From positions 1 through 64,000 of the forward strand of contig NZ_JABDRI010000055.1 of the NCBI RefSeq assembly GCF_013041805.1: a stretch of DNA of 64,000 nucleotides, read 5' to 3'. The notes beneath the pieces were generated by a model. The model worked only from the letters and a program-made list of their open reading frames with translations, was not told the origin of the DNA and made no database searches. This DNA is from Lutibacter sp. (lineage in GTDB: Bacteria > Bacteroidota > Bacteroidia > Flavobacteriales > Flavobacteriaceae). The position numbers and the translations under genes were made by a program. Within the stretch, counting starts at the first letter, position 1. Every line of letters begins with the position of its first letter. Below are positions 1 to 64,000 of the stretch, piece after piece.

Positions 1-840
1 ATAGCAGTAAGTAACTATTTTTCCTGAAGGATCTAAATTATTAGTTTCACCATTCGCTACGGTTAAAGGTAAAATTCTGTTTGCACCTGCAATATGTCCA
101 AAACCTGCATAATCTGCCTCACTAAAGTAATTATTAATGAAATAGTTAGAAGGAGAAGCAACTACATCTGCACCAGAAGCGGTTTTAAATCCACCTGCAA
201 CAACATCTTCCACTCTTTTTTTCAAGATAGCAGCACCATCTGTACTTAAACTGCTAAGTGTAGGGTCATCATAAATATTTAATGAAGGTGCAGATCCATA
301 TGACCAATTTGAACTTCCAGATCCAACATTTCCAACTTTACCTGACCAAGAATCTGTATTATCAGACCAACCTGACATACCCCATTTTAAAGCTTGTGCA
401 TTTGGGTGTCCGTACATACGTAATAAAGCTGTTGCATAACAAGCGGTTTGTCCAGTAAAACAAATTACTAGAATTTGTTTGCTACCTTTATTAGCGGCTT
501 GCGTTAAAATATCTCCAAAAGCTACATTAATTGCTCCATCAATATGTCCAGCTGCAAAAGCAGATGCACTTCTTATATCCATAAGATAATATTTTGATTT
601 AAAATCTGCCGCATCATAATCTGCTGCTGCTGGTGCTGCCATAACAAATTTTTTCCCTGCTGGGCTTGTTATTACATTGTTGATGTCTAATGAGTTTGCA
701 ACCATATAATCTGATAATATTGTAAAGGTTGGCTCGGCTGTAACACCACCACTATTTACATCGTCACCTTTGTCACATGAGGTTAAGAATAATGTTGGAA
801 CTAAGAATAATGCTATTAATAATAATGATAATTTTTTCAT
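1..840 (-). CDS. Rhodanese-domain lipoprotein (3' end outside window)
   Basis: I translated 280 codons from an ATG at 840 (minus strand); the reading frame is still open at base 1, so the C-terminus is missing. The N-terminus is a lipoprotein signal with lipobox LTSC and the lipidated Cys at residue 22, which predicts a membrane-anchored periplasmic or outer-membrane protein. The first rhodanese domain (about residues 80-160) has the active-site loop CFTGQT with Cys127, followed by LKWGMSGW. A second domain begins near residue 205, and its expected catalytic Cys (residue 279) lies at the window edge. Rhodanese domains carry persulfide sulfur on this Cys. The next gene upstream, 50 bp away on the same strand, is a paralogue, so the two are probably co-transcribed. 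The substrate is unknown. Confidence 0.85.
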   Translation of the reverse strand, partial: MKKLSLLLIALFLVPTLFLTSCDKGDDVNSGGVTAEPTFTILSDYMVANSLDINNVITSPAGKKFVMAAPAAADYDAADFKSKYYLMDIRSASAFAAGHIDGAINVAFGDILTQAANKGSKQILVICFTGQTACYATALLRMYGHPNAQALKWGMSGWSDNTDSWSGKVGNVGSGSSNWSYGSAPSLNIYDDPTLSSLSTDGAAILKKRVEDVVAGGFKTASGADVVASPSNYFINNYFSEADYAGFGHIAGANRILPLTVANGETNNLDPSGKIVTYCY

Positions 841-890
841 GATTTGTTTGTTTAAAATTTATATAATGATGTTTAGTTTTTATTTTCTAT

Positions 891-1883
891 TTATTCTACA
901 ATTGGGTATCCTTTTATTTCGCTTTTGGTAAATCCATTCAAGCCTTTTTCAACTAAAACAGAATTCATTACAGAATTAGATCCGTAAGCAAAATTTGAAA
1001 CGTCATATCCAAGAACGTTTAAATATGCTACTACATATGCTGCATGTTGCCCTGTTAAACAGTTTACTACAATTTTTTTGTCGGTTGGCAGTGTTAATAA
1101 ATCAGCTGTTGATGCCATTGAAGTAGAAGGTTCATATCTCACAGCACCCTTTAAATGACCATAATTGTATACTTCTTCATTTACATAATTCATAACGTAG
1201 AAGTCAGCTGGATTTTCAAAAAACACATCTGATTTTGTAATATATTCTTTATATGGTTTTGTGAAAGCTTCTTTAATTCGTTCTTTTAAAATTTCTTCTC
1301 CTGTTGTTTTTCCCGTATTAAGTTGAGGTGAAGCTCCTTTTTCAGGCATCATATTTACTGTAGTCTCTAATTGGTCCAAAAAATCATCCTTTGTATTTTT
1401 AATCCAAATATTTGCAGCAAATTCTTCATCCCAAGAACTCATTCCCCATTTTAAATTATATACATTATCATATCCATAAAGTCTCAATAAACCTGCAAAA
1501 TATGCTGCTGATTGACCAGAGTAACAAACAATTGTAATTTTGTCAAATTCTTCTGGATTAATGTCATTTTGAAAATAAGAAAGTAAATTTTCAGCTTTTA
1601 AATTTTCAGCATTTTTAATGTGTCCATACTCAAACCAACTTTCGCTTCTTATGTCTAATGTCAGATATTTTTTGTTTTTCAAATTTTCTTTGATTTCATC
1701 TGCAGTAACTATTGCAGGTGCTGCCTCACTATTTATAAAATTACCGTTAGCTTCTAGGTATTGAACAACTAAATCAAATTCAGAATTTGAAGTGCTTGTG
1801 CTATCTTGTGCGTTGCTAGTATAACCACAAAAAAGGGTGGTTAAAAATAATAGTGTAATTAAGTTTTTTGTTAAATTTTTCAT
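891..1883 (-). CDS. Exported tandem rhodanese-like protein
   Basis: A 330-residue protein with a Sec signal peptide (about residues 1-25, ending SNAQ) and two rhodanese-like domains. The first has the active-site loop CYSGQS (Cys120) followed by NLKWGMSSW. The second has CLTGQH (Cys275). Both Cys are intact, so both domains could carry a persulfide, unlike many tandem rhodaneses where one copy is inactive. It is a diverged paralogue of the lipoprotein immediately downstream and probably the first gene of a two-gene unit. A -7-like box TAATTTTG lies at 1928-1935 on the minus strand, about 45 bp upstream of the start, without a convincing -33 element. The periplasmic sulfur-transfer role is inferred from the fold only. 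Confidence 0.85.
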   Translation of the reverse strand: MKNLTKNLITLLFLTTLFCGYTSNAQDSTSTSNSEFDLVVQYLEANGNFINSEAAPAIVTADEIKENLKNKKYLTLDIRSESWFEYGHIKNAENLKAENLLSYFQNDINPEEFDKITIVCYSGQSAAYFAGLLRLYGYDNVYNLKWGMSSWDEEFAANIWIKNTKDDFLDQLETTVNMMPEKGASPQLNTGKTTGEEILKERIKEAFTKPYKEYITKSDVFFENPADFYVMNYVNEEVYNYGHLKGAVRYEPSTSMASTADLLTLPTDKKIVVNCLTGQHAAYVVAYLNVLGYDVSNFAYGSNSVMNSVLVEKGLNGFTKSEIKGYPIVE

Positions 1884-2470
1884 TTTATAAGTAATTTAAA
1901 TTAAAATTGATGTACTAATTGTTACACCAAAATTAGACACCGAATTATTTTTTTTATATGACATTTATCATAAGGATATTAATACATAATTATTCTTTAT
2001 AGTAACATTTATTACATATAGAAATATCTTATTATCAAATAGTTAGGAGGTTTTTTATAAAATATTTAAGGTTGACTTATTTTTTTTCTAGTTATTCGCT
2101 GATTTAATTTTTAATAAAAATTTTTTTTTGATGGAATATTTTGGCGTGTTGAGGGTAAAATGTTGTGGAAATTTTAATTGAGTGAGCTTTACATATTATG
2201 TTATTAATAAAATACATTATAATTAATAAGTATATGTTGTTAAATATATAATTATATTGATATATATTAGGAAATGTGTAATGCATCCTAATTGTTCTAT
2301 CTCTTGGTTTAGTTATAAAGTGGTTAAAACCTGATGAAAAGTGATGTAACAAATGCTACCAATTAACGAGTTTTGTAGATTTTGATTTTTTTAATAATTT
2401 TTATTCGGTAGCTTGAAACTATTAAAATGCAATTTTTTGTAAGAATTAATTCCTCAGTGGTTTATTAATT
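1884..2470. other. Long AT-rich intergenic region
   Basis: 587 bp between the rhodanese gene and the 3' end of tsaD. It is extremely AT-rich and low in complexity. I see no convincing coding sequence: an 82-codon minus-strand open frame at 2104-2352 has a poly-Lys/Asn/Ile composition typical of chance. I see no tRNA, no strong hairpin terminator and no repeat. The only supported element is the candidate -7 box at 1928-1935 for the rhodanese gene. Confidence 0.5.
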
Positions 2471-3505
2471 TTAATTCTCACTCACTTTTAATCGTGCAGT
2501 AGCCGCAGTTGTATCTTTTGAAAAATCATTTTCTAGGTATTTTAGATACCCTACAATTGCAATCATACCAGCATTATCTGTTGTATATTCAAATTTTGGA
2601 ATATAGGTTGTCCAACCTAATGTTTCTTCATTTGATTTTAGCACTTTTCTAATTTCGGAATTTGCACTTACTCCACCAGCAATTGCAATATGTTTTATTT
2701 CAGTTTGCTGAACTGCTTTTTGTAACTTATTAAATAAAATTTGAACAATGGTATATTGAATAGATGCGCAAATGTCATGTAGATTTTCTTCTATAAATTT
2801 TGAATTTTCTTTAACCTTTTTTTGAATAAAGTAAAGGATGGCAGTTTTTAAACCACTAAAGCTAAAATTTAAACCGTCTACTTTTGGTTTTGTAAATGGA
2901 AAAGCTTTTGGATTCCCAAGTTTTGCATATGAGTCAATTAACGGTCCACCAGGATATGGTAAGCCTAATATTTTAGCAGATTTGTCGTAAGCTTCACCAA
3001 CGGCATCGTCTAATGTTTCTCCAATAACTTCCATTGTAAAATAGTTAGTAATTTTCACAATTTGTGTATGTCCGCCACTTATAGTTAAGCATAAAAACGG
3101 AAAAGGAGGTTTTTGTTGGTTTTCTTCTTCAATAAAATGGGCTAAAACGTGTCCTTGCATATGATTTACTGCAATTAATGGAATGTTTAAAGCTAGTGAA
3201 AGTGACTTGGCGAATGAGGTTCCTACTAATAGTGAACCCATTAATCCAGGTCCGCGCGTAAAAGCTATGGCATTTAAGTCTTTTTTGTCGATATTTGCTT
3301 GTTCAATTGCTTGATGAATGACAGGAACAATATTTTGTTGATGAGCACGGGAAGCTAATTCTGGCACAACACCGCCATATTTAGCGTGAATTTCTTGATT
3401 AGCAACAACATTTGATAGTATTTTTCCGTTGCAAATTACAGCAGCGCTTGTATCATCACAAGAGGATTCAATACCAAGAATATAAATGGGTTTAGTTTTA
3501 ATCAT
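2471..3505 (-). CDS. tsaD: tRNA N6-adenosine threonylcarbamoyltransferase TsaD
   Basis: 344 residues, the usual length for TsaD (Kae1/YgjD/OSGEP family), the catalytic subunit that transfers threonylcarbamoyl to A37 of ANN-decoding tRNAs. The N-terminal ASKHA signature GIESSCDDTS is at residues 11-20. The metal-binding HMQGH gives His115 and His119, and the nucleotide-binding ISGGHTQ and GGVSANS segments follow. The ATG at 3505 gives the expected N-terminus. A -7-like box TAAATTTG at 3545-3552 (minus strand) lies about 40 bp upstream. It is divergent from the TamB-like gene, an arrangement I believe is common in Flavobacteriia (from memory). Confidence 0.97.
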   Translation of the reverse strand: MIKTKPIYILGIESSCDDTSAAVICNGKILSNVVANQEIHAKYGGVVPELASRAHQQNIVPVIHQAIEQANIDKKDLNAIAFTRGPGLMGSLLVGTSFAKSLSLALNIPLIAVNHMQGHVLAHFIEEENQQKPPFPFLCLTISGGHTQIVKITNYFTMEVIGETLDDAVGEAYDKSAKILGLPYPGGPLIDSYAKLGNPKAFPFTKPKVDGLNFSFSGLKTAILYFIQKKVKENSKFIEENLHDICASIQYTIVQILFNKLQKAVQQTEIKHIAIAGGVSANSEIRKVLKSNEETLGWTTYIPKFEYTTDNAGMIAIVGYLKYLENDFSKDTTAATARLKVSEN

Positions 3506-3558
3506 TTAATAACAAATAAAGGCACGAAAATTGCCATAAAAATGCAAATTTAGCGCAT

Positions 3559-6500
3559 ATCAAACGATTTAAAAAAATAGTTGTAAGAATTTTAATTGTA
3601 CTTCTGCTTTTATCAGTATTAGTAAGTGTTACCTTGTCTATTCCTGTTGTGCAAACAAAGTTAGGAAAAACAGCCACGAACTATTTACAAAAAGAGTTTG
3701 ATGTTCATATTAATGTCAATAAAGTTGATTTATCCTTTTTAGGAAAAGTTCAATTAAAAGATGTTTTAATTATTAACCACCATAATGATACGCTAATTTA
3801 TGCTCAAAATTTAGCGACTTCTGTTTCTAGTTATCGAAATATGATAAATAGTAAGCTAGAATTCGGAAAAATTTCTTTGAGCAACTTTGAGGTTAATATA
3901 AATACTTATGAAGGAGAAATAGATGATGCCTTAACTATTTTTGTTGATAAATTTGATGATGGTACTGTAAGCGAAAAACCATCAGGGTTTTTACTAACTG
4001 CAAAAAGTTTAAATTTATCTGAGGGCTATGTTGAGGTAATTGATGCTAATTACGCAAATGATAATCCATTGTTTTTTAAAAATATAGATGGAACTACTCA
4101 TGATTTTAAAATTAGTGGGCCTAATGTTTCTACAATAATTGATGAATTAAGTTTTACTGAAAATCATGATTTAACGGTAAAAAGTTTGTCTACTGATTTT
4201 ATATACACAAAATCAGGTATGGATTTTATCAATACAAAGTTAGAAACCGAAAAGTCCTCAATTTTAACTGATCTAAGTTTTACTTATAAACGGGAAGACT
4301 TTTCAGATTTTAATAATAAAGTGAATATAAATGCGGATGTAAAATCAGCTGATGTTTCTCTGGCAGATTTAAAAAAGTTTTATGGTGAACTAGGTACGGA
4401 TGATATGTTGCATTTTTCAACAAAAATATCGGGTAAATTGAATGATTTTGTAACGAATAACTTACAACTTACTACCGATAAAAATGCAATTATTAACGGA
4501 ACATTAAACTTTAAAAATTCCTTTAATCAAGAAAACGGATTTTCTTTAGAAGGTAATTTAACAAATTTAACATCTGATTACAATCATTTAAAAATACTTT
4601 TACCAGATGTTTTAGGAAAAACATTACCAACATCATTTCAAAAATTTGGAAGATTTACCATACTTGGTAATATATATGTAGAAGAAAATTTAATAAATGC
4701 ACAACTTACGTTAAATACAGAAATAGGTACTTCAATATCTGATTTAGAAATTACTAACATTTCTAATATCGATGAAGCATCTTATATTGGACATATTAAA
4801 ATAATTGATTTCGACTTAGGAAAAATTATTGAAAACCCTTTAGTAGGTAAATTTTCAATTGAAGGTGATGTTGATGGGGAAGGATTTACTTTAGAAGCCA
4901 TGAATACTTCGGTAAGAGGGTTAATATCTAACTACCAATATAATAATTATGATTATAATAATATTACATTAAATGGCTTGATAAAAAGCAAGCATTTTAA
5001 TGGAGAAATGGAAGTAAATGATGATAATATAAAACTAAATTTTAATGGATTAGCAAATTTCTCTTCTGATGTTTATACATTTGATTTTAAGACAGTTGTT
5101 GATTATTGTGATCTTAATAAGATAAATGTTTTTAAGCGGGATAGTATTTCGAATGTAAAAGGAGATATAGATATTAATGTTAGGGGAAATTCATTAGATG
5201 ATTTAATAGGTTCTGTAAATTTTAAAAATTCATTATATACCAACCAAAAAGGAAATTATTTTTTTAAAGACTTTAATATAACATCATCATTTTTAGACAG
5301 TATTAGAACTATTAAAGTCAACTCTTCTGAAATAATTGATGGCTATGTTAGTGGAATATTCAAGTTTAACGAATTTGGTAAATTAGCGCAAAATTCAATT
5401 GGTAGTATCTATTCTAATTATAAGCCTCACAAAGTAATTGCAGGTCAAAATTTAGAATTCAAGTTTAAAATCTACAATAAAATAGTTGAAATATTTTATC
5501 CTGAAGTTGAATTTTCTGCGAATACAATAATAAGCGGTTCTATTGAAGCAGATGAAAACTTGTTTAGACTTAATATTAAATCGCCTAAAATTAGAGCATT
5601 TCAAAATAATATTGATGCCGTTAATTTGCAAATTGATAATCAAAATCCATTGTTTAACACACAGCTTTCAATTAAAAAAGTTGAAACACCACAATACACA
5701 GTTTCAAAATTAAGACTAGTAAATATTACACTTAATGACACCTTATTTTTTAGAACCGAATTTAAAGGAGGTATAAAAGATACAGAAGATTATAATTTAG
5801 CCTTTTATCATACATTTAATAAAGAAAATAAATCTGTATTTGGAATTCAAAAGTCCAATTTTACCTTTAAAAATAATAATTGGACAATTAACCCTAACAA
5901 TAATTTTGATAACAAAGTTGTTTTTGACAGTAAAACAAAAACATATGATATTAATCCTTTTGTAATAACTACAGCGAATCAAGAAATTGAATTTTTTGGG
6001 GCAATTAATGATACAATATCTAAAGATTTAAAATTTAATTTTAAGAATGTTAAACTTGCCACAATTACACCCGATATTGACAGTTTAAAATTGAAAGGAA
6101 CTATAAATGGAACTATTAATTATAAAGAATTTGAAAGGCAACTAAGACCCTCTGCAAAACTTTCAATAGCAAACTTTAATATTAATAATTCATATCAAGG
6201 TAATTTAAAAGTTGATATTGAAGGGCAAAATTCTTTTAAAAAATATGCACTTGATATTTCGTTAGAAAGGGATAGAAGTATTAATTTTTCTTCAAAAGGT
6301 GAAATTGATTTTACGCCTAAAAACCCAACCCTTGATGTAATAGTTGATTTTGAAGAATTTAAATTAGATGCCTTTAGCCCATTAGGTGAAGACGTTTTTA
6401 ATAATATTAGAGGTTTTGTCTATGGTAATGCACATTTAACGGGTTTATTAAGTAATCCAACTATGGAGGGTGATTTATTTTTAGATGGAGCTGGTTTGTA

Positions 6501-8031
6501 CTTCCCATATCTAAATGTTGATTTTGACTTTGATGGAACAAGCATCATAACATTAAAGGATCAAACCTTTATATTTGAAGACGTTTCTTTGAAAGATAAA
6601 GAGTACGATACCAAAGGAACCTTAACAGGAACATTAAAGCACTCATACTTTGATAATTGGTTGCTTGATTTAAAATTAAATACTAAGAATTTATTAGTTT
6701 TAAATACAGAAGAGGAGGAAACTTCAGTTTATTATGGGACAGGATTTATTGAAGGAGATGCAACAATTGCTGGACCTACGGATAAATTAGTAATTGATGT
6801 AAATGGAAAAACAAAAAAAGGAACTCACTTTGTAATTCCAATTAGTGATGTAAAAACTGTTGAATCATCTGAATTAATTAGGTTTGTAAATAAAGATAAT
6901 ATTGATGAAAATGAAAAAATTAGGAATGCCTTTATTTCGGAAAAATTAAAAGGACTTTCCTTAAATTTTAATATTGAAGTTACTAAAGATGCCGTTGTTG
7001 AAATGGTTTTAGATAAAGCAACAGGAAGTTATTTACAAGGAAGCGGAACTGGAAATTTACAGTTAGAATTAGACACCAAAGATAAATTTGATATGTATGG
7101 TGATTTTGTTGTTGATAATGGAATTTATAATTTTAAATATGGAGGTTTTATAAATAAACCATTTACGGTAAAAAAAGGAGGAAGCATTTCTTGGAGTGGA
7201 GACCCTTTTACCGCAAATATAAATATCGAAGCAGTTCATAGAGTATCAGCAAACCCAAAATCATTGTTAGAAAATATTACAGCAAATAGAAAAATTCCTA
7301 TTGATTTAATTACACGTTTTTCAGGCGAATTATTCAATTCACAACGAGAATTTGATATTGAAATTCCAAATTCTAGTTCAACAGTGGCATCTGAGTTGGC
7401 ATTTAAATTGAATAGTAATGATGATAACAATAAAACCATTCAATTTTTATTTTTATTAGCCTCAGGAAGTTTTTATAATGAAACAGATATAAGTGTCAAT
7501 AGCAATGCAGCACTTTATGGTACTGGTTTTGATATGTTATCAAATGCTTTTGACAATATTTTCAATCAAGGTGATAATCGTTTTAAATTAAAACCAGTGT
7601 ATACAGTTGGAGAAAGGAATACAGTTGACAATTTAAATATTGATGATCAACTAGCTATTGCATTAGATTTTCAAGTGAATGATAGAATAATTATTAATGG
7701 TAGTGTGGGTGTTCCAATTGGTTCAAAAGAACAGTCGAGTGTTATAGGAGAAGTGAATGTAGAATTTTTACTGAATGAAGAAGGAACGTTACGATCGTCT
7801 GTATTTAATCGTCAAAATGAAATTCAATATACTGAGCAAGAAGAAGGATACACTCAGGGTGTTGGTTTGAATTATCAAATTGACTTTGATACAAGGAACG
7901 AATTATTGCAAAAGTTAGGATTAAAAAAGAAACAATTGACTGATTCAATTAATTCGCTAAAACCTATAGACACCATAAAAAAAGTAAATAAATTAATCGA
8001 GTTTAAAAGTAAAAAAATTAACAAAAAATGA
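3559..8031 (+). CDS. TamB-like translocation and assembly module protein (DUF490), non-ATG start
   Basis: About 1490 residues of long beta-rich repeats ending in a TamB/DUF490 C-terminal region (roughly the last 450 residues, with the GTGNLQLEL and SVNSNAALYG segments). TamB family proteins span the periplasm and help move phospholipid or outer-membrane proteins. The first canonical start codon is a TTG at 3634, but the open frame runs back to 3520. The residues just upstream of 3634 form the expected signal anchor, a run of basic residues (KRFKK) followed by about 20 hydrophobic residues. No ATG, GTG or TTG exists in that upstream stretch. The best-placed start is ATC at 3559, with ATA at 3577 as an alternative. 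The stop overlaps the next gene's start (ATGA). Confidence 0.85.
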   Translation: MKRFKKIVVRILIVLLLLSVLVSVTLSIPVVQTKLGKTATNYLQKEFDVHINVNKVDLSFLGKVQLKDVLIINHHNDTLIYAQNLATSVSSYRNMINSKLEFGKISLSNFEVNINTYEGEIDDALTIFVDKFDDGTVSEKPSGFLLTAKSLNLSEGYVEVIDANYANDNPLFFKNIDGTTHDFKISGPNVSTIIDELSFTENHDLTVKSLSTDFIYTKSGMDFINTKLETEKSSILTDLSFTYKREDFSDFNNKVNINADVKSADVSLADLKKFYGELGTDDMLHFSTKISGKLNDFVTNNLQLTTDKNAIINGTLNFKNSFNQENGFSLEGNLTNLTSDYNHLKILLPDVLGKTLPTSFQKFGRFTILGNIYVEENLINAQLTLNTEIGTSISDLEITNISNIDEASYIGHIKIIDFDLGKIIENPLVGKFSIEGDVDGEGFTLEAMNTSVRGLISNYQYNNYDYNNITLNGLIKSKHFNGEMEVNDDNIKLNFNGLANFSSDVYTFDFKTVVDYCDLNKINVFKRDSISNVKGDIDINVRGNSLDDLIGSVNFKNSLYTNQKGNYFFKDFNITSSFLDSIRTIKVNSSEIIDGYVSGIFKFNEFGKLAQNSIGSIYSNYKPHKVIAGQNLEFKFKIYNKIVEIFYPEVEFSANTIISGSIEADENLFRLNIKSPKIRAFQNNIDAVNLQIDNQNPLFNTQLSIKKVETPQYTVSKLRLVNITLNDTLFFRTEFKGGIKDTEDYNLAFYHTFNKENKSVFGIQKSNFTFKNNNWTINPNNNFDNKVVFDSKTKTYDINPFVITTANQEIEFFGAINDTISKDLKFNFKNVKLATITPDIDSLKLKGTINGTINYKEFERQLRPSAKLSIANFNINNSYQGNLKVDIEGQNSFKKYALDISLERDRSINFSSKGEIDFTPKNPTLDVIVDFEEFKLDAFSPLGEDVFNNIRGFVYGNAHLTGLLSNPTMEGDLFLDGAGLYFPYLNVDFDFDGTSIITLKDQTFIFEDVSLKDKEYDTKGTLTGTLKHSYFDNWLLDLKLNTKNLLVLNTEEEETSVYYGTGFIEGDATIAGPTDKLVIDVNGKTKKGTHFVIPISDVKTVESSELIRFVNKDNIDENEKIRNAFISEKLKGLSLNFNIEVTKDAVVEMVLDKATGSYLQGSGTGNLQLELDTKDKFDMYGDFVVDNGIYNFKYGGFINKPFTVKKGGSISWSGDPFTANINIEAVHRVSANPKSLLENITANRKIPIDLITRFSGELFNSQREFDIEIPNSSSTVASELAFKLNSNDDNNKTIQFLFLLASGSFYNETDISVNSNAALYGTGFDMLSNAFDNIFNQGDNRFKLKPVYTVGERNTVDNLNIDDQLAIALDFQVNDRIIINGSVGVPIGSKEQSSVIGEVNVEFLLNEEGTLRSSVFNRQNEIQYTEQEEGYTQGVGLNYQIDFDTRNELLQKLGLKKKQLTDSINSLKPIDTIKKVNKLIEFKSKKINKK

Positions 8032-8930
8032 GTAAACCAACTTTAGTAGTATTAGCCGCAGGAATAGGAAGCCGTTATGGAGGATTAAAACAATTAGATA
8101 CATTTACACCACAGGGAGATACCATTTTAGATTTTTCAATTTATGATGCTATTCAGGCTGGTTTTGGAAAGGTAGTATTCATTATTAGAAAAAGTATTCA
8201 AGAAGATTTCAAAGCTTTTTTTAATCATAAATTAAAGGGTAAAATTGAAGTTGAATATGTTTTTCAAGAAATAGAAAATATTCCTAAAAAATTTCAAGAT
8301 AATGATAGGCAAAAACCTTGGGGAACTGGTCATGCATTGTTAATGGCTAAAGATGTAGTATCAGAGAATTTTGCCGTAATAAATGCTGATGATTTTTATG
8401 GGAAGGAAGCTTTTGAAGTGATGTCTAAATCATTAAAAAATATTGATCAAAATTCAACGAATTTTAATATGATGGGTTATATATTAAAAAATACCGTTTC
8501 AGATTATGGATTTGTTTCAAGAGGTGAATGTCAAGTGAATGAAAAAGGAAATTTAACAGGTATCACAGAACGAACACATATTGAAAAAATTGATGGAGGA
8601 TTAAAGTTTAAAAATGAGAATGAACAATTAGTTCCCATTTCAGAAGAAACAACTGTTTCAATGAACTTTTTTGGTTTTACGCCAAAATACTTTGAGGTTT
8701 CTGCATCATTATTTGAGAGTTTCTTAGAAGAAAACTATAAAAGCCCAAAAGCAGAATTTTTTATTCCTTTGGTAGTGAATCATCTAATTGTAAATAATAT
8801 TGCAACTATGGAAGTATTAAAATCTAATGCACGCTGGTTTGGGGTAACTTATAAACAAGACAAAGAATATGTGACATCAGAAATTCAAAAATTAAAAGAA
8901 ACTGGTATCTATCCAATAGATTTATGGTAA
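8028..8930 (+). CDS. NTP-transferase family nucleotidyltransferase
   Basis: 300 residues with the sugar-nucleotidyltransferase fold. The N-terminal signature LAAGIGSRYGGLKQ (residues 9-22) is the nucleotide-binding loop with the diagnostic G-x-G-(T/S)-R and Lys. NADDFYG near residue 120 is the metal-binding Asp segment. Family members couple an NTP to a sugar-1-phosphate or related alcohol phosphate; the substrate cannot be read from the sequence. The gene overlaps the TamB-like gene by 4 bp (ATGA), indicating translational coupling. That could point to envelope polymer synthesis, but no partner kinase or glycosyltransferase is adjacent. Confidence 0.85.
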   Translation: MSKPTLVVLAAGIGSRYGGLKQLDTFTPQGDTILDFSIYDAIQAGFGKVVFIIRKSIQEDFKAFFNHKLKGKIEVEYVFQEIENIPKKFQDNDRQKPWGTGHALLMAKDVVSENFAVINADDFYGKEAFEVMSKSLKNIDQNSTNFNMMGYILKNTVSDYGFVSRGECQVNEKGNLTGITERTHIEKIDGGLKFKNENEQLVPISEETTVSMNFFGFTPKYFEVSASLFESFLEENYKSPKAEFFIPLVVNHLIVNNIATMEVLKSNARWFGVTYKQDKEYVTSEIQKLKETGIYPIDLW

Positions 8931-8959
8931 ACAACCATCACTAATTTAAAATTATAGTC

Positions 8960-8967
8960 TAATTTTG
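8960..8967 (+). promoter_or_regulatory. Candidate -7 box of pfkA promoter
   Basis: TAATTTTG matches the Bacteroidota -7 consensus TAnnTTTG. It ends 11 bp before the pfkA ATG, implying a very short 5' leader. I do not see a clear TTG at the expected -33 spacing, so the call rests on one box. Confidence 0.4.
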
Positions 8968-8978
8968 CAATTCATTTT

Positions 8979-9965
8979 ATGGGAAAAAAGATAAATAAAA
9001 TTGGTGTTATGACTTCAGGAGGAGATGCACCAGGAATGAATGCTGCTATTAGAGCAGTAGTTAGAGCTTGCTCTTATTACAATGTAGAATGCGTTGGTAT
9101 TTATAGAGGGTATCAAGGTTTAATTGAAGGTGATTTTGAAAATCTTTCAGCACGTCACGTCAGTAATATAATTAATAGAGGAGGAACAATTTTAAAATCA
9201 GCTAGATCTAAAGAATTTAGAACAGAAGAAGGACGAGCAAAAGCTTATAAACAGCTTAAAAATGCTAAAATTGATGCACTAGTGTTAATTGGTGGTGATG
9301 GTACTTTTACTGGAGGTATGATTTTTAATAAAGAATACAGTTTCCCTTGTATTGGTATTCCAGGTACCATAGATAACGATATTTTTGGCACAAATTACAC
9401 TATCGGTTTTGATACGGCATTGAATACTGTTGTAGAAGTTATAGATAAAATTAGAGATACTGCAAGTTCACACAATCGCTTATTTTTTGTTGAAGTTATG
9501 GGGCGAGATGCAGGTTTTATTGCTTTAAATGCTGGAGTTGGAGCAGGTGCTGAAGAAATATTAATTCCTGAAGAAGACCTAGGATTAGATAGATTGCTAG
9601 AAGCTTTAAAAAGGAGTAAGCGGTCAGGTAAATCATCAAGCATTGTTGTGGTTTCTGAAGGAGATAAAATTGGTAAAAGCGTTTTTGAATTGGCCGATTA
9701 TGTAGAAGAAAATTTACCGCAGTATGAAGTTAGAGTTTCAGTTTTAGGACATATGCAAAGAGGAGGTTCTCCAAGTTGTTTTGATCGTGTTTTAGCAAGT
9801 AGATTAGGGGTTAAAGCTGTTGAGTTAATATTAGATGGTAAAACTAATTTAATGGTTGGTTTAATAAACAATAAGGTTGAAACTACCGATTTAGAAAATG
9901 CCGTAAAAGGTCACCATGCTATTAATAAGGAATTGCTACGTGTAAGTGATATTATGTCAATTTAA
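8979..9965 (+). CDS. pfkA: ATP-dependent 6-phosphofructokinase
   Basis: 328 residues, the standard bacterial PfkA length. It phosphorylates fructose 6-phosphate to fructose 1,6-bisphosphate in the cytoplasm. Visible motifs are SGGDAPGMNAAIR (residues 13-25), GGDGTFTG (residues 105-112, ATP/Mg binding), and PGTIDNDI with catalytic Asp132. VEVMGRDAGFIAL and the C-terminal LGHMQRGGSPS follow. The Gly after GGDGT, rather than Lys, favours ATP over pyrophosphate as donor (family knowledge). It heads a collinear set with gap and mgsA, with spacings of 34 and 20 bp, probably one transcript. Confidence 0.97.
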   Translation: MGKKINKIGVMTSGGDAPGMNAAIRAVVRACSYYNVECVGIYRGYQGLIEGDFENLSARHVSNIINRGGTILKSARSKEFRTEEGRAKAYKQLKNAKIDALVLIGGDGTFTGGMIFNKEYSFPCIGIPGTIDNDIFGTNYTIGFDTALNTVVEVIDKIRDTASSHNRLFFVEVMGRDAGFIALNAGVGAGAEEILIPEEDLGLDRLLEALKRSKRSGKSSSIVVVSEGDKIGKSVFELADYVEENLPQYEVRVSVLGHMQRGGSPSCFDRVLASRLGVKAVELILDGKTNLMVGLINNKVETTDLENAVKGHHAINKELLRVSDIMSI

Positions 9966-9999
9966 TAAGTAAATAGTAGATTATCTAGATGTCATATAA

Positions 10000-10992
10000 A
10001 TGATTAGAATAGGAATAAACGGATTTGGGAGAATAGGAAGACTAGCTTTTAGAACTATTATTGAAAGAGAAAATATTGAAATTGTAGGAATTAATGATTT
10101 ATTAGAAGTTGAGCATTTAGCCTATTTATTGAAATATGATTCGGTACACGGAAAATTTGAAGGAGATATTTTAATAAAAGAAGGGTCTTTAATAGTTAAT
10201 GGAAAATCAATAAGAATCACTTCTGAGAAAAAACCAGAAAATATTCATTGGGATAAAATAAATGTAGATTTTGTAATTGAATCAACTGGTTTTTTTACAA
10301 GTAAAAGTCAAGCAGCACAACATATTAAAGGCGGAGCAAAAAAAGTGGTTATCTCTGCACCTTCAAAAGATGCACCTATGTTTGTTATGGGTGTTAACAA
10401 CAAGCTACTTTTAAAAGATGATTTAATTTTTTCTAATGCTTCCTGTACAACTAATTGTTTGGCTCCAGTTGCAAAGGTTTTACATGATAATTTTGTTATT
10501 GAAGAGGCATTAGTAAATACGGTTCATTCAACAACATCAAGTCAAAAAACAGTAGATGGACCCTCTGAAAAGTGGCGTAGAGGTCGATCAGCATTAAATA
10601 ATATGATTCCAACCACAACAAGTGCAGGAGTGGCAATTACTAAAATTATTCCAGAACTTGAAGGTAAAATATTGGCTATGGCAGTGAGAGTTCCAATAGT
10701 TGATGTTTCATTGGTTGATTTGACAGTTCGTTTAAAAAAAGGAACAACATATAAAGCTATAAAAGAAGCTATGAAAAAAGCTTCTGAGAACGAATTAAAA
10801 GGTATTTTAGGGTACACTGAGGATGAAGTAGTTTCTCAAGATTTTGTTTCAGAGTCAAGAACTTCCGTATTTGATGCAACTGCAGGTTTGGCGCTGAATG
10901 CCAATTTTTATAAAATTATTGCTTGGTATGATAATGAATTTGGCTATGCAAATAAAGTAGTAGATTTAATTGAATACTCAGCATCACTTTAA
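10000..10992 (+). CDS. gap: Type I glyceraldehyde-3-phosphate dehydrogenase
   Basis: 330 residues, normal for the type I enzyme. It oxidises glyceraldehyde 3-phosphate to 1,3-bisphosphoglycerate with NAD. The N-terminal Rossmann motif INGFGRIGR is at residues 6-14. The catalytic ASCTTNCLAP has Cys149, and His176 lies in VHSTTS. The C-terminal WYDNEFGYANK is intact. It lies 34 bp after pfkA and 20 bp before mgsA, so three enzymes acting around the triose-phosphate pool are clustered. Whether another gap paralogue exists elsewhere cannot be known from the window. Confidence 0.97.
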   Translation: MIRIGINGFGRIGRLAFRTIIERENIEIVGINDLLEVEHLAYLLKYDSVHGKFEGDILIKEGSLIVNGKSIRITSEKKPENIHWDKINVDFVIESTGFFTSKSQAAQHIKGGAKKVVISAPSKDAPMFVMGVNNKLLLKDDLIFSNASCTTNCLAPVAKVLHDNFVIEEALVNTVHSTTSSQKTVDGPSEKWRRGRSALNNMIPTTTSAGVAITKIIPELEGKILAMAVRVPIVDVSLVDLTVRLKKGTTYKAIKEAMKKASENELKGILGYTEDEVVSQDFVSESRTSVFDATAGLALNANFYKIIAWYDNEFGYANKVVDLIEYSASL

Positions 10993-11012
10993 CTATAAAA
11001 TCATTTAGAATT

Positions 11013-11375
11013 ATGGAAATTGCAATTATTGCGCACGATGGTAAAAAAGCTGAAATGATTCAGTTTTTAATGGATTTTAAAGCATTAATTTTAGCTAAAA
11101 AAGTTGAATTAGTTTCGACGGGAACTACAGGTAAAAATGCTGAGAAAGCAGGATTTAAAGTAAATAAATTTTTATCGGGCCCTTATGGAGGTGATGCTCA
11201 AATTGCTGCGCGTGTAGCCGAAGGTAAAACCAATATGGTCTTCTTTTTTAGAGATCCTTTAGGAATGCACCCGCATGAACCGGATATCGCAATGCTCATG
11301 CGTTTATGTGATGTTCATGATGTTCCATTAGCAACAAATCCTGCTACTGCAGAACTTTTAATGAAATCTATTTAA
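11013..11375 (+). CDS. mgsA: Methylglyoxal synthase
   Basis: 120 residues, a little shorter than the 152-residue E. coli enzyme but complete over the conserved core. It converts dihydroxyacetone phosphate to methylglyoxal and phosphate, relieving sugar-phosphate overload. Visible motifs are AHDGKK (residues 7-12), the phosphate-binding STGTTG (35-40), SGPYGGDAQIAA with the catalytic Asp at 61, and RDPLGMHPHEPDI with the conserved His at 88. It directly follows pfkA and gap, consistent with a valve at the triose-phosphate node when phosphate limits Gap. Its stop is 4 bp from the convergent ridA stop. Confidence 0.93.
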   Translation: MEIAIIAHDGKKAEMIQFLMDFKALILAKKVELVSTGTTGKNAEKAGFKVNKFLSGPYGGDAQIAARVAEGKTNMVFFFRDPLGMHPHEPDIAMLMRLCDVHDVPLATNPATAELLMKSI

Positions 11376-11379
11376 ACTA

Positions 11380-11760
11380 TTATTTAATTGCAATCATTGA
11401 AATTTCAACGTTTACAAATAACGGTAAATTTCCAACTTCAACAGTTTCTCTTGCAGGTGCTGTATCTGCATTAAAATACGTAGCATATACCGTATTTATT
11501 TTTGCAAAGTCGTTCATGTTTTTAACAAATATGGTTGTTTTTACAACATTGTCAAAGGTCATTTCAGCTTCAGTTAAAACAGCTTTCATATTTTCTAAAA
11601 CTTGCTTAGTTTCAGCTTCTATAGTTTCATTAATAATAGTTCCTGTCGAAGGATTAATTCCAATTTGTCCAGAAGTATATAGAGTATCTCCTTTTAAAAC
11701 TGCTTGGTTGTAAGGGCCAACAGGTGCTGGCGCATTTGTTGTTTTAATAATTTTTTTCAT
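11380..11760 (-). CDS. ridA: RidA family enamine/imine deaminase
   Basis: 126 residues, the exact size of the YjgF/YER057c/UK114 (RidA) family, which hydrolyses reactive 2-aminoacrylate released by PLP enzymes. The sequence begins with the typical TTNAPAPVGPYNQAV. It contains TSGQIGINPSTG and ends with the signature PARETVEVGNLP, whose Arg binds substrate carboxylate, and VEISMIAI. It lies 13 bp downstream of the lptD-like gene on the same strand, probably co-transcribed, and converges on mgsA with no room for a terminator. Confidence 0.95.
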   Translation of the reverse strand: MKKIIKTTNAPAPVGPYNQAVLKGDTLYTSGQIGINPSTGTIINETIEAETKQVLENMKAVLTEAEMTFDNVVKTTIFVKNMNDFAKINTVYATYFNADTAPARETVEVGNLPLFVNVEISMIAIK

Positions 11761-11773
11761 AAAATATATAATT

Positions 11774-14452
11774 TTAAAATAATCGTCTGTCAGGTACTTG
11801 TCTTTTGTCGTATTTTAAATCACTAAGCATAGAGGATTTTACACCTAAGAAAAAGTAGTACGTTTGTCTGTCTCCAAAAGGCACCCAATTAAAATTCAAT
11901 TTCCAGCTGTCTAAATCTCGGGAAAAACGCAATTGGGTATAACTAAAACCTTTATTTTTTATATCATAACCACTTGATGCTCCAACCTTCCATTTTGGTG
12001 TTAGTTCAATGTCTCCTGAAACCATTAAAGAATTTGAAGAAATTTCTTTTTGTCTAGCTGTATTCAAATAATTTAAAGAATACGCTAGTTTTAAGGTCCA
12101 AGGAAATGTAGCTCTATACAATTTAGCAGTTTTTGAATTCTTATTAGACTTGTTATTATTAGAACTTAAATCATTGCTCGTATTTAGATTTTCACCAAAT
12201 ATTCCATCAGAATTATTAGCGTCTGCATTTTGCTGTGCAGCACTTTTTGTTCCTTCAGACTTGCTACTTGCAAGATCATAATTCATTGTTAACGCGGCAT
12301 TGGTTAATCGAAATAAACTTCCTCCGTTATTTATATTAAAGGTATTAATTTTTTTCCCTTCAGCAGTAATTGCATATGGATCAAAGGTCGCATTTACATT
12401 TAATTTTAATTTTTTCTTAAATAAGTCTGTACCAGCAGTCATTCTTACAGGACTCCATTTTAAAGAATCTGCTGCCATATTGTAACTTGAAGAAAAATTT
12501 AAATTATTAATTAAAGTAACTTTTTCAGGTTCAACTTTGGTTGAATCTTTAGACATTACCTTTGCTTCAATAGTGTTGTTTATTGTAAATCCTAAACTAT
12601 TAGAAAGTCCCGTACTAGGTCCGCCATAAACACCATTGGTAAAAGGTGAGTACTCAACAATATCATTTGCGTCTTGACTTTGTTGTACTTCCTCAAAAAA
12701 TGAACTAAAATCTGGGCGATAACCGTAAGAAATTGAAGGTCTAATTGTATGCCTTATGGCTTGTAATCTCCCTTTTTTAAAGTTGAACATCCCGTAAATA
12801 GTTGTAGCTAACGAAGCACCAGCCGTATATTCTCTAAATGAACTGAATCTATTAATAGTATCCGAGACTACTATGTTTTCTTCAGCATTATATGTTTTAC
12901 TAATTTTATCAAAATACCAAACCTCTTTATAATTTGCATTTGGAGATAATGTAAAATATTTTAAAACTTTCATATTTGTATTAAAAGAGGCATTGTGTTG
13001 TAATCCAGATTTGGCAGTTTCAAACATTTCTTTTTTAAAGAAAAACTCATCGGTGGTGTTAATTTTGTAATCTCCCTTCATAGAATAGGTAACTCCTAAC
13101 TTTTGAATTGCATTATTTTTACCACCAGATTTAGTGGTAAAAGGATATATTCTATCCATATTTAATTGTAAAGAGGGCAATGACATGGTAATACTTTGCG
13201 TATTTGTATTTTGGGAGTGTGTTGCAGAAACAGCTAAATTAAAAGGGGTACCTACAAACTTTTTGTAATAAGAGATAGATGAATTAAGTGTATTATTTAA
13301 AAATGAATTGGTATTATATTCATTTAAAGATTGTCTATAATAAGTACTACTCCCTAAGTTTACAGACGCAGAGAACCGAGCGTTTGGATTTGATTTTGAA
13401 TCTTGGCTATGGCTCCATCTAATATTGTAGTTAGTTGTTTTAGAAAAATCGTCGAAACCACGAATACTATTTTTTAAATTTTCATATCTAATACTAATAT
13501 TTCCATTGAACTTATAACGAACAACATAACTTGATTCTGTTCTTAAACCCCAACTTCCATTGGTGTAAACATCTCCCAAAACAGCTAAATCTACATAGTC
13601 ATTAATAGCAAAATAATAACCTCCATTTTGTAAAAAGTAACCTTGTTCAGCCGTATCTCCCCATGTTGGCATAATAAAGCCAGAGACATTTCCTTTTGTT
13701 AATGGAATGTATGCAAAGGGTAAAAATAGCGGAGTTGGAACATCTTGAATAACCAAATTACTCAAACCAATAACTAATTTTTTATTTGGGACAATTTTTG
13801 CTTTTGCCGTTTTTATATAAAAATCAGGATCTTCTTTCTCTGAAGTTGTAAATTTTATGTTTTGGACATATATAGTTGAATCGTTTTCCTTTTTCATAAC
13901 TTCTCCCCTTATAATTACACCATCTTGCTCCGTGCGCAATCCCCAAATTTTTGCTTTTTCAGATTTAAAATTGAAAGAAATAGTATCTTGTGTTGATTCT
14001 TCAGTACCTTGCTTAAAAACAGGAAGTTGTACGTAATTTCCTATGGTATCCTTTATTCCTCTTGCCCAAACTTCATTGGTATTATTATCAATTTCAATAT
14101 AACCAGCAGTTAAATCAATATCTTTATAATGTATGTGAGCATTATTAAACAAAATAATTTTATTGTTTTTTATATCTTGTCTTATTAAGCTATCTGCCGA
14201 GTGTTCGATAATACTTTCAAGTAATTCCTTAGGTTTTATAATTGAATCTTTAGCAATAGGAATTATAGAATCTTTTTTCTGTGGAATTATAGAATCGATT
14301 GATTTTACTTGTAAATTTTCACCTAGTTCTTTGCTTAATTCCTGAGAATAAGTCACTGTATTGATAATGCTACTTAAAGCTATCAAAAATAAGGTAAAAT
14401 AAGTATTTCTATTAGATGTTTTAATAATGAAATATTTTATAAAAAAAACCAT
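11774..14452 (-). CDS. lptD: LptD-like outer-membrane LPS assembly protein
   Basis: 892 residues with an N-terminal hydrophobic export segment (about residues 18-36). A periplasmic OstA/LptA-like beta-jellyroll follows (about residues 90-240; ILFNNAHIHYKDIDLTAGYI resembles the OstA repeat). The C-terminal two-thirds looks like an outer-membrane beta barrel, including the LptD-type AYIPLTKGNVSGFIMPTWG segment. LptD inserts lipopolysaccharide into the outer leaflet. Paired Cys typical of proteobacterial LptD are not evident, as in many Bacteroidota homologues. An Asn/Ser-rich low-complexity insert occurs near residues 740-775. The neighbours (amidase, MlaD-like) are also envelope genes. The start could lie a few codons downstream. 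Confidence 0.85.
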   Translation of the reverse strand: MVFFIKYFIIKTSNRNTYFTLFLIALSSIINTVTYSQELSKELGENLQVKSIDSIIPQKKDSIIPIAKDSIIKPKELLESIIEHSADSLIRQDIKNNKIILFNNAHIHYKDIDLTAGYIEIDNNTNEVWARGIKDTIGNYVQLPVFKQGTEESTQDTISFNFKSEKAKIWGLRTEQDGVIIRGEVMKKENDSTIYVQNIKFTTSEKEDPDFYIKTAKAKIVPNKKLVIGLSNLVIQDVPTPLFLPFAYIPLTKGNVSGFIMPTWGDTAEQGYFLQNGGYYFAINDYVDLAVLGDVYTNGSWGLRTESSYVVRYKFNGNISIRYENLKNSIRGFDDFSKTTNYNIRWSHSQDSKSNPNARFSASVNLGSSTYYRQSLNEYNTNSFLNNTLNSSISYYKKFVGTPFNLAVSATHSQNTNTQSITMSLPSLQLNMDRIYPFTTKSGGKNNAIQKLGVTYSMKGDYKINTTDEFFFKKEMFETAKSGLQHNASFNTNMKVLKYFTLSPNANYKEVWYFDKISKTYNAEENIVVSDTINRFSSFREYTAGASLATTIYGMFNFKKGRLQAIRHTIRPSISYGYRPDFSSFFEEVQQSQDANDIVEYSPFTNGVYGGPSTGLSNSLGFTINNTIEAKVMSKDSTKVEPEKVTLINNLNFSSSYNMAADSLKWSPVRMTAGTDLFKKKLKLNVNATFDPYAITAEGKKINTFNINNGGSLFRLTNAALTMNYDLASSKSEGTKSAAQQNADANNSDGIFGENLNTSNDLSSNNNKSNKNSKTAKLYRATFPWTLKLAYSLNYLNTARQKEISSNSLMVSGDIELTPKWKVGASSGYDIKNKGFSYTQLRFSRDLDSWKLNFNWVPFGDRQTYYFFLGVKSSMLSDLKYDKRQVPDRRLF

Positions 14453-14583
14453 AAAATTGGGCTGATAGCATAACTTTTTTTACATTAGCTTAGAATTAAT
14501 CAACCACATAATTGATTGTTTGTAAATGTATGGCTTAATATTTGAAACACACAAATAACAAACGCCAAAAATAATTAAAATAA

Positions 14584-15708
14584 TTGATGAACTTGCAACT
14601 CTTTTCTAAATTTAAGGTTAGAACGAAATTAAATGTAATTTTCGTGTTTTTGATGATCTTTTTTTCTAATAATTATGATGTTTTTTCTCAAAAAAAGGAT
14701 TTTATAGTTGTGTTAGATGCTGGACATGGTGGAAAAGATCCTGGTAAGGTTGGCTATAAAAACAGCAAGGAAAAAGAAATTGCCCTTAATATTGTCTTAC
14801 ACGTAGGTAAATTATTAGAAAAGGAACCAAATGTTAAAGTTGTTTATACACGTAAAACAGATGTTTTTGTAGATTTATGGGAGCGAGGGAGAATAGCTAA
14901 TAAAGCAGATGCGGATTTGTTTGTTTCTGTTCATTGCAATGCACATAGCTCGCAGGCTTTAGGTTCAGAAACTTGGGTGTTAGGAACGCATGCAAACCGT
15001 CAAAATTTTGAAGTTGCGAAGGCTGAGAACTCTGTTATATTATTAGAGGAAGATTACAAAACAAATTATAAAGGTTTTGACCCTAATTCACCAGAATCAG
15101 TTATTGGGCTCACTTTAATGCAGGAGGAATACTTAGATCAAAGTATTCAGCTGGCGAGTATTGTTCAAGACGGATTTACTAATACATTAAAAAGAAAAAA
15201 CAGAGGTGTAAAGCAAGCAGGTTTTGTAGTTTTACATCAAACATATATGCCAAGTATTTTAATCGAAACAGGTTTTTTAACAAATAAAACTGAAGGAACT
15301 TTTTTAAATTCCAAAGTAGGCCAAGAAAAATTCTCTGAATCTATTTATAAAGGTATTGTAAAATATTTTAACCAACTTTCATTAAATTCTGTTGCCAATG
15401 AAGAGATTGATGAGCAACCAAAAGAACAACCAAAAGAAGTTAAAAGTGTTGAAAAAAATATTCAATTTAAAGTTCAAATTGCTGCAGGAAAACGTAAGTT
15501 GGCAACTAAATCGTATAATTTTAAGGGTTTAAAAAATGTAGAACGTGTTAAATTTGGAAAAATCTACAGGTATTATTTAGGTAATACTTCTGATTTTACT
15601 GAAATAAATAAAGTTAAAAAACAAGCAAATTCTAAAGGATATACAACCGCTTTTATAGTCGCTTTTAAAAATGGAAAAAAAATATCTATTGATGATGTTT
15701 TTAAATAA
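14584..15708 (+). CDS. N-acetylmuramoyl-L-alanine amidase (Amidase_3) with SPOR-like C-terminus
   Basis: 374 residues. A hydrophobic export segment (residues 18-35) precedes an Amidase_3 domain. VVLDAGHGGKDPG carries the zinc ligand His48, SVHCNAHSS a second zinc His, and LIETGFLTN the catalytic Glu. The enzyme cleaves the amide between muramic acid and the peptide stem during septal splitting. A linker rich in Glu-Gln-Pro-Lys (about residues 275-295) leads to a last domain of about 80 residues with a SPOR-like pattern, which would target septal peptidoglycan (inference). It is divergent from lptD and the first gene of an apparent plus-strand series. Confidence 0.92.
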   Translation: MMNLQLFSKFKVRTKLNVIFVFLMIFFSNNYDVFSQKKDFIVVLDAGHGGKDPGKVGYKNSKEKEIALNIVLHVGKLLEKEPNVKVVYTRKTDVFVDLWERGRIANKADADLFVSVHCNAHSSQALGSETWVLGTHANRQNFEVAKAENSVILLEEDYKTNYKGFDPNSPESVIGLTLMQEEYLDQSIQLASIVQDGFTNTLKRKNRGVKQAGFVVLHQTYMPSILIETGFLTNKTEGTFLNSKVGQEKFSESIYKGIVKYFNQLSLNSVANEEIDEQPKEQPKEVKSVEKNIQFKVQIAAGKRKLATKSYNFKGLKNVERVKFGKIYRYYLGNTSDFTEINKVKKQANSKGYTTAFIVAFKNGKKISIDDVFK

Positions 15709-15764
15709 ATCATACCAATTTTGGGTAAATAATTAGTAATATTGCTTTTATAAATATTGTTATT

Positions 15765-16724
15765 TTGAAAATTACAAGAGAAGTAAAAACAGGGATAGTT
15801 GCAGTTAGTGTTATTGCACTATTTATTTGGGGATTTAATTTTATGAAAGGCCTTAACTTATTTGATGGTCCTTCGAAAACATATTTAACAGAATATAGTA
15901 ATGTTCAAGGTTTAAACACTGCAAGTGTGGTAACTATTAATGGTGTAGAAGTAGGGAAAGTTATTAATATTATGTTTAATAAAGACCCTGAAAAAAGGGG
16001 GGGGTTAATTGTAGAATTTAGTGTTGAAAATGATTTTGAATTTTCGAAACAAAGTGTGGCTAAAATCTACAGCGCGAGCTTAATGGGAGGAAAATCATTA
16101 GCTGTTGTGCCTTCTTACGAAGGTGAAATGGCTAAACCAGGTGATTTTTTAACGGGAGAAATTGAATCGGATATATTTTCTTCAGTAACAGAAAAACTAA
16201 ACCCATTACAGGCAAAAGTTGAAGATGTGATAGTTAGTGCAGATTCTTTAATGACGAGTTTAACCGATGTATTAGATGCTAATAGTAGAGCTCATTTAAA
16301 ATCAAGTATTTCTCAGCTTAATGCCACCATTACCAATTTTAAAACTATTTCTGAAAGAGTAGATAAATTAATTCAAACTAATGAAGAAAAAATGGGATTT
16401 ACCCTTGCAAATGCTGAGGTAATGACAAGTAATTTAGCGAAACTTTCAGATACTTTAGTTGATGCTAATTTAGGACTAACTGTTAAAAATTTAGAAGCGA
16501 CAGTTACTAATTTAAATAAAATTTTAGCAAGTGTAGAATCTGGTGAAGGCACTTTAGGTAAGCTAGTTAAGGATGAGAGAATGTATAATAACTTAGCTAA
16601 TTCGTCAAAAGAATTAGAAGAGTTATTACGAGAGATGAAACTACATCCTAAGCGTTTTGTTCATTTTTCATTATTCGGAAAAAAGGATAAAGGGTATCAA
16701 GAATCTGAAGATCAAAAAGAGTAG
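15765..16724 (+). CDS. MlaD/MCE family lipid-transport protein, TTG start
   Basis: 319 residues with one N-terminal transmembrane helix (about residues 10-26). The MCE/MlaD domain (about residues 38-120) contains VQGLNTASVVTINGVEVGKV. A long alpha-helical region (about residues 150-290) may form the periplasmic needle or coil. MCE proteins form hexameric channels that move lipids between the membranes. The start is TTG at 15765: the following KITREVKTGI matches how I recall Bacteroidota family members beginning, and no ATG exists upstream in frame. It sits between an amidase and an Fe-S oxidoreductase gene. MlaE/MlaF partners are not in the window. Confidence 0.9.
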   Translation: MKITREVKTGIVAVSVIALFIWGFNFMKGLNLFDGPSKTYLTEYSNVQGLNTASVVTINGVEVGKVINIMFNKDPEKRGGLIVEFSVENDFEFSKQSVAKIYSASLMGGKSLAVVPSYEGEMAKPGDFLTGEIESDIFSSVTEKLNPLQAKVEDVIVSADSLMTSLTDVLDANSRAHLKSSISQLNATITNFKTISERVDKLIQTNEEKMGFTLANAEVMTSNLAKLSDTLVDANLGLTVKNLEATVTNLNKILASVESGEGTLGKLVKDERMYNNLANSSKELEELLREMKLHPKRFVHFSLFGKKDKGYQESEDQKE

Positions 16725-16763
16725 AATATATTTTAGAAATAAAATTGACAATAACCAACACGT

Positions 16764-18065
16764 ATGAATTATCTTGACAATATTGCATTTGCAATCCTTT
16801 TAGTTTTAGGAATTGGGTTTTTTGTAAAAAATGTTAAAAAACTAACTAGAAATATTAAGTTAGGTAAAGATGTAAATAGAACTGATAATTCGAAAGCACG
16901 TTGGAAAAATATGGTGATGGTTGCCATAGGTCAATCTAAAATGGTGAAGCGACCTATCGCAGCAATTTTACATATTATTGTTTATGTTGGATTTATTATT
17001 GTCAATATTGAAGTTATAGAGATATTGATTGATGGACTTTTTGGGACTCATAGAATTCTATCTTTTTTAGGAGGTTTTTATAATTTTTTAATTGCTTCTT
17101 TTGAATTATTAGCATTCCTCGTTTTAGTATCAGTAACCATTTTTTGGTTGCGAAGAATGGTTCTTAGAATACCTCGTTTCTGGAATAAAGAAATGAAAGG
17201 ATTCCCTAAAAATGATGCGCTTTATATTTTGTATTTTGAAATGGTTTTAATGTCACTATTTCTTATAATGAATGCCACTGATATTCATTTTCAAGAAATG
17301 AACTCAGGAAACTTAATAAGTCAATTTCTAGTGCCAATTTTTGACGGATTTAGTGTTGAAAGTCTACATTTAATTGAGCGTACTGCGTGGTGGATTCATA
17401 TTATAGGGATTCTTATATTTTTAAATTATTTATATTACTCTAAGCATCTTCATATTTTATTGGCGTTTCCAAATACATTTTATGCTAATTTAAATGTAAT
17501 AGGAAAATTAGATAACCTTGAATCGGTAAAGAATGAAGTAAAGTTAATGTTAGACCCAGATGCAGATCCTTATGCAGCAGTGCCTGAAACAGAAAATGAT
17601 GTTCCTGAAAAATTTGGAGCAAGTGATGTTACAGATTTAAATTGGGTTCAATTAATGAATGCTTATACATGTACTGAGTGTGGTCGTTGTACTTCATCTT
17701 GCCCAGCAAATCAGACTGGTAAAGAATTATCTCCTCGAGCTATTATGATGAAAACACGTGATAGATTAGAAGAGGTAGGAAACAATATTGATAAAAACGG
17801 AAAGTTTATTGATGATGGTAAACAATTGCTAAATGATTATATAACTCCTGAAGAATTGTGGGCTTGCACAAGTTGTAATGCCTGTGTAGAGGAGTGTCCG
17901 GTAAATATAGATCCGCTATCTATTATTATAGATATGAGACGTTATTTAGTGATGGAAGAATCTTCTGCACCACAAGAATTAAATATGATGATGACCAATA
18001 TTGAAAATAATGGGGCTCCTTGGCAATACAATCAGATGGATCGATTGAATTGGAAGGATGAATAG
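16764..18065 (+). CDS. Membrane-anchored 4Fe-4S oxidoreductase, heterodisulfide reductase-like
   Basis: 433 residues. The N-terminal half has several transmembrane helices with His residues that may bind haem, as in nitrate-reductase gamma-like domains. The C-terminal half carries two 4Fe-4S motifs, CTECGRCTSSCPAN starting at Cys303 and CTSCNACVEECPV starting at Cys368. This is the architecture of HdrC/HdrE-like or GlpC-like electron-transfer subunits acting at the quinone pool. The CCG-domain partner (HdrB-like) lies at 18551, separated only by a HAD-like gene, and menA (menaquinone) follows. The electron donor is unknown. Confidence 0.88.
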   Translation: MNYLDNIAFAILLVLGIGFFVKNVKKLTRNIKLGKDVNRTDNSKARWKNMVMVAIGQSKMVKRPIAAILHIIVYVGFIIVNIEVIEILIDGLFGTHRILSFLGGFYNFLIASFELLAFLVLVSVTIFWLRRMVLRIPRFWNKEMKGFPKNDALYILYFEMVLMSLFLIMNATDIHFQEMNSGNLISQFLVPIFDGFSVESLHLIERTAWWIHIIGILIFLNYLYYSKHLHILLAFPNTFYANLNVIGKLDNLESVKNEVKLMLDPDADPYAAVPETENDVPEKFGASDVTDLNWVQLMNAYTCTECGRCTSSCPANQTGKELSPRAIMMKTRDRLEEVGNNIDKNGKFIDDGKQLLNDYITPEELWACTSCNACVEECPVNIDPLSIIIDMRRYLVMEESSAPQELNMMMTNIENNGAPWQYNQMDRLNWKDE

Positions 18066-18084
18066 AATTTTTTAAAAAACAGGA

Positions 18085-18531
18085 ATGAAAAAAGAAGACG
18101 TAGATAAATTATTACATGATAAAGTGGAAGCAGGATTGCATATTAGTCCTATTTTACCCGAAGGAATTAAAAATTATTTAATTGACATTGATGGAACAGT
18201 ATGTGATGATATTCCAAATGAAGAGCCGGAAAGAATGCTTACAGCAAAAGTATATCCTGATGCGCTGGATACTTTAAATAAATGGTTTGATGAAGGACAT
18301 GTAATTTGTTTTTTTACATCAAGAACAGAAGAGCATAGAGTTTACACTGAAACTTGGTTAAAAGAAAATGGATTTAAATATCATAGTTTATTAATGGGAA
18401 AACCAAGAGGAGGAAATTACCATTGGATTGATAACCATTTAGTAAAAGCTACAAGATATAGAGGTAAATTTACTGATTTAGTAGAAAAAGATGTTACTAT
18501 TGAAGTTTTTGATGACGGACAGCACGAATAA
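18085..18531 (+). CDS. Small HAD-like hydrolase
   Basis: 148 residues. The core shows HAD superfamily motifs: IDIDGTVCDD (motif I, double Asp, about residues 33-42), FFTSRTEEH (motif II with Ser/Thr, about residues 75-83), and a Lys in MGKPRGGNYHWIDNH (motif III and the acidic/His end). The family normally uses the first Asp to form a phospho-enzyme. Homologues in Flavobacteriia are, as I recall, often labelled phosphoheptose isomerase or LNS2-like, which the motifs do not support. It is sandwiched with about 20 bp gaps between the two iron-sulfur genes, so it is probably co-expressed with them. The substrate is unknown. Confidence 0.8.
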   Translation: MKKEDVDKLLHDKVEAGLHISPILPEGIKNYLIDIDGTVCDDIPNEEPERMLTAKVYPDALDTLNKWFDEGHVICFFTSRTEEHRVYTETWLKENGFKYHSLLMGKPRGGNYHWIDNHLVKATRYRGKFTDLVEKDVTIEVFDDGQHE

Positions 18532-18550
18532 ATAAAAAAATATTTTTAGA

Positions 18551-19330
18551 ATGAATGTACCAACAATGGCAGAAATGATGGCACAAGGAAAACAACCTGA
18601 AGTATTATTTTGGGTAGGTTGTGCCGGTAGCTTTGATGATAGAGCTAAAAAAATTACAAAGGCATTTGTAAAAATCTTAAATGCTGCAAAGGTGGAATTT
18701 GCGGTTTTAGGAACAGAAGAAAGTTGCTCTGGAGATCCTGCAAAAAGAGCTGGAAATGAGTTCTTATTCCAAATGCAAGCCATGACTAATATTGAAGTGT
18801 TGAATGCGTATGAAATAAAAAAAATAGTCACAGCTTGTCCTCACTGTTTCAATACCCTAAAAAATGAATACCCTGAACTAGGAGGTGTTTATGAAGTGGT
18901 GCATCACACAGAGTTACTCAAATCTTTGGTTGATGAAGGTAGAATTACCATTGAAGGTGGAGAATTTAAAGGTAAAAAAATCACTTTTCATGACCCTTGT
19001 TATTTAGGGCGTTCTAATGATATTTATGAAGCACCAAGAGATTTAATAAAGCAATTAGATGTTGAATTGGTAGAAATGAAGCATTGCAAAAGTAACGGTT
19101 TATGTTGTGGGGCAGGAGGTGCTCAAATGTTTAAAGATGCAGAAAAAGGTGACAAAGAAATTAATATTGAAAGAACTGAACAAGCAATAGAAGTAAATCC
19201 TGATATTATTGCAACTGGTTGCCCATTTTGTAATACGATGATGACGGATGGTGTTAAAATTACAAATAACGAGGAAAAAGTGGACGTATTGGATATTGCC
19301 GAAATTATAGCAAAAAACAATAAACTATAA
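18551..19330 (+). CDS. Heterodisulfide reductase-related CCG-domain Fe-S protein
   Basis: 259 residues with two Cys-rich CCG (DUF224) domains like HdrB/GlpC/LutA. The visible ligands are WVGCAGSFDDR, ESCSGDP, ACPHCFNTL, HDPCYLGR, SNGLCCGAGG and the terminal GCPFCNTM. HdrB-type CCG repeats bind noncubane 4Fe-4S clusters. It has no transmembrane segment, so it should be a cytoplasmic partner of the membrane 4Fe-4S subunit encoded upstream at 16764. Such pairs oxidise an unknown reductant and pass electrons to menaquinone. The menA gene follows 41 bp downstream. Confidence 0.88.
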   Translation: MNVPTMAEMMAQGKQPEVLFWVGCAGSFDDRAKKITKAFVKILNAAKVEFAVLGTEESCSGDPAKRAGNEFLFQMQAMTNIEVLNAYEIKKIVTACPHCFNTLKNEYPELGGVYEVVHHTELLKSLVDEGRITIEGGEFKGKKITFHDPCYLGRSNDIYEAPRDLIKQLDVELVEMKHCKSNGLCCGAGGAQMFKDAEKGDKEINIERTEQAIEVNPDIIATGCPFCNTMMTDGVKITNNEEKVDVLDIAEIIAKNNKL

Positions 19331-19371
19331 TACACTTATTTATACAGTTACTTAGAATTATTTAGTTATAT

Positions 19372-20280
19372 ATGGTTAAACATTATATAGAAGCTGCACG
19401 GTTGAGAACTTTACCGCTATCAGTTTCTGGTATTATTATTGGAAGTTTTATTGCCGCATCTCAAGGATCTTTTAATTGGTTAGTTTGTTTATTAGCTTTG
19501 CTAGCTACTATAGGATTTCAAATAATTTCAAACTTCGCGAATGATTATGGTGATGGAGTAAAAGGAACCGATAACGAAGATAGAATTGGTCCGAAAAGAG
19601 CCATACAAAGTGGTAAAATTTCACCTAAGCAAATGCTGAAAGCGATAATAATCTCCTCAGTAATTACATTTCTTATTGCAGTTTTTTTAATATATGAAGC
19701 ATTTGGCAAAAATGATTTAGTAAATCTTACTGTATTTTTTTTATTAGGAATTTTGAGTATTGCTGCGGCCATTAAATATACAGTAGGTAAAAAAGCATAT
19801 GGCTATAGTGGGTTTGGAGATTTGTTTGTATTCTTATTTTTCGGATTATTAAGTGTTTGTGGGAGTTATTATTTATTTACAAAGCAATTGGATTTTACAA
19901 TTTTACTACCAGCATTCTCTGTAGGCTTTTTGAGCATTGGGGTTTTGAACCTGAACAATATGAGAGATAGGGAGTCTGATGTGAAATCTGGTAAAAATAC
20001 ATTAGTTGTTAAAATTGGAGTTCAATTCGCAAAATATTATCACTATTTTTTGCTATTTTCTTCGTTTTTAGTTGCAGCGTTATATACTATAATACACTTT
20101 AAAGCTATTTATCAGCTTATATTTATTTTGGCTTATATACCTATATTTAAACATGTTATAATGGTCTTTAACAATAAAAAACCTAAATTGTTAGATCCTG
20201 AATTAAAAAAATTAGCAATTAGTACTTTTCTGTTTTCATTATTATTTGGATTTGGATTATATTTGGCCTCTATTTTTTAA
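19372..20280 (+). CDS. menA: 1,4-dihydroxy-2-naphthoate polyprenyltransferase
   Basis: 302 residues, a UbiA-superfamily prenyltransferase with about eight to nine transmembrane helices. The first Asp-rich motif is NDYGDGVKGTDNEDR with the following GPKRAIQSG, typical of MenA. The second is NNMRDRESDVKSGKNTL. MenA joins the polyprenyl tail to 1,4-dihydroxy-2-naphthoate, making demethylmenaquinone in the cytoplasmic membrane. No other men genes are present in the window. It follows the heterodisulfide-reductase-like genes and precedes a small Cys/His-rich protein by 3 bp. Confidence 0.95.
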   Translation: MVKHYIEAARLRTLPLSVSGIIIGSFIAASQGSFNWLVCLLALLATIGFQIISNFANDYGDGVKGTDNEDRIGPKRAIQSGKISPKQMLKAIIISSVITFLIAVFLIYEAFGKNDLVNLTVFFLLGILSIAAAIKYTVGKKAYGYSGFGDLFVFLFFGLLSVCGSYYLFTKQLDFTILLPAFSVGFLSIGVLNLNNMRDRESDVKSGKNTLVVKIGVQFAKYYHYFLLFSSFLVAALYTIIHFKAIYQLIFILAYIPIFKHVIMVFNNKKPKLLDPELKKLAISTFLFSLLFGFGLYLASIF

Positions 20281-20283
20281 TAA

Positions 20284-20667
20284 ATGAAAAATCAATTTTT
20301 AGGTATATTTTTTTATTTACTCTATTTGTTGGCAATGGTTAGACCTATAGTTCCAATTATAGAGTATTATGCCAATTATGATTATATAGCAAGTGAACTT
20401 TGTGAAAATAGAGATAAACCTTATCTAGAATGCAACGGTAAATGTTATTTAGAAAAGCAGCTTAATAAAGTAAATCATACAGATCACGATCATAAATCGA
20501 ATGTACCACTAATTGATCTTGAAAAATATCCTGTTTCTCCTATTGATTATTTTACTTATAATTTTAAAAATATCGACAACCATTCTTCTAAAAGTATGTC
20601 CGCGTGTAAATATACACTCAAAGAAATACATACCTTTTTGCTAAAACCACCACAAATATTTTCTTAA
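20284..20667 (+). CDS. Small Cys/His-rich membrane-anchored protein next to TonB receptor
   Basis: 127 residues; I do not recognise a named family. One N-terminal hydrophobic segment (residues 6-27) is a signal peptide or anchor. The exported part has Cys40, then Cys50 and Cys54 in LECNGKCYLEKQL, followed by a His-rich patch HTDHDHK (His65, His68, His70) and a later Cys in MSACKYT. This looks like a metal-binding or metal-handling periplasmic protein. It begins 3 bp after menA but functionally fits the following copper-type TonB receptor. The role in metal binding is inference from Cys/His spacing. Confidence 0.75.
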   Translation: MKNQFLGIFFYLLYLLAMVRPIVPIIEYYANYDYIASELCENRDKPYLECNGKCYLEKQLNKVNHTDHDHKSNVPLIDLEKYPVSPIDYFTYNFKNIDNHSSKSMSACKYTLKEIHTFLLKPPQIFS

Positions 20668-20691
20668 TAGCTCATCATGCTCAATACTAGT

Positions 20692-20709
20692 TAATTACAA
20701 GTGTAATTA
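20692..20709. promoter_or_regulatory. Perfect palindrome upstream of TonB receptor gene
   Basis: Inverted repeat TAATTACA-AG-TGTAATTA (8-2-8, no mismatch), about 130 bp upstream of the TonB-dependent receptor start and just after the small Cys/His-rich gene. It lacks a following T-run, so it is a better operator candidate than a terminator. Confidence 0.4.
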
Positions 20710-20840
20710 TACATAGTATTTCATTAGTCTCTTCAATAATTTAAATTGAAGGGGTGATGGTTTAGTGTTATTAATTTAAGTAGTTGTTAATAAATGTATT
20801 ATTAGCATTCACTACGCTATATCAAAAATCAAAAAAATAG

Positions 20841-23111
20841 ATGGTAAAAAATATATTAGTAAACTGTTTAGTAATACTTATGACTACAGTTTCTTATACT
20901 CAAACAGTAAAAATAAGAGGTAAAATTGTTGACGAAGCAACAAATCAACCTATAGAAAATGTAACGATAAAAGTTTTAAAAAGTAATGCATTTACAATCT
21001 CAAATACGAATGGAGAATTTGAGATTCAAGGGATTGATGGAGATTTAATTGAATTGTCTCATGTAAGTTATAAAACTAAAAATGAGAAATTAACGAATAA
21101 TTTAATCATAAAGTTAGAGTTAGCTCAGATAGAATTAAATGAGATAATTGTTACAGCAAACCCATTAAAAGATATTTCGCAATCGGTTGTAATTAATGAT
21201 GCCGAAAAAAGAATAAGTCAGCCTAGAAGTGTTGGTCACTTATTTAGAGATATTAAAGGTTTTGGAATAACCAAACGTGGTGCTTACGCATCAGAGCCTG
21301 TATTTCGGTCATTTAAATATGAGCAGTTAAATATTCAATATGATGGAGGATTCAAAGTTTTAAATGCGTGCCCAAATAGAATGGATCCTATTACAACGCA
21401 CGTAATTCCTGAAGAAATAGAAAAAATTGAAATTGTAAAAGGGCCTTTTACAGTTCGTTTTGGTCAAAATTTTGGAGGAATTATTAATTTAGTTTCAAAA
21501 AACCCAACAAAAGACCAATTTGGATTGCATGGAAGTGTTGAAGGAGGGTATGAGACTAATGGTAATAATTTAGTTACTGGAGCTTCTTTACTTTATGTAG
21601 ATAAAAAATTCGATATTCTTTTTAATGGATCGTATAGAGATTTTGGAGATTATGAAGATGGAAATGGTACAGAAGTTCCATCATCTTTTAGAACTACTGA
21701 TTATTCAGTTAAGGTTGGATTAAATCCGACAGACAATCAAAGACTTCAATTATCTTGGAGACAGTCTTTCGGAAGAGATATAGATCACGCCGGTTTACCT
21801 ATGGATTCGCCTTATGATGACAGTTTTTTAGCCGGTTTAGATTATAAGTGGAATGAAATATCAGAAAAAGTTGAAAGTTTTTCTGCTAAAGTTTTTCATT
21901 CCTATGTAGATCATTTAATGACCAATGAAGGCCGACCAAATTTTATGATGACTTTTTCAAGTTCGCCAGTAGAAGTATGGACAACTGGAGGAAAAGCAGA
22001 AATTGTTTTTAGACCATCAGACAATTCAAGAATATTTGCAGGTGTTGATGCTAATTTAATAAGTAGAGAAGGAGATAGAACAAGAATTGTGAAAATAATG
22101 AATGGAACTGTTCTTCCAAACCCAAGAACATTTACTGATAAAATATGGCAAGATGCAAGTTTAAATGATGTTGGAGTGTTTACAGAAGGTAAATTTAAAG
22201 TGTCGGATAATACTACAATAACTTCTGGTATAAGAGCCGATTTTATTTCTGCCTCAATAGATGATCCTGCACAAGATTTTCTAGATTTATATGGAGGAGA
22301 AATTAGTGATAAAACAGAAACCAATGTAAGTGCAAATGCAGCAATTAAATACCAAGAAAATGGTTTTCAAACTCAATTTGCAATTGGTAGAGGTGTTAGA
22401 ACCGCGAATATGATTGAACGTTATATCAATCATTTTGCTGTGGGAGTAGATCCTTTTGAGTATGTTGGAAATCCTAATTTAAAGCCTGAAGTAAATACAC
22501 AACTTGAATTATCATTTAGCAAGAATTTTAAAGCATTTGAAGTAAGTGCATCTGTATTTCATTCGTTCTTGTCAGACTATATTCAGCCAATTGTGAATGA
22601 AGACATTCCAAGGAAATTTATGCCTACAACACCACCAACTGTTGCAAAACAATTTATGAATGTAGATAAAGCAATTCAAACCGGATTTGAGTTTAGTTTG
22701 TACTATCAAGCAACTGATAAATTACAATTTACATCAGATTTTTCTTACACACAAGCTGAAAATAAAGATATCAATGAGCCATTAGCACAAATTCCTCCTT
22801 TTACAACTAACTTAGGTGCCAAATTTGAAGATGATATATTTTGGGTAGCATTAAACTCACGACTTGTTGGAGCTCAAAATAGAATTTCAGATTCATTTAT
22901 GGAGCAAGAAACACCTGGTTTTGGAACTATGGATTTACGAATAGGATTGCAGCCTTATAGAGGTTTCTCTGTCGGAGCAGCAGTTTTTAATATTTTCGAC
23001 AAAACGTACTATGAGCATTTGAATTTTTCTTTTACGAATTCAGATCTTCTTTCTGGAAGAATTTTGGAGCCTGGAAGAAATTTTACAGCTTATATTAAAT
23101 ATAAATTCTAA
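20841..23111 (+). CDS. TonB-dependent outer-membrane receptor, OprC/NosA-like (copper)
   Basis: 756 residues. The signal peptide (about 1-20) is followed by a CarboxypepD_reg-like/DUF4480-type domain (about 24-92), a plug domain (about 105-222, with VKGPFTVRFGQNFGG) and a 22-strand-type barrel ending in a C-terminal aromatic (YIKYKF). The plug contains ACPNRMDPITTH, with Cys177 and Met181 as a CxxxM motif. A barrel loop contains DHLM, giving His358 and Met360 as HxM. In OprC of Pseudomonas the CxxxM-HxM set binds copper, so a copper-type substrate is likely. The preceding small Cys/His-rich protein supports metal handling. A clear TonB box is not obvious; the region near residues 98-106 is the candidate. 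Confidence 0.9.
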   Translation: MVKNILVNCLVILMTTVSYTQTVKIRGKIVDEATNQPIENVTIKVLKSNAFTISNTNGEFEIQGIDGDLIELSHVSYKTKNEKLTNNLIIKLELAQIELNEIIVTANPLKDISQSVVINDAEKRISQPRSVGHLFRDIKGFGITKRGAYASEPVFRSFKYEQLNIQYDGGFKVLNACPNRMDPITTHVIPEEIEKIEIVKGPFTVRFGQNFGGIINLVSKNPTKDQFGLHGSVEGGYETNGNNLVTGASLLYVDKKFDILFNGSYRDFGDYEDGNGTEVPSSFRTTDYSVKVGLNPTDNQRLQLSWRQSFGRDIDHAGLPMDSPYDDSFLAGLDYKWNEISEKVESFSAKVFHSYVDHLMTNEGRPNFMMTFSSSPVEVWTTGGKAEIVFRPSDNSRIFAGVDANLISREGDRTRIVKIMNGTVLPNPRTFTDKIWQDASLNDVGVFTEGKFKVSDNTTITSGIRADFISASIDDPAQDFLDLYGGEISDKTETNVSANAAIKYQENGFQTQFAIGRGVRTANMIERYINHFAVGVDPFEYVGNPNLKPEVNTQLELSFSKNFKAFEVSASVFHSFLSDYIQPIVNEDIPRKFMPTTPPTVAKQFMNVDKAIQTGFEFSLYYQATDKLQFTSDFSYTQAENKDINEPLAQIPPFTTNLGAKFEDDIFWVALNSRLVGAQNRISDSFMEQETPGFGTMDLRIGLQPYRGFSVGAAVFNIFDKTYYEHLNFSFTNSDLLSGRILEPGRNFTAYIKYKF

Positions 23112-23146
23112 ACAAAGAATTTATTTATGATTTAGTTGATTGATTT

Positions 23147-23179
23147 ACCACGGAAATTAATTTTTTCGTGGTTTTTTTA
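23147..23179 (+). terminator. Rho-independent terminator after TonB receptor
   Basis: Stem ACCACG (23147-23152) with CGTGGT (23167-23172), AT-rich loop, followed by a run of seven T. It ends the receptor transcript before the metal-dependent hydrolase gene. Confidence 0.75.
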
Positions 23180-23223
23180 TTATTTATTTTTTAAATTGCA
23201 ATAACTATAAAAACACTTCAAAT

Positions 23224-23904
23224 ATGAAAATTACCTATTTAGGCCACGCATGTATAAGTATTGAAACAAAGGATAAAACATTATTAATTGATCCTTTTAT
23301 AACAGGTAATGAACTTGCTTCAGAAATTGATATAGATAAATTACAAGCTGATTATATTTTAATTACGCATGCACATCAAGATCATATTTTAGATGTTGAA
23401 GCGATAGCTAATAGAACAGGTGCAGTAATTATTTCTAATTATGAAATTGTAAGTCATTTTGAAAACAAAGGATTAAAAGGCCACCCTATGAATCATGGAG
23501 GGAAATGGGAATTTGATTTTGGAACTGTTCACTATACTAATGCAATTCATTCAAGTTCTTTTCCTGACGGAACGTATGGAGGTCAGCCAGGAGGTTTTGT
23601 AATTGAAACAAGTCATCATAGATTATATATTGCAGGTGATACAGCCTTAACAAATGATATGAAATTAATTCCTGAAGTAATTGGAGAATTAGATTTGGCA
23701 ATTTTACCAGTTGGAGATAATTTTACTATGGGAATTGATGAGGCAATTAGAGCAAGTACATTTTTAAATTGTAATAAAGTTTTAGGATATCATTTTGATA
23801 CATTTGGGTATATAAAAATAGATCACAAAGAAGCTTTTGAGAAATTTGCAAAGGCCAAAAAAGAATTATATTTATTATCTATTGGGGGTCATATGAAATT
23901 ATAA
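23224..23904 (+). CDS. Metal-dependent hydrolase, UPF0173 (MBL fold)
   Basis: 226 residues, the family's usual size. It is a metallo-beta-lactamase fold protein. The first metal site THAHQDHILD is near residue 47, followed by an NAIHSSS segment with another His, and IAGDTALTNDM supplies the bridging Asp. The end contains GYHFDTFG with the final His. UPF0173 proteins (YtkL-like) are annotated as metal-dependent hydrolases of unknown substrate. It is preceded by a terminator and an own leader, so it is probably transcribed alone. Confidence 0.9.
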   Translation: MKITYLGHACISIETKDKTLLIDPFITGNELASEIDIDKLQADYILITHAHQDHILDVEAIANRTGAVIISNYEIVSHFENKGLKGHPMNHGGKWEFDFGTVHYTNAIHSSSFPDGTYGGQPGGFVIETSHHRLYIAGDTALTNDMKLIPEVIGELDLAILPVGDNFTMGIDEAIRASTFLNCNKVLGYHFDTFGYIKIDHKEAFEKFAKAKKELYLLSIGGHMKL

Positions 23905-23978
23905 CTTAAGTTTTTTAAGTTGAGATAGTTATTATATTAAATAATATTAAAAAAAATATTGTTTAATTATTGCATATA

Positions 23979-24881
23979 CTATAGTTTCCTGTTTTTTAGA
24001 AGCCATTCTTTTCTTAAATCATTAGATAACATTCCTGTGCCATTATGCTTCCAGCCAGGAGGTTTAATAAAATAGCTCAATTTTTTGATGAATGACGTTT
24101 TACTTCTAAACGCGTCTTGAAATATTAAAATCCATTCATGAAATGCAATAACAATTGGATTGTATGTTTTTATGTTTGAAGTTAATCCATAAACCACTTT
24201 TTCTTCTTCTAGTTCTTCCTGGAATGTGCCAAATAATTTATCCCAAATAATAAAAATCCCGGCATGGTTTCTATCTAAATATAATGGATTTGAACCGTGA
24301 TGAACTCTATGATGAGAAGGTGTGTTAAAAATGGCCTCAAACCAATGGGGCATTTTATGTATTAATTCAGTATGAATCCAATATTGATATAATAAGCTTA
24401 TGCTCATTTGTGTAAAAATCATTAACGGATGAAATCCGATAATGGGTAGAACTAAATAAAAAATAAAACTAAAAAAACCACCTGTCCAGGTTTGGCGCAA
24501 AGCAGTACTTAAATTATATTTTTGAGAAGAGTGATGCACAATATGAGATGCCCAAAAAAATCGACTTTCATGGCTTATTCTATGAAACCAATAATAGCAA
24601 AAGTCATCGGCAATTAAAACGAGTAGCCAGGCCCACCAAACGAAAGGAATTGTTATAAGTCTAAAGTTTTCGTATAAAAAAGTAACTACTAGTACTACTA
24701 AAATTTTACTAATCATGTTTATAAGTAAATTTCCAATACCCATAGATAGGGAAGCAAGGGTATCTTTTAAATTGTAGTTTGTTGGATTTTTTTTATAAAT
24801 AACAATACCTTCAATAATTACAGTAGCAACAAAAAAAGGTATCGCATACAAAATTAAATTTGGTATTTGTGGAATCTGCAT
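23979..24881 (-). CDS. Sterol desaturase / fatty acid hydroxylase family membrane enzyme
   Basis: 300 residues with four or more transmembrane helices and the His clusters of the di-iron fatty acid hydroxylase superfamily: HRISHES, HIVHHSS and HRVHHGSNP, then a further His in RNHAGIF. Members hydroxylate or desaturate lipids at the membrane using O2. Bacterial homologues act on carotenoids, hopanoids, alkylglycerols or fatty acids; the substrate here cannot be told. It is separated by about 190 bp of non-coding AT-rich DNA from the packed operon upstream. A weak AT-only hairpin (23936-23967) lies just past its stop. Confidence 0.88.
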   Translation of the reverse strand: MQIPQIPNLILYAIPFFVATVIIEGIVIYKKNPTNYNLKDTLASLSMGIGNLLINMISKILVVLVVTFLYENFRLITIPFVWWAWLLVLIADDFCYYWFHRISHESRFFWASHIVHHSSQKYNLSTALRQTWTGGFFSFIFYLVLPIIGFHPLMIFTQMSISLLYQYWIHTELIHKMPHWFEAIFNTPSHHRVHHGSNPLYLDRNHAGIFIIWDKLFGTFQEELEEEKVVYGLTSNIKTYNPIVIAFHEWILIFQDAFRSKTSFIKKLSYFIKPPGWKHNGTGMLSNDLRKEWLLKNRKL

Positions 24882-25072
24882 AGTTGAAATTATTTACTAC
24901 GAATTTAAAAATATTTTTTTAATGGCTGTTTCTGATCCATATCATAGTGAAATTTATAATGCCACCTTGTAAAATAATCTTAGATTTTATTTGATTGCAA
25001 TCCTTCAGATTCTAATGTATGAAGATTGGTTATTTAGTAAGAGTCCATAATACATTCTTAGTAATAAACATC

Positions 25073-25243
25073 CTAATCTTCAGAGGTTTGCTTTTTAGGT
25101 TGTCTCTTAGCATCTTTCAAGCATTTGTTTAGCATCCATTCTAATTGTCCATTAGTTGACCTAAACTCATCTGCCGCCCATTTTTCAACAGCTCTTAGCA
25201 TATCTTCATTTATGCGTAACGCAAAAGCTTTTTTCTTTGCCAT
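25073..25243 (-). CDS. Arc-type ribbon-helix-helix small protein
   Basis: 56 residues, below common ORF-length cutoffs. The sequence starts MAKKKAFALRINEDML, the RHH strand and first helix pattern of Arc/MetJ-type DNA-binding proteins, followed by RSTNGQLEWMLNKCL as the second helix. RHH dimers bind DNA through the N-terminal strand, here with residues such as Lys, Phe and Arg. The ATG lies 1 bp after the stop of the alpha/beta hydrolase gene (TAA-A-ATG), so it is the last gene of a packed operon led by the SPFH gene. It may autoregulate that operon (inference). Confidence 0.85.
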   Translation of the reverse strand: MAKKKAFALRINEDMLRAVEKWAADEFRSTNGQLEWMLNKCLKDAKRQPKKQTSED

Positions 25244-25244
25244 T

Positions 25245-26192
25245 TTATTTTAATTCATTTATATAATCAACAATGTTGTTCGTTAATTCATTCATTATAG
25301 GTAAATTGGGATTTGAATAGGAGCTCATATTTTCGCCAATATCACCTTTGATTTCTTTAAATAAGTGATTCATATTTTCTACTATTTTTAATTTCGATTT
25401 TATGTTTGAAGCATGTAATAATTCAGCGTCAATTGTATCAACTTGTATATCTTTGCTTCCTTGAATAATTAGTATGGGAATTGAAAGTTTTTTTAATTCA
25501 ATTTGTGGATTGTACTTTATCCATGATATAAGAAAAGGTTGTACAGATTTTCTAAATAAAGAATTTAACATTGGATTTACTACATCAACTAGTACGCCTT
25601 TTTTTAGTTGCCCTAAGATAGTAGCACTTTCATTTTTTAAAATTGGAGCCTGTTTCTCAATTTGTTCAATTAAAATTTTATCAATTGTTCTTCCCGAACC
25701 CGCTAAAGAAATAAAACCATCTACAGTATTTTTAGATGCAATCATCCCAACTAAACTACCTTGACTATGGCCAGCAACAATAATTTTAGAATACAACTTA
25801 GTTGTTTTAAAGTAATTAATAACAGCTTTTGCTTCATCAATAAAGTCATCGAAGGTTAGGGAATCTAACTTTCCAAGATCTTCTTTCGAATAAGAAAGTA
25901 CACTTTTATCGAAACGGTATGAGGCAATTTCATGTGCAATCAATTCTTCAGCTAAATATTTTAGAGAATTATTTTTCATTACGCTATTATTTCCATCTCT
26001 ATCTGTTGGGCCAGAACCAGGAATAATAATAACTAATTCATTTTTTGAAACGGTGTTTGGTGATAATAAAGTCCCGTTTATAGCTACACTTGGTGTAGAA
26101 ATACTAACTTCTTCTTCTGAATAATTTTTTTCTTGTGCAATTGTAAAAATTGAAACAAGTAAAAATAAAATTAAGGTATATTTAACTTTCAT
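25245..26192 (-). CDS. Exported alpha/beta hydrolase
   Basis: 315 residues. A signal peptide (residues 1-19, ending TIAQ) precedes an alpha/beta-hydrolase domain. The oxyanion region is IPGSGPTDRDGNN, the nucleophile elbow is GHSQGS, an Asp lies in IIQGSKDIQVD and the catalytic His in NMNHLFKEI. The GPTDRDGN signature is typical of a family of secreted Bacteroidota esterase-like hydrolases. It overlaps the upstream PH-like gene by 11 bp and is followed after 1 bp by the RHH gene. It is the only obvious enzyme in the operon; the natural ester substrate is unknown. Confidence 0.87.
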   Translation of the reverse strand: MKVKYTLILFLLVSIFTIAQEKNYSEEEVSISTPSVAINGTLLSPNTVSKNELVIIIPGSGPTDRDGNNSVMKNNSLKYLAEELIAHEIASYRFDKSVLSYSKEDLGKLDSLTFDDFIDEAKAVINYFKTTKLYSKIIVAGHSQGSLVGMIASKNTVDGFISLAGSGRTIDKILIEQIEKQAPILKNESATILGQLKKGVLVDVVNPMLNSLFRKSVQPFLISWIKYNPQIELKKLSIPILIIQGSKDIQVDTIDAELLHASNIKSKLKIVENMNHLFKEIKGDIGENMSSYSNPNLPIMNELTNNIVDYINELK

Positions 26193-26694
26193 GAGTTTTA
26201 ATTTTATCTTGATAGGTCTTTAGAACACTTTTCAAATCTTCTTTTTTCTGAGTTCCAATTAAGATTTTAGATCCTGTTTTTAACTCTATTTGTAATCCAA
26301 TATTACCACTTGTAGTAACCGACTTACCAGTTTTTCTAAAAAAATTAAATCTTAATCCCCAGCCTCCAAATTCAGAAATAGCATCGTATTTTCTTATATA
26401 GCTTTTTGAAATATTTTCCCATAGTATTACTTTATAAGCTAATTGAAATGGAACATATTGATAATAGATACCTTTTTCATCAACTCTAGTTTTTAGTTTT
26501 AAGTTAAAAAATAGAATACCAATTAAAATAACAAGAATTAATCCGCTTAACGAGCCAAGTATTTCAATATTACTGCCTTTTGAAATTGTTTCCCATTCCT
26601 TAAAAGTAAAACCACTTACAATTAATAGAGCCATTATTAACCCTATAATTACGAATAGCTGATTGAATTTTTGTTCTTCAACAAATACTTTCAT
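26182..26694 (-). CDS. Two-helix membrane protein with bacterial PH-like domain
   Basis: 170 residues. Two transmembrane helices (about residues 12-30 and 44-63) are followed by a cytoplasmic beta-rich domain. The pattern YIRKYDAISEFGGWGLR and IGLQIELKTGSKILIGTQK resembles a bacterial PH-like family (GGWGxR ... G..GT), seen in small membrane proteins of Bacteroidota. I recognise the pattern but cannot assign a specific function. It lies in the SPFH operon, 9 bp after the Gly-rich miniprotein, and overlaps the hydrolase start by 11 bp. A membrane-surface scaffold role is inference. Confidence 0.75.
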   Translation of the reverse strand: MKVFVEEQKFNQLFVIIGLIMALLIVSGFTFKEWETISKGSNIEILGSLSGLILVILIGILFFNLKLKTRVDEKGIYYQYVPFQLAYKVILWENISKSYIRKYDAISEFGGWGLRFNFFRKTGKSVTTSGNIGLQIELKTGSKILIGTQKKEDLKSVLKTYQDKIKTHES

Positions 26695-26703
26695 ACCAAA
26701 ATG

Positions 26704-26853
26704 TTAATTTTTTGTTTTTGAGTTTTCTTTTTGAATAAAAGCAGCAGAGAAAGTAATACCAATAGCAACACCTAATGCAACACTTTTTAATGCTAAACCA
26801 AATGCCACGCCAATTGCTATTCCCACTCCAATTTTGGAATAATTTGATTTCAT
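26704..26853 (-). CDS. Gly/Ala-rich small membrane protein
   Basis: 49 residues, too short for usual ORF cutoffs. After MKSNYSK come about 33 residues built of small residues and Ile/Val (GVGIAIGVAFGLALKSVALG ...), with Gly and Ala at helical spacing. This gives one long or two short transmembrane helices of the glycine-zipper type. The tail is hydrophilic (QKENSKTKN). It starts 4 bp after the DUF4177-like gene and ends 9 bp before the PH-like gene in the SPFH operon. No family is recognised. Tight spacing and clean composition support a real gene. Confidence 0.7.
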   Translation of the reverse strand: MKSNYSKIGVGIAIGVAFGLALKSVALGVAIGITFSAAFIQKENSKTKN

Positions 26854-26857
26854 AGAA

Positions 26858-27019
26858 TTATCTATTCTTATCGCGTTCTAATAATGCTTTGGTAAAATTA
26901 CCCTCGGTATGTGTTACACAATTAACAGTCCAACCTTCTCTGGAAAGTTGATTGAGTAAATCTTCAAAAACATCATCTTTCTTCCAAAAACTTTTCTTGA
27001 TTATTTTGTATTCTTTCAT
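26858..27019 (-). CDS. DUF4177-like small protein
   Basis: 53 residues. MKEYKIIKKSFW followed by LLNQLSREGWTVNCV matches the DUF4177 pattern (YK.v... LN..g.EGW.lv.v). It is soluble with one Cys, and the family function is unknown. The ATG lies 1 bp after the stop of the 21-codon membrane ORF (TAA-T-ATG), and the next gene starts 4 bp after its stop, so it is translationally embedded in the SPFH operon. Confidence 0.75.
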   Translation of the reverse strand: MKEYKIIKKSFWKKDDVFEDLLNQLSREGWTVNCVTHTEGNFTKALLERDKNR

Positions 27020-27020
27020 A

Positions 27021-27086
27021 TTAAAAAATTAAAAATGAGACAGTTGTACATATAAGTATGATAATATAGATTAGAAATGTTATCAT
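27021..27086 (-). CDS. Candidate 21-residue single-pass membrane peptide
   Basis: ATG at 27086 and TAA at 27021-27023 encode 21 residues that are almost entirely hydrophobic (MITFLIYIIILICTTVSF ...), enough for one transmembrane helix. Its ATG starts 1 bp after the SPFH stop (TAA-A-ATG) and its stop lies 1 bp before the DUF4177-like ATG (TAA-T-ATG). That spacing is the same used elsewhere in this operon, and it is the main argument that the ORF is translated. Confidence 0.5.
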   Translation of the reverse strand: MITFLIYIIILICTTVSFLIF

Positions 27087-27087
27087 T

Positions 27088-27945
27088 TTAGTGGTTTAAA
27101 GTTCCTGTATTTACAATTGGTGCTGCATCTTTATCCGAGCACAATACAACCATTAAATTACTTACCATTGCAGCTTTTCTTTCTTCATCTAAATCAACTA
27201 TGTTGTGTTTTCCTAATTTATCTATGGCCATTTCAACCATGCTCACAGCCCCTTCAACAATTTTATGACGCGCTGCGATTATAGCTGTGGCTTGTTGTCT
27301 TTTTAACATAGCACTCGCAATTTCTTGAGCATATGCTAAATATCCAATTCTAGCTTCTAGTACTTCAATTCCGGCCATTTCTAATCTTTCTGCTAGTTCT
27401 TTTTCTAGTGCTTCACTTACTTCATTAACACTTGCTCTCAAAGTGATTTCCTCCGCTTGACCATCATCTTCAAAATTATCATATGGGTATAAACTTGCTA
27501 ATTTTCTAACTGCAGCATCAGATTGTACACGGACAAAATTTTCGTAATTATCAACATCAAATGCTGCTCTATAAGTGTCTTTGACTTTCCAAACAGCAAT
27601 AGTACTAATCATAATTGGATTTCCTAGTTTGTCGTTCACTTTTACTCGTTCACTATCAAAATTACTAGCTCTTAATGAAATTCCTTTTTTCTTGTAGAGT
27701 GGATTTGCCCAATAGAAACCATTTTCTTTAACGGTTCCTATGTATTTACCAAAAAGTAAGATAACCTTTGATGTATTTGGGTTTACTAAAAAGAATCCTG
27801 GCAATGAAAGTATGGTTAAAAACAGAAAGATAAGTCCCCATTCTGATGATTTAACCAGACTAAAAATTGCTCCTGCAATAAACAATGCTAACATGAATAG
27901 CATAAAATAACCATTTGATACTTTTATTAATTTTTCTTGTGTCAT
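27088..27945 (-). CDS. SPFH (stomatin/prohibitin/flotillin) domain protein
   Basis: 285 residues. A hydrophobic N-terminus (two close helices, about residues 12-55) is followed by an SPFH/band-7 domain (about 60-230: NGFYWANPLYKKKGISLR, VNDKLGNPIMISTIAVWKV, EALEKELAERLEMAGIEVLEARIGYLAYA split over the core). The end is a helical region, AMLKRQQATAIIAAR. SPFH proteins form large ring cages on membranes and organise microdomains or partner proteases. It is the first gene of a seven-gene minus-strand operon and is divergent from an S1/P1 nuclease gene. The shared upstream region has repeated ATGATAT blocks. Confidence 0.9.
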   Translation of the reverse strand: MTQEKLIKVSNGYFMLFMLALFIAGAIFSLVKSSEWGLIFLFLTILSLPGFFLVNPNTSKVILLFGKYIGTVKENGFYWANPLYKKKGISLRASNFDSERVKVNDKLGNPIMISTIAVWKVKDTYRAAFDVDNYENFVRVQSDAAVRKLASLYPYDNFEDDGQAEEITLRASVNEVSEALEKELAERLEMAGIEVLEARIGYLAYAQEIASAMLKRQQATAIIAARHKIVEGAVSMVEMAIDKLGKHNIVDLDEERKAAMVSNLMVVLCSDKDAAPIVNTGTLNH

Positions 27946-27972
27946 AATTATTATATTTATAATGATATTAAA

Positions 27973-27982
27973 ATGATATCAT
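27973..27982. promoter_or_regulatory. ATGATATCAT palindrome with flanking ATGATAT repeats
   Basis: A perfect 10-bp palindrome 28 bp upstream of the SPFH ATG. Further ATGATAT copies lie on either side (near 27962 and near 28001), all within the divergent SPFH/nuclease intergenic region. It could be an operator, perhaps for the operon's own RHH protein (inference). In such AT-rich DNA a 10-mer alone is weak. Confidence 0.35.
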
Positions 27983-28034
27983 AAAGATATAAAATTATTT
28001 ATGATATTTCCAAATTTTTAACAAACATTATGTT

Positions 28035-28042
28035 TATATTTG
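28035..28042 (+). promoter_or_regulatory. Candidate -7 box of nuclease promoter
   Basis: TATATTTG fits TAnnTTTG, 16 bp before the ATG of the S1/P1 nuclease gene. No exact TTG at the expected -33 distance is seen. Confidence 0.35.
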
Positions 28043-28058
28043 CAAAAAATATTTCAGA

Positions 28059-28847
28059 ATGAATTTGATAAAATCAATTTTTATAGTAGGTGCGTTTTTT
28101 ATTTCCTTTACAATTTTAGGTGCAAATTCTCCAGATTGGGGAGCAACTGGACATAGAACCATAGGTAAAATAGCTGAAGATTACTTAAAAGGTAAAACAA
28201 AACGAAAAATAGCTGAACTTTTAGACGGGCAAAGTTTAGCATTAGTATCAACGTTTGGTGATGAAATTAAGTCGGATAGGCGTTATGATAAATTTTACAC
28301 TTGGCATTTTGTGAACATGCCTTTTGATGTGAATTATGAAAATTCAGAAAAAAATCCTGACGGTGATTTAGTAAATGGTATCGAAAAATGTAAATCAGTT
28401 ATTTTAGATAAGAAAGCAACAAAGGAGGATAAAGCTTTTTATTTAAAAATGTTGGTTCATTTGATAGGTGACCTGCATCAACCAATGCATATTGGTAGAA
28501 AAGAAGATAAAGGCGGTAATGATATTCAAGTGCAATGGTTCAATCGAGGGACTAATTTGCATAGAGTTTGGGATTCTGATATGATCAACCATTTTGATAT
28601 GACTTATACTGAACTTAGTGAAAATGCTGATGAAATATCAAAAGAACAAGTGAAATTTTTACAAAGAGGAACTACTGAAGATTGGGCTAATGAAACACAT
28701 AAATTAGCTATTAAAACTTATGCTACTGTTGAGATTGGAGAAAAATTAGGGTATACATATATATATCAAAATTTTGGTTTAGTTCGTTCTCAATTGCAAG
28801 TTGGCGGTATACGTTTGGCAAAAGTTCTAAACGAATTATTTGCCTAA
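28059..28847 (+). CDS. Secreted S1/P1-type zinc nuclease
   Basis: 262 residues. The signal peptide (about 1-22) is followed by the mature start WGATGH, which provides the N-terminal Trp and His ligands of the tri-zinc site. Further ligands appear in STFGDEIKSD, YTWHFVNMP, LVHLIGDLHQPMH (HxxxD...H) and NLHRVWDSDM (HxxxD). S1/P1 nucleases cleave single-stranded nucleic acids and 3'-nucleotides in the periplasm or outside, often for phosphate or nucleoside scavenging. Its 3' end overlaps the convergent pseudouridine synthase gene by 12 bp. Confidence 0.93.
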   Translation: MNLIKSIFIVGAFFISFTILGANSPDWGATGHRTIGKIAEDYLKGKTKRKIAELLDGQSLALVSTFGDEIKSDRRYDKFYTWHFVNMPFDVNYENSEKNPDGDLVNGIEKCKSVILDKKATKEDKAFYLKMLVHLIGDLHQPMHIGRKEDKGGNDIQVQWFNRGTNLHRVWDSDMINHFDMTYTELSENADEISKEQVKFLQRGTTEDWANETHKLAIKTYATVEIGEKLGYTYIYQNFGLVRSQLQVGGIRLAKVLNELFA

Positions 28848-29738
28848 ATTATAGGTGTTCCAGCGTCTTTTTTCACGTATAAGAATTGAGTTAAATTTTT
28901 GTGGAATTTTTTCTAATTTTAAATTCTGTACCTGAAAGGTTTTTGGATGTAAAAATGTAATTTCACTTGCACATAAAAACAACCCTTTTCCTTTGTGAAT
29001 TAATTCTTTATATCCATATAATTTGTCACCTAAAATAGGATGTCCAATAGATGACAAATGAATACGAATTTGATGTGTTCTGCCAGTTTTGGGTGAAACT
29101 TTCAAACAACTTAAATTATCGTATTTTAAAGATTTTACAATTTTAATAATTTCAAAACTAGTTTCAGCATCTTTATGATCAATAGGTGTATGTATCAATT
29201 GATTGGAATGGACCTTACCTATAGTTATTGCACAATATTTTTTTTGAATTGTTTTATTTGTAAATTGATTTCCTAGCTCAATTTGTGCCGTTTTGGTTTT
29301 TGCAATTAACAGCAAACCAGAGGTTTGATTGTCTAATCTATGAACTGGAGTTGGTTTATAAAGTGCATCTTTTTGCGAACTTTCCTTTAAATTATGAAGT
29401 AAGGCATTGGCTATAGTTTTAAAAGAGTTCCCACTTACTGAAATACCAGCTGGTTTATTAATAACAGCTATATGATCATCTTCAAAAACAACTTCTAAAT
29501 TGAACTCATAAATTTTAGGTTTAGTTGCGGAATCTTCAATTAATTCCAAAATTTGCCCATGATTTACCCAAGTACCAGTTTGCGCAACTTCACCATTAGA
29601 TAGAAATAAACCTTTTTTTATCGCTTTTTTAATTCCACTATTTGAAGGAATATATGTATGAAAAGCTTTTGGAGCATAATCTTGTAATCGAATTTTCTCA
29701 ATTCCTTTAGGAACTATATGTGAATGGATTGTTTTAAT
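28836..29738 (-). CDS. RluA-family pseudouridine synthase, apparent ATT start
   Basis: About 300 residues if the conserved N-terminus is included. The catalytic domain has NKPAGISVSGN, PVHRLDNQTSG (catalytic Asp) and KTGRTHQIRIHLSSIGHPILGD. The first canonical start is a TTG at 29549, which gives only 237 residues. The frame is open back to 29795 and encodes an S4-like N-terminal domain (HIVPKGIEKIRLQDYA, then GIKKAIKKGLFLSNGE) typical of the family. No ATG, GTG or TTG exists in frame before 29549. The best family-consistent start is ATT at 29738 (followed by KTIHSHIVP). It probably acts on rRNA or tRNA uridine. Confidence 0.85.
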   Translation of the reverse strand: MKTIHSHIVPKGIEKIRLQDYAPKAFHTYIPSNSGIKKAIKKGLFLSNGEVAQTGTWVNHGQILELIEDSATKPKIYEFNLEVVFEDDHIAVINKPAGISVSGNSFKTIANALLHNLKESSQKDALYKPTPVHRLDNQTSGLLLIAKTKTAQIELGNQFTNKTIQKKYCAITIGKVHSNQLIHTPIDHKDAETSFEIIKIVKSLKYDNLSCLKVSPKTGRTHQIRIHLSSIGHPILGDKLYGYKELIHKGKGLFLCASEITFLHPKTFQVQNLKLEKIPQKFNSILIREKRRWNTYNLGK

Positions 29739-29865
29739 AATTCTATTTTGAGTTAATTTATTGTAAGCACCATACTTAATAAAGACGACAGTAAATCATT
29801 AAAGTTACAATTCACTTATATTTAAAGTGCTAATAAACTGTTAAAAATGATAAATTCAATCTATC

Positions 29866-30249
29866 TTACAAAAGTTGCTTACGATATAATAACTCAATCA
29901 CTTCTTTATAATCAAATGATAATTGAAGCTTAATAGCTTCTTGATAACTAAACCAATCATACGCTAAAACTTCTTGTTCTTGTATTTTAATTTCTCCGTG
30001 CCAGTCACCTAAAAAGCGGTAATAACTTCTATCTTGCCAAATTCCAGTTTTAAGAATTGATTTAGGTGTAAAATTTAAATTACATTCTTCCTTAACTTCT
30101 CGTATTACGTTTTGTTCTGCTGATTCATTAGGTTCTGCTCGACCACCTGGACAACCCCAAAATTCGGGATAATTTTTTGTGTAATGTGAACGTTGAAGTA
30201 ATAGTATTTTTCTATTTTGTAAGATAATTCCAGATGCAGCTAAAATCAT
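29866..30249 (-). CDS. NUDIX hydrolase
   Basis: 127 residues. The Nudix box reads G-RAEPN-E-SAEQNVI-REVKEE-CNL (about residues 36-59), matching GX5EX7REUXEE with Asn in place of the usual last Gly. It is preceded by WGCPGG. Nudix enzymes hydrolyse nucleoside diphosphates linked to another group; ILQNRKILLLQRS suggests a MutT-like or ADP-sugar-type member, but the substrate is not predictable. It lies 8 bp downstream of an exported protein gene on the same strand. Confidence 0.88.
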   Translation of the reverse strand: MILAASGIILQNRKILLLQRSHYTKNYPEFWGCPGGRAEPNESAEQNVIREVKEECNLNFTPKSILKTGIWQDRSYYRFLGDWHGEIKIQEQEVLAYDWFSYQEAIKLQLSFDYKEVIELLYRKQLL

Positions 30250-30257
30250 AAATTTAT

Positions 30258-30944
30258 TTACTTTTTAATAATCCCCAATGTAGCAGTCGCTCCAGTTGGA
30301 AGGTTCCATTCTTTTGCCGAAATTAAGTTTCCTTTATCATCATATACTTTTAGCTCTGCAGTATTGGGCCCTGAAAGTCCTTGGTTTAAAGCTTGAAAAT
30401 CAATTCTATTATAGCCATCTTCCAAATTTATGTAGAACACATAATAATTACCTTTTAAACCAATATTGTTACTTATAACTTGCTCATTTAGATAAAGCCT
30501 AATTCTATCACCATCAACATAGCTATGATCTCTACATTCAATTTTAACAGTTCTAGTACTACTATTTACAGTTCCTAAGCTTAAATTACTTTCTAACCTT
30601 TTATGAGTTACATCTTTATTTTTCCAATATTTTTTTCCAATAATATCTCTGTCTTCAGGTAATTCTTCCAATAAAAAGTTTTGAGTTTTGGAATTTGGCC
30701 TATTCTCTTTTAAATTTTTATCAATCGCAGCAGTATTCAATTTTTTATTAATTTTTAAATCGAAGCTCGAGTTAGTTGCAGCTTTAGTAGTGGCTTTAAG
30801 TTTATAATTACCCGTTTTAGAAATTTCACCATTAATTTTAGAGTCTTTTATCACCGTTTTAGTTGTATCGCTTTGAGAAAATGACTGTATTGAACTAAAA
30901 CTAATTAGTAAAATTATAAAAAGTGATTTTATGGATGTATTCAT
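30258..30944 (-). CDS. Exported protein of unknown function
   Basis: 228 residues from the ATG at 30944, where a signal peptide starts cleanly (MNTSIKSLF ... SFSQ). An ATG three codons upstream (30953) is also possible. After a low-complexity Lys/Asn/Thr-rich region, the C-terminal half (about residues 125-228) is a compact beta-rich domain: VKIECRDHSYVDGDRIRLYL, then YYVFYINLEDGYNRIDFQAL and ELKVYDDKGNLISAKEWNL. This resembles secreted carbohydrate- or protein-interaction modules, but I recognise no named family. The neighbouring NUDIX gene is 8 bp downstream. Confidence 0.75.
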   Translation of the reverse strand: MNTSIKSLFIILLISFSSIQSFSQSDTTKTVIKDSKINGEISKTGNYKLKATTKAATNSSFDLKINKKLNTAAIDKNLKENRPNSKTQNFLLEELPEDRDIIGKKYWKNKDVTHKRLESNLSLGTVNSSTRTVKIECRDHSYVDGDRIRLYLNEQVISNNIGLKGNYYVFYINLEDGYNRIDFQALNQGLSGPNTAELKVYDDKGNLISAKEWNLPTGATATLGIIKK

Positions 30945-31020
30945 TGTAAACATTTAACCCTATTGTATCAAAAAAAATGCCAACTCTATATTTATATTAT
31001 TTTTTAAACAGTAAAAATAA

Positions 31021-31049
31021 TAAAAAAAGCCTCAAAACTAATTGAGGCT
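31021..31049 (-). terminator. Rho-independent terminator of htpG
   Basis: Stem AGCCTCAA/TTGAGGCT (31028-31035 with 31042-31049), six-base loop, followed on the minus strand by a run of seven T. It lies about 40 bp after the htpG stop. Confidence 0.85.
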
Positions 31050-31088
31050 CTATATTAATTGTTTGTTAAACTATTTATATGACTAAAT

Positions 31089-32978
31089 TTATTTAACCAT
31101 TTGAAAACTTCGTTTAATAAAGTTTGTTAAATCTTCACCTTGTAATAGTCCTTGTGATAATTTTGCTAAATCAAAAGCTTGTTGAACCAAACGTTCTTGT
31201 TTCTTTTTAGTTTTTGTATTTAAAATTTCACCAACCAAATCATTATTTGTATTAATAACTAAGTTATACATCTCGGGGAAATTACCCATTCCCATCATTC
31301 CGCCGCCACCTGTAGCTTGCATTTCTTTCATTCTACGCATAAATTCTGGTTGCGTAATTATAAAAGGATTGGCGCTTGAATCCATAGCCTCTAGTTGAAC
31401 AGTATATGTTTCTTTTGGAATTACCTCCTCAATAATTGGTTTTAATTTTTCTTTTTCCTCATCAGAAAGTTTACTGATTTTATCCTCATCCTTTTTTATC
31501 AAATTGTCAATATGATCTGAATCAACTCTAACAAATTGAATATTTTCTTTACTTCCTTCAAGTTTTTGAATGAAATGAGAAACAATTGGAGAATCTAATA
31601 ATAAAACTTCATATCCTTTTTCTTTTGCTGCGTCAATATAACTATGCTGTGCTTTTACATCAGAAGCATATAAAACAATTAGCTTATCATCTTTATCTGT
31701 TTGCGCAGGTTTAATTTTTTCTTCTAACTCAGAAAAAGTAAAATAGTTTTTATCTACTGTTGGGTACAATGCAAATTTATCTGATTTTTCAAAGAATTTT
31801 TCTTCTGAAAGCATTCCGTACTCAATAATAATTTTAATATCATCCCATTTTTCTTCAAAAGCTTTACGGTCATTTTTGAAAAGACTTATTAACTTATCAG
31901 CAACTTTTCGTGTAATATAACTCGATATTTTTTTAACTGCTCCATCAGCTTGTAAATAGGAACGGGAAACATTTAGAGGAATATCTGGAGAATCAATTAC
32001 CCCACGTAGCATTTGTAAAAAATCAGGCACAATTCCTTCTACATTATCTGTTACAAATACTTGATTTTGATATAGCTGAATTCTATCTTTTGAAGGGTCT
32101 AGGTTTTTACTCAATTTAGGAAAATATAAAATACCTGTTAAGTTAAACGGATAGTCTACATTTAAATGAATGTTAAATAAAGGTTCTTCAAATTGCATTG
32201 GATACAACTCTCTATAAAAAGACTTATAATCTTCATCTTTTAGTTCAGTAGGATTTTTCGTCCAAGCTGGATTAGGGTTGTTTACAATATTATCAACAGT
32301 AATTTTTTCGGCTTCAGCATCATCTGCAGCTCCTTCTGGTAATGGTAATGTTTCTTCGCGTGTTCCAAATTTAATTGGAATAGGCATAAATTTATTATAC
32401 TTATTTAAAAGCTCAGTAATTTTATTTTCTTCTAGAAATTCGGTTGAATCGTCATCAATGTGTAAAACAATTTCAGTCCCTCTGTCTGTTTTGTCAGTTT
32501 CCTCCAAAGTATATTCTGGACTTCCATCGCATTCCCAACGAACCGCTTTTGAATTTTCAGCAAATGATTTTGTGAAAATTTCGACTTTACTAGCTACCAT
32601 AAAAGAAGAGTAGAAACCTAAACCAAAGTGCCCAATTATTCCCGAATCTTCAACTTTGTCTTTATACTTTTCAACAAACTCTTCAGCTCCTGAAAAAGCT
32701 ACTTGGTTGATGTATTTTTCTACTTCTTCAGCAGTCATACCAACGCCTTGGTCAATAATTCTAATTTCTTTTTTGTCTTTATCAACTTTAATTTCAATCA
32801 TTGGATTTCCAATGCCTCCTTTTATTTCCCCTAAAGTTGATAGGTGTTTTAGTTTTAAAGTAGCATCTGTTGCATTCGATATTAGCTCACGTAAAAATAT
32901 TTCGTGATCTGAATACAAGAATTTTTTAATAATTGGAAAAATATTCTCAGCCGTTACATTAATATTTCCTGTTGCCAT
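31089..32978 (-). CDS. htpG: Molecular chaperone HtpG (Hsp90)
   Basis: 629 residues, the typical bacterial Hsp90 length. The N-terminal GHKL ATPase carries FLRELISNATDA (the Glu and Asn of the Bergerat fold), RIIDQGVGMTAEEV and GHFGLGFYSSFMV. The middle domain has the catalytic-loop NVSRSYLQ Arg region. The C-terminal dimerisation domain contains the Gly/Met-rich ATGGGGMMGMGN. It assists folding of client proteins under stress. Upstream, TTG at 33050-33052 with TATTTTTT 18 bp further on could be a Bacteroidota promoter. It is transcribed alone, with its own terminator. Confidence 0.98.
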   Translation of the reverse strand: MATGNINVTAENIFPIIKKFLYSDHEIFLRELISNATDATLKLKHLSTLGEIKGGIGNPMIEIKVDKDKKEIRIIDQGVGMTAEEVEKYINQVAFSGAEEFVEKYKDKVEDSGIIGHFGLGFYSSFMVASKVEIFTKSFAENSKAVRWECDGSPEYTLEETDKTDRGTEIVLHIDDDSTEFLEENKITELLNKYNKFMPIPIKFGTREETLPLPEGAADDAEAEKITVDNIVNNPNPAWTKNPTELKDEDYKSFYRELYPMQFEEPLFNIHLNVDYPFNLTGILYFPKLSKNLDPSKDRIQLYQNQVFVTDNVEGIVPDFLQMLRGVIDSPDIPLNVSRSYLQADGAVKKISSYITRKVADKLISLFKNDRKAFEEKWDDIKIIIEYGMLSEEKFFEKSDKFALYPTVDKNYFTFSELEEKIKPAQTDKDDKLIVLYASDVKAQHSYIDAAKEKGYEVLLLDSPIVSHFIQKLEGSKENIQFVRVDSDHIDNLIKKDEDKISKLSDEEKEKLKPIIEEVIPKETYTVQLEAMDSSANPFIITQPEFMRRMKEMQATGGGGMMGMGNFPEMYNLVINTNNDLVGEILNTKTKKKQERLVQQAFDLAKLSQGLLQGEDLTNFIKRSFQMVK

Positions 32979-33100
32979 ATTTTAATATTTTTAAATTAAT
33001 TTTTACAACTACCTATTAGTCAAAAAAAATACCAAACTTTTTATAGTGACAATATGACATAAATTTTAAATGCTTACTTTTAAAACTTTAAATTAAAAGA

Positions 33101-33790
33101 ATGGAAAAAGACGATTTTATTTTAGTTGATGGTTATAAACATATAAGGCATACTCAAGAAAGTTATTCTGAAAATGAAATGCTAAAAAAAACTAAAGATT
33201 ATTTTAATTGGTTAAATAAAAGGAGATCTGTTAGAGATTTCTCTAATAAACTAATCCCTAGAGAAGTTATTGAAAATATTATAAAAACTGCATCAACAGC
33301 ACCATCTGGTGCTCATAAGCAACCTTGGACTTTTTGTGTTGTGGCGAATCCTCAACTAAAGAAAAAAATTAGAATGGCAGCAGAAGAAGAGGAGCGTAGA
33401 AGTTATAAAGAACGAATGAGTGATGAATGGCTAGAAGATTTAAAACATTTGGGAACTAATGCAGATAAACCTTTTTTAGAAATTGCGCCATATTTAATAA
33501 TTGTTTTTAAAAGACCTTACGAAATAAATAATGATGGTACTAAGCGTCAAAATTATTACGTCAATGAGTCTGTAGGTTTAGCTTGTGGATTTTTAATTTC
33601 AGCGATTCATAATGCTGGTTTAGTAACTTTAACACATACTCCAAGCCCAATGCGATTTTTAGAAAAGATATTAGAGAGACCAACTAATGAGCGGGCTTTT
33701 TTATTGTTGCCTGTAGGGTATGAAGCCGAAAAGGCTTATGTACCAGATATACAGCGAAAATCAATTGATGATATTATGAGTTTCTATTAA
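33101..33790 (+). CDS. Nitroreductase family flavoprotein, IYD-like
   Basis: 229 residues. FMN-binding nitroreductase fold: NKRRSVRDFSNK (phosphate-binding Arg/Ser-Arg, about residues 40-50), then TASTAPSGAHKQPW (FMN contacts), and GLVTLTHTPSP and LLPVGYEAEKAYVP near the end. The extended N-terminus and the EEERRSYKERMSDEWLEDL lid resemble iodotyrosine deiodinase-type (IYD) nitroreductases, which reductively dehalogenate phenols in some organisms. The physiological substrate is not evident. It is a single-gene unit ended by a strong bidirectional terminator. Confidence 0.88.
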   Translation: MEKDDFILVDGYKHIRHTQESYSENEMLKKTKDYFNWLNKRRSVRDFSNKLIPREVIENIIKTASTAPSGAHKQPWTFCVVANPQLKKKIRMAAEEEERRSYKERMSDEWLEDLKHLGTNADKPFLEIAPYLIIVFKRPYEINNDGTKRQNYYVNESVGLACGFLISAIHNAGLVTLTHTPSPMRFLEKILERPTNERAFLLLPVGYEAEKAYVPDIQRKSIDDIMSFY

Positions 33791-33818
33791 AAAAAGCAGC
33801 GTTAACGCTGCTTTTTTT
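33789..33818. terminator. Bidirectional terminator
   Basis: Perfect inverted repeat of 30 bp: seven A, GCAGCG, loop TTAA, CGCTGC, seven T. It serves the nitroreductase gene on the plus strand and the S9 peptidase gene on the minus strand. The first A overlaps the nitroreductase stop codon. Confidence 0.9.
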
Positions 33819-33864
33819 AATAGAATTATTATTGGAATTATCTAGATATCTAAATAACCTTAAG

Positions 33865-36276
33865 TTATTGTCTATTCTTTACGTGTTTTTCTAACCATTG
33901 ATCTTGCTCCCAAAGTAAATGCAAAACAGATTCTTTAGCGCTATAGCCATGACTTTCTTTTGGCAGCATAACTAAACGAACAGGAGCACCAAGACCTTTT
34001 AAAGCATTGAAATAACGTTCACTTTGCAAAGGATAAGTTCCTGAATTATTATCAGCTTCACCATGAATAAGTAATAAAGGAGTTTTCATGGTATTCGCAT
34101 GCATAAATGGAGACATATTATAATAAATTTCAGGAGCTTCCCAATAATTTCTTTCTTCCGCTTGGAAACCAAATGGAGTTAACGTTCTATTATATGCACC
34201 ACTTCTTGCAATACCGGCAGCAAATAGATTTGAATGAGATAATAAGTTTGCAGTCATAAAAGCACCATAAGAATGGCCTCCAACGGCAACTTTATTTCTG
34301 TCAATATATCCTAAGGCATCCACGGCGTCAATTGCAGCTTTACCATTGGCAACTAATTGCTTTATAAATGAGTCGTTAGGCTCTTCATCACCTTCACCAA
34401 CAATAGGGAAGGAGGCGCTGTTTAAAACAACGTATCCTCTTGTCACCCAAAAAATAGGAGAATTATATCTTGGATAGGTAAAACTATTTGAGTTTGAAGT
34501 ACTTTGTCCTGCGCTACTTTTATCTTTATATTCTCTTGGATACGCCCAAACAATCATAGGGTATTTTTTTCCTTCTTCATAGTTGGTAGGCAAGTACAAG
34601 ACTCCAGATAAATCTAAACCATCTTCACGTTTGTATTTTATAACTTCTTTGTGAACATTTTGAATACTTTTAAAAGGATTTTCAAATTGAGTAAGAGCCG
34701 TTAGTTTATTTCCTTTTTTAATATTTCTAATATAATAGTTTGGGTATTCATTTTTGGATTCAATTCTAACTAGAATTTCACCTTTTTTCATATCAAAAAC
34801 AGAAGAGATGTTTTCAGCTTTATCAGTTAATTCTGATTGATATAATCGCTTGGTTTTTAGCGTTTTCAAATTCATTTGATCAATAAATGGAAATTGACCT
34901 TTTTTACTATAGCCATCACCAATTAGATAAACATTATTACCCGATATATTCATAGTATATTTACCAAATTCATTTCGTGTAGTTACGAAACTTCCAGGAT
35001 CATTATATCTATCTTGATAGTTTCTGTCAGAAATAACTACAGGTTTAACAGCGCTATTAGAAGGGTTAAAAAGATACGATTTTGTATTTCTATTATCTCT
35101 CCAAATATCTGTAGCTATTGCAGTTTTTTCATTACCCCATTCAATCCCATTAAAGCGATCAATAGTTTTAATTAATGATTTTTTTTCACCAGTAAATGGA
35201 GCATTTAATTCAAAAACTTCATCTCTATATTCAACGTTGTTGGCAGGATTCCCTTCATCTAAAGCTTCACACCAAAAGAGAGTAGCAGCTTTGTCAGCTC
35301 TCCAAGATAAATTTCTTTTTCCTTTTCTAACAGCCATAAATCCTTTAGGAAGATCCTCGATTAATGGTATATTTAAAATATTGTTTACTAATGTTCCTTG
35401 TGAACTATAAATATTTGTTTTAGAGGGGAATCTTCTATATGTAACCAAATAGGAAAATGGTTTTTCTATTGTTGTAACTAAAATATAGTTTCCATCTGGT
35501 GATAAGTTTAAACGACTATACATATCGCTTTCTTTCCATAAGGAAATATTACCATCCAATGTCACTTTATAAAGTTCCGATAATGTAAGTTGTTCAAAAT
35601 TATGTTCGTCACTTTTATTTTTTAACAAATCTTGATAAGTTCTGTTTTGTGCTTTTTTTCCTGCTTCACTTACTGAAATTGTTGGCCCGGTTGGTACTGC
35701 AGATTTTGTATCAATTAAAGGTTTACGTTCTTTTGAAATTACTTTTATAAGTAACGAGTTATTGTCTTTAAACCAAGTATAAGGGTTTCCTGTATTTGCG
35801 TTTAAATTGGCTTGAGTTATCTTTTTTGCTGATTTTGTTGTAATATCTAACACCCATAATTCAACACCAGTACTTACCGTATTTGTAAATGCCATTTTTT
35901 GTTGGTTTGGAGACCAAGAAAAATTAGCAAATCTTCCATTTTCTGGCATTCCTACAATATCTTCATTGTTTGAATCTCTGCCAACACGAATTTTTACCTT
36001 ATTATAATAATTTTGTCGGCTATTAATGTTGGTTACTGGATTAATTCGAAGACCTCCTAAACGCATTTCTGTTTCTGACAGAGCTTCTATAGAAGTAAAA
36101 TTACTTCGATATAAAAAGATTAAGTTTTCACCGTCATCATCCATTCTTATTGATGGTGCAAGAGGTGCTTCAGCAAGTTCGAGAATTTCTTGAGGAGGTT
36201 GTTGATACGTTAAGTTTTCCTGAGAATAAACTAAGGTTCCTAAAAGTAAACCAATAAATAAAAAAATATTTTTCAT
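33865..36276 (-). CDS. S9 family (prolyl oligopeptidase-type) exported peptidase
   Basis: 803 residues. The signal peptide (1-18, ending VYSQ) is followed by a beta-propeller-like region (about 30-530) and a C-terminal alpha/beta-hydrolase peptidase S9 domain. The nucleophile is in GGHSYGAFM, the Asp in IHGEADNNSG and the His in ESHGYSAKES. The overall arrangement resembles plant and bacterial glutamyl-endopeptidase-like S9 enzymes (S9D). It probably acts in the periplasm on peptides. It ends at the bidirectional terminator and is divergent from a KAS III gene. Confidence 0.93.
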   Translation of the reverse strand: MKNIFLFIGLLLGTLVYSQENLTYQQPPQEILELAEAPLAPSIRMDDDGENLIFLYRSNFTSIEALSETEMRLGGLRINPVTNINSRQNYYNKVKIRVGRDSNNEDIVGMPENGRFANFSWSPNQQKMAFTNTVSTGVELWVLDITTKSAKKITQANLNANTGNPYTWFKDNNSLLIKVISKERKPLIDTKSAVPTGPTISVSEAGKKAQNRTYQDLLKNKSDEHNFEQLTLSELYKVTLDGNISLWKESDMYSRLNLSPDGNYILVTTIEKPFSYLVTYRRFPSKTNIYSSQGTLVNNILNIPLIEDLPKGFMAVRKGKRNLSWRADKAATLFWCEALDEGNPANNVEYRDEVFELNAPFTGEKKSLIKTIDRFNGIEWGNEKTAIATDIWRDNRNTKSYLFNPSNSAVKPVVISDRNYQDRYNDPGSFVTTRNEFGKYTMNISGNNVYLIGDGYSKKGQFPFIDQMNLKTLKTKRLYQSELTDKAENISSVFDMKKGEILVRIESKNEYPNYYIRNIKKGNKLTALTQFENPFKSIQNVHKEVIKYKREDGLDLSGVLYLPTNYEEGKKYPMIVWAYPREYKDKSSAGQSTSNSNSFTYPRYNSPIFWVTRGYVVLNSASFPIVGEGDEEPNDSFIKQLVANGKAAIDAVDALGYIDRNKVAVGGHSYGAFMTANLLSHSNLFAAGIARSGAYNRTLTPFGFQAEERNYWEAPEIYYNMSPFMHANTMKTPLLLIHGEADNNSGTYPLQSERYFNALKGLGAPVRLVMLPKESHGYSAKESVLHLLWEQDQWLEKHVKNRQ

Positions 36277-36360
36277 GTTTGTTGAGTTAATTGTTTTAAA
36301 TAGTTTATAAATCTAGCAAAATAAAGAGATTTAGAATCCTAATAAAATGTTAAATGGAAG

Positions 36361-36383
36361 CAATTTATAATAGATATAAATTG
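36361..36383. promoter_or_regulatory. Inverted repeat in S9 peptidase / KAS III intergenic region
   Basis: CAATTTATA and TATAAATTG, perfect 9-bp arms around a 5-bp spacer (ATAGA). It lies between two divergent genes, 85 bp from the peptidase start and 146 bp from the KAS III start, with no T-run, so it is an operator candidate. Confidence 0.35.
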
Positions 36384-36471
36384 ATATACATTGTATTTAT
36401 TAAAATTTCACTAAATTTATTAATCTATTTAAACTTGAAATGTATTATGTGGCTCGCTGTAATTATTATAG

Positions 36472-36502
36472 TTGTAAATACATTCTAATTTTAGTATGTT
36501 TG
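36472..36502 (+). promoter_or_regulatory. Promoter of KAS III gene
   Basis: TTG (36472-36474), 20 bp spacer, TATGTTTG (36495-36502): a full match to the Bacteroidota TTG/TAnnTTTG promoter. Predicted transcription start is about 20 bp before the ATG at 36529. Confidence 0.65.
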
Positions 36503-36528
36503 AAACAAATAAATAAAAACAATAATAT

Positions 36529-37536
36529 ATGTATAATTCGAAGATAACTGGACTCGGTTATTATGTTCCTGATAATGTAGTCACAAATGACGATTTATCT
36601 AAAATGATGGATACAAATGATGAATGGATTCAAGAAAGAACAGGGATAAAAGAGAGAAGATGGATAAAAGAAGGAAGTGAAGATACATCAGCTGTGATGG
36701 GAGCTAAAGCATCTCGAATTGCTATTGAAAGAGCTGGATTGACAAAAGATGATATTGATTTTATAGTTTTTGCAACACTTAGTCCTGATTATTATTTCCC
36801 AGGAGGAGGAGTTCAATTGCAAGAAATGTTAGACTTAAGAACTGTTGGTGCATTAGATGTTAGAAATCAATGTTCTGGGTTTGTTTATGCAATGTCAGTT
36901 GCTGATCAGTTTATTAAGACCGGTATGTACAAAAATGTATTGGTAGTTGGAGCAGAGTTTCATTCAGGTGGTTTAGATAAAACAACTAGAGGTAGAGGTG
37001 TTTCGGTAATTTTTGGAGATGGAGCGGGTGCAGCAATATTGTCTAGAACTGAAGACAATACGAAAGGAATTTTATCCTCTCATTTACATTCTGAAGGTAA
37101 ACATGCTGAGGAATTAACCGTTATTGCTCCAAGCATTAGACATTGGGTACCTGCATTGATTGCCGCAAATGATGATAATGATGAATCTTATTTTCCTTAT
37201 ATGAATGGTACGTTTGTATTTAAACATGCGGTAGTTCGTTTTTCAGAAGCAATTATAGAAGGGTTGAAAACTAATAATTTAGAGGCTTCAGATATAGATA
37301 TGTTAATTCCGCATCAAGCAAATTTGCGTATTTCTCAATTTGTTCAGAAAAAGTTTAAACTTAGTGATGATCAGATTTATAATAATATTATGAAGTACGG
37401 TAATACAACTGCGGCTTCTATTGTTATTGCCTTAACCGAGGCTTGGGAGAAAGGTAAAATTAAAGATAACGACCTTGTTGTGTTGGCTGCTTTTGGTAGT
37501 GGATTTACTTGGGGAAGTGTAATTATTCGTTGGTAA
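36529..37536 (+). CDS. 3-oxoacyl-ACP synthase III family protein
   Basis: 335 residues, FabH-like length. It condenses an acyl-CoA with malonyl-ACP. The catalytic triad is visible: Cys115 in VRNQCSGFVYA, His in LIPHQANLRIS and Asn in KYGNTTAAS. FGDGAGAAIL and the final AAFGSGFTWGS are typical. The N-terminal TNDEWIQERTGIKERRW is also FabH-like. It stands alone rather than in a fab or plsX cluster, so it may be a second, specialised KAS III (branched, hydroxylated or secondary lipid). It has its own promoter and a strong terminator. Confidence 0.9.
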   Translation: MYNSKITGLGYYVPDNVVTNDDLSKMMDTNDEWIQERTGIKERRWIKEGSEDTSAVMGAKASRIAIERAGLTKDDIDFIVFATLSPDYYFPGGGVQLQEMLDLRTVGALDVRNQCSGFVYAMSVADQFIKTGMYKNVLVVGAEFHSGGLDKTTRGRGVSVIFGDGAGAAILSRTEDNTKGILSSHLHSEGKHAEELTVIAPSIRHWVPALIAANDDNDESYFPYMNGTFVFKHAVVRFSEAIIEGLKTNNLEASDIDMLIPHQANLRISQFVQKKFKLSDDQIYNNIMKYGNTTAASIVIALTEAWEKGKIKDNDLVVLAAFGSGFTWGSVIIRW

Positions 37537-37556
37537 ACAATTTAAATTAAGTATAT

Positions 37557-37594
37557 AAAAAAGGGATTTACTTTTTAAAGTAAATCCCTTTTTT
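37557..37594. terminator. Bidirectional terminator
   Basis: Perfect inverted repeat with 18-bp arms (six A, GGGATTTACTTT) and a two-base loop, ending in T-runs on both strands. It separates the convergent KAS III and zinc-ribbon-like genes. Confidence 0.9.
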
Positions 37595-37621
37595 ATAATA
37601 AGTGTTGAATAGACTAACAAA

Positions 37622-38395
37622 TTAGCTTAACAACTTGTCTATTTTTTCTTTTTCTTCTTCTGCTAAAGCTCCATCTACTAAAATTCTACCACTGTGTTCA
37701 TCAGTAATAATTTTTTTACGGCTTGCTATTTCTACTTGTCTTTGAGGTGGAATTGTAAAGAAAGAACCACCAGACGCTCCTCTATCAATAGAAACAACAG
37801 CCAATCCATTTTTTACAGTAGATCTAATTCTATTGTAAGCTTTTAATAAATGATCATCTATTAATCCGCTATATTCTTTTGATTTTTTAAGCAATAAGGC
37901 CTCTTCTTTAATTGTATCACCCATAATATCTTTTAGTTCATCTGATTTATGTTTTAATAAATCAGCTTGCTTTGCGATATTTTCTTTAGTGGCAGCAATT
38001 ACTTCATTTTTTTGTTCAATTTTAGCCTTGTATTCTTTGATTCTTTTTTCAGCTAATTCAATTTCAAGCTCTTGATATTCAGTTTCTTTGCTTATTGAAT
38101 TAAACTCTCTATTGTTACGAACATTCTTTTGTTGTTCAGCGTATTTTTTAACTAAAGATTTAGCTTCTTCAATAACTAATTTTTTAGCAGAAATTTCACC
38201 TTTCAAGTTTACAACATCTTCATCTAAATTTGAAAGTCTTTTGTTTAAACCAACAATTTCATCTTCTAAATCTTCAATTTCTAAAGGTAGTTCGCCTCTT
38301 ACATTTTTAATTTCATCAGCTCTTGAGTCAATTAATTGTAAGTCGTAAAGAGCTCTTAATTTTTCTTCAACAGTAACTTCTTTGCTTTTAGCCAT
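37622..38395 (-). CDS. CdsZ/DUF164-type coiled-coil protein with degenerate zinc ribbon
   Basis: 257 residues from the ATG at 38395, chosen because it lies 1 bp after the upstream gene's stop (TAA-T-ATG) and gives MAKSKEVTVEEKL. A longer frame to 38446 would overlap the upstream gene. A long antiparallel coiled coil (about 15-185) precedes a C-terminal C4-type zinc-ribbon-like end. In most relatives that end reads C-G-G-C-F ... C-E-Y-C-G-R; here it is ASGGSFFTIPPQ and DEHSGRI, so all four Cys are replaced. Function is unclear; relatives are linked to nucleic-acid or envelope roles. It is co-transcribed with the Nif3-family gene. Confidence 0.88.
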   Translation of the reverse strand: MAKSKEVTVEEKLRALYDLQLIDSRADEIKNVRGELPLEIEDLEDEIVGLNKRLSNLDEDVVNLKGEISAKKLVIEEAKSLVKKYAEQQKNVRNNREFNSISKETEYQELEIELAEKRIKEYKAKIEQKNEVIAATKENIAKQADLLKHKSDELKDIMGDTIKEEALLLKKSKEYSGLIDDHLLKAYNRIRSTVKNGLAVVSIDRGASGGSFFTIPPQRQVEIASRKKIITDEHSGRILVDGALAEEEKEKIDKLLS

Positions 38396-38396
38396 A

Positions 38397-39491
38397 TTAT
38401 AAGTAATAAATTGGATTTGTGTTTTTATTTGATAAAATGATTGCAAAATTAGGAAATTTTTTCGTAAGTATATCTACTAAAAGATTTTTTGTGAATTGTT
38501 CACTTTCATAATGTCCAATATCCGCAATAATCAATTTGTTTTCAGCTTTGTAAAATTCGTGATATTTAATGTCGGAAGTAACATAAATATCTGCTCCAGA
38601 ATTTATAGCATTTTGAATTGCAAAACTTCCTGAACCTCCTAGAACAGCTACTTTTTTAATAGGTTTGTTTATAAACTTTGAATGTCTAATCCCATTAGAA
38701 TTCATAGTTCTTTTTAAGAAATTCAAAAAATCTAATTCACTCATTTCCTTCTCCAATTCACCTACCATTCCTAGACCAATTTCTTGGTGTAAATTATCTA
38801 AAGGAACAATGTCATAGGCAACTTCTTCATAAGGATGTGAGTTGAAAAGTGCAGAAAGTATACTTTTTTCTCTATGTTTTTCAAAAATTACACTAATTAA
38901 AGTTTCATTTTCGGTGTGTAAGACTCCTTTTTCTCCAATTGCTGGGTTTGAATTATCATTTCCTTTGTAAGTGCCAAATCCTTCAGTGTTAAAGCTACAA
39001 TTATCATAATTGCCTATGTTTCCAGCTCGGGCATTAAAAAGTGCGAATCGAACTTCTTCAGCATTCTTATTAGGAACTTAGGTGGTTAATTTTTTAATGG
39101 TGTTTTTTTGTGGAATAAGTAATTTTTTATTTTGCAAACCTAATACCTCACAAATTTTAGCATTGACTCCTTGAAAAGAATTATCTAAGGCAGTATGCAT
39201 TGCATAAATTGCAATATCATTCTTAACGGCTTTCAGTACAACGCGTTCCACATAATTGTTGCCATTCAATTTTTTTAAGCCCGAAAATATAATTGGGTGA
39301 AAACTAACAATTAAGTTGCATTTTTTTTCAATTGCTTCATCAACAACGTTTTCTAGTGTGTCTAGTGTAATTAAAACTCCAGTTACTTGTGTGTTATAAT
39401 CTCCAACAAGTAAGCCTACATTATCAAAACTTTCGGCATAACTTAAAGGAGCAATTTCTTCAATACAGCTAGTAAAATCTTTAATTTTCAT
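38397..39491 (-). pseudogene. Nif3-like dinuclear metal centre protein, interrupted by in-frame TAA
   Basis: Read through, the frame from the ATG at 39491 encodes 364 residues of a complete Nif3/GTP cyclohydrolase I type 2-like protein. An in-frame TAA at 39078-39080 (codon 138) splits it. The N-terminal part carries SFHPIIF (His65) and AMHTALDN (His99, Asp103). The part after the stop continues without any shift: VPNKNAEEVRFALFNARAG, then HPYEEVAYDIVP and IADIGHYESEQ (the last His and Glu metal ligands). The metal ligands are therefore divided between the halves. A single TAT/TAC (Tyr) to TAA change explains it. Options are nonsense mutation, readthrough or read error. Nif3 proteins form toroidal hexamers. 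Confidence 0.85.
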
Positions 39492-39589
39492 AGTTAAAAC
39501 TTAATTATATGAACAAAGATAAATTTTACAAAAGAAAGTTAGCCTATTTACTCATCATTTTTTAATTTGTTTTGTACTTTCGCTTATAG

Positions 39590-40627
39590 GTGTATTTATT
39601 AAGAAAAATAGCATATCCATTTTCATTACTGTATGGTTTAGTTACAAGTTTTCGTAACTATTTATTTCATGTAGGAATTTTAACGTCTACGCAATTTAAA
39701 ACGCCAACAATTGTTGTTGGAAATTTAAGTGTAGGAGGAACTGGTAAGACACCTCAAATAGAGTATTTAATTAGATTGTTACAAAACGACTTTAGAGTAG
39801 CAGTTTTAAGTAGGGGGTATAAACGTAAAACGAAAGGGTTTATAATTGCTGAAAACAATATCACTTCAGAAGATATTGGAGATGAACCTTTTCAATATTA
39901 TAAGAAATATCCAAATATAATTGTTTGTGTTGACGCCGATAGAACAAATGGAATTCAGCAGTTAGAGGCTTTAGAAAATCCGCCACAAGTAATTTTGCTT
40001 GATGATGCTTTTCAACATAGAAAAGTGAAAGCAGGACTGAATATTTTATTAACCTCGTATAATGATTTATACGTTAATGATAGTATGCTACCAACTGGTA
40101 ATTTACGTGAGTACAAATCGGGTGCTAGAAGAGCTCAGATTATTGTTGTAACTAAATGTCCCTCAAATATTTCAATAAAAGAACAGCAGTTCGTAATTGA
40201 AAAGTTACAACCAACATCCAATCAAGAAGTTTTTTTTACAACCATTGAATATGATACTAAATTAAAAGGTGATTCCTTCATTAATTTAGATGATTATAAG
40301 AATGAAGAAATTTTACTTGTAACTGGTATTGCTAATCCAACTCCGCTACAAAAATATTTAACAACTGAAAAAGTTAAATTTCAACATTTAAAATATCCAG
40401 ATCATCATCATTTTAGTTCTACAGATATTAAAAAAATTAAACAAGAATTTGAAAAGATTAAGTCAAATAAGAAAATTGTTTTGACAACAGAGAAAGATTA
40501 TGTTCGTATCTTTGCAAAATTGCAAAATTTGCGATTTATATCAATACAAACAAAATTTGTAGCAAATAATACAAGTTTTGATAAAATAATAAAGAATTAT
40601 GTGGAACAGAGTTCAAGAGACCGTTAA
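39590..40627 (+). CDS. lpxK: Tetraacyldisaccharide 4'-kinase
   Basis: 345 residues starting at a GTG (39590); the next residues YLLRKIAYPFSLLYG match LpxK N-termini. It phosphorylates the 4' position of the lipid A disaccharide precursor at the inner membrane. An N-terminal membrane-associated helix precedes the Walker A GNLSVGGTGKTP (residues 44-55). SRGYKR and DDAFQHRKV are also characteristic. A -7-like TACTTTCG (39575-39582) lies just 7 bp before the GTG, suggesting a very short leader. The 3' end overlaps the next gene by 29 bp. Confidence 0.95.
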   Translation: MYLLRKIAYPFSLLYGLVTSFRNYLFHVGILTSTQFKTPTIVVGNLSVGGTGKTPQIEYLIRLLQNDFRVAVLSRGYKRKTKGFIIAENNITSEDIGDEPFQYYKKYPNIIVCVDADRTNGIQQLEALENPPQVILLDDAFQHRKVKAGLNILLTSYNDLYVNDSMLPTGNLREYKSGARRAQIIVVTKCPSNISIKEQQFVIEKLQPTSNQEVFFTTIEYDTKLKGDSFINLDDYKNEEILLVTGIANPTPLQKYLTTEKVKFQHLKYPDHHHFSSTDIKKIKQEFEKIKSNKKIVLTTEKDYVRIFAKLQNLRFISIQTKFVANNTSFDKIIKNYVEQSSRDR

Positions 40628-41408
40628 ATTTCTTCAAGATAAAGGAATTACGAAACCAGCTTATGGAATTATTTTAGGAACAGGTTTGGGAAATCTAGTT
40701 GAAAAAATTGAAATTGAGATTAAAATTCCTTATGCTGAAATACCAAATTTCCCAATTTCGACAGTAGCTGGCCATTCTGGCGAATTAATTTTTGGTACTA
40801 TTGGTACTAAAAAGGTGATTGCTATGCGAGGACGTTTTCATTATTACGAAGGATGGACCATGGAAGAAACCGTTTTTCCAGTTCGTGTAATGAAATATTT
40901 GGGTGTTGAAAATTTGATTGTTTCAAATGCCTCAGGAGGTGTAAATCCTGCGTTTAAAGTTGGAGATATTATGTTAATTACAGATCATATTAACTTTATA
41001 CCTGATCATCCATTACGCGGTAAAAATGAAGATCGTTTTGGACCAAGATTTGTAGATATGCACGAGCCTTATAGCCATAAAATGATTGCTAAAATGGAAC
41101 AGATTGCTGATAAAATGAATGTTCCTATTCAAAAAGGGATTTACCTTGCATTACAAGGGCCAACTTTTGAAACTCCGGCAGAATATAGAATGGTTAAATT
41201 AGTAGGAGCAGATGCTGTTGGAATGTCTACAGTTCCTGAAGTAATTGTTGCGAAGCATATGGGAATTACTTGTTTTGGGATTTCAGTAATTACGGATTTA
41301 GGCGTTGAAGGAATTGTTGAAGAAGTTTCTCACGAGGAAGTTCAAGAAGTTGCTAAAAAATCGGAAAAAATTGTAGGTAAATTAGTTGAAGAATTTGTAA
41401 AGTCTTAA
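40599..41408 (+). CDS. punA: Purine-nucleoside phosphorylase (PNP-I)
   Basis: 269 residues, the size of trimeric PNPs. It cleaves guanosine/inosine-type nucleosides with phosphate. Motifs: ILGTGLGNL (phosphate loop), VAGHSGELIFG, MRGRFHYYEGW, NASGGVNPAF, the purine-binding GPTFETPAEYRM, and GMSTVPEVIVA. It starts inside lpxK (29 bp overlap) at an ATG giving MWNRVQETVKFL. The overlap suggests coupled translation although the two pathways are unrelated. Confidence 0.94.
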   Translation: MWNRVQETVKFLQDKGITKPAYGIILGTGLGNLVEKIEIEIKIPYAEIPNFPISTVAGHSGELIFGTIGTKKVIAMRGRFHYYEGWTMEETVFPVRVMKYLGVENLIVSNASGGVNPAFKVGDIMLITDHINFIPDHPLRGKNEDRFGPRFVDMHEPYSHKMIAKMEQIADKMNVPIQKGIYLALQGPTFETPAEYRMVKLVGADAVGMSTVPEVIVAKHMGITCFGISVITDLGVEGIVEEVSHEEVQEVAKKSEKIVGKLVEEFVKS

Positions 41409-41449
41409 AATTGGCATTATTTTGGTAATATGATTCTTAAATCTATAAT

Positions 41450-41914
41450 ATGAAAAAATTAACATTGATTGCCTTATTCTTATTTTATTTAGGTGTTAAT
41501 GCTCAGGATAGTATAAATTTATCTCTTGAGACGTTAAAATGGGAACAAGATTTTAATCATGCGAAATCAATATCGAAATTAGAGGAGAAACCAATCTTGA
41601 TTTTTTTCACTGGCTCTGATTGGTGTGGACCTTGTAAAAAGTTAGTCTCCGATTTTTTTGAATCTGAAAGGTTTAAGAAAATTTCTAAAAAAGATTTTAT
41701 TTTATATAAAGCAAATTTTCCTAGAAATAAAGATCTAGTTACAGATTTGCAAGTAGCTGAAAATACTAGGTTAAAGAAAAAATATGAGGTTACTTCATAT
41801 CCAACTGTAATTATTGTAAATGCTAATGGAAAAGTTTTAGCAAAGAGAAAAGGATATAATTTAATGAGAGATACTAGTTATTATTTTGATTTAATAGACT
41901 CTGTTTTAAAGTAA
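41450..41914 (+). CDS. Exported thioredoxin-fold protein
   Basis: 154 residues. The signal peptide (1-19, ending NAQ) is followed by a thioredoxin domain with the active site SDWCGPCKKL (Cys59, Cys62) and the cis-Pro segment SYPTVIIVN. Such periplasmic proteins in Bacteroidota reduce or isomerise disulfides, or supply reductant to cytochrome maturation. Partner genes are not adjacent. It ends at a bidirectional terminator. Confidence 0.92.
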   Translation: MKKLTLIALFLFYLGVNAQDSINLSLETLKWEQDFNHAKSISKLEEKPILIFFTGSDWCGPCKKLVSDFFESERFKKISKKDFILYKANFPRNKDLVTDLQVAENTRLKKKYEVTSYPTVIIVNANGKVLAKRKGYNLMRDTSYYFDLIDSVLK

Positions 41915-41930
41915 TGTTACCATTATTATA

Positions 41931-41958
41931 AAAAAAACCGCTGTAAAGCGGTTTTTTT
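41931..41958. terminator. Bidirectional terminator
   Basis: A-run, ACCGCT, loop GTAA, AGCGGT, T-run. It separates the convergent thioredoxin-like and OmpA-family genes and would work on both strands. Confidence 0.9.
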
Positions 41959-41981
41959 ATTTAATAAATAGAATATATTAA

Positions 41982-43217
41982 TTATTGATTAATAACTCTA
42001 AATGTAGTTCTTCTGTTTGCTAAATGCTCTCTCTCAGTACAAGAAACACCATCAGAACATCTATTTGTTAATTTGTTTTCACCATAACCATTACCTGTTA
42101 ATTTTGAAGGGTTAATTCCTTTCGCAATTAAATAGTTTGTTACCGCTAAGGCTCTTCTTTCAGATAAATCTTGGTTACTTTCTTTAGTACCTCTTGAATC
42201 TGTATGAGACTCAATAGCTACAGCAACTCCAGTTTTTAAGATAGGTAATAAACGAGAATCGATAATTTTTTTAGCTGCGCTTGTTAAAGTAGCACTTCCT
42301 AAATTCCAGTTAATTGGTAAAGGACTGCTTTCAGTCAATTTACAATCTACTTCTTTCCAAGATGTTAATCCACCTTTTTCAACTAATATTTCTTTAACTA
42401 CAGTCTTATATTTAGCAGGTACGGTAACATTTTCTTCCCAGGCATCTTTTACTAAAACAGTTTTAGAAATAGTAGAATATTCAGCAGGAATATCAATAAC
42501 TCTTGTTGTTGGAGGAGTAACCATTACTGTTTTTTTAACAACTTTTGTTACTTCAGGAATATCAATTCTTCTAGTTGTTGGCTCTTTAGCTACAACAGTT
42601 TTTTTGTAAGACTTATCAAATCCAGGTACTGCCATTTTTTGTGTATAGGCATCAACATCTAGTTTTGTTTGTGGAATGGTAACAAACTCAGATGGGATTG
42701 GTTTGTAGCACCAATATCTACAGTCGTTAGGATCACTTGATTCACAATCAGGAGCTTTATCACTCATTTGCCATACGGCAGTAGCTGGTTTAATCTCAAT
42801 TGTCTCAGAGCCTGATTTAAAAGTTGCCGGAATAATACTTAATTTAGAGGCATCTTCTTTAGCTGTATAAGTTAAAGTTTCTGATCCAAAACTTCCTGGA
42901 ACAACTTCTAATTTATAACTAGCTTCTTTTACAGTTACTACAACATCTCTAGTTTCATAAACAGCAGGAACAAGTTCTAGACGTTGACTGGCTTCTTTTA
43001 TAAGGACCCTTTCAGAAACCGTTTTGTATACAGCAGGGTATGTTACAACTTTATTGTAAGCTGCATAAGTTTCAATAGTTACATCTTGGTTTTTCCAAAC
43101 GTCTGGAGTTTTACAACGTACGTAACATTTTCCTGGTTCTGGATTTTCAGGTAAGTCTTGCGAAAAGGCACTTACTCCAAAAATAAATACTGTAATTGAT
43201 AATAATAATTTTCTCAT
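41982..43217 (-). CDS. OmpA-family outer-membrane protein with about eight 23-residue repeats
   Basis: 411 residues. The signal peptide (1-20) is followed by a Cys pair (CYVRC, 31-35). Four tandem repeats of about 23 residues begin at Pro61, 84, 107 and 130 (pattern P-A-x-[YF]-...-V-x-V-K-E-A-...-[LV]). A Cys-rich insert has Cys158, 166 and 170, then four more repeats begin at Pro198, 221, 244 and 267. The C-terminal OmpA domain (about 300-411) has IESHTDSRG with Asp340 and LSERR with Arg355, the pair that grips diaminopimelate in peptidoglycan. A -7-like TAGATTTG (43267-43274, minus) precedes it. It probably links the outer membrane to the cell wall. Confidence 0.9.
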   Translation of the reverse strand: MRKLLLSITVFIFGVSAFSQDLPENPEPGKCYVRCKTPDVWKNQDVTIETYAAYNKVVTYPAVYKTVSERVLIKEASQRLELVPAVYETRDVVVTVKEASYKLEVVPGSFGSETLTYTAKEDASKLSIIPATFKSGSETIEIKPATAVWQMSDKAPDCESSDPNDCRYWCYKPIPSEFVTIPQTKLDVDAYTQKMAVPGFDKSYKKTVVAKEPTTRRIDIPEVTKVVKKTVMVTPPTTRVIDIPAEYSTISKTVLVKDAWEENVTVPAKYKTVVKEILVEKGGLTSWKEVDCKLTESSPLPINWNLGSATLTSAAKKIIDSRLLPILKTGVAVAIESHTDSRGTKESNQDLSERRALAVTNYLIAKGINPSKLTGNGYGENKLTNRCSDGVSCTEREHLANRRTTFRVINQ

Positions 43218-43312
43218 AATGATAATTTGAATTAATTTCTATTTACTCTATATCACTATGACACAACAAATCTAATGTAAGTCACATTTTAAAAATAAAA
43301 TGTTAAAATAAG

Positions 43313-44212
43313 TTATAAATTATTGTAGTATAAGCTTTTAACTATTCCGTCAGCTAATCCAATTTTTGGAACATAAATTTTATTTGCGCCTCCCCATTTC
43401 ATTGCATTTAAATATATTTTTGTTGCTGGTATAATAACGTCAGCTCTATCTGGATTTAAATCGAGTTTTGTAATACGATCTTCATAAGTCATTTCGCTTA
43501 AAAAATCCAACTGAGTGCTTATATAATTTATAGTAAGTGGCGTTCCCATTGGTTTGCTCGATAGTTTAAAAATCTTATTAATATTTCCACCAGATCCAAT
43601 AGCATATAGGTTTTTTAAGCCTTTTGTATTTTCTTTAATCCAATCCTCCATATTTCTCCAGACACTTGTAAATTTAGTTGTACTATTTAATAGGCGTACA
43701 GTACCAATTTTAAAAGATTTTGAGGTAATAATTTTACCTTTTGAAAATAACGTAATTTCTGTGCTTCCTCCACCAACATCAATGTATAAATATGAATTAT
43801 TAGGTTTTATAATATGACTTAAATCTGTTGAGAATATAATAGCAGCTTCTTTTTTCCCATTAATAATATGAATGTTAACTGAAGTTTTTTCAAAAATTTC
43901 AGAAATAAGAGCTGCATTGTTAGAAGCATCTCTCATTGCAGATGTTGCGCAAGCATAATATTTTTCTACTCCATGCACTTCCATAAGCAGTTTAAATGCT
44001 TTCATGGCTTTTAGCATTCTCAATTTATTTGCTTTTGAAATTTCTCCAGTTATAAAAGTATCAGCACCTAAACGAATAGGAACACGAACTAAAGCAGACT
44101 TTTTAAAACTTGGGATTGATTTTTCACCATCTCGCTCCGTAATTACATTTGCAACTAATAAGCGCACAGCATTTGAGCCAATATCAATTCCAGCAAGTTT
44201 TTCAATTTTCAA
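43313..44212 (-). CDS. Ppx/GppA phosphatase family protein
   Basis: 299 residues, the short one-domain-pair form of exopolyphosphatase / pppGpp phosphatase. The ASKHA fold is visible: AGIDIGSNAVRLLVA (first phosphate loop, 8-22), AMRDASNNAALISEI, YIDVGGGSTEITLF (second phosphate loop) and AIGSGGNI. Family members hydrolyse polyphosphate or pppGpp. The long C-terminal HD domain of E. coli Ppx is absent. It is the last gene of a four-gene minus-strand series with the symporter, pdxH and the SixA-like gene (7 bp after the latter). Confidence 0.9.
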   Translation of the reverse strand: MKIEKLAGIDIGSNAVRLLVANVITERDGEKSIPSFKKSALVRVPIRLGADTFITGEISKANKLRMLKAMKAFKLLMEVHGVEKYYACATSAMRDASNNAALISEIFEKTSVNIHIINGKKEAAIIFSTDLSHIIKPNNSYLYIDVGGGSTEITLFSKGKIITSKSFKIGTVRLLNSTTKFTSVWRNMEDWIKENTKGLKNLYAIGSGGNINKIFKLSSKPMGTPLTINYISTQLDFLSEMTYEDRITKLDLNPDRADVIIPATKIYLNAMKWGGANKIYVPKIGLADGIVKSLYYNNL

Positions 44213-44219
44213 AATAAAA

Positions 44220-44708
44220 CTATTTATAGGTTTTTGGAAATTCCGTTAAAAAGGTTTCTCCAGCTTTAACGTTTTTCCAGTGGTTAGTATTAAATTTTAT
44301 TCCAATAACACCACAAGTAGGCACGTGATCTAAATTTTTACTTCCAAATTTATTTACAAAATCGCTAATGCCATGGTCATGACTAAATATTATGGCAGAA
44401 TCAAAACCATCATCTAAAGCTTTTACGGTTTTAATTAAATAGCCATCGCTAAAGCTGTACAACGATTTACTTATTTTAAGGTTTGCTAAAGGATAATTAA
44501 AAGTGTAGCTAAAAATCATTGCAGTGTGCAATGCTCTGTTTGCACAACTTGATACAAAAACATCTGGGCTGGCTATTTTTTTTTCAAGGACGCTAGAAAT
44601 TAAATAGGCATCATTAATTCCTCTTTTTTTCAAAGGACGATCAATATCTTTGATGTTTTCGTATTCCCAAGAAGATTTTGCATGTCTTACAATGTAAAGT
44701 GTTTTCAT
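44220..44708 (-). CDS. SixA-like histidine phosphatase
   Basis: 162 residues. The N-terminal YIVRHAKSSW carries the RHG-type catalytic His (residue 8). The second catalytic His is in IIFSHDHGISD, and SSCANRALHTA is the conserved Arg segment. SixA-type phosphatases dephosphorylate phospho-His domains or small molecules; the target here is unknown. It sits between pdxH and the Ppx-like gene with short gaps (29 and 7 bp). Confidence 0.9.
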   Translation of the reverse strand: MKTLYIVRHAKSSWEYENIKDIDRPLKKRGINDAYLISSVLEKKIASPDVFVSSCANRALHTAMIFSYTFNYPLANLKISKSLYSFSDGYLIKTVKALDDGFDSAIIFSHDHGISDFVNKFGSKNLDHVPTCGVIGIKFNTNHWKNVKAGETFLTEFPKTYK

Positions 44709-44737
44709 TTGGTTTGGTTGAAGTTCAAATATAAAAA

Positions 44738-45388
44738 TTATGGAGCTAATCTTTCAATTTTCCAATCATAATTTTCTTGCAATGTGTACTTAATTCTATC
44801 GTGCATTCTATTTGGACGTCCTTGCCAGAATTCTATACTCATTGGTTTTACAATATAACCACCCCAATTTTTTGGTCGAGGGATTTCTTGATCTTTAAAT
44901 TTTTCTTCATAATTAGCTAAACGATTGTCTAAAAATTCTCTAGATGGAACTACTTCACTTTGATTAGATGCCCAAGCACCTAATTTACTTCCGTCAGGTC
45001 TTGACTCGAAATACCCATCCGATAAATTTTCTGAAATTTTTTCAGCACTTCCTTTAATAATAACCTGACGTTCAATGTTATGCCAAAAAAAAGACAAACA
45101 AACATTTGGGTTTTTCGCTATTGCTTTTCCTTTGTTGCTATCATAATTAGTATAAAAAATAAAACCTTCCCACGTATATTTTTTTAAAAGAACAACTCTA
45201 TTTTGAGGAATACTGTTGGAGTCTATAGTAGAAATTGTCATTGCGTTAGCCTCAATATCACCTCCAAATTCTTCAACTTCAAAAAACCATTTTTGAAATA
45301 ATTCCATTGGGTTTTCTGGTACTTCATTTTTTGAAAGTTCACTTTTCTTATAAACTTTTCGATAATTGCTTAAATCGTTAACATTCAT
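44738..45388 (-). CDS. pdxH: Pyridoxamine 5'-phosphate oxidase
   Basis: 216 residues, the usual PdxH length. It oxidises pyridoxamine/pyridoxine 5'-phosphate to PLP using FMN and O2. NRVVLLKKY and FYTNYDSNKGKAI bind FMN, and SRPDGSKLGAWASNQSE and the C-terminal EFWQGRPNRMHDRIKY followed by W-x-I-E-R-L-A-P are diagnostic. It is 16 bp downstream of a sodium:solute symporter gene. PLP supply would be needed by HemL encoded further along, although no direct link is evident. Confidence 0.96.
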   Translation of the reverse strand: MNVNDLSNYRKVYKKSELSKNEVPENPMELFQKWFFEVEEFGGDIEANAMTISTIDSNSIPQNRVVLLKKYTWEGFIFYTNYDSNKGKAIAKNPNVCLSFFWHNIERQVIIKGSAEKISENLSDGYFESRPDGSKLGAWASNQSEVVPSREFLDNRLANYEEKFKDQEIPRPKNWGGYIVKPMSIEFWQGRPNRMHDRIKYTLQENYDWKIERLAP

Positions 45389-45404
45389 ATGGTAAAAATA
45401 ATAA

Positions 45405-46868
45405 TTATTTGATTGGTTTTCTAATTAAATAAAGTCCAAAAAACGTGAATAATCCGTTTATTATAATTAGCTCATAACCAAATGTATATCCGTTAAAAAT
45501 TAGAGAAGAATAGCTGTTTAAAGCGTAACTTAAGCTTACAGATAGGATTGCTATAATCCAAACGTATTGATCTTTAATTATATATTTTGTAAAAATACCG
45601 AAAGTAAATAAACCTAAGAGCGGTCCGTATGTATAGGAAACCACCTGCAATAAACTGCTAATTACGTTATCGGCTAATACATATTTAAATGCTATAACAA
45701 CAAATACTAATACTATTGAGATTACTATATGTACCTTCTTTCTAATTCTTTTTTGTTGTGATTTTTCTTTTTCCTCAATAGCTAAAAAATCAACACAGTA
45801 AGAGGTTGTCACTGAGGTTAAGGCACTATCAGCGCTAGAATATGCTGCTGCAATTAATCCTAAAATAAAAAAGACTGCTATAATAATGCCTAAATTGCTA
45901 TTTAATGCAATTTCAGGAAATAATAGATCTGTTTTAACAGCGCCATCAATTTTAGGTATTGAAATACCAAATTTTTCAGCGTAAATAAATAATAATGCTC
46001 CTAAAGTTAAAAAGATGAAATTTACAATTATAAGAACAAAGCCCAATGAAATCACGTTCCATTGTGATTCTTTTGGGTTTTTACAAGTTAGGTTTTTTTG
46101 CATCATGTCTTGGTCTAAACCCGTCATGGCAATGGCAATAAACATTCCGCCTAAAAATGATTTAATCACATGTTTTTTATCGTTAAAGTCTTCTGAAAAT
46201 ATAATTTGACTGTATTTGGTGAACTCTTTTGAGTTGATCATATCTAAAATTGACCAATCTAGTTTGTTAAGAATAATGAAGATAGCTGCAAAAACTGCAA
46301 TAAGCATAAAAGTTGTTTGAAAAGTATCAGTCCAAACTATTGTTTTTATTCCTCCTTTAAATGTGTAAACCCATATCAATAAAATGGAAAGAATAACCGT
46401 AAATTCAAACGGTATATTCCAAGCGTCAAAAACATAATATTGTAATACTGAAACAACTAAAAATAACCGAAATGAAGCGACTAAACTTCTAGAAACAATA
46501 AAGAAAAAAGCACCTGTTTTGTGCGAAGTTGAACCAAAGCGGTGCTTCAAAAACTCATAAATAGAAGTAATTTTGAGTTTATAATACATCGGAATTAAAA
46601 GCAGACCAATAACGATATAGCCAAATAAATAACCAATTACAATTTGCATATATCTAAACTGAGAACTTTGTACCCATCCAGGAACAGAAATAAATGTGAC
46701 GCCAGAGAGAGAAGCGCCAATCATTCCAAATGCAACAACATACCAAGTTGATTTTTTATTTGCCTTAAAAAATGTTTCGTTACTATCATTTTTCCCTGTG
46801 AAATAAGCAATTATTAAAAGTATACTAAAATATATAGCGATTAGAGAAAGAATAAACAGTGGTTTCAT
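45405..46868 (-). CDS. Sodium:solute symporter family transporter
   Basis: 487 residues with about 13 transmembrane helices in the SSS/LeuT-fold pattern: ATG at 46868, TM1 at residues 3-22. [19 protein letters not shown] (sodium site region), [29 protein letters not shown] and [20 protein letters not shown] (second sodium-binding Ser/Thr) are typical. It imports a solute, such as a sugar, amino acid or carboxylate, with Na+; specificity is not predictable. It is the first gene of the minus-strand set followed by pdxH. Confidence 0.92.
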
Positions 46869-46908
46869 TAACGAATATTTGTAACAAGTAACAAAGAAAC
46901 TAAAATTA

Positions 46909-46939
46909 TTGAGAATATCATTTCCTAATTGTACATTTG
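46909..46939 (+). promoter_or_regulatory. Promoter of recR, probably leaderless
   Basis: TTG (46909-46911), 20 bp spacer, TACATTTG (46932-46939), a full Bacteroidota consensus match. The recR ATG starts only 5 bp after the -7 box, so the transcript probably begins at or next to the start codon. Confidence 0.65.
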
Positions 46940-46943
46940 CGAA

Positions 46944-47555
46944 ATGAATTTTTCGTCAAAACTTTTGGAAAACGCAGTGAATGAGGTATCTCAATTACCA
47001 GGGATTGGTAAGAGAACTGCTCTTCGATTAGTACTTCATTTGTTAAAGCAACCAAAAACTCAAACACATCAATTATCTAATGCACTTATTAATTTAGTAG
47101 ATGAAATAAAGTTGTGTGAAAAATGTCATAATATTTCAGATGTGAAGGTTTGTGAAATTTGTGCAAACCCTTCAAGAAATGAAGAGATAATTTGTGTTGT
47201 TGAAGATGTTCGTGATGTTATGGCAATTGAAAATACAGCTCAATTTAAAGGATTATATCATGTGTTAGGTGGTAAAATTTCACCTATTGAAGGAATTGGA
47301 CCGCAAAATTTAACTATTGATAGTTTGATAGCAAAAGTGAAAGAAGGAGCTATTAAAGAAATTATTTTCGCTTTAAGTTCTACTATAGAAGGCGATACAA
47401 CAAACTTTTATATTTTTAAACAACTAGAGTCGTTAAATATTAAAACTTCAACTATTGCACGTGGAATTGCAGTTGGAGATGAGTTAGAATATGCTGATGA
47501 AATTACTTTAGGAAGAAGTATTGTAAATAGAATCCCATTTGAAACTTCTCTGTAA
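46944..47555 (+). CDS. recR: Recombination protein RecR
   Basis: 203 residues from the ATG at 46944, the normal RecR length. A TTG five codons upstream lies inside the promoter and is rejected. RecR, with RecF and RecO, loads RecA at gaps. [20 protein letters not shown] is the helix-hairpin-helix. The zinc finger is C-EKC ... CEIC. The Toprim domain starts [14 protein letters not shown] and continues through [16 protein letters not shown]. Five bp separate it from the glycosyltransferase gene. Confidence 0.96.
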
Positions 47556-47560
47556 TATAA

Positions 47561-48715
47561 ATGGATATATCAGTAATAATTGTAAATTATAATGTTCAAT
47601 ATTTTTTAGAGCAATGCATTTTAAGTGTAAATGCTGCTTCAAGAAACTTAAGTGTTGAAATTATAGTAGTAGATAATAGTTCTACAGATGCTAGCTGTTC
47701 TTTATTGCAAAGAAAATATCCAGAAGTTGTACTTATAAAAAACACTAAAAATGTCGGATTTTCAAAAGCGAACAATCAAGGTGTTGCCAAGGCGAGTGGT
47801 GAATATATTTTAATTTTAAATCCAGATACTGTTATCCCTGAAGATACCTTCACTCAAATTTTGAAATTTTCAAAAAGTAAACAAAATATGGGTGCGTTAG
47901 GTGTAAAATTAATAGATGGATCTGGAGTTTATTTGCCTGAGAGTAAAAGAGGAATTCCAACACCAATGGTTGCGTTTAATAAATTGTTTGGAGTTTCGAG
48001 TAAAAGAACTGGAAAATATTACGCCACTCATTTAGCAGAAGATGAAACTGGAATAGTTGATATTCTTGTGGGTGCATTTATGTTTTTAAAAAGAAGTGTT
48101 TATAATGAAGTAAAAGGTTTTGACGAAGCTTATTTTATGTATGGAGAGGATATTGATCTCAGTTATAAAATTTTGAATAAAGGGTATCAAAACTATTATT
48201 TTGCTGAAGTACAAGTAATTCATTATAAAGGAGAGAGTACCGAAAAAGATGTAAAACACTTAAAATATTTTCATAAAGCAATGAAAATATTTTACAAGAA
48301 GTATTTTAAATTAAACCTTATTTATGATTTTGTAATGAGTTTTGGAATTGAATTTTGGTTTTGGTTGAAGTTTTTTAGAGTTCTTCAAATTAGGCAAAAT
48401 TTAAAACAGAGTTTTAATGTATTGTATATAGGTCAAAATAAGTTGTTTGAAAATTACTTAGCAAAAAACCATATAGCAGTGAGTAGTAATTCATCTTCAG
48501 ATATTATTCAAATAAAACAATTAATTAAAGCTAGTCTTATTGATACTATTATTTTTGATAATGAAATCCTTTCATATAAGCAAATTATAGCTCTTTTTCA
48601 AGATTTGAAAAATGAAAGATTAGTTTTTAAAATTAAACCAAGAACAACGAATTTCTTAATAGGAAGCCAAAACTCTTCAAAATCTGGTCAAATAGAATTA
48701 GTTGAAACAAGTTAA
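47561..48715 (+). CDS. Family 2 glycosyltransferase with C-terminal extension
   Basis: 384 residues. The GT2 domain (about 1-240) has VSVIIVNYNV-like start, IIVVDNSSTD, NVGFSKANNQG, the DxD-like LNPDT and the acceptor-site GAFMFLKRSVYNEVKGFDE...GEDIDLSYK. A helical membrane-associated segment (about 255-285) precedes a C-terminal domain of about 90 residues without a recognised match. It probably adds a sugar to an envelope glycan at the membrane. It follows recR by 5 bp and its stop overlaps the convergent acyl-CoA synthetase stop by 4 bp. Confidence 0.9.
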   Translation: MDISVIIVNYNVQYFLEQCILSVNAASRNLSVEIIVVDNSSTDASCSLLQRKYPEVVLIKNTKNVGFSKANNQGVAKASGEYILILNPDTVIPEDTFTQILKFSKSKQNMGALGVKLIDGSGVYLPESKRGIPTPMVAFNKLFGVSSKRTGKYYATHLAEDETGIVDILVGAFMFLKRSVYNEVKGFDEAYFMYGEDIDLSYKILNKGYQNYYFAEVQVIHYKGESTEKDVKHLKYFHKAMKIFYKKYFKLNLIYDFVMSFGIEFWFWLKFFRVLQIRQNLKQSFNVLYIGQNKLFENYLAKNHIAVSSNSSSDIIQIKQLIKASLIDTIIFDNEILSYKQIIALFQDLKNERLVFKIKPRTTNFLIGSQNSSKSGQIELVETS

Positions 48716-50772
48716 TTCTTTTGAATTCTTACTCGTGCATCTACAGCTAAAATTTCTTTTGAATTTCCTAAAAGCGGATTTAAATCTAATTCAATAATTT
48801 CCGGAGCAAAAGTAACTAAGTTGGAAATTTTTGTTACAATTTCAGCAAATAAACTTTCATTTACACCTTCCTGATTTCTTACTCCTTGAATAATTTTATA
48901 CGATTTTAAATTTCGAATCATTTCGAGAGCTTCATTTTGTGAAACTGGCGCTAAAGATGTGTTTACATCATTTAAAACTTCAATATAAATACCGCCCAAA
49001 CCACATAATACTAAATGCCCAAAATCACCCTCTCTTTTTGCGCCAATAAATAATTCAATTCCCTTTTTCATAGGCTGAAGTAAAACAGAAGTAGCTCCTT
49101 TAACTTGCATTATTTTTTCAAAGGATTCATATAATTTTTCTTTTGATGAAATGTTTAGAATAATACCTCCAACATCACTTTTATGCACAGGTCCAACAAC
49201 TTTTATCACTAATGGAAATCCAAGAGTTTTAGATGCTGTTAGGCATTCTTCTTTTGTGTTGCAAACCATTTCACTAACTATAGGAATTTCTGCTGCAACT
49301 AATAATTCTTTAACTTGTTGAGGGTGCAAATAACCATTTGAATTGTTATTAATAATACTTCTAATTTTAGCCCTATCAACTTCAAAGGTCTTTTTTATGG
49401 CAGTTGTTGGTTTTGTAGTATTATAGATTTTAGTTAATGCATTCCCAAATAAAACTTCATCAGGGAAATTAATATTTCCTTTTGAAATGAAATAATCTAT
49501 TTCCTTTTTTACGTTTACTACGGAAGGTAAAATTGGAAATATGGGTTTGCTACACGTTTGCATTTTATTGTGAAGTACATCATAAACATCATAAACTTCA
49601 AATAAACCAGGGCTTCCAAAAATAACAACCATAGCATCTATATTGGTGAATTCTTGTTCACAATAATCAATAATAGTTTCAAGTTGTTCAGCAGTTCCTG
49701 TCGCTAAAAAATCAATAGGATTAGAAACCGAAGAACCTGGATATAGTTTAGTTAATAATTCTTCACTTTCTTGATTTTTTATTTCAGGTACGTTCAGACC
49801 GTTCTTAGACAAAGCATCTGTTAACATGACTGCTGGTCCTCCAGCATGTGTAATAATTGCTATATTTTTTCCCTTTAATTCAGGATGCATAAAAATAGAA
49901 GCAACTGTAATTAATTCATTTTTACCATAACAACGTATAATTCCTGCTTTTTTAAACAATGCATCAACAGCTACGTCTGAATTTGCTAAGGCGCCAGTAT
50001 GTGAACTCGCTGCACGACTTCCTTCATCAGAACTTCCAGCTTTTATAGCCGCTATTTTACAACCTTTATTGATTAAAGAAGCGGCATGCTTTAATAGTTT
50101 TTGTGGATTTTCAATACTTTCTATGTACAATAATTTTACTTTTGAACTTGTTTTAGAATCAAAAGTTTTATCAAAATGCTCTAGAACATCTTCAACACCA
50201 ATTAGAGCTGAATTTCCTACAGAATAAACGCTTGAAAATGTGAGTCCAGTTGACATGGCAGCTTCCATAATAAAAACTGCAGTAGCGCCTGAGCCAGAAA
50301 TAAAATCAACTCCTTTTGGATTTAATTTAGGAATTGGAGTGGTAAACACACCCGCATAATTCGTATTGATTAATCCAATATTATTTGGGCCTAATAGAGT
50401 ACCGCCAACTGCATTAATTTCATCAACAATTTGTTGTTCTATTAATGCTCCAGCTTCATCTTTTTCACTAAAACCGGCTGAAAAAATAATAAATCCTTTC
50501 GTGTTTTTTTGTTGAGTTAAAATTATAATAGTCTCTAATGTAAATTTAGCTGAAATAGCAATAATAGCTAGATCCACATTAGGAATGTCAATAATATTTT
50601 GATAACATTTTACTCCCTGTACTTCCGTTTCTTTTGGGTTTACAGCAATTAATTGTCCTTTAAAATTATGATCTATTAAATTTTTGAGAACATTACCTCC
50701 CGGAGTATGCACATTATTTGAAGCGCCAACAACAACTATGTTTTTGGGGTTAAGTAGGTTTTTGTGTAGCAT
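48712..50772 (-). CDS. ADP-forming acyl-CoA synthetase, fused alpha-beta (ACD)
   Basis: 686 residues. The N-terminal CoA-binding domain (about 1-130: VVGASNNVHTPGGNVLKNL) and succinyl-CoA-ligase-like domain carry SSHTGALANSD (candidate catalytic His) and ITHAGGPAVML. The C-terminal ATP-grasp domain (about 470-686) has GFPLVIKVVGPVHKSDVGG and ends with ELDLNPLL. The family forms acid and ATP from acyl-CoA, ADP and phosphate. Directly upstream are iorB (19 bp) and iorA, so the likely acyl-CoA is an aryl- or other 2-oxoacid-derived thioester, giving substrate-level ATP (inference from neighbours). Confidence 0.9.
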   Translation of the reverse strand: MLHKNLLNPKNIVVVGASNNVHTPGGNVLKNLIDHNFKGQLIAVNPKETEVQGVKCYQNIIDIPNVDLAIIAISAKFTLETIIILTQQKNTKGFIIFSAGFSEKDEAGALIEQQIVDEINAVGGTLLGPNNIGLINTNYAGVFTTPIPKLNPKGVDFISGSGATAVFIMEAAMSTGLTFSSVYSVGNSALIGVEDVLEHFDKTFDSKTSSKVKLLYIESIENPQKLLKHAASLINKGCKIAAIKAGSSDEGSRAASSHTGALANSDVAVDALFKKAGIIRCYGKNELITVASIFMHPELKGKNIAIITHAGGPAVMLTDALSKNGLNVPEIKNQESEELLTKLYPGSSVSNPIDFLATGTAEQLETIIDYCEQEFTNIDAMVVIFGSPGLFEVYDVYDVLHNKMQTCSKPIFPILPSVVNVKKEIDYFISKGNINFPDEVLFGNALTKIYNTTKPTTAIKKTFEVDRAKIRSIINNNSNGYLHPQQVKELLVAAEIPIVSEMVCNTKEECLTASKTLGFPLVIKVVGPVHKSDVGGIILNISSKEKLYESFEKIMQVKGATSVLLQPMKKGIELFIGAKREGDFGHLVLCGLGGIYIEVLNDVNTSLAPVSQNEALEMIRNLKSYKIIQGVRNQEGVNESLFAEIVTKISNLVTFAPEIIELDLNPLLGNSKEILAVDARVRIQKN

Positions 50773-50791
50773 TTATAAATATGTAATTTTA

Positions 50792-51373
50792 TTAAATAGT
50801 TGCAGTTGCAATTTCTTTCCCTTTATGATATGCTTCAATGTTTTTGAGAACAACTTTTTCACCTTTTCGTTCAAAAAGGGTTTTAATAGCTTGTTGCAGG
50901 CTTTCATCACTTAAAGGCAGTTGTGACGAAGCTGCACCTAACAAGACAATATTTGTTGCTCTTGAATTACCTAATTCTTTTGCTATTTTTTTTGCATCTA
51001 CTAAGATTGTATTTGAGTGCGATTTTATTTCACTATACAATTCTTCTAGCTCAGGATAATCTGTAATATTATTAAATGGATTGGAGTCTGTAACAAGCAA
51101 CCCGTCTTTCTTTAGAAATGGTAAATAGCGTAATAATTCCATAGGTTCAACAGAAATTATCATATCTGCTTTTCCTAAAGGGATTAGATCTGAATAAATT
51201 TCAGTATCTGAAATTCGCACATGAGATTGCACCGCACCGCCGCGTTGACTCATTCCATGAACTTCAGATTGTTTGATGTTTAAGTTTGATGCTAGCGCAG
51301 CTGTGTCTAAAACTGCAGCAATTGTTAAAATTCCTTGTCCACCAACTCCAGCTAATATTATGTTTATTTTCAT
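50792..51373 (-). CDS. iorB: Indolepyruvate ferredoxin oxidoreductase beta subunit
   Basis: 193 residues, the POR gamma-type domain. The N-terminal LAGVGGQGILTIAAVL is the family signature, followed by SEVHGMSQRGGAVQSHVR. With IorA it oxidatively decarboxylates aryl pyruvates to aryl-CoA with ferredoxin as acceptor. It lies 15 bp after iorA and 19 bp before the acyl-CoA synthetase on the minus strand, so all three should be co-expressed. Confidence 0.93.
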   Translation of the reverse strand: MKINIILAGVGGQGILTIAAVLDTAALASNLNIKQSEVHGMSQRGGAVQSHVRISDTEIYSDLIPLGKADMIISVEPMELLRYLPFLKKDGLLVTDSNPFNNITDYPELEELYSEIKSHSNTILVDAKKIAKELGNSRATNIVLLGAASSQLPLSDESLQQAIKTLFERKGEKVVLKNIEAYHKGKEIATATI

Positions 51374-51388
51374 TTTAATTGTTTAAAA

Positions 51389-53005
51389 TTAATTTATAGA
51401 AACCGCTTGTAAATGTTTAACATTGTCCTTTTTTTCTTTAGATAACTGTACACAAGGGCGCTGAGAGATAATTACAGAAACTCCTTGGTAATTTATTTCC
51501 TCTCGAATAACATTAATGTTTTCCTCTAAATTTTTATGTAATGGTGTTAGTACTTTTAGGTGTTCTTCTTTTACACCAATTCCTTTACAAATAGTTACTA
51601 ATCTACCAGAGGCTGATGAATCTTGAGCTCCGGTCATTGCAATAGCTGAATTATCAGAAATAATAACCGTTATTGGTGTATTTTCAATAACCGCATCTAA
51701 CAAGCCGGTCATTCCAGAATGTGTAAATGTAGAATCCCCAATAACTGCAATCGATGGATGAATACCAGCATCTGAAGCACCTTTTGCCATAGTAATAGAT
51801 GCACCCATATCTATTAAAGTGTTTATACTATTAAAAGGTGGTAAAGCTCCTAATGCATAACAACCAATATCACCAAAAACTTTTTGTGTATTTTGTTCTT
51901 TTCCAAGTTGGTTAATAGCATCAAATAAATCTCTATGACCGCATCCAACACATAATTCTGGTGGTCTGCCAGATACTACTTTTGGAATAGAATCAGTGAC
52001 TTCTACTTTAAACCCTAATGCTTTTTTTATTGAATCAGGATTTAGTTCTCCAACTCGATTTACATGACCGCTTAAACGACCAATTACATTTCTATTTTCA
52101 CCTAAAAAATCTGAGATAATTTCTTCTATAAATGGATAGCCATCTTCTAAAACCAATATTTTTTTACAGGTATCAAATAAATTTTTAATACTAGTTTTTG
52201 GAAGTGGGTATTGTGATATTTTTAAGATAGGGTAAGGGCATTCGCCATCTTCGTAATTTTCCATTAAATAATTATATGCAATACCTGCTGCTATAATTCC
52301 CATCGAAGTATCTTTTCCATCAAAACTTTTATTGAAAGAACTGTTTTCTGAACTCTCACGGCTGTCAGCTTGTATATCAACTAAGTGCTGGTATCTTCCC
52401 CTTGCGTGCATTGGTATGAGTTGAAATTGTGTCGAGTTTAGCGGTAAATGTATCTTATTCTCGGCGATTCTATCTCCAACATTTATTCCAGCTCTTGAGT
52501 GTGATAAACGTGTTACCAAACGAATCATTATTGGCAATCCCATATTTTCTGATAAATCAAAAGCATACTTTGTAATTTCATAGCATTCCTGTTGATTTGA
52601 AGGTTCTAAAATTGGAATCATTGCAAATCTACCATAGTACCGCGAGTCTTGTTCATTTTGTGATGAATGCATTGAAGGATCATCAGCAACAACAACAACT
52701 AATCCTCCGTTTATTCCTGATACTGACATGTTCATAAATACATCTGCAGCAACATTTAAACCTACGTGTTTCATAACGGTCATGGCTCTTTTACCAGCGT
52801 ATGACATACCTAAAGCAGCCTCCATTGCAGTTTTTTCATTGACTGACCATTGAGAATGAATGTTTAATTCTTTGGCAGTTTTTGAGCGTTGTATATATTC
52901 GGTAATTTCAGTTGAAGGTGTGCCTGGATATGCATAAACGCCTGATATTCCCGCATCTATTGCTCCTTGTGCTAAAGCTTCATTACCTAGTAGAAGTTTT
53001 TTCAT
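51389..53005 (-). CDS. iorA: Indolepyruvate ferredoxin oxidoreductase alpha subunit, short form
   Basis: 538 residues. The N-terminal POR domain (GNEALAQGAIDAGISGVYAYPGTPS split) is followed by a TPP-binding domain with CVGCGHRDLF, GDIGCYALGALPP and VIGDSTFTHSGMTGL (TPP/Mg Asp). Archaeal IorA carries a C-terminal pair of 4Fe-4S motifs; this protein ends soon after SQRPCVQLSKEKK and has no CxxCxxC set there. Electrons must leave by another route or acceptor (inference). The gene heads the iorA-iorB-ACD operon. A perfect LacI-type palindrome lies 45 bp upstream. Confidence 0.92.
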   Translation of the reverse strand: MKKLLLGNEALAQGAIDAGISGVYAYPGTPSTEITEYIQRSKTAKELNIHSQWSVNEKTAMEAALGMSYAGKRAMTVMKHVGLNVAADVFMNMSVSGINGGLVVVVADDPSMHSSQNEQDSRYYGRFAMIPILEPSNQQECYEITKYAFDLSENMGLPIMIRLVTRLSHSRAGINVGDRIAENKIHLPLNSTQFQLIPMHARGRYQHLVDIQADSRESSENSSFNKSFDGKDTSMGIIAAGIAYNYLMENYEDGECPYPILKISQYPLPKTSIKNLFDTCKKILVLEDGYPFIEEIISDFLGENRNVIGRLSGHVNRVGELNPDSIKKALGFKVEVTDSIPKVVSGRPPELCVGCGHRDLFDAINQLGKEQNTQKVFGDIGCYALGALPPFNSINTLIDMGASITMAKGASDAGIHPSIAVIGDSTFTHSGMTGLLDAVIENTPITVIISDNSAIAMTGAQDSSASGRLVTICKGIGVKEEHLKVLTPLHKNLEENINVIREEINYQGVSVIISQRPCVQLSKEKKDNVKHLQAVSIN

Positions 53006-53049
53006 GAAATTCTAATTTAATATTTGTTTTATTAATGCTGTAAAATTAT

Positions 53050-53061
53050 GAAAACGTTTTC
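53050..53061. promoter_or_regulatory. GAAAACGTTTTC palindrome upstream of iorA
   Basis: A perfect 12-bp palindrome with central CG, 45 bp from the iorA start. Central-CG palindromes of this kind are typical operators of LacI/GalR-type repressors. No such regulator is encoded in the window. Confidence 0.4.
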
Positions 53062-53237
53062 GTATTTAGAATGACCAAAATCATACTTTTGAAGCTTAAT
53101 AAATTGAAAAACAGAATATTAAATATGCAATAAATGCAATAAAGAATTGATTAATTTACTGGAAATAGGATATTTTATTTGATGGATTTATAGTAAAATG
53201 AGTAAGAATTTAAGTATTCTACATTTTTAGTGTCGAA

Positions 53238-53789
53238 CTAATCGTTATCCCAACTATTTTTAGCTCGTATATTTTTATATAATTTAACACCGAGCATTAA
53301 TAAAACTGAAACTCCAACTATGCCAAGCACACCAAAAATCCATCCAAAAGATGTTTTAAGAACAACCAAAAATACACAAGCAAATAAAATGATGGTAGCA
53401 ACCTCGTTCCAAATTCTTAAGGCAAAAGAAGAATAATTGAGATGTCCTTTTTCAATTTGGTTATATAAAACTTGACAAGACCAATGATAGATAAAAAGTG
53501 CTGCAACAAACCCTAATTTAATTAGCATCCAATTTTGTTGAAGCCAACCTGGTTGCAATATTAAAAGCCAAATGGCAAATAGTGTAGCTAAAACTGCTGA
53601 AGGCCAAGTAATTATATACCAAAGCCTTTTTATCATTAATTTATACTGTTTTAATAGAATATTTTTTTCTATTTCAATTTTTTCTTGAGCCTCCTTATAG
53701 TAAATAAAAAGACGAATGATATAAAAAAGTCCAGCAAACCAAGTAGTTATAAAAATTATGTGAAGCGATTTTATGTATAAATAATCCAT
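53238..53789 (-). CDS. hemJ: HemJ-like protoporphyrinogen IX oxidase (CopD/UPF0093 family)
   Basis: 183 residues with five membrane helices. The N-terminal YIKSLHIIFITTWFAGLFYI matches the HemJ pattern (H..f...W.agl.y..RLf.Y), with the conserved His10 and following Arg/Tyr. Lys and Arg of the LLKQYKLMIKRLW loop are also typical. HemJ oxidises protoporphyrinogen IX to protoporphyrin IX at the membrane. Automatic annotation often says CopD family protein. It lies 2 bp downstream of hemH in the minus-strand AraC-hemH-hemJ unit, exactly the missing step of the locus. Confidence 0.88.
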   Translation of the reverse strand: MDYLYIKSLHIIFITTWFAGLFYIIRLFIYYKEAQEKIEIEKNILLKQYKLMIKRLWYIITWPSAVLATLFAIWLLILQPGWLQQNWMLIKLGFVAALFIYHWSCQVLYNQIEKGHLNYSSFALRIWNEVATIILFACVFLVVLKTSFGWIFGVLGIVGVSVLLMLGVKLYKNIRAKNSWDND

Positions 53790-53791
53790 AA

Positions 53792-54811
53792 TTATTTAGT
53801 TTGAGCCCAATCATTAATCCATTTTGCTACTGTTTTTACCCAATTTTCATCATCATTTAAGCAGGGGATTGTGTTAAACTTTTCTCCACCATTTTCAATG
53901 AACGATTCTTTAGCTTCCATACCTATTTCTTCTAAAGTCTCAAGGCAATCCGAAACAAAAGCAGGTGTTACAACTGCTAAATTTTTAGTTCCATTTTGGG
54001 CAAAAGTATCAATAGTTTTGTCTGTATATGGCTGTAGCCAAGGATCTCTACCTAATCGAGATTGAAAAGAAGTGCTATACGTTCCTTCCTCTAAATTTAA
54101 GTGTTTTGCAACTAATTTGGTGGTTTCATAGCATTGATGTCTATAACAAAATTCATGTGCAGGTGAAGGTGTGTTACAACAACTTCCATCTATTTTGCAG
54201 TGAGATTTTGTAATGTCAGACTTTTTAATATGTCGTTCAGGAACTCCGTGATATGAAAATAATAGATGATCAGGTTTTATTTTATCTAATTCATTTTTAA
54301 TAGAATGACTTAGGGCCTCTACATAAGATGTATTATTATAAAATGCAGGAAAATCGGTTAGCTTAATAGATGGGAATTCCTTTTTAATAATTTCATTCGC
54401 TAAAACAACAATTGTTTCAGTAGTTGCCATTGCAAATTGCGGATATAATGGAATCAAAAATATTTCAGAAACTCCTTGTTTAGCTAATTTTTCAATTCCA
54501 CTTTTAATTGAGGGTTTTCCATAACGCATTGCCAATTCAACTGGTATATCTGAATTTTCTTGTACTTTTTTATGTAATCGTTCAGACAAAACTATGAGTG
54601 GTGATCCTTCTTTCCACCATATTTTTTTATAGGCAGCCGCAGATTTTTTTGGGCGTGTATTTAAAATAATTCCTTTTACTAGAAAAGTTCTTAACAAATA
54701 TGGTACATCAATGACTCTTTCATCCATTAAAAATTCACCTAAATAATTTTTTACATCTTTTGTTGATGTGCTATTTGGTGAACCTAAGTTTACTAATAAT
54801 GCTCCTTTCAT
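53792..54811 (-). CDS. hemH: Ferrochelatase
   Basis: 339 residues, typical for bacterial ferrochelatase, which inserts Fe2+ into protoporphyrin IX. Visible: ALLVNLGSPNS start, MRYGKPSIKSG, LFSYHGVPERH (catalytic His), FQSRLGRDPWLQPYTD and the C-terminal PAFVSDCLETLEEI. A Cys-rich stretch (CKIDGSCCNTPSPAHEFCY) follows the active-site His; whether it binds a cluster is not clear. It is 3 bp after the AraC-type regulator and 2 bp before hemJ. Confidence 0.96.
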   Translation of the reverse strand: MKGALLVNLGSPNSTSTKDVKNYLGEFLMDERVIDVPYLLRTFLVKGIILNTRPKKSAAAYKKIWWKEGSPLIVLSERLHKKVQENSDIPVELAMRYGKPSIKSGIEKLAKQGVSEIFLIPLYPQFAMATTETIVVLANEIIKKEFPSIKLTDFPAFYNNTSYVEALSHSIKNELDKIKPDHLLFSYHGVPERHIKKSDITKSHCKIDGSCCNTPSPAHEFCYRHQCYETTKLVAKHLNLEEGTYSTSFQSRLGRDPWLQPYTDKTIDTFAQNGTKNLAVVTPAFVSDCLETLEEIGMEAKESFIENGGEKFNTIPCLNDDENWVKTVAKWINDWAQTK

Positions 54812-54814
54812 ATT

Positions 54815-55711
54815 TTATGATTTTGAAAATTGTTTTGGGGTTATTCCGTATTTTCTTTTAAACGCTGCAATAAAATGACTTGAAGTGCTGTAGCCAAGTT
54901 GTAAAGCAATTTCATTTACGTTTAGTTGTTGTTCTAATAAAAGTTGTTTTCCTAGTTCCATTTTATAATTAAGTAAAAATGTAAAAACAGGAACACCGTA
55001 CACTTCTTTAAATTCAGATTTTAATTTTTTAATATTTAATCCAACTTCTTTAGCTAATTCAGCTAGGGAAGGAGGGTTAATCATTTCTTTTATAATAAGT
55101 TGTTTAGCATGTTTAATTTTGCTAATTGTTTCTTCGTTAGCGATATAAGGGCAAGATTCACTGTTGTTATCAGTGGTAGTAGTGCTAAAGTAATAACTTA
55201 ATAATTCGTACACTTTTCCTTTGATAAAAATGGGTCTTAAAACCTCGTTTGTTTGTCTTGTAGTTATTTGGTTTAAAATTAATTTAATAGTTGAATTAAT
55301 TTCTTTCGCCTCAATAATAGGGTTTTCTCCTTTTAAACTGTTGTACTTAAATAAAAGATTTCCATCAATTGAAAATAAAGAATGAAAATATTCTAACGAA
55401 ATAAGAATAACAATTAATTCAGATTGTGGAGGTACATTAAAAAGAAGATTCATATGTTCATCTTTAAAGTAAACCATATTAGAATTATTTGCAGTTAAAT
55501 TTACGGCACAATGCTCAAAATTAAACGCAACTTTACTTTGGTTGGTAATTGGGAAATATAAATGAATGCAATTTTTTGTTATAGGGTATTGGTATAGTTC
55601 TGAATTAGATGATAAGTTGTTGAAATGAAACACTTTAAAAGTATTATTCTCATCAAAAATCTTCTGAGTACTTTTGTCGATATTTTTATAATTTTCTAGA
55701 GAGGATTTCAT
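54815..55711 (-). CDS. AraC-family transcriptional regulator of the haem locus
   Basis: 298 residues. The N-terminal region (about 1-190) is a cupin-like or unidentified sensing domain; the C-terminal AraC HTH (about 205-298) has SLAELAKEVGLNIKKLKSEF and LQLGYSTSSHFIAAFKRKYG as the two HTH units, then ITPKQF. It is first in the hemH-hemJ transcript and divergent from hemA. Its own 5' end contains one copy of the 15-bp repeat AGTACTTTTGTCGAT (55667-55681) found upstream of hemA. It is likely to control both arms, perhaps by sensing a porphyrin, haem or iron cue (inference). Confidence 0.9.
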   Translation of the reverse strand: MKSSLENYKNIDKSTQKIFDENNTFKVFHFNNLSSNSELYQYPITKNCIHLYFPITNQSKVAFNFEHCAVNLTANNSNMVYFKDEHMNLLFNVPPQSELIVILISLEYFHSLFSIDGNLLFKYNSLKGENPIIEAKEINSTIKLILNQITTRQTNEVLRPIFIKGKVYELLSYYFSTTTTDNNSESCPYIANEETISKIKHAKQLIIKEMINPPSLAELAKEVGLNIKKLKSEFKEVYGVPVFTFLLNYKMELGKQLLLEQQLNVNEIALQLGYSTSSHFIAAFKRKYGITPKQFSKS

Positions 55712-55746
55712 AAGATACTTTTATAGTTAAAAATTAAAAAGTAGAG

Positions 55747-55773
55747 CAAAAGTAGTATTTATTATGATAACAA
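55747..55773 (-). promoter_or_regulatory. Promoter of AraC-hemH-hemJ operon
   Basis: On the minus strand TTG (55773-55771), 16 bp, then TACTTTTG (55754-55747), close to the Bacteroidota consensus although the spacer is one base short of the usual range. Predicted leader about 30 bp. Confidence 0.5.
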
Positions 55774-55829
55774 AAAAATTAAAAAAAATTAAAATATGAT
55801 ATTTGTCATAGGGTCAACTAGTTATTTTT

Positions 55830-55845
55830 ACTGACATATGTCAGT
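55830..55845. promoter_or_regulatory. Perfect 16-bp palindrome in haem control region
   Basis: ACTGACATATGTCAGT, a perfect palindrome in the AraC/hemA intergenic region, with no T-run. It is a candidate binding site for a dimeric regulator. Confidence 0.5.
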
Positions 55846-55861
55846 TTTAGTTATGAAATTT

Positions 55862-55886
55862 GTTATTTAGAAATATTCTAAATAAC
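55862..55886. promoter_or_regulatory. 11-3-11 inverted repeat, PerR/Fur-like, upstream of hemA
   Basis: GTTATTTAGAA, spacer ATA, TTCTAAATAAC, with no mismatch. The core TTAGAAATATTCTAA (55867-55881) matches 11 of 14 fixed positions of the 15-bp PerR-type box TTATAATnATTATAA. A further inverted pair, ACTAGTTATTT at 55817-55827 and AAATAACTAGT at 55880-55890, spans the region. Confidence 0.5.
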
Positions 55887-55912
55887 TAGTAGTAACTTAT
55901 GTCGATAATAAA

Positions 55913-55962
55913 AGTACTTTTGTCGATGTTTACTAATCGAATATATTAGTACTTTTGACGAT
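55913..55962 (+). repeat. Direct repeats AGTACTTTTGtCGAT upstream of hemA
   Basis: AGTACTTTTGTCGAT at 55913-55927 and AGTACTTTTGACGAT at 55948-55962 (one mismatch), period 35 bp. A third exact copy lies at 55667-55681 inside the 5' end of the AraC gene, and a degenerate copy (AGTAACTTATGTCGAT) at 55891-55906. Each contains TACTTTTG, which fits the -7 box, but the shared TCGAT tail goes beyond any promoter consensus, so AraC operator half-sites are plausible. Confidence 0.6.
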
Positions 55963-55985
55963 ACTTATTGGTAATACCATTTATT

Positions 55986-57251
55986 ATGAATCAAGAAGAA
56001 ATGTCTACAAAGTTTTACAATGTAGGCTTAAGTTATAAAAAAGCAGATGCAAAAGTGCGTGGTGCTTTTAGCATAACAAAAGAAAATCAGAAATTATTAC
56101 TAGAAGAGGCAAAATCCAAGGGTATTGAAGGTGTTTTTGTGTTGTCTACTTGTAATAGAACTGAAATTACAGGTTTTGCAAAGCATCCATTTGAGCTTAT
56201 AACTTTATTGGTTCAATATTCAAATGGAACTGTTGAAGATTTTATTAATGTATCTAATGTTTACAAAAATAAGGATGCTGTAAAGCATTTATTTTATATA
56301 GCAACAGGTTTAGAAAGTCAAATTTTAGGTGATTACGAAATTGTAGGTCAATTAAAAGAGGCTTTTAGGTTAGCAAAAGAAGTTGGTACTACAAATGCGT
56401 ATATAGAGCGTTTGATGAATTTGGTATTACAAGCAAGTAAAGATGTAAAAAATAATACAAAATTAAGTTCTGGAACAACTTCAGTTTCCTATGCTGCGAT
56501 ACAGTATTTGTTAGAGAATGTTGAGGGATATGATAAAAAAAATATTCTTATATATGGTTTAGGTGATATAGGTAAAAACACTTGTAAGAATGTGTTAGAA
56601 TACACCTCAAATAAAATGATATCTTTAGTTAATAGAACAAAAGAAACGGCAATATCATTTAAAGATAGTCACCCAGAAGTTACTGTTGTAGATTATCAAG
56701 ATTTGACTTCGAAAATTGAAGAATCAGATATTTTAATAGTTTCAACAGGAGCTGTTGTTCCAACTGTGACAAAATCTGATGTTGCGAATAATAAAAAACT
56801 TCTAATCCTGGATTTGTCAATGCCAGAAAATGTTGACGCTTCAGTTCAAGAAATTGAAGGTGTAACACTTATAAATGTTGATGAACTATCTAGAATAACT
56901 GATAAAACACTTGAAACTCGTAAAAACGAAATTCCGGAAGCTGAAAAAATAATTAACAAGTACAAGCAAGAATTTAATGAATGGATTTCTCTTCGTAAAT
57001 TTGTACCTGCTGTAAATGCTTTAAAAGAAACACTTCAGGTCATCCAAAATGAAGAAATTGATTTTCAATCAAAAAAAATAAAAGACTTTAATGTTGAACA
57101 AGCTGAGGTGATATCATCTCGTTTAATTCAAAAAATTACTACACAATTTGTGAAACATTTAAAAGATGAAGATACGTCGGTTGATCAAAGTATAAATGTT
57201 ATCAGCAAAATGTTTAATATTAAAGAAATGGTTTTAAATGAGAACAATTAA
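55986..57251 (+). CDS. hemA: Glutamyl-tRNA reductase
   Basis: 421 residues from the ATG at 55986; an ATG five codons later is also possible, and a TTG at 55968 lies among the control elements and is rejected. HemA reduces glutamyl-tRNA to glutamate-1-semialdehyde, the committed step of the C5 haem pathway. The catalytic Cys56 is in VLSTCNRTEI. The NADPH domain has YGLGDIGKNTCKN, and SLVNRTKETA follows. The C-terminal dimerisation helix is present. It heads the hemA-hemCD-hemB-hemL-hemE-hemN run and its end overlaps hemC by 14 bp. Confidence 0.96.
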   Translation: MNQEEMSTKFYNVGLSYKKADAKVRGAFSITKENQKLLLEEAKSKGIEGVFVLSTCNRTEITGFAKHPFELITLLVQYSNGTVEDFINVSNVYKNKDAVKHLFYIATGLESQILGDYEIVGQLKEAFRLAKEVGTTNAYIERLMNLVLQASKDVKNNTKLSSGTTSVSYAAIQYLLENVEGYDKKNILIYGLGDIGKNTCKNVLEYTSNKMISLVNRTKETAISFKDSHPEVTVVDYQDLTSKIEESDILIVSTGAVVPTVTKSDVANNKKLLILDLSMPENVDASVQEIEGVTLINVDELSRITDKTLETRKNEIPEAEKIINKYKQEFNEWISLRKFVPAVNALKETLQVIQNEEIDFQSKKIKDFNVEQAEVISSRLIQKITTQFVKHLKDEDTSVDQSINVISKMFNIKEMVLNENN

Positions 57252-58824
57252 AATAGGGACAAGATCAAGTGAACTTGCGATGTGGCAAGCAAATACCGTC
57301 TCAGGTCAGCTAGAGCATTTAGGATTTAAAACTGAAATTATAAAAATTGATTCTGTTGGAGATATTGTTCTTGACAAGCCATTATATGAATTAGGAATTA
57401 CCGGTGTTTTTACAAAAAATCTAGATATTGCACTGCTAAATAATCAAATTGATATTGCAGTGCACTCTTTTAAAGATGTACCTACAAAATTACCAGAGGG
57501 TATAGTTCAAGCGGCCATTTTAAAGCGAGGTGATTTTAATGATGTTTTAGTCATTAAAGAAGATGAGAATTTCTTCACGCGCGAGACTGCTATTATTGCC
57601 ACTGGAAGTTTGCGAAGAAAAGCACAATGGTTATATCGTTATCCACACCATTCAATTACTGGTTTACGTGGAAATGTAAATACCCGTTTGCAAAAATTAG
57701 AAGATAATGATTGGGATGGAGCAATTTTTGCAGCAGCAGGTTTAAAAAGATTGAAATTACTACCTCCACAAGAAAAACATATTAAATTAGACTGGATGAT
57801 ACCCGCCCCGGCACAAGGTGCAGTAATGGTTGCAGCTTTAGGTAGCGATGAAGAACTTTTAGAAATTTGTAAACAAATTAATGATGAAAACACAGACATT
57901 TGTGTTGGAATTGAGCGAAAATTTTTACAAGTGCTTGAAGGTGGATGTACAGCTCCAATCGGAGCTTTGGCTATGATTTGGGATGATGTTGTAAAATTTA
58001 AAGGGGTTTTATTTAGTCCTGACGGTAAAAATAAAATTGAATTTTATAAAGAATCACCAATCAATAATATTTCTGACTTGGGTGAATTCGCAGCAAATTA
58101 TATTTTAGAAAGAGGAGGGAAAAAGTTAATGCGTGAAGTAATAACCATTGACAAAGAAATAAATGTTTATGCTACAAAAAATTTATCCTTAGATCAAAAA
58201 AATAGTTTTTCAACTAGTATTGGTGTTGCTATGAGTGATTTTATAACTACAAGAAGCAATCGTTTAAAACCAGTACTTGTTAAAAATCGAATTAAAAATA
58301 TTGTAATTACAAGTCAAAATGCAGTAGATGCTTTAACTGAAAATTTCACGTCCTCTGATTTAAAATTTGAAAATATTTATTGTGTTGGAAGAAGGACAAA
58401 AAGGTTGATAGAAAATAAAATAGGTAAAGTAACACGAATAGAGAATTCAGCAGAAAAATTAGCCAACTATCTTGTTGATAATCTTAATGGAGAAGAAATA
58501 ACTTATTTTTGTGGGAATAAAAGGAGAGATGAGTTACCAACTATTTTATCCAAAAATAACATTTCGGTTAAAGAAATTGAGTGCTATCAAACACAATTAA
58601 CTCCAAGAAAAATAGATCAAAAGTATCAGGGAATACTATTTTTTAGCCCAACAGGAATTGAAAGTTTTTTAAAAGATAATAAATCAACCAATGAAAGTAT
58701 TGCATTTTGTATTGGTCAAACTACAGCATTAGAAGCAAATAAATATTTTAAAAATGTTATCATAGCTGAATCACCTTCAGTTGAGAGTGTTATAAAATCT
58801 GTAAACAACTATTTTCAAGAATAA
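57238..58824 (+). CDS. hemCD: Hydroxymethylbilane synthase / uroporphyrinogen-III synthase fusion
   Basis: 528 residues, too long for HemC alone (about 310). Residues 1-300 are hydroxymethylbilane synthase: IGTRSSELAMWQA, the catalytic Asp loop AVHSFKDVPT, GSLRRKAQW and LEGGCTAPIGA with the dipyrromethane-cofactor Cys237. Residues about 325-528 are HemD: NIVITSQNAVDAL, then IYCVGRRTKRLIE, FCGNKRRDELP, FFSPTGIESF and CIGQTTALEANKY. The two enzymes act consecutively, so fusion would channel unstable hydroxymethylbilane. It overlaps hemA by 14 bp and is followed by hemB after 12 bp. Confidence 0.93.
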   Translation: MRTIKIGTRSSELAMWQANTVSGQLEHLGFKTEIIKIDSVGDIVLDKPLYELGITGVFTKNLDIALLNNQIDIAVHSFKDVPTKLPEGIVQAAILKRGDFNDVLVIKEDENFFTRETAIIATGSLRRKAQWLYRYPHHSITGLRGNVNTRLQKLEDNDWDGAIFAAAGLKRLKLLPPQEKHIKLDWMIPAPAQGAVMVAALGSDEELLEICKQINDENTDICVGIERKFLQVLEGGCTAPIGALAMIWDDVVKFKGVLFSPDGKNKIEFYKESPINNISDLGEFAANYILERGGKKLMREVITIDKEINVYATKNLSLDQKNSFSTSIGVAMSDFITTRSNRLKPVLVKNRIKNIVITSQNAVDALTENFTSSDLKFENIYCVGRRTKRLIENKIGKVTRIENSAEKLANYLVDNLNGEEITYFCGNKRRDELPTILSKNNISVKEIECYQTQLTPRKIDQKYQGILFFSPTGIESFLKDNKSTNESIAFCIGQTTALEANKYFKNVIIAESPSVESVIKSVNNYFQE

Positions 58825-58836
58825 AAAGAATTACCT

Positions 58837-59802
58837 ATGTATAGAACCAGACGATTACGTAAAACTGAAAATATTCGTCGATTAGTTAGAGAGAATAAAT
58901 TAACTATTGACGATTTAATTTATCCGTTGTTTATTGAGGAAGGCGAGAATATCGAAACAGAAATAGTTTCAATGCCTGGAATTAAACGATTTTCTTTAGA
59001 TAGAATTTCAAAGGAATTAGATGAAGTTGTGGCTTTAGATATTCCAGCGGTGTTACTTTTTGGAATTCCTTCGGAAAAAGATGAAGAAGGTTCAGAAACT
59101 TGGAACGATGATGGAATTATGCAGCGAGCTGTTCGTTTTATAAAGAAAAATTATCCGAGTTTATATGTAATTACTGATGTTTGTTTTTGTGAATATACAA
59201 GTCACGGTCATTGTGGAATTATTCATGACAACGACGTTGATAATGATGCTACTCTTCCAAACATAGCCAAACAAGTTATTTCACACGCCAAAGCTGGTGT
59301 AGATATGGTAGCGCCATCAGGTATGATGGACGGTATGATTGAAACAATTAGAGAAGCATTAGATAATACTGGATTTCCAAATTTACCAATTATGTCATAT
59401 GCCGTAAAATATTCTTCGGCATTTTATGGGCCATTTAGAGATGCAGCAGATTCTGCTCCAACCTTTGGAGATAGAAGAACCTATCAAATGGATCCTTCAA
59501 ATAGAGATGAAGGAATGCGCGAAGCAATTTTTGATGATCGAGAAGGAGCCGATATTTTAATGGTAAAACCAGCTCTATCTTATTTGGATATTATTAGAGA
59601 TTTAAAAAACAATTTTGACAGGCCAATCGCTTGCTATAATGTAAGTGGAGAATATGCGATGATTAAGGCCGCAGCAGCAAATGGATGGATTGATGGAGAA
59701 AGAGTAATGATGGAAAGTTTGTTGTCAATGAAAAGAGCAGGAGCAGATATAATTATTACCTATTTTGCTAAAGAAGTAGCAAAATTATTATTGAAAAAAT
59801 AA
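58837..59802 (+). CDS. hemB: Porphobilinogen synthase (ALA dehydratase)
   Basis: 321 residues, normal for HemB, which condenses two 5-aminolevulinate molecules. [15 protein letters not shown] at the start; the zinc-binding [16 protein letters not shown] has all three Cys (C-x-C-x7-C), so this is the zinc-dependent type. The Schiff-base lysines lie in [16 protein letters not shown] and [10 protein letters not shown]. It sits 12 bp after hemCD and 6 bp before hemL. Confidence 0.97.
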
Positions 59803-59808
59803 GATAAA

Positions 59809-61107
59809 ATGAAGTTAGAAAAATCATTAGAATTATATACGAGAGGAAAAAAGCACTTAGTTGGTGCTGTAAATTCGCCGGTTAGAGCTTTTAAATCTGT
59901 TGGAGGAATTCCAATTTTCATTGAAAAAGCAAAAGGAAGCAAAATTTATGACGTAGATGGAAATGAATATATAGATTTTGTGCTTTCATATGGACCTATG
60001 ATTTTAGGTCATAGAAATTCAGTTGTAGAAAAAACAATAAAAAAGTATATGAGAAATGGGTATACTTTTGGGGCTTCTACAAAAGGAGAAATTATTTTAG
60101 CTGAAATGGTTTGTGATGCTTTTCCGGGAATGGATAAAGTTAGATTTGTAAATTCAGGAACGGAAGCGGTATTAAGTGCTATTCGTTTAGCGAGAGCTTA
60201 CACAGGTAAGAATAAAATTATAAAATTTGCGGGTTGCTATCACGGACATTCAGATGCTTTATTGGTAGCTGCTGGTTCAGGTTTGGCAACATTAAGTTTA
60301 CCAGGAAGTAAAGGTGTTCCAGATGATGCAGTGAAGAACACATTAATAGCAGAGTTTAATAATATTGATAGTGTTGAAAAACATTTAGCTGAAAACAAAG
60401 ATGTAGCTGCTGTAATTTTTGAGCCAATTGCTGGAAATATGGGAGTTGTTGAACCAACTAAAGAATTTATTGAAGAACTTAGAGACCTAACTAAAGCAAG
60501 TGGAGTTTTATTAATTGCTGATGAAGTAATGACAGGCTTTCGTTCAAAATTTGGTGGAGCTCAGGAATTGTTAGGAATTCAAGCTGATATTACTTGTTTA
60601 GGAAAAGTTGTTGGTGGAGGCTTTCCAGTTGGAGCTTACGGTGCAAGAAATGAAATTATGGAAATGGTTGCTCCTCTAGGAGAAATGTACCAAGCAGGTA
60701 CGTTGTCTGGAAATCCAATTGCGATGAGTTGTGGAATAGCAACTTTAAAGGAGTTGCAAAAAAGAGATCCGTATAAAGATTTTGAAAAAACAGCTGCTTT
60801 TTTGGAGCGTTCTTTAAAAGCTGCAGCAAAAGAAAATGGGATCGATTTACAAGTAAATCGATTTGGTTCTATGATAAATGCTTTCTTCACAAAAGAAAAA
60901 GTAGTTGATTTTAAATCAGCTCAAACGAGTGACACTATTAAATTCAAAACATTTTTTTGGAAAATGATGGAGAATGGAGTGTTTTTGCCTCCTTCTCAAT
61001 TTGAAGCTTGGTTTTTAGGAACTGCTATGACAAAAAGAGATATTTATAAAGTGAGATCGGCTATCAATGTTGCAATGAAAGCGGTTGCAGATAAAGAGAA
61101 AAAATAA
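59809..61107 (+). CDS. hemL: Glutamate-1-semialdehyde 2,1-aminomutase
   Basis: 432 residues, a class III PLP aminotransferase fold. It converts glutamate-1-semialdehyde to 5-aminolevulinate. Motifs: NSPVRAFKSVGG, VNSGTEAVLSAIRLAR, CYHGHSD, LLIADEVMTGFR and the PLP-lysine in LGKVVGGGFPVGAYG. It is cytoplasmic and works with HemA, whose product is labile. It lies between hemB and hemE. Confidence 0.97.
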   Translation: MKLEKSLELYTRGKKHLVGAVNSPVRAFKSVGGIPIFIEKAKGSKIYDVDGNEYIDFVLSYGPMILGHRNSVVEKTIKKYMRNGYTFGASTKGEIILAEMVCDAFPGMDKVRFVNSGTEAVLSAIRLARAYTGKNKIIKFAGCYHGHSDALLVAAGSGLATLSLPGSKGVPDDAVKNTLIAEFNNIDSVEKHLAENKDVAAVIFEPIAGNMGVVEPTKEFIEELRDLTKASGVLLIADEVMTGFRSKFGGAQELLGIQADITCLGKVVGGGFPVGAYGARNEIMEMVAPLGEMYQAGTLSGNPIAMSCGIATLKELQKRDPYKDFEKTAAFLERSLKAAAKENGIDLQVNRFGSMINAFFTKEKVVDFKSAQTSDTIKFKTFFWKMMENGVFLPPSQFEAWFLGTAMTKRDIYKVRSAINVAMKAVADKEKK

Positions 61108-61142
61108 AAGTAATATTTTATAAAAAATTACACTAGCAATAA

Positions 61143-62168
61143 ATGATTAAAAACGATTTATTTTTAAGAGCTCTAAAAGGGGAAACGGTTGAAAGACCAC
61201 CAGTTTGGATGATGCGTCAGGCAGGAAGATATTTGCCAGAGTTTATAGCAATTCGTGAAAAATATGATTTTTTTACACGTTGTAGAACTCCTGAATTAGC
61301 TTCAGAAATTACAGTACAACCAATTCGTAGATATGGAATGGATGCTGCTATTTTATTTTCAGATATTTTGGTAATTCCACAAGCAATGAATATTGAAGTG
61401 GAAATGAAAGAAGGTATTGGGCCATGGTTGCCAAATCCTATTCGTTCTCAAAAAGATGTGGATAATGTAATTGTTCCAGATGTAACTGTGGAATTAAAAT
61501 ATGTGATGGACGCTATTAAAGTAACTAAGCAAATGTTGAATGATGATATTCCATTAATTGGTTTTGCAGGTTCACCTTGGACAATATTATGTTATTGCGT
61601 GCAAGGTCAAGGTTCAAAAAACTTTGATAAGGCAAAAGAATTTTGTTTTACACAGCCAATCGCAGCGCACACTTTATTACAAAAAATAACAGATACAACT
61701 ATTGCATATTTGAAAGAAAAAGTAAAATCGGGAGTAAATGCGGTTCAGGTTTTTGATTCTTGGGGAGGAATGCTATCTCCAACTGATTATCAAGAATTTT
61801 CTTGGAAATACATTAATCAAATTATTGAAGCATTAAAAGATGATGCACCAGTTATTGCATTTGGAAAAGGATGTTGGTTTGCATTGGAAGAGATGTCAAA
61901 CTCAAATGCATCTGCTTTAGGTGTTGATTGGACAGTGACTCCGAAAGTAGCAAGAAAATTAACAGGAAATAAAATTACATTACAAGGTAATTTTGACCCA
62001 GTACGATTGCTATCGCCTCCAAAAGTGATAAAATCTATGGTAAAAGAAATGATTGATGATTTTGGAAAAGATAAGTACATTGTAAATTTAGGTCATGGAA
62101 TTTTACCTCACATACCTTTAGATAATGCAAAAGCATTTATTGATGCTGTTAAGGAATACAACACATAA
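61143..62168 (+). CDS. hemE: Uroporphyrinogen decarboxylase
   Basis: 341 residues. It removes four carboxyls from uroporphyrinogen III, giving coproporphyrinogen III. The signature [15 protein letters not shown] (about 20-34) with the substrate-binding Arg residues, then [35 protein letters not shown] and the C-terminal [12 protein letters not shown] are diagnostic. It is followed immediately by hemN, whose ATG overlaps the hemE stop (TAATG). Confidence 0.97.
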
Positions 62169-63526
62169 TGAGTAAATTAATTCAAAAATATAATATACCA
62201 GGACCGAGATACACGAGTTATCCAACAGTTCCTTTTTGGGATAAAGAAGGAATTACTTTGCAAGACTGGAAAAATACGGTTAAAAAATCATTTGATGAAA
62301 GTAATGACCATGAAGGGATAAGCCTCTATATTCATTTACCTTTTTGCGAAAGTTTATGTACGTTTTGTGCTTGTCATAAAAAAATAACAAAGCGTCATGA
62401 AGTGGAGCAACCTTATATGGATACCGTGTTAAAAGAGTGGGATTTGTATTGTGATTTATTGGTTGAAAGACCTAAAATTAGAGAAATTCATTTAGGTGGT
62501 GGAACACCAACTTTTTTTTCTTCAGCTAATTTAAAAAAATTAATAAACGGGATATTTAAACGAGCAGATAAATTTGAAACTTTTGATTTTAGTTATGAGG
62601 GTCACCCTAATCATACATCAGAAGATCAATTACAAACTTTATATGATTTAGGCTCTAGAAGAAATAGTTTTGGAATACAAGATTATGATCCAATTGTCCA
62701 AAAAGCAATTCATAGAGTTCAAAGTTTTGAACAAGTTAAACGTGTAAATGATTTATCTCGTAAAATAGGATATGAATCTATAAGTCACGATTTAATTTTT
62801 GGTTTACCTTTTCAAACTGAAGAAAGCATTCGAAATACAATAAAAAATACAATTGCTTTAAAACCAGATAGAATAGCATATTATAGTTATGCTCATGTTC
62901 CTTGGATTAAAGGTGTGGGTCAGCGAGGTTTTGATGAAAATGATTTACCCAAGGATAGTGAAAAAAGGCATTTATATGAATTAGGAAAGCAGTTGTTTTT
63001 TGATAATGGTTATGTTGAAATAGGAATGGATCATTTTGCATTGCCAACTGATTCGTTGCATAAAGCTATGGAAGCAAAAAAATTGCATCGGAATTTTATG
63101 GGATATACTGCAGGGAAAACTGAATTAATGATAGGATTAGGAATGTCTTCTATTAGTGATTCGTGGTATGCATTTGCTCAAAATGAAAAAACAATTGAAG
63201 CTTATACCGAAAAAGTAAATAAAGGAATTATTCCAATTTTTAGAGGTCATTTATTAACTGAAACTGATTTAATTATTAGAAAACACATTTTGAATTTAAT
63301 GTGTAATCTGGAAACAGAGTGGAAGATTGGTTTAGACACAAAGGTTAAAAATGAAATTGTTGATCGTTTAAGTGAAATTGTTGATGATGGCTTAATTGAT
63401 ATTACAGATAACAGAATTAAAGTAAAAGAGGAGGGAAGAATGTTTGTCAGAAATATTTGTATGGCTTTTGATTTACGTTTGATTGAGAACAAACCAGAAA
63501 CGAGAGTTTTTTCAATGACTATTTAA
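62168..63526 (+). CDS. hemN: Oxygen-independent coproporphyrinogen III oxidase (radical SAM)
   Basis: 452 residues, full-length HemN rather than the short HemW. The radical-SAM motif CESLCTFCACHKKIT provides CxxxCxxC plus the fourth Cys typical of HemN. NIPGPRYTSYPTVPFW at the start and EIHLGGGTPTFF, then YSYAHVPWIKG and MDHFALP follow. It decarboxylates coproporphyrinogen III to protoporphyrinogen IX without O2. No hemF is in the locus. It ends at a perfect terminator. Confidence 0.96.
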   Translation: MSKLIQKYNIPGPRYTSYPTVPFWDKEGITLQDWKNTVKKSFDESNDHEGISLYIHLPFCESLCTFCACHKKITKRHEVEQPYMDTVLKEWDLYCDLLVERPKIREIHLGGGTPTFFSSANLKKLINGIFKRADKFETFDFSYEGHPNHTSEDQLQTLYDLGSRRNSFGIQDYDPIVQKAIHRVQSFEQVKRVNDLSRKIGYESISHDLIFGLPFQTEESIRNTIKNTIALKPDRIAYYSYAHVPWIKGVGQRGFDENDLPKDSEKRHLYELGKQLFFDNGYVEIGMDHFALPTDSLHKAMEAKKLHRNFMGYTAGKTELMIGLGMSSISDSWYAFAQNEKTIEAYTEKVNKGIIPIFRGHLLTETDLIIRKHILNLMCNLETEWKIGLDTKVKNEIVDRLSEIVDDGLIDITDNRIKVKEEGRMFVRNICMAFDLRLIENKPETRVFSMTI

Positions 63527-63545
63527 ATTATAAAAATAAATACAT

Positions 63546-63577
63546 AAAAAAGCCGAACAGTACTGTTCGGCTTTTTT
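63546..63577. terminator. Bidirectional terminator ending the haem operon
   Basis: Perfect 32-bp palindrome: six A, GCCGAACAGT, its complement and six T. It terminates hemN on the plus strand and the cytochrome c gene on the minus strand. Confidence 0.92.
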
Positions 63578-63598
63578 GATACTAAATATGTTATTATT

Positions 63599-63997
63599 TT
63601 ATTCACCCATAGTTCTCATATAATGAACAGTAAGCCACATATCTTCTTCACTCATTTTCTTCTCAAAGTTTGGCATGTCTAAACGGCCGATGTAGCTTTT
63701 GTAAAAAAGAGCTCCGTCAGATTGCGCTTGGAATTCTTCAGTAGAAAAATCTCCTAAATCTCCATCTACTTCGTCAGCTTTTGGTCCATCACCATAACCT
63801 TCTTTACCATGGCAAGATTTACAATGTTTAGAATACATAGACTTTCCAATTGCAATATTATCTTTAGAAGCTTCTTCAGGGTTTGTCATTTTTTCATATT
63901 TTGCAGGTACTTTCCATTCTTCTTGAACTAGCTTGTTGAAAGATAAAAGTCCTAAGCAAATAATTCCGATGAATGTTAAAAATTTAATTGTTTTCAT
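63599..63997 (-). CDS. Periplasmic cytochrome c
   Basis: 132 residues. The signal peptide (1-21) is followed by a single haem-binding CKSCHG (Cys59, Cys62, His63) and a likely axial Met in LDMPNFEKKM. Class I cytochrome c electron carriers shuttle electrons in the periplasm, commonly to terminal oxidases. Its location against the haem operon, with a shared terminator, fits a haem-protein role, but whether it serves a specific oxidase cannot be seen. The ATG is 3 bp from the window end, so upstream context is unknown. Confidence 0.93.
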   Translation of the reverse strand: MKTIKFLTFIGIICLGLLSFNKLVQEEWKVPAKYEKMTNPEEASKDNIAIGKSMYSKHCKSCHGKEGYGDGPKADEVDGDLGDFSTEEFQAQSDGALFYKSYIGRLDMPNFEKKMSEEDMWLTVHYMRTMGE

Positions 63998-64000
63998 TTT

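Follow-up and report, generated by a model that had tools for sequence, protein, structure and literature searches.

Between the gene for an AraC-family regulator and the divergent heme-synthesis gene hemA of a Lutibacter sp., a 15-base word recurs, and one copy lies within the regulator's own coding sequence. Are these copies operators, which protein would bind them, and what would binding do to hemA? The window, that is, the whole stretch of DNA analysed, covers 64,000 nucleotides (positions 1 to 64,000 of contig NZ_JABDRI010000055.1), and its locus of interest has araC-hemH-hemJ divergent from hemA-hemCD-hemB, with these central genes:

54815..55711, minus strand: araC-family regulator gene, 298 aa; HTH_18 and HTH_AraC above cut-off, with a predicted all-beta part (17-137) and a predicted helical DNA-binding part (193-298).
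55986..57251, plus strand: hemA, glutamyl-tRNA reductase; GlutR_N and GlutR_dimer matches.
53792..54811, minus strand: hemH, ferrochelatase, downstream of araC; profile match.
53238..53789, minus strand: hemJ-like gene (UPF0093), which we take to encode HemJ; UPF0093 profile match.

Downstream of hemA lie hemC and hemD, fused into a single reading frame (window positions 57238-58824), hemB, and an aminotransferase gene that is presumably hemL. The order hemC-hemA-araC-hemH is kept in all 20 named loci (L088-L107; labelled mostly Lutibacter, with two Wenyingzhuangia and a few unplaced flavobacteria). An Rfam scan of 52000-60000 returned nothing at the gathering threshold.

The first-pass annotation had reported two exact copies of the word, one copy with a single change and one degenerate copy, and all four coordinates were confirmed. 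AGTACTTTTGTCGAT occurs exactly at 55667-55681 and 55913-55927 and with one change at 55948-55962, and the degenerate copy AGTAACTTATGTCGAT at 55891-55906. We refer to the copy within araC as R0, to the degenerate copy as R1 and to the promoter-side copies as R2 and R3:

55667..55681, plus strand: R0, in-gene half-site at araC codons 11-15; exact copy with synonymous-site constraint, spanning -295 to -281 relative to the hemA start as inferred.
55891..55906, plus strand: R1, the degenerate half-site, spanning -71 to -56 on the same scale; its core precedes the R2 core by 21 bp.
55913..55927, plus strand: R2, main half-site, spanning -49 to -35 on that scale; self-trained matrix, 158 of 159 loci.
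55948..55962, plus strand: R3, half-site overlying the hemA -7 box and start; all 35 Lutibacter loci have its tail, as do 14 of the 124 others.

The same annotation had judged an identity of 15 bases unlikely by chance in so small a region, and this was borne out. The longest exact direct repeat within 55640-55985 is 15 nt, a length reached by only 2 of 2000 dinucleotide shuffles of this segment (mean 9.3), and three copies within one mismatch appeared in none of 40 shuffles (best 2); a chance repeat is thereby ruled out. Over the whole window, with 3 mismatches allowed, 5 matches are not unusual (shuffle mean 3.0; at least 5 in 17 of 100 shuffles). What carries the signal is the close clustering of three copies, not the window-wide count. 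In its own genome, GTACTTTTGTCGAT with up to 1 mismatch has 3 matches, all at this locus, and the backwards pattern has 2.

R0 to R3 are recognisable at fixed places across 30 aligned Lutibacter loci. Five added loci brought the sample to 35 of the 38 genus genomes searched, the remaining three being two without a strong match (G004, G015) and one with a partial match (G006). A regulator homologue (E up to 1e-40) was found in 283 of 299 genomes, and among 162 loci picked from the stronger regulator matches, araC and hemA are divergent in 159 (35 Lutibacter and 124 other); L083, L164 and L201, where no hemA was found, were dropped. Relatives that keep this divergence also keep the repeats. A half-site precedes hemA in 158 of the 159 loci, as scored with a position weight matrix trained on these same loci (the anchor in L004 was shifted by hand from R3 to R2), and the in-gene copy exceeds a score threshold of 0, passed also by 28% of synonymous resamplings, in 148, falling below it in the other 11. 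The family form of the half-site is GTTCTTTTAGCGTTATTTTT, given also as AAAAGTTCTTTTAGCGTTATTTTTT, with a nearly invariant CG core, and the Lutibacter word GTACTTTTGTCGAT reads as a local dialect of it. In other families of the order, 23 genomes yielded two strong matches, in G038 and G045; both loci keep the divergence and half-site-like words, and Cys-Pro is present in the protein. L283 has a good in-gene word, in L282 two promoter words are separated by 19 bp instead of 21, and the remaining scores are low. Three genomes have hemA with AraC absent at threshold, and in L331 and L332 the array stands at hemA with the adjacent araC undetected. A wider Lutibacter regulon was considered and rejected: 27 of 35 listed off-locus near-matches fall inside ORFs of at least 70 aa, several of them within one conserved gene, 8 fall outside, and no second target recurs. 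An intergenic copy of the Lutibacter word in a single genome (L128, around 1274), flanked by TACTTTT repeats and upstream of a small ORF, is unexplained.

The promoter-side copies were placed relative to transcription through the flavobacterial promoter. In Flavobacterium psychrophilum, TAnnTTTG is the sigmaA -7 element, situated at -12 to -5 (PMC9723704). The distance of this motif from R2 is identical in all 35 Lutibacter loci and in 119 of the 124 other-genus loci (3 more are one base off), and placing the motif at -12 to -5 puts the hemA start near 55962, from which the positions of R0, R1 and R2 follow. The two promoter boxes of the window are:

55950..55957, plus strand: inferred hemA sigmaA -7 box, TACTTTTG; TAnnTTTG at the exact R2 offset in 154 of 159 loci, start inferred at ~55962.
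55747..55754, minus strand: inferred araC -7 box, TACTTTTG on the minus strand; position kept in most rows of the Lutibacter alignment.

CAAAnnTA is found somewhere in the araC-hemA spacer in 122 of 159 loci. The R1 core, 21 bp upstream of the R2 core, reads CGAYA in 130 and CG in 151 of the 159 loci; direct-repeat half-sites 21 bp apart near a promoter are, from sequence only, as expected of AraC/XylS regulators. The upstream (-33) promoter element follows a TTG rule, and TTG is absent 17-23 nt upstream of the hemA -7 box in 133 of 159 loci. We conclude that R2, the second core 21 bp upstream and the -7 box together match the geometry of AraC class II. R3 looks derived, an elaboration of the Lutibacter side, as judged from the distribution of its tail. 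The signs conflict here: promoter position favours activation, whereas R3 on the -7 box favours repression.

The copy inside araC was assessed against the coding sequence that holds it. Within the first 120 nt of araC, the top-scoring window exceeds 10 in 72% of loci, compared with 6.7% of synonymous resamplings of the same stretches. R0-like scores above 0 occur in 0.2% of 955 other blocks of araC genes and in 4.4% of the same stretches on the opposite strand. At the 147 sites used for codon tests (score above 0, in frame; spacing tests used 146), the core codon is ATC or GTC in 131, where about 12 are expected. In Lutibacter, Ile is encoded by ATC in 34 of 35 cases (2.6 expected); among 112 other-genus sites, GTC accounts for 54 (4.1 expected) and ATC for 43 (5.3 expected), together 97 vs 9.4. 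ATT, ATA, GTT and GTA never occur at this codon (expected about 31 in Lutibacter and 77 in the others). Choosing R0 sites by score biases this codon count, and the bias is small in Lutibacter because all of its R0 sites lie at one position. We conclude that R0 is, by its codon usage, a DNA element under synonymous-site constraint.

What such an element might do is bound up with its distance from the promoter. R0 and R2 are 165-169 bp apart in 93 of 111 other-genus loci and 246-250 bp apart in 33 of 35 Lutibacter loci; the remaining distances are 134, 145-146, 154-155, 244, 247-249 and 260-261 in other genera and 242 and 243 in Lutibacter. Spacer identity between equal-length loci of the short class is 0.37-0.51 (random pairs 0.31), compared with 0.77-0.83 in R2, so spacer length is kept better than spacer sequence. 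This would fit the needs of a DNA loop, and the promoters and palindromes packed into the spacer could also hold its length. The spacing classes share no single 10.5-bp period, and a scan of periods from 9.5 to 12.0 performed best over all loci near 10.2 and 11.6, with relatedness ignored. A jitter test of the helical period (p near 0) was set aside, as it ignores relatedness. The constrained site and tight spacing are no more than suggestive of a loop from R0 to the hemA array, which the first-pass annotation had offered as a negative loop into the regulator gene. R0 may instead act without looping, as a roadblock or through plain autorepression from a site downstream of the araC promoter. 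Its position, some 60-75 nt into the inferred araC transcript, and the lack of a helical period that fits the spacing classes well both speak for such a role, whereas the persistence of 165-169 bp despite low spacer identity speaks against it; we put this alternative somewhat below even odds.

Does the array stand anywhere other than at hemA? The composite R1-R2-(-7 box) pattern, with up to 1 mismatch, was found in 294 of 397 family genomes, once per listed row except for two in G376, and the reversed pattern was found in none of the rows listed. The three Lutibacter genomes in this search did not match the family form. A looser family pattern matched 45 of 60 genomes, with scattered extra matches; the 11 fetched comprised 8 at hemA, 2 inside coding sequence and 1 preceding a TonB receptor. 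We examined 45 composite loci, 30 returned by the search and 15 from 16 hand-picked genomes and hence not a random sample: 38 are at hemA, 5 precede TonB-dependent receptors, 1 is upstream of araC and 1 elsewhere. The match in L328 precedes an unrelated gene, perhaps by chance.

The five genomes with receptor arrays (G075, G245, G280, G293 and G376; 84-95% complete, receptors called by Pfam) gave no GlutR_N (hemA) and no ALAD (hemB) match in profile searches. In G280, araC itself is divergent from a TonB-dependent receptor; in G075, AraC was not found at threshold. The best models for the array-linked receptors are B12, siderophore or 'ligand-gated channel', with heme models close and all far below cut-off. 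Two related receptors (L333 and L337, 48% identical), array-bearing and from two hemA-less genera, are candidate heme receptors; the one in L333 adjoins a DUF6607 gene. ALAD was matched in 4 of 4 genomes with GlutR_N and in 0 of 15 without it (G068, G075, G101, G107, G121, G165, G175, G187, G245, G256, G267, G273, G280, G293, G376), and because both profiles are unmatched, these 15 Flavobacteriaceae, some of them 82-88% complete, look like natural tetrapyrrole auxotrophs.

GlutR_N was unmatched in 27 of 299 genomes (20 named in the search and 7 identified by elimination against the regulator-match list). AraC and GlutR_N are both absent in 13, AraC alone in 3 and GlutR_N alone in 14, with both present in 269 (Fisher P about 5e-13, uncorrected for relatedness and incomplete genomes). 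Such joint absence could stem from the loss of one neighbouring block, from related genomes or from incomplete assemblies. Half of the 14 genomes with AraC and without GlutR_N carry the composite array, the other 7 having none at this stringency; those 7 arrays lie at TonB receptors (3), at another gene (G256), at a contig edge beside araC (G220) or were not located (2). In hemA-less G376, an array is kept upstream of araC (L339, around 1501), with no long same-strand ORF just downstream. Collectively, these patterns give signs that regulator and array have been re-used where heme synthesis is gone.

Three palindromes lie beside the array between araC and hemA, and their class labels (FNR/CRP for A and B; Fur/PerR/Irr or DtxR for C) are our assumption:

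55795..55810, no strand: palindrome A, TATGATATTTGTCATA; FNR/CRP-like by eye, kept with changes in most Lutibacter alignment rows.
55830..55845, no strand: palindrome B, ACTGACATATGTCAGT; FNR/CRP-like by eye, kept in some alignment rows, core recurring elsewhere in the genome.
55863..55885, no strand: palindrome C, TTATTTAGAAATATTCTAAATAA; perhaps an iron-type box, with 12 or more of the 14 arm bases kept in 134 of 159 loci vs 3 of 159 shuffled.

Both A and B are similar to TGACAwwTGTCA. All 7 Lutibacter genomes searched contain TGACATWTGTCA, with 28 sites among the matches listed and 2 for the reversed control. Sites of this type (L250-L273) precede, among others, genes for succinate dehydrogenase-like subunits, a CcoS-like protein, 2-oxoacid:ferredoxin oxidoreductase, ferredoxin, and multiheme or molybdopterin proteins, names that were read off gene-start sequences. 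This suggests that A and B mark an oxygen-linked FNR/CRP-type regulator with a candidate regulon of respiratory and anaerobic-type genes. In F. psychrophilum, heme-synthesis enzymes rise together with cbb3 oxidase under oxygen limitation (PMC9723704). Palindrome C lies close to araC in 93 loci of other genera; 31 Lutibacter loci and 10 others have it near R1 instead. Its exact form (TTTAGAAnnnTTCTAAA) was found at eight sites in five of seven genomes, with five sites in 3 of the 7 for the reversed control; 5 of 7 genomes have it with a spacer of 3 and 0 of 7 with a spacer of 4. One site is at hemA, two precede sufS (in two genomes) and one an FTR1-like permease gene (in one genome), these off-locus sites being in L276, L277 and L280, and four precede genes without a plain iron link. 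Since the reversed control is nearly as frequent and few targets are iron-linked, this is thin evidence for a wider palindrome C regulon, and an iron regulator is only a suggestion.

With these boxes so close, the array might itself be bound by another regulator, FNR/CRP-like, iron-responsive or encoded at an unlinked locus, rather than by the adjacent AraC protein. The palindromes would fit such a scheme, as would the 14 of 283 AraC-bearing genomes in which hemA was undetected. Yet A and B have their own wider target set, whereas the located arrays concentrate at hemA, with receptors second, and direct half-sites at 21-bp spacing are suited to an AraC protein and not to one that binds palindromes. 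We consider another binder improbable. The first-pass proposal that the adjacent AraC protein binds direct half-sites is strongly supported by comparison across genomes, and the inference of binding to the array is a strong one.

Slightly less probable still is that the repeats are for the most part promoter elements, namely tandem -7 boxes of the form TAnnTTTG, and not operators. Part of the identity of R3 is indeed promoter, because TACTTTTG, contained in both R2 and R3, equals the sigmaA -7 consensus, and R3 coincides with the conserved -7 box. But most other-genus R0 and R2 copies read like CTTTTAGCGAC and CTTTTAGCGTT, without TAnnTTTG and with the CG core near-invariant; R0 lies within a gene and points away from it; and Lutibacter keeps a GTCGAT tail for which the -7 consensus has no need. 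That R0 is a mere by-product of a conserved N-terminal peptide, partly conserved as K-N-(I/V)-(D/A)-K-S-(S/T), without any role as DNA is the least probable alternative of all, given the four synonymous codons missing from its core and the 141 of 147 sites that beat at least 95% of their own synonymous resamplings.

Our preferred reading, to which we assign a probability of about 0.77, is that the array is bound by the AraC protein, which activates hemA and acts on its own gene through R0. The repeats would be half-sites for the AraC-family protein encoded next door, a dimer of which would occupy R1 and R2 just upstream of a hemA promoter with a poor -33 element and help RNA polymerase to initiate at hemA, the gene for the committed step of heme synthesis. 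R0 would be recognised by the same protein, which would regulate its own gene in this way and perhaps close a repressing loop to the hemA array, like the loop of AraC with araO2. On the Lutibacter side, the extra site R3 would lie over the -7 box and act in repression; because it covers that box, high occupancy should shut hemA off. The signal would probably be heme or iron-heme status.

The protein itself bears on the signal. It carries a C-terminal double helix-turn-helix (PF12833, 74.5 bits, cut-off 33.6; PF00165, 46.4 bits, cut-off 26.6), and the predicted model (mean pLDDT 69.7) shows an all-beta region, 17-137, with cupin and AraC-family fold matches and no Pfam sensor match. Structure comparison yields the fold class only: ToxT and Rns (AraC/XylS) are the top-ranked fold matches, with poor superposition (TM about 0.3), and share general architecture alone, without a functional link. 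Cys187-Pro188 and His110 are invariant in 159 of 159 proteins. Cys-Pro is found also in the L282, L283 and L335 / G280 proteins, and Cys-Arg in the L339 / G376 protein; in the predicted model Cys-Pro sits in a low-confidence linker, 172-191, between barrel and HTH. Cys-Pro is the classic dipeptide of heme regulatory motifs, and the heme hypothesis follows from this; a structural or redox role may be the alternative. We therefore hold only tentatively, at slightly under even odds, that the AraC protein is a family-wide Flavobacteriaceae heme sensor (Cys187-Pro188, perhaps His110) that drives hemA at heme shortage and was re-used in some lineages for TonB-dependent heme receptors where synthesis was lost. 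If so, the array would mark unknown heme receptors of natural heme auxotrophs.

The repeats are thus real, and the finding is larger than first noted, with promoter geometry, palindromes for other regulators, a family-wide range and a second target class added. It points to a probable regulator devoted to heme synthesis in a major family of environmental bacteria, with sites precise enough to mutate, and to candidate heme receptors in flavobacteria that lack this synthesis. An operator in the regulator's own codons, in about a hundred genera as counted from the match table, also offers a clear-cut example of a protein constraint and a DNA constraint that overlap.

Among known systems, the separate inputs beside the AraC array look like FNR/CRP-type boxes (palindromes A and B) and Fur/PerR/Irr- or DtxR-type boxes (palindrome C), their proteins being putative. 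Irr, HbrL and HrrA are heme-responsive regulators of heme synthesis, Irr with a Cys-Pro heme motif; the Lutibacter system shares control of hem genes with all three and the Cys-Pro motif with Irr, whereas their protein families are other than AraC. Titles and abstract openings in the open-licence literature yielded no AraC-family regulator of hemA or heme. E. coli AraC with araI1-I2 and araO2, which lie at about -69 to -53, -48 to -32 and -280, is the nearer parallel. For its loop, PMC6018408 gives a separation of about 200 bp. In both systems direct half-sites 21 bp apart immediately precede the promoter, a further half-site lies distally near -280, and the protein combines a barrel with an HTH. 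In contrast to E. coli AraC, the target here is heme synthesis, the distal site is embedded in the regulator's coding sequence, Lutibacter has a third site over the -7 box, and the probable ligand is no sugar. Mechanisms of this class are known; the system itself, like its targets, appears to be new.
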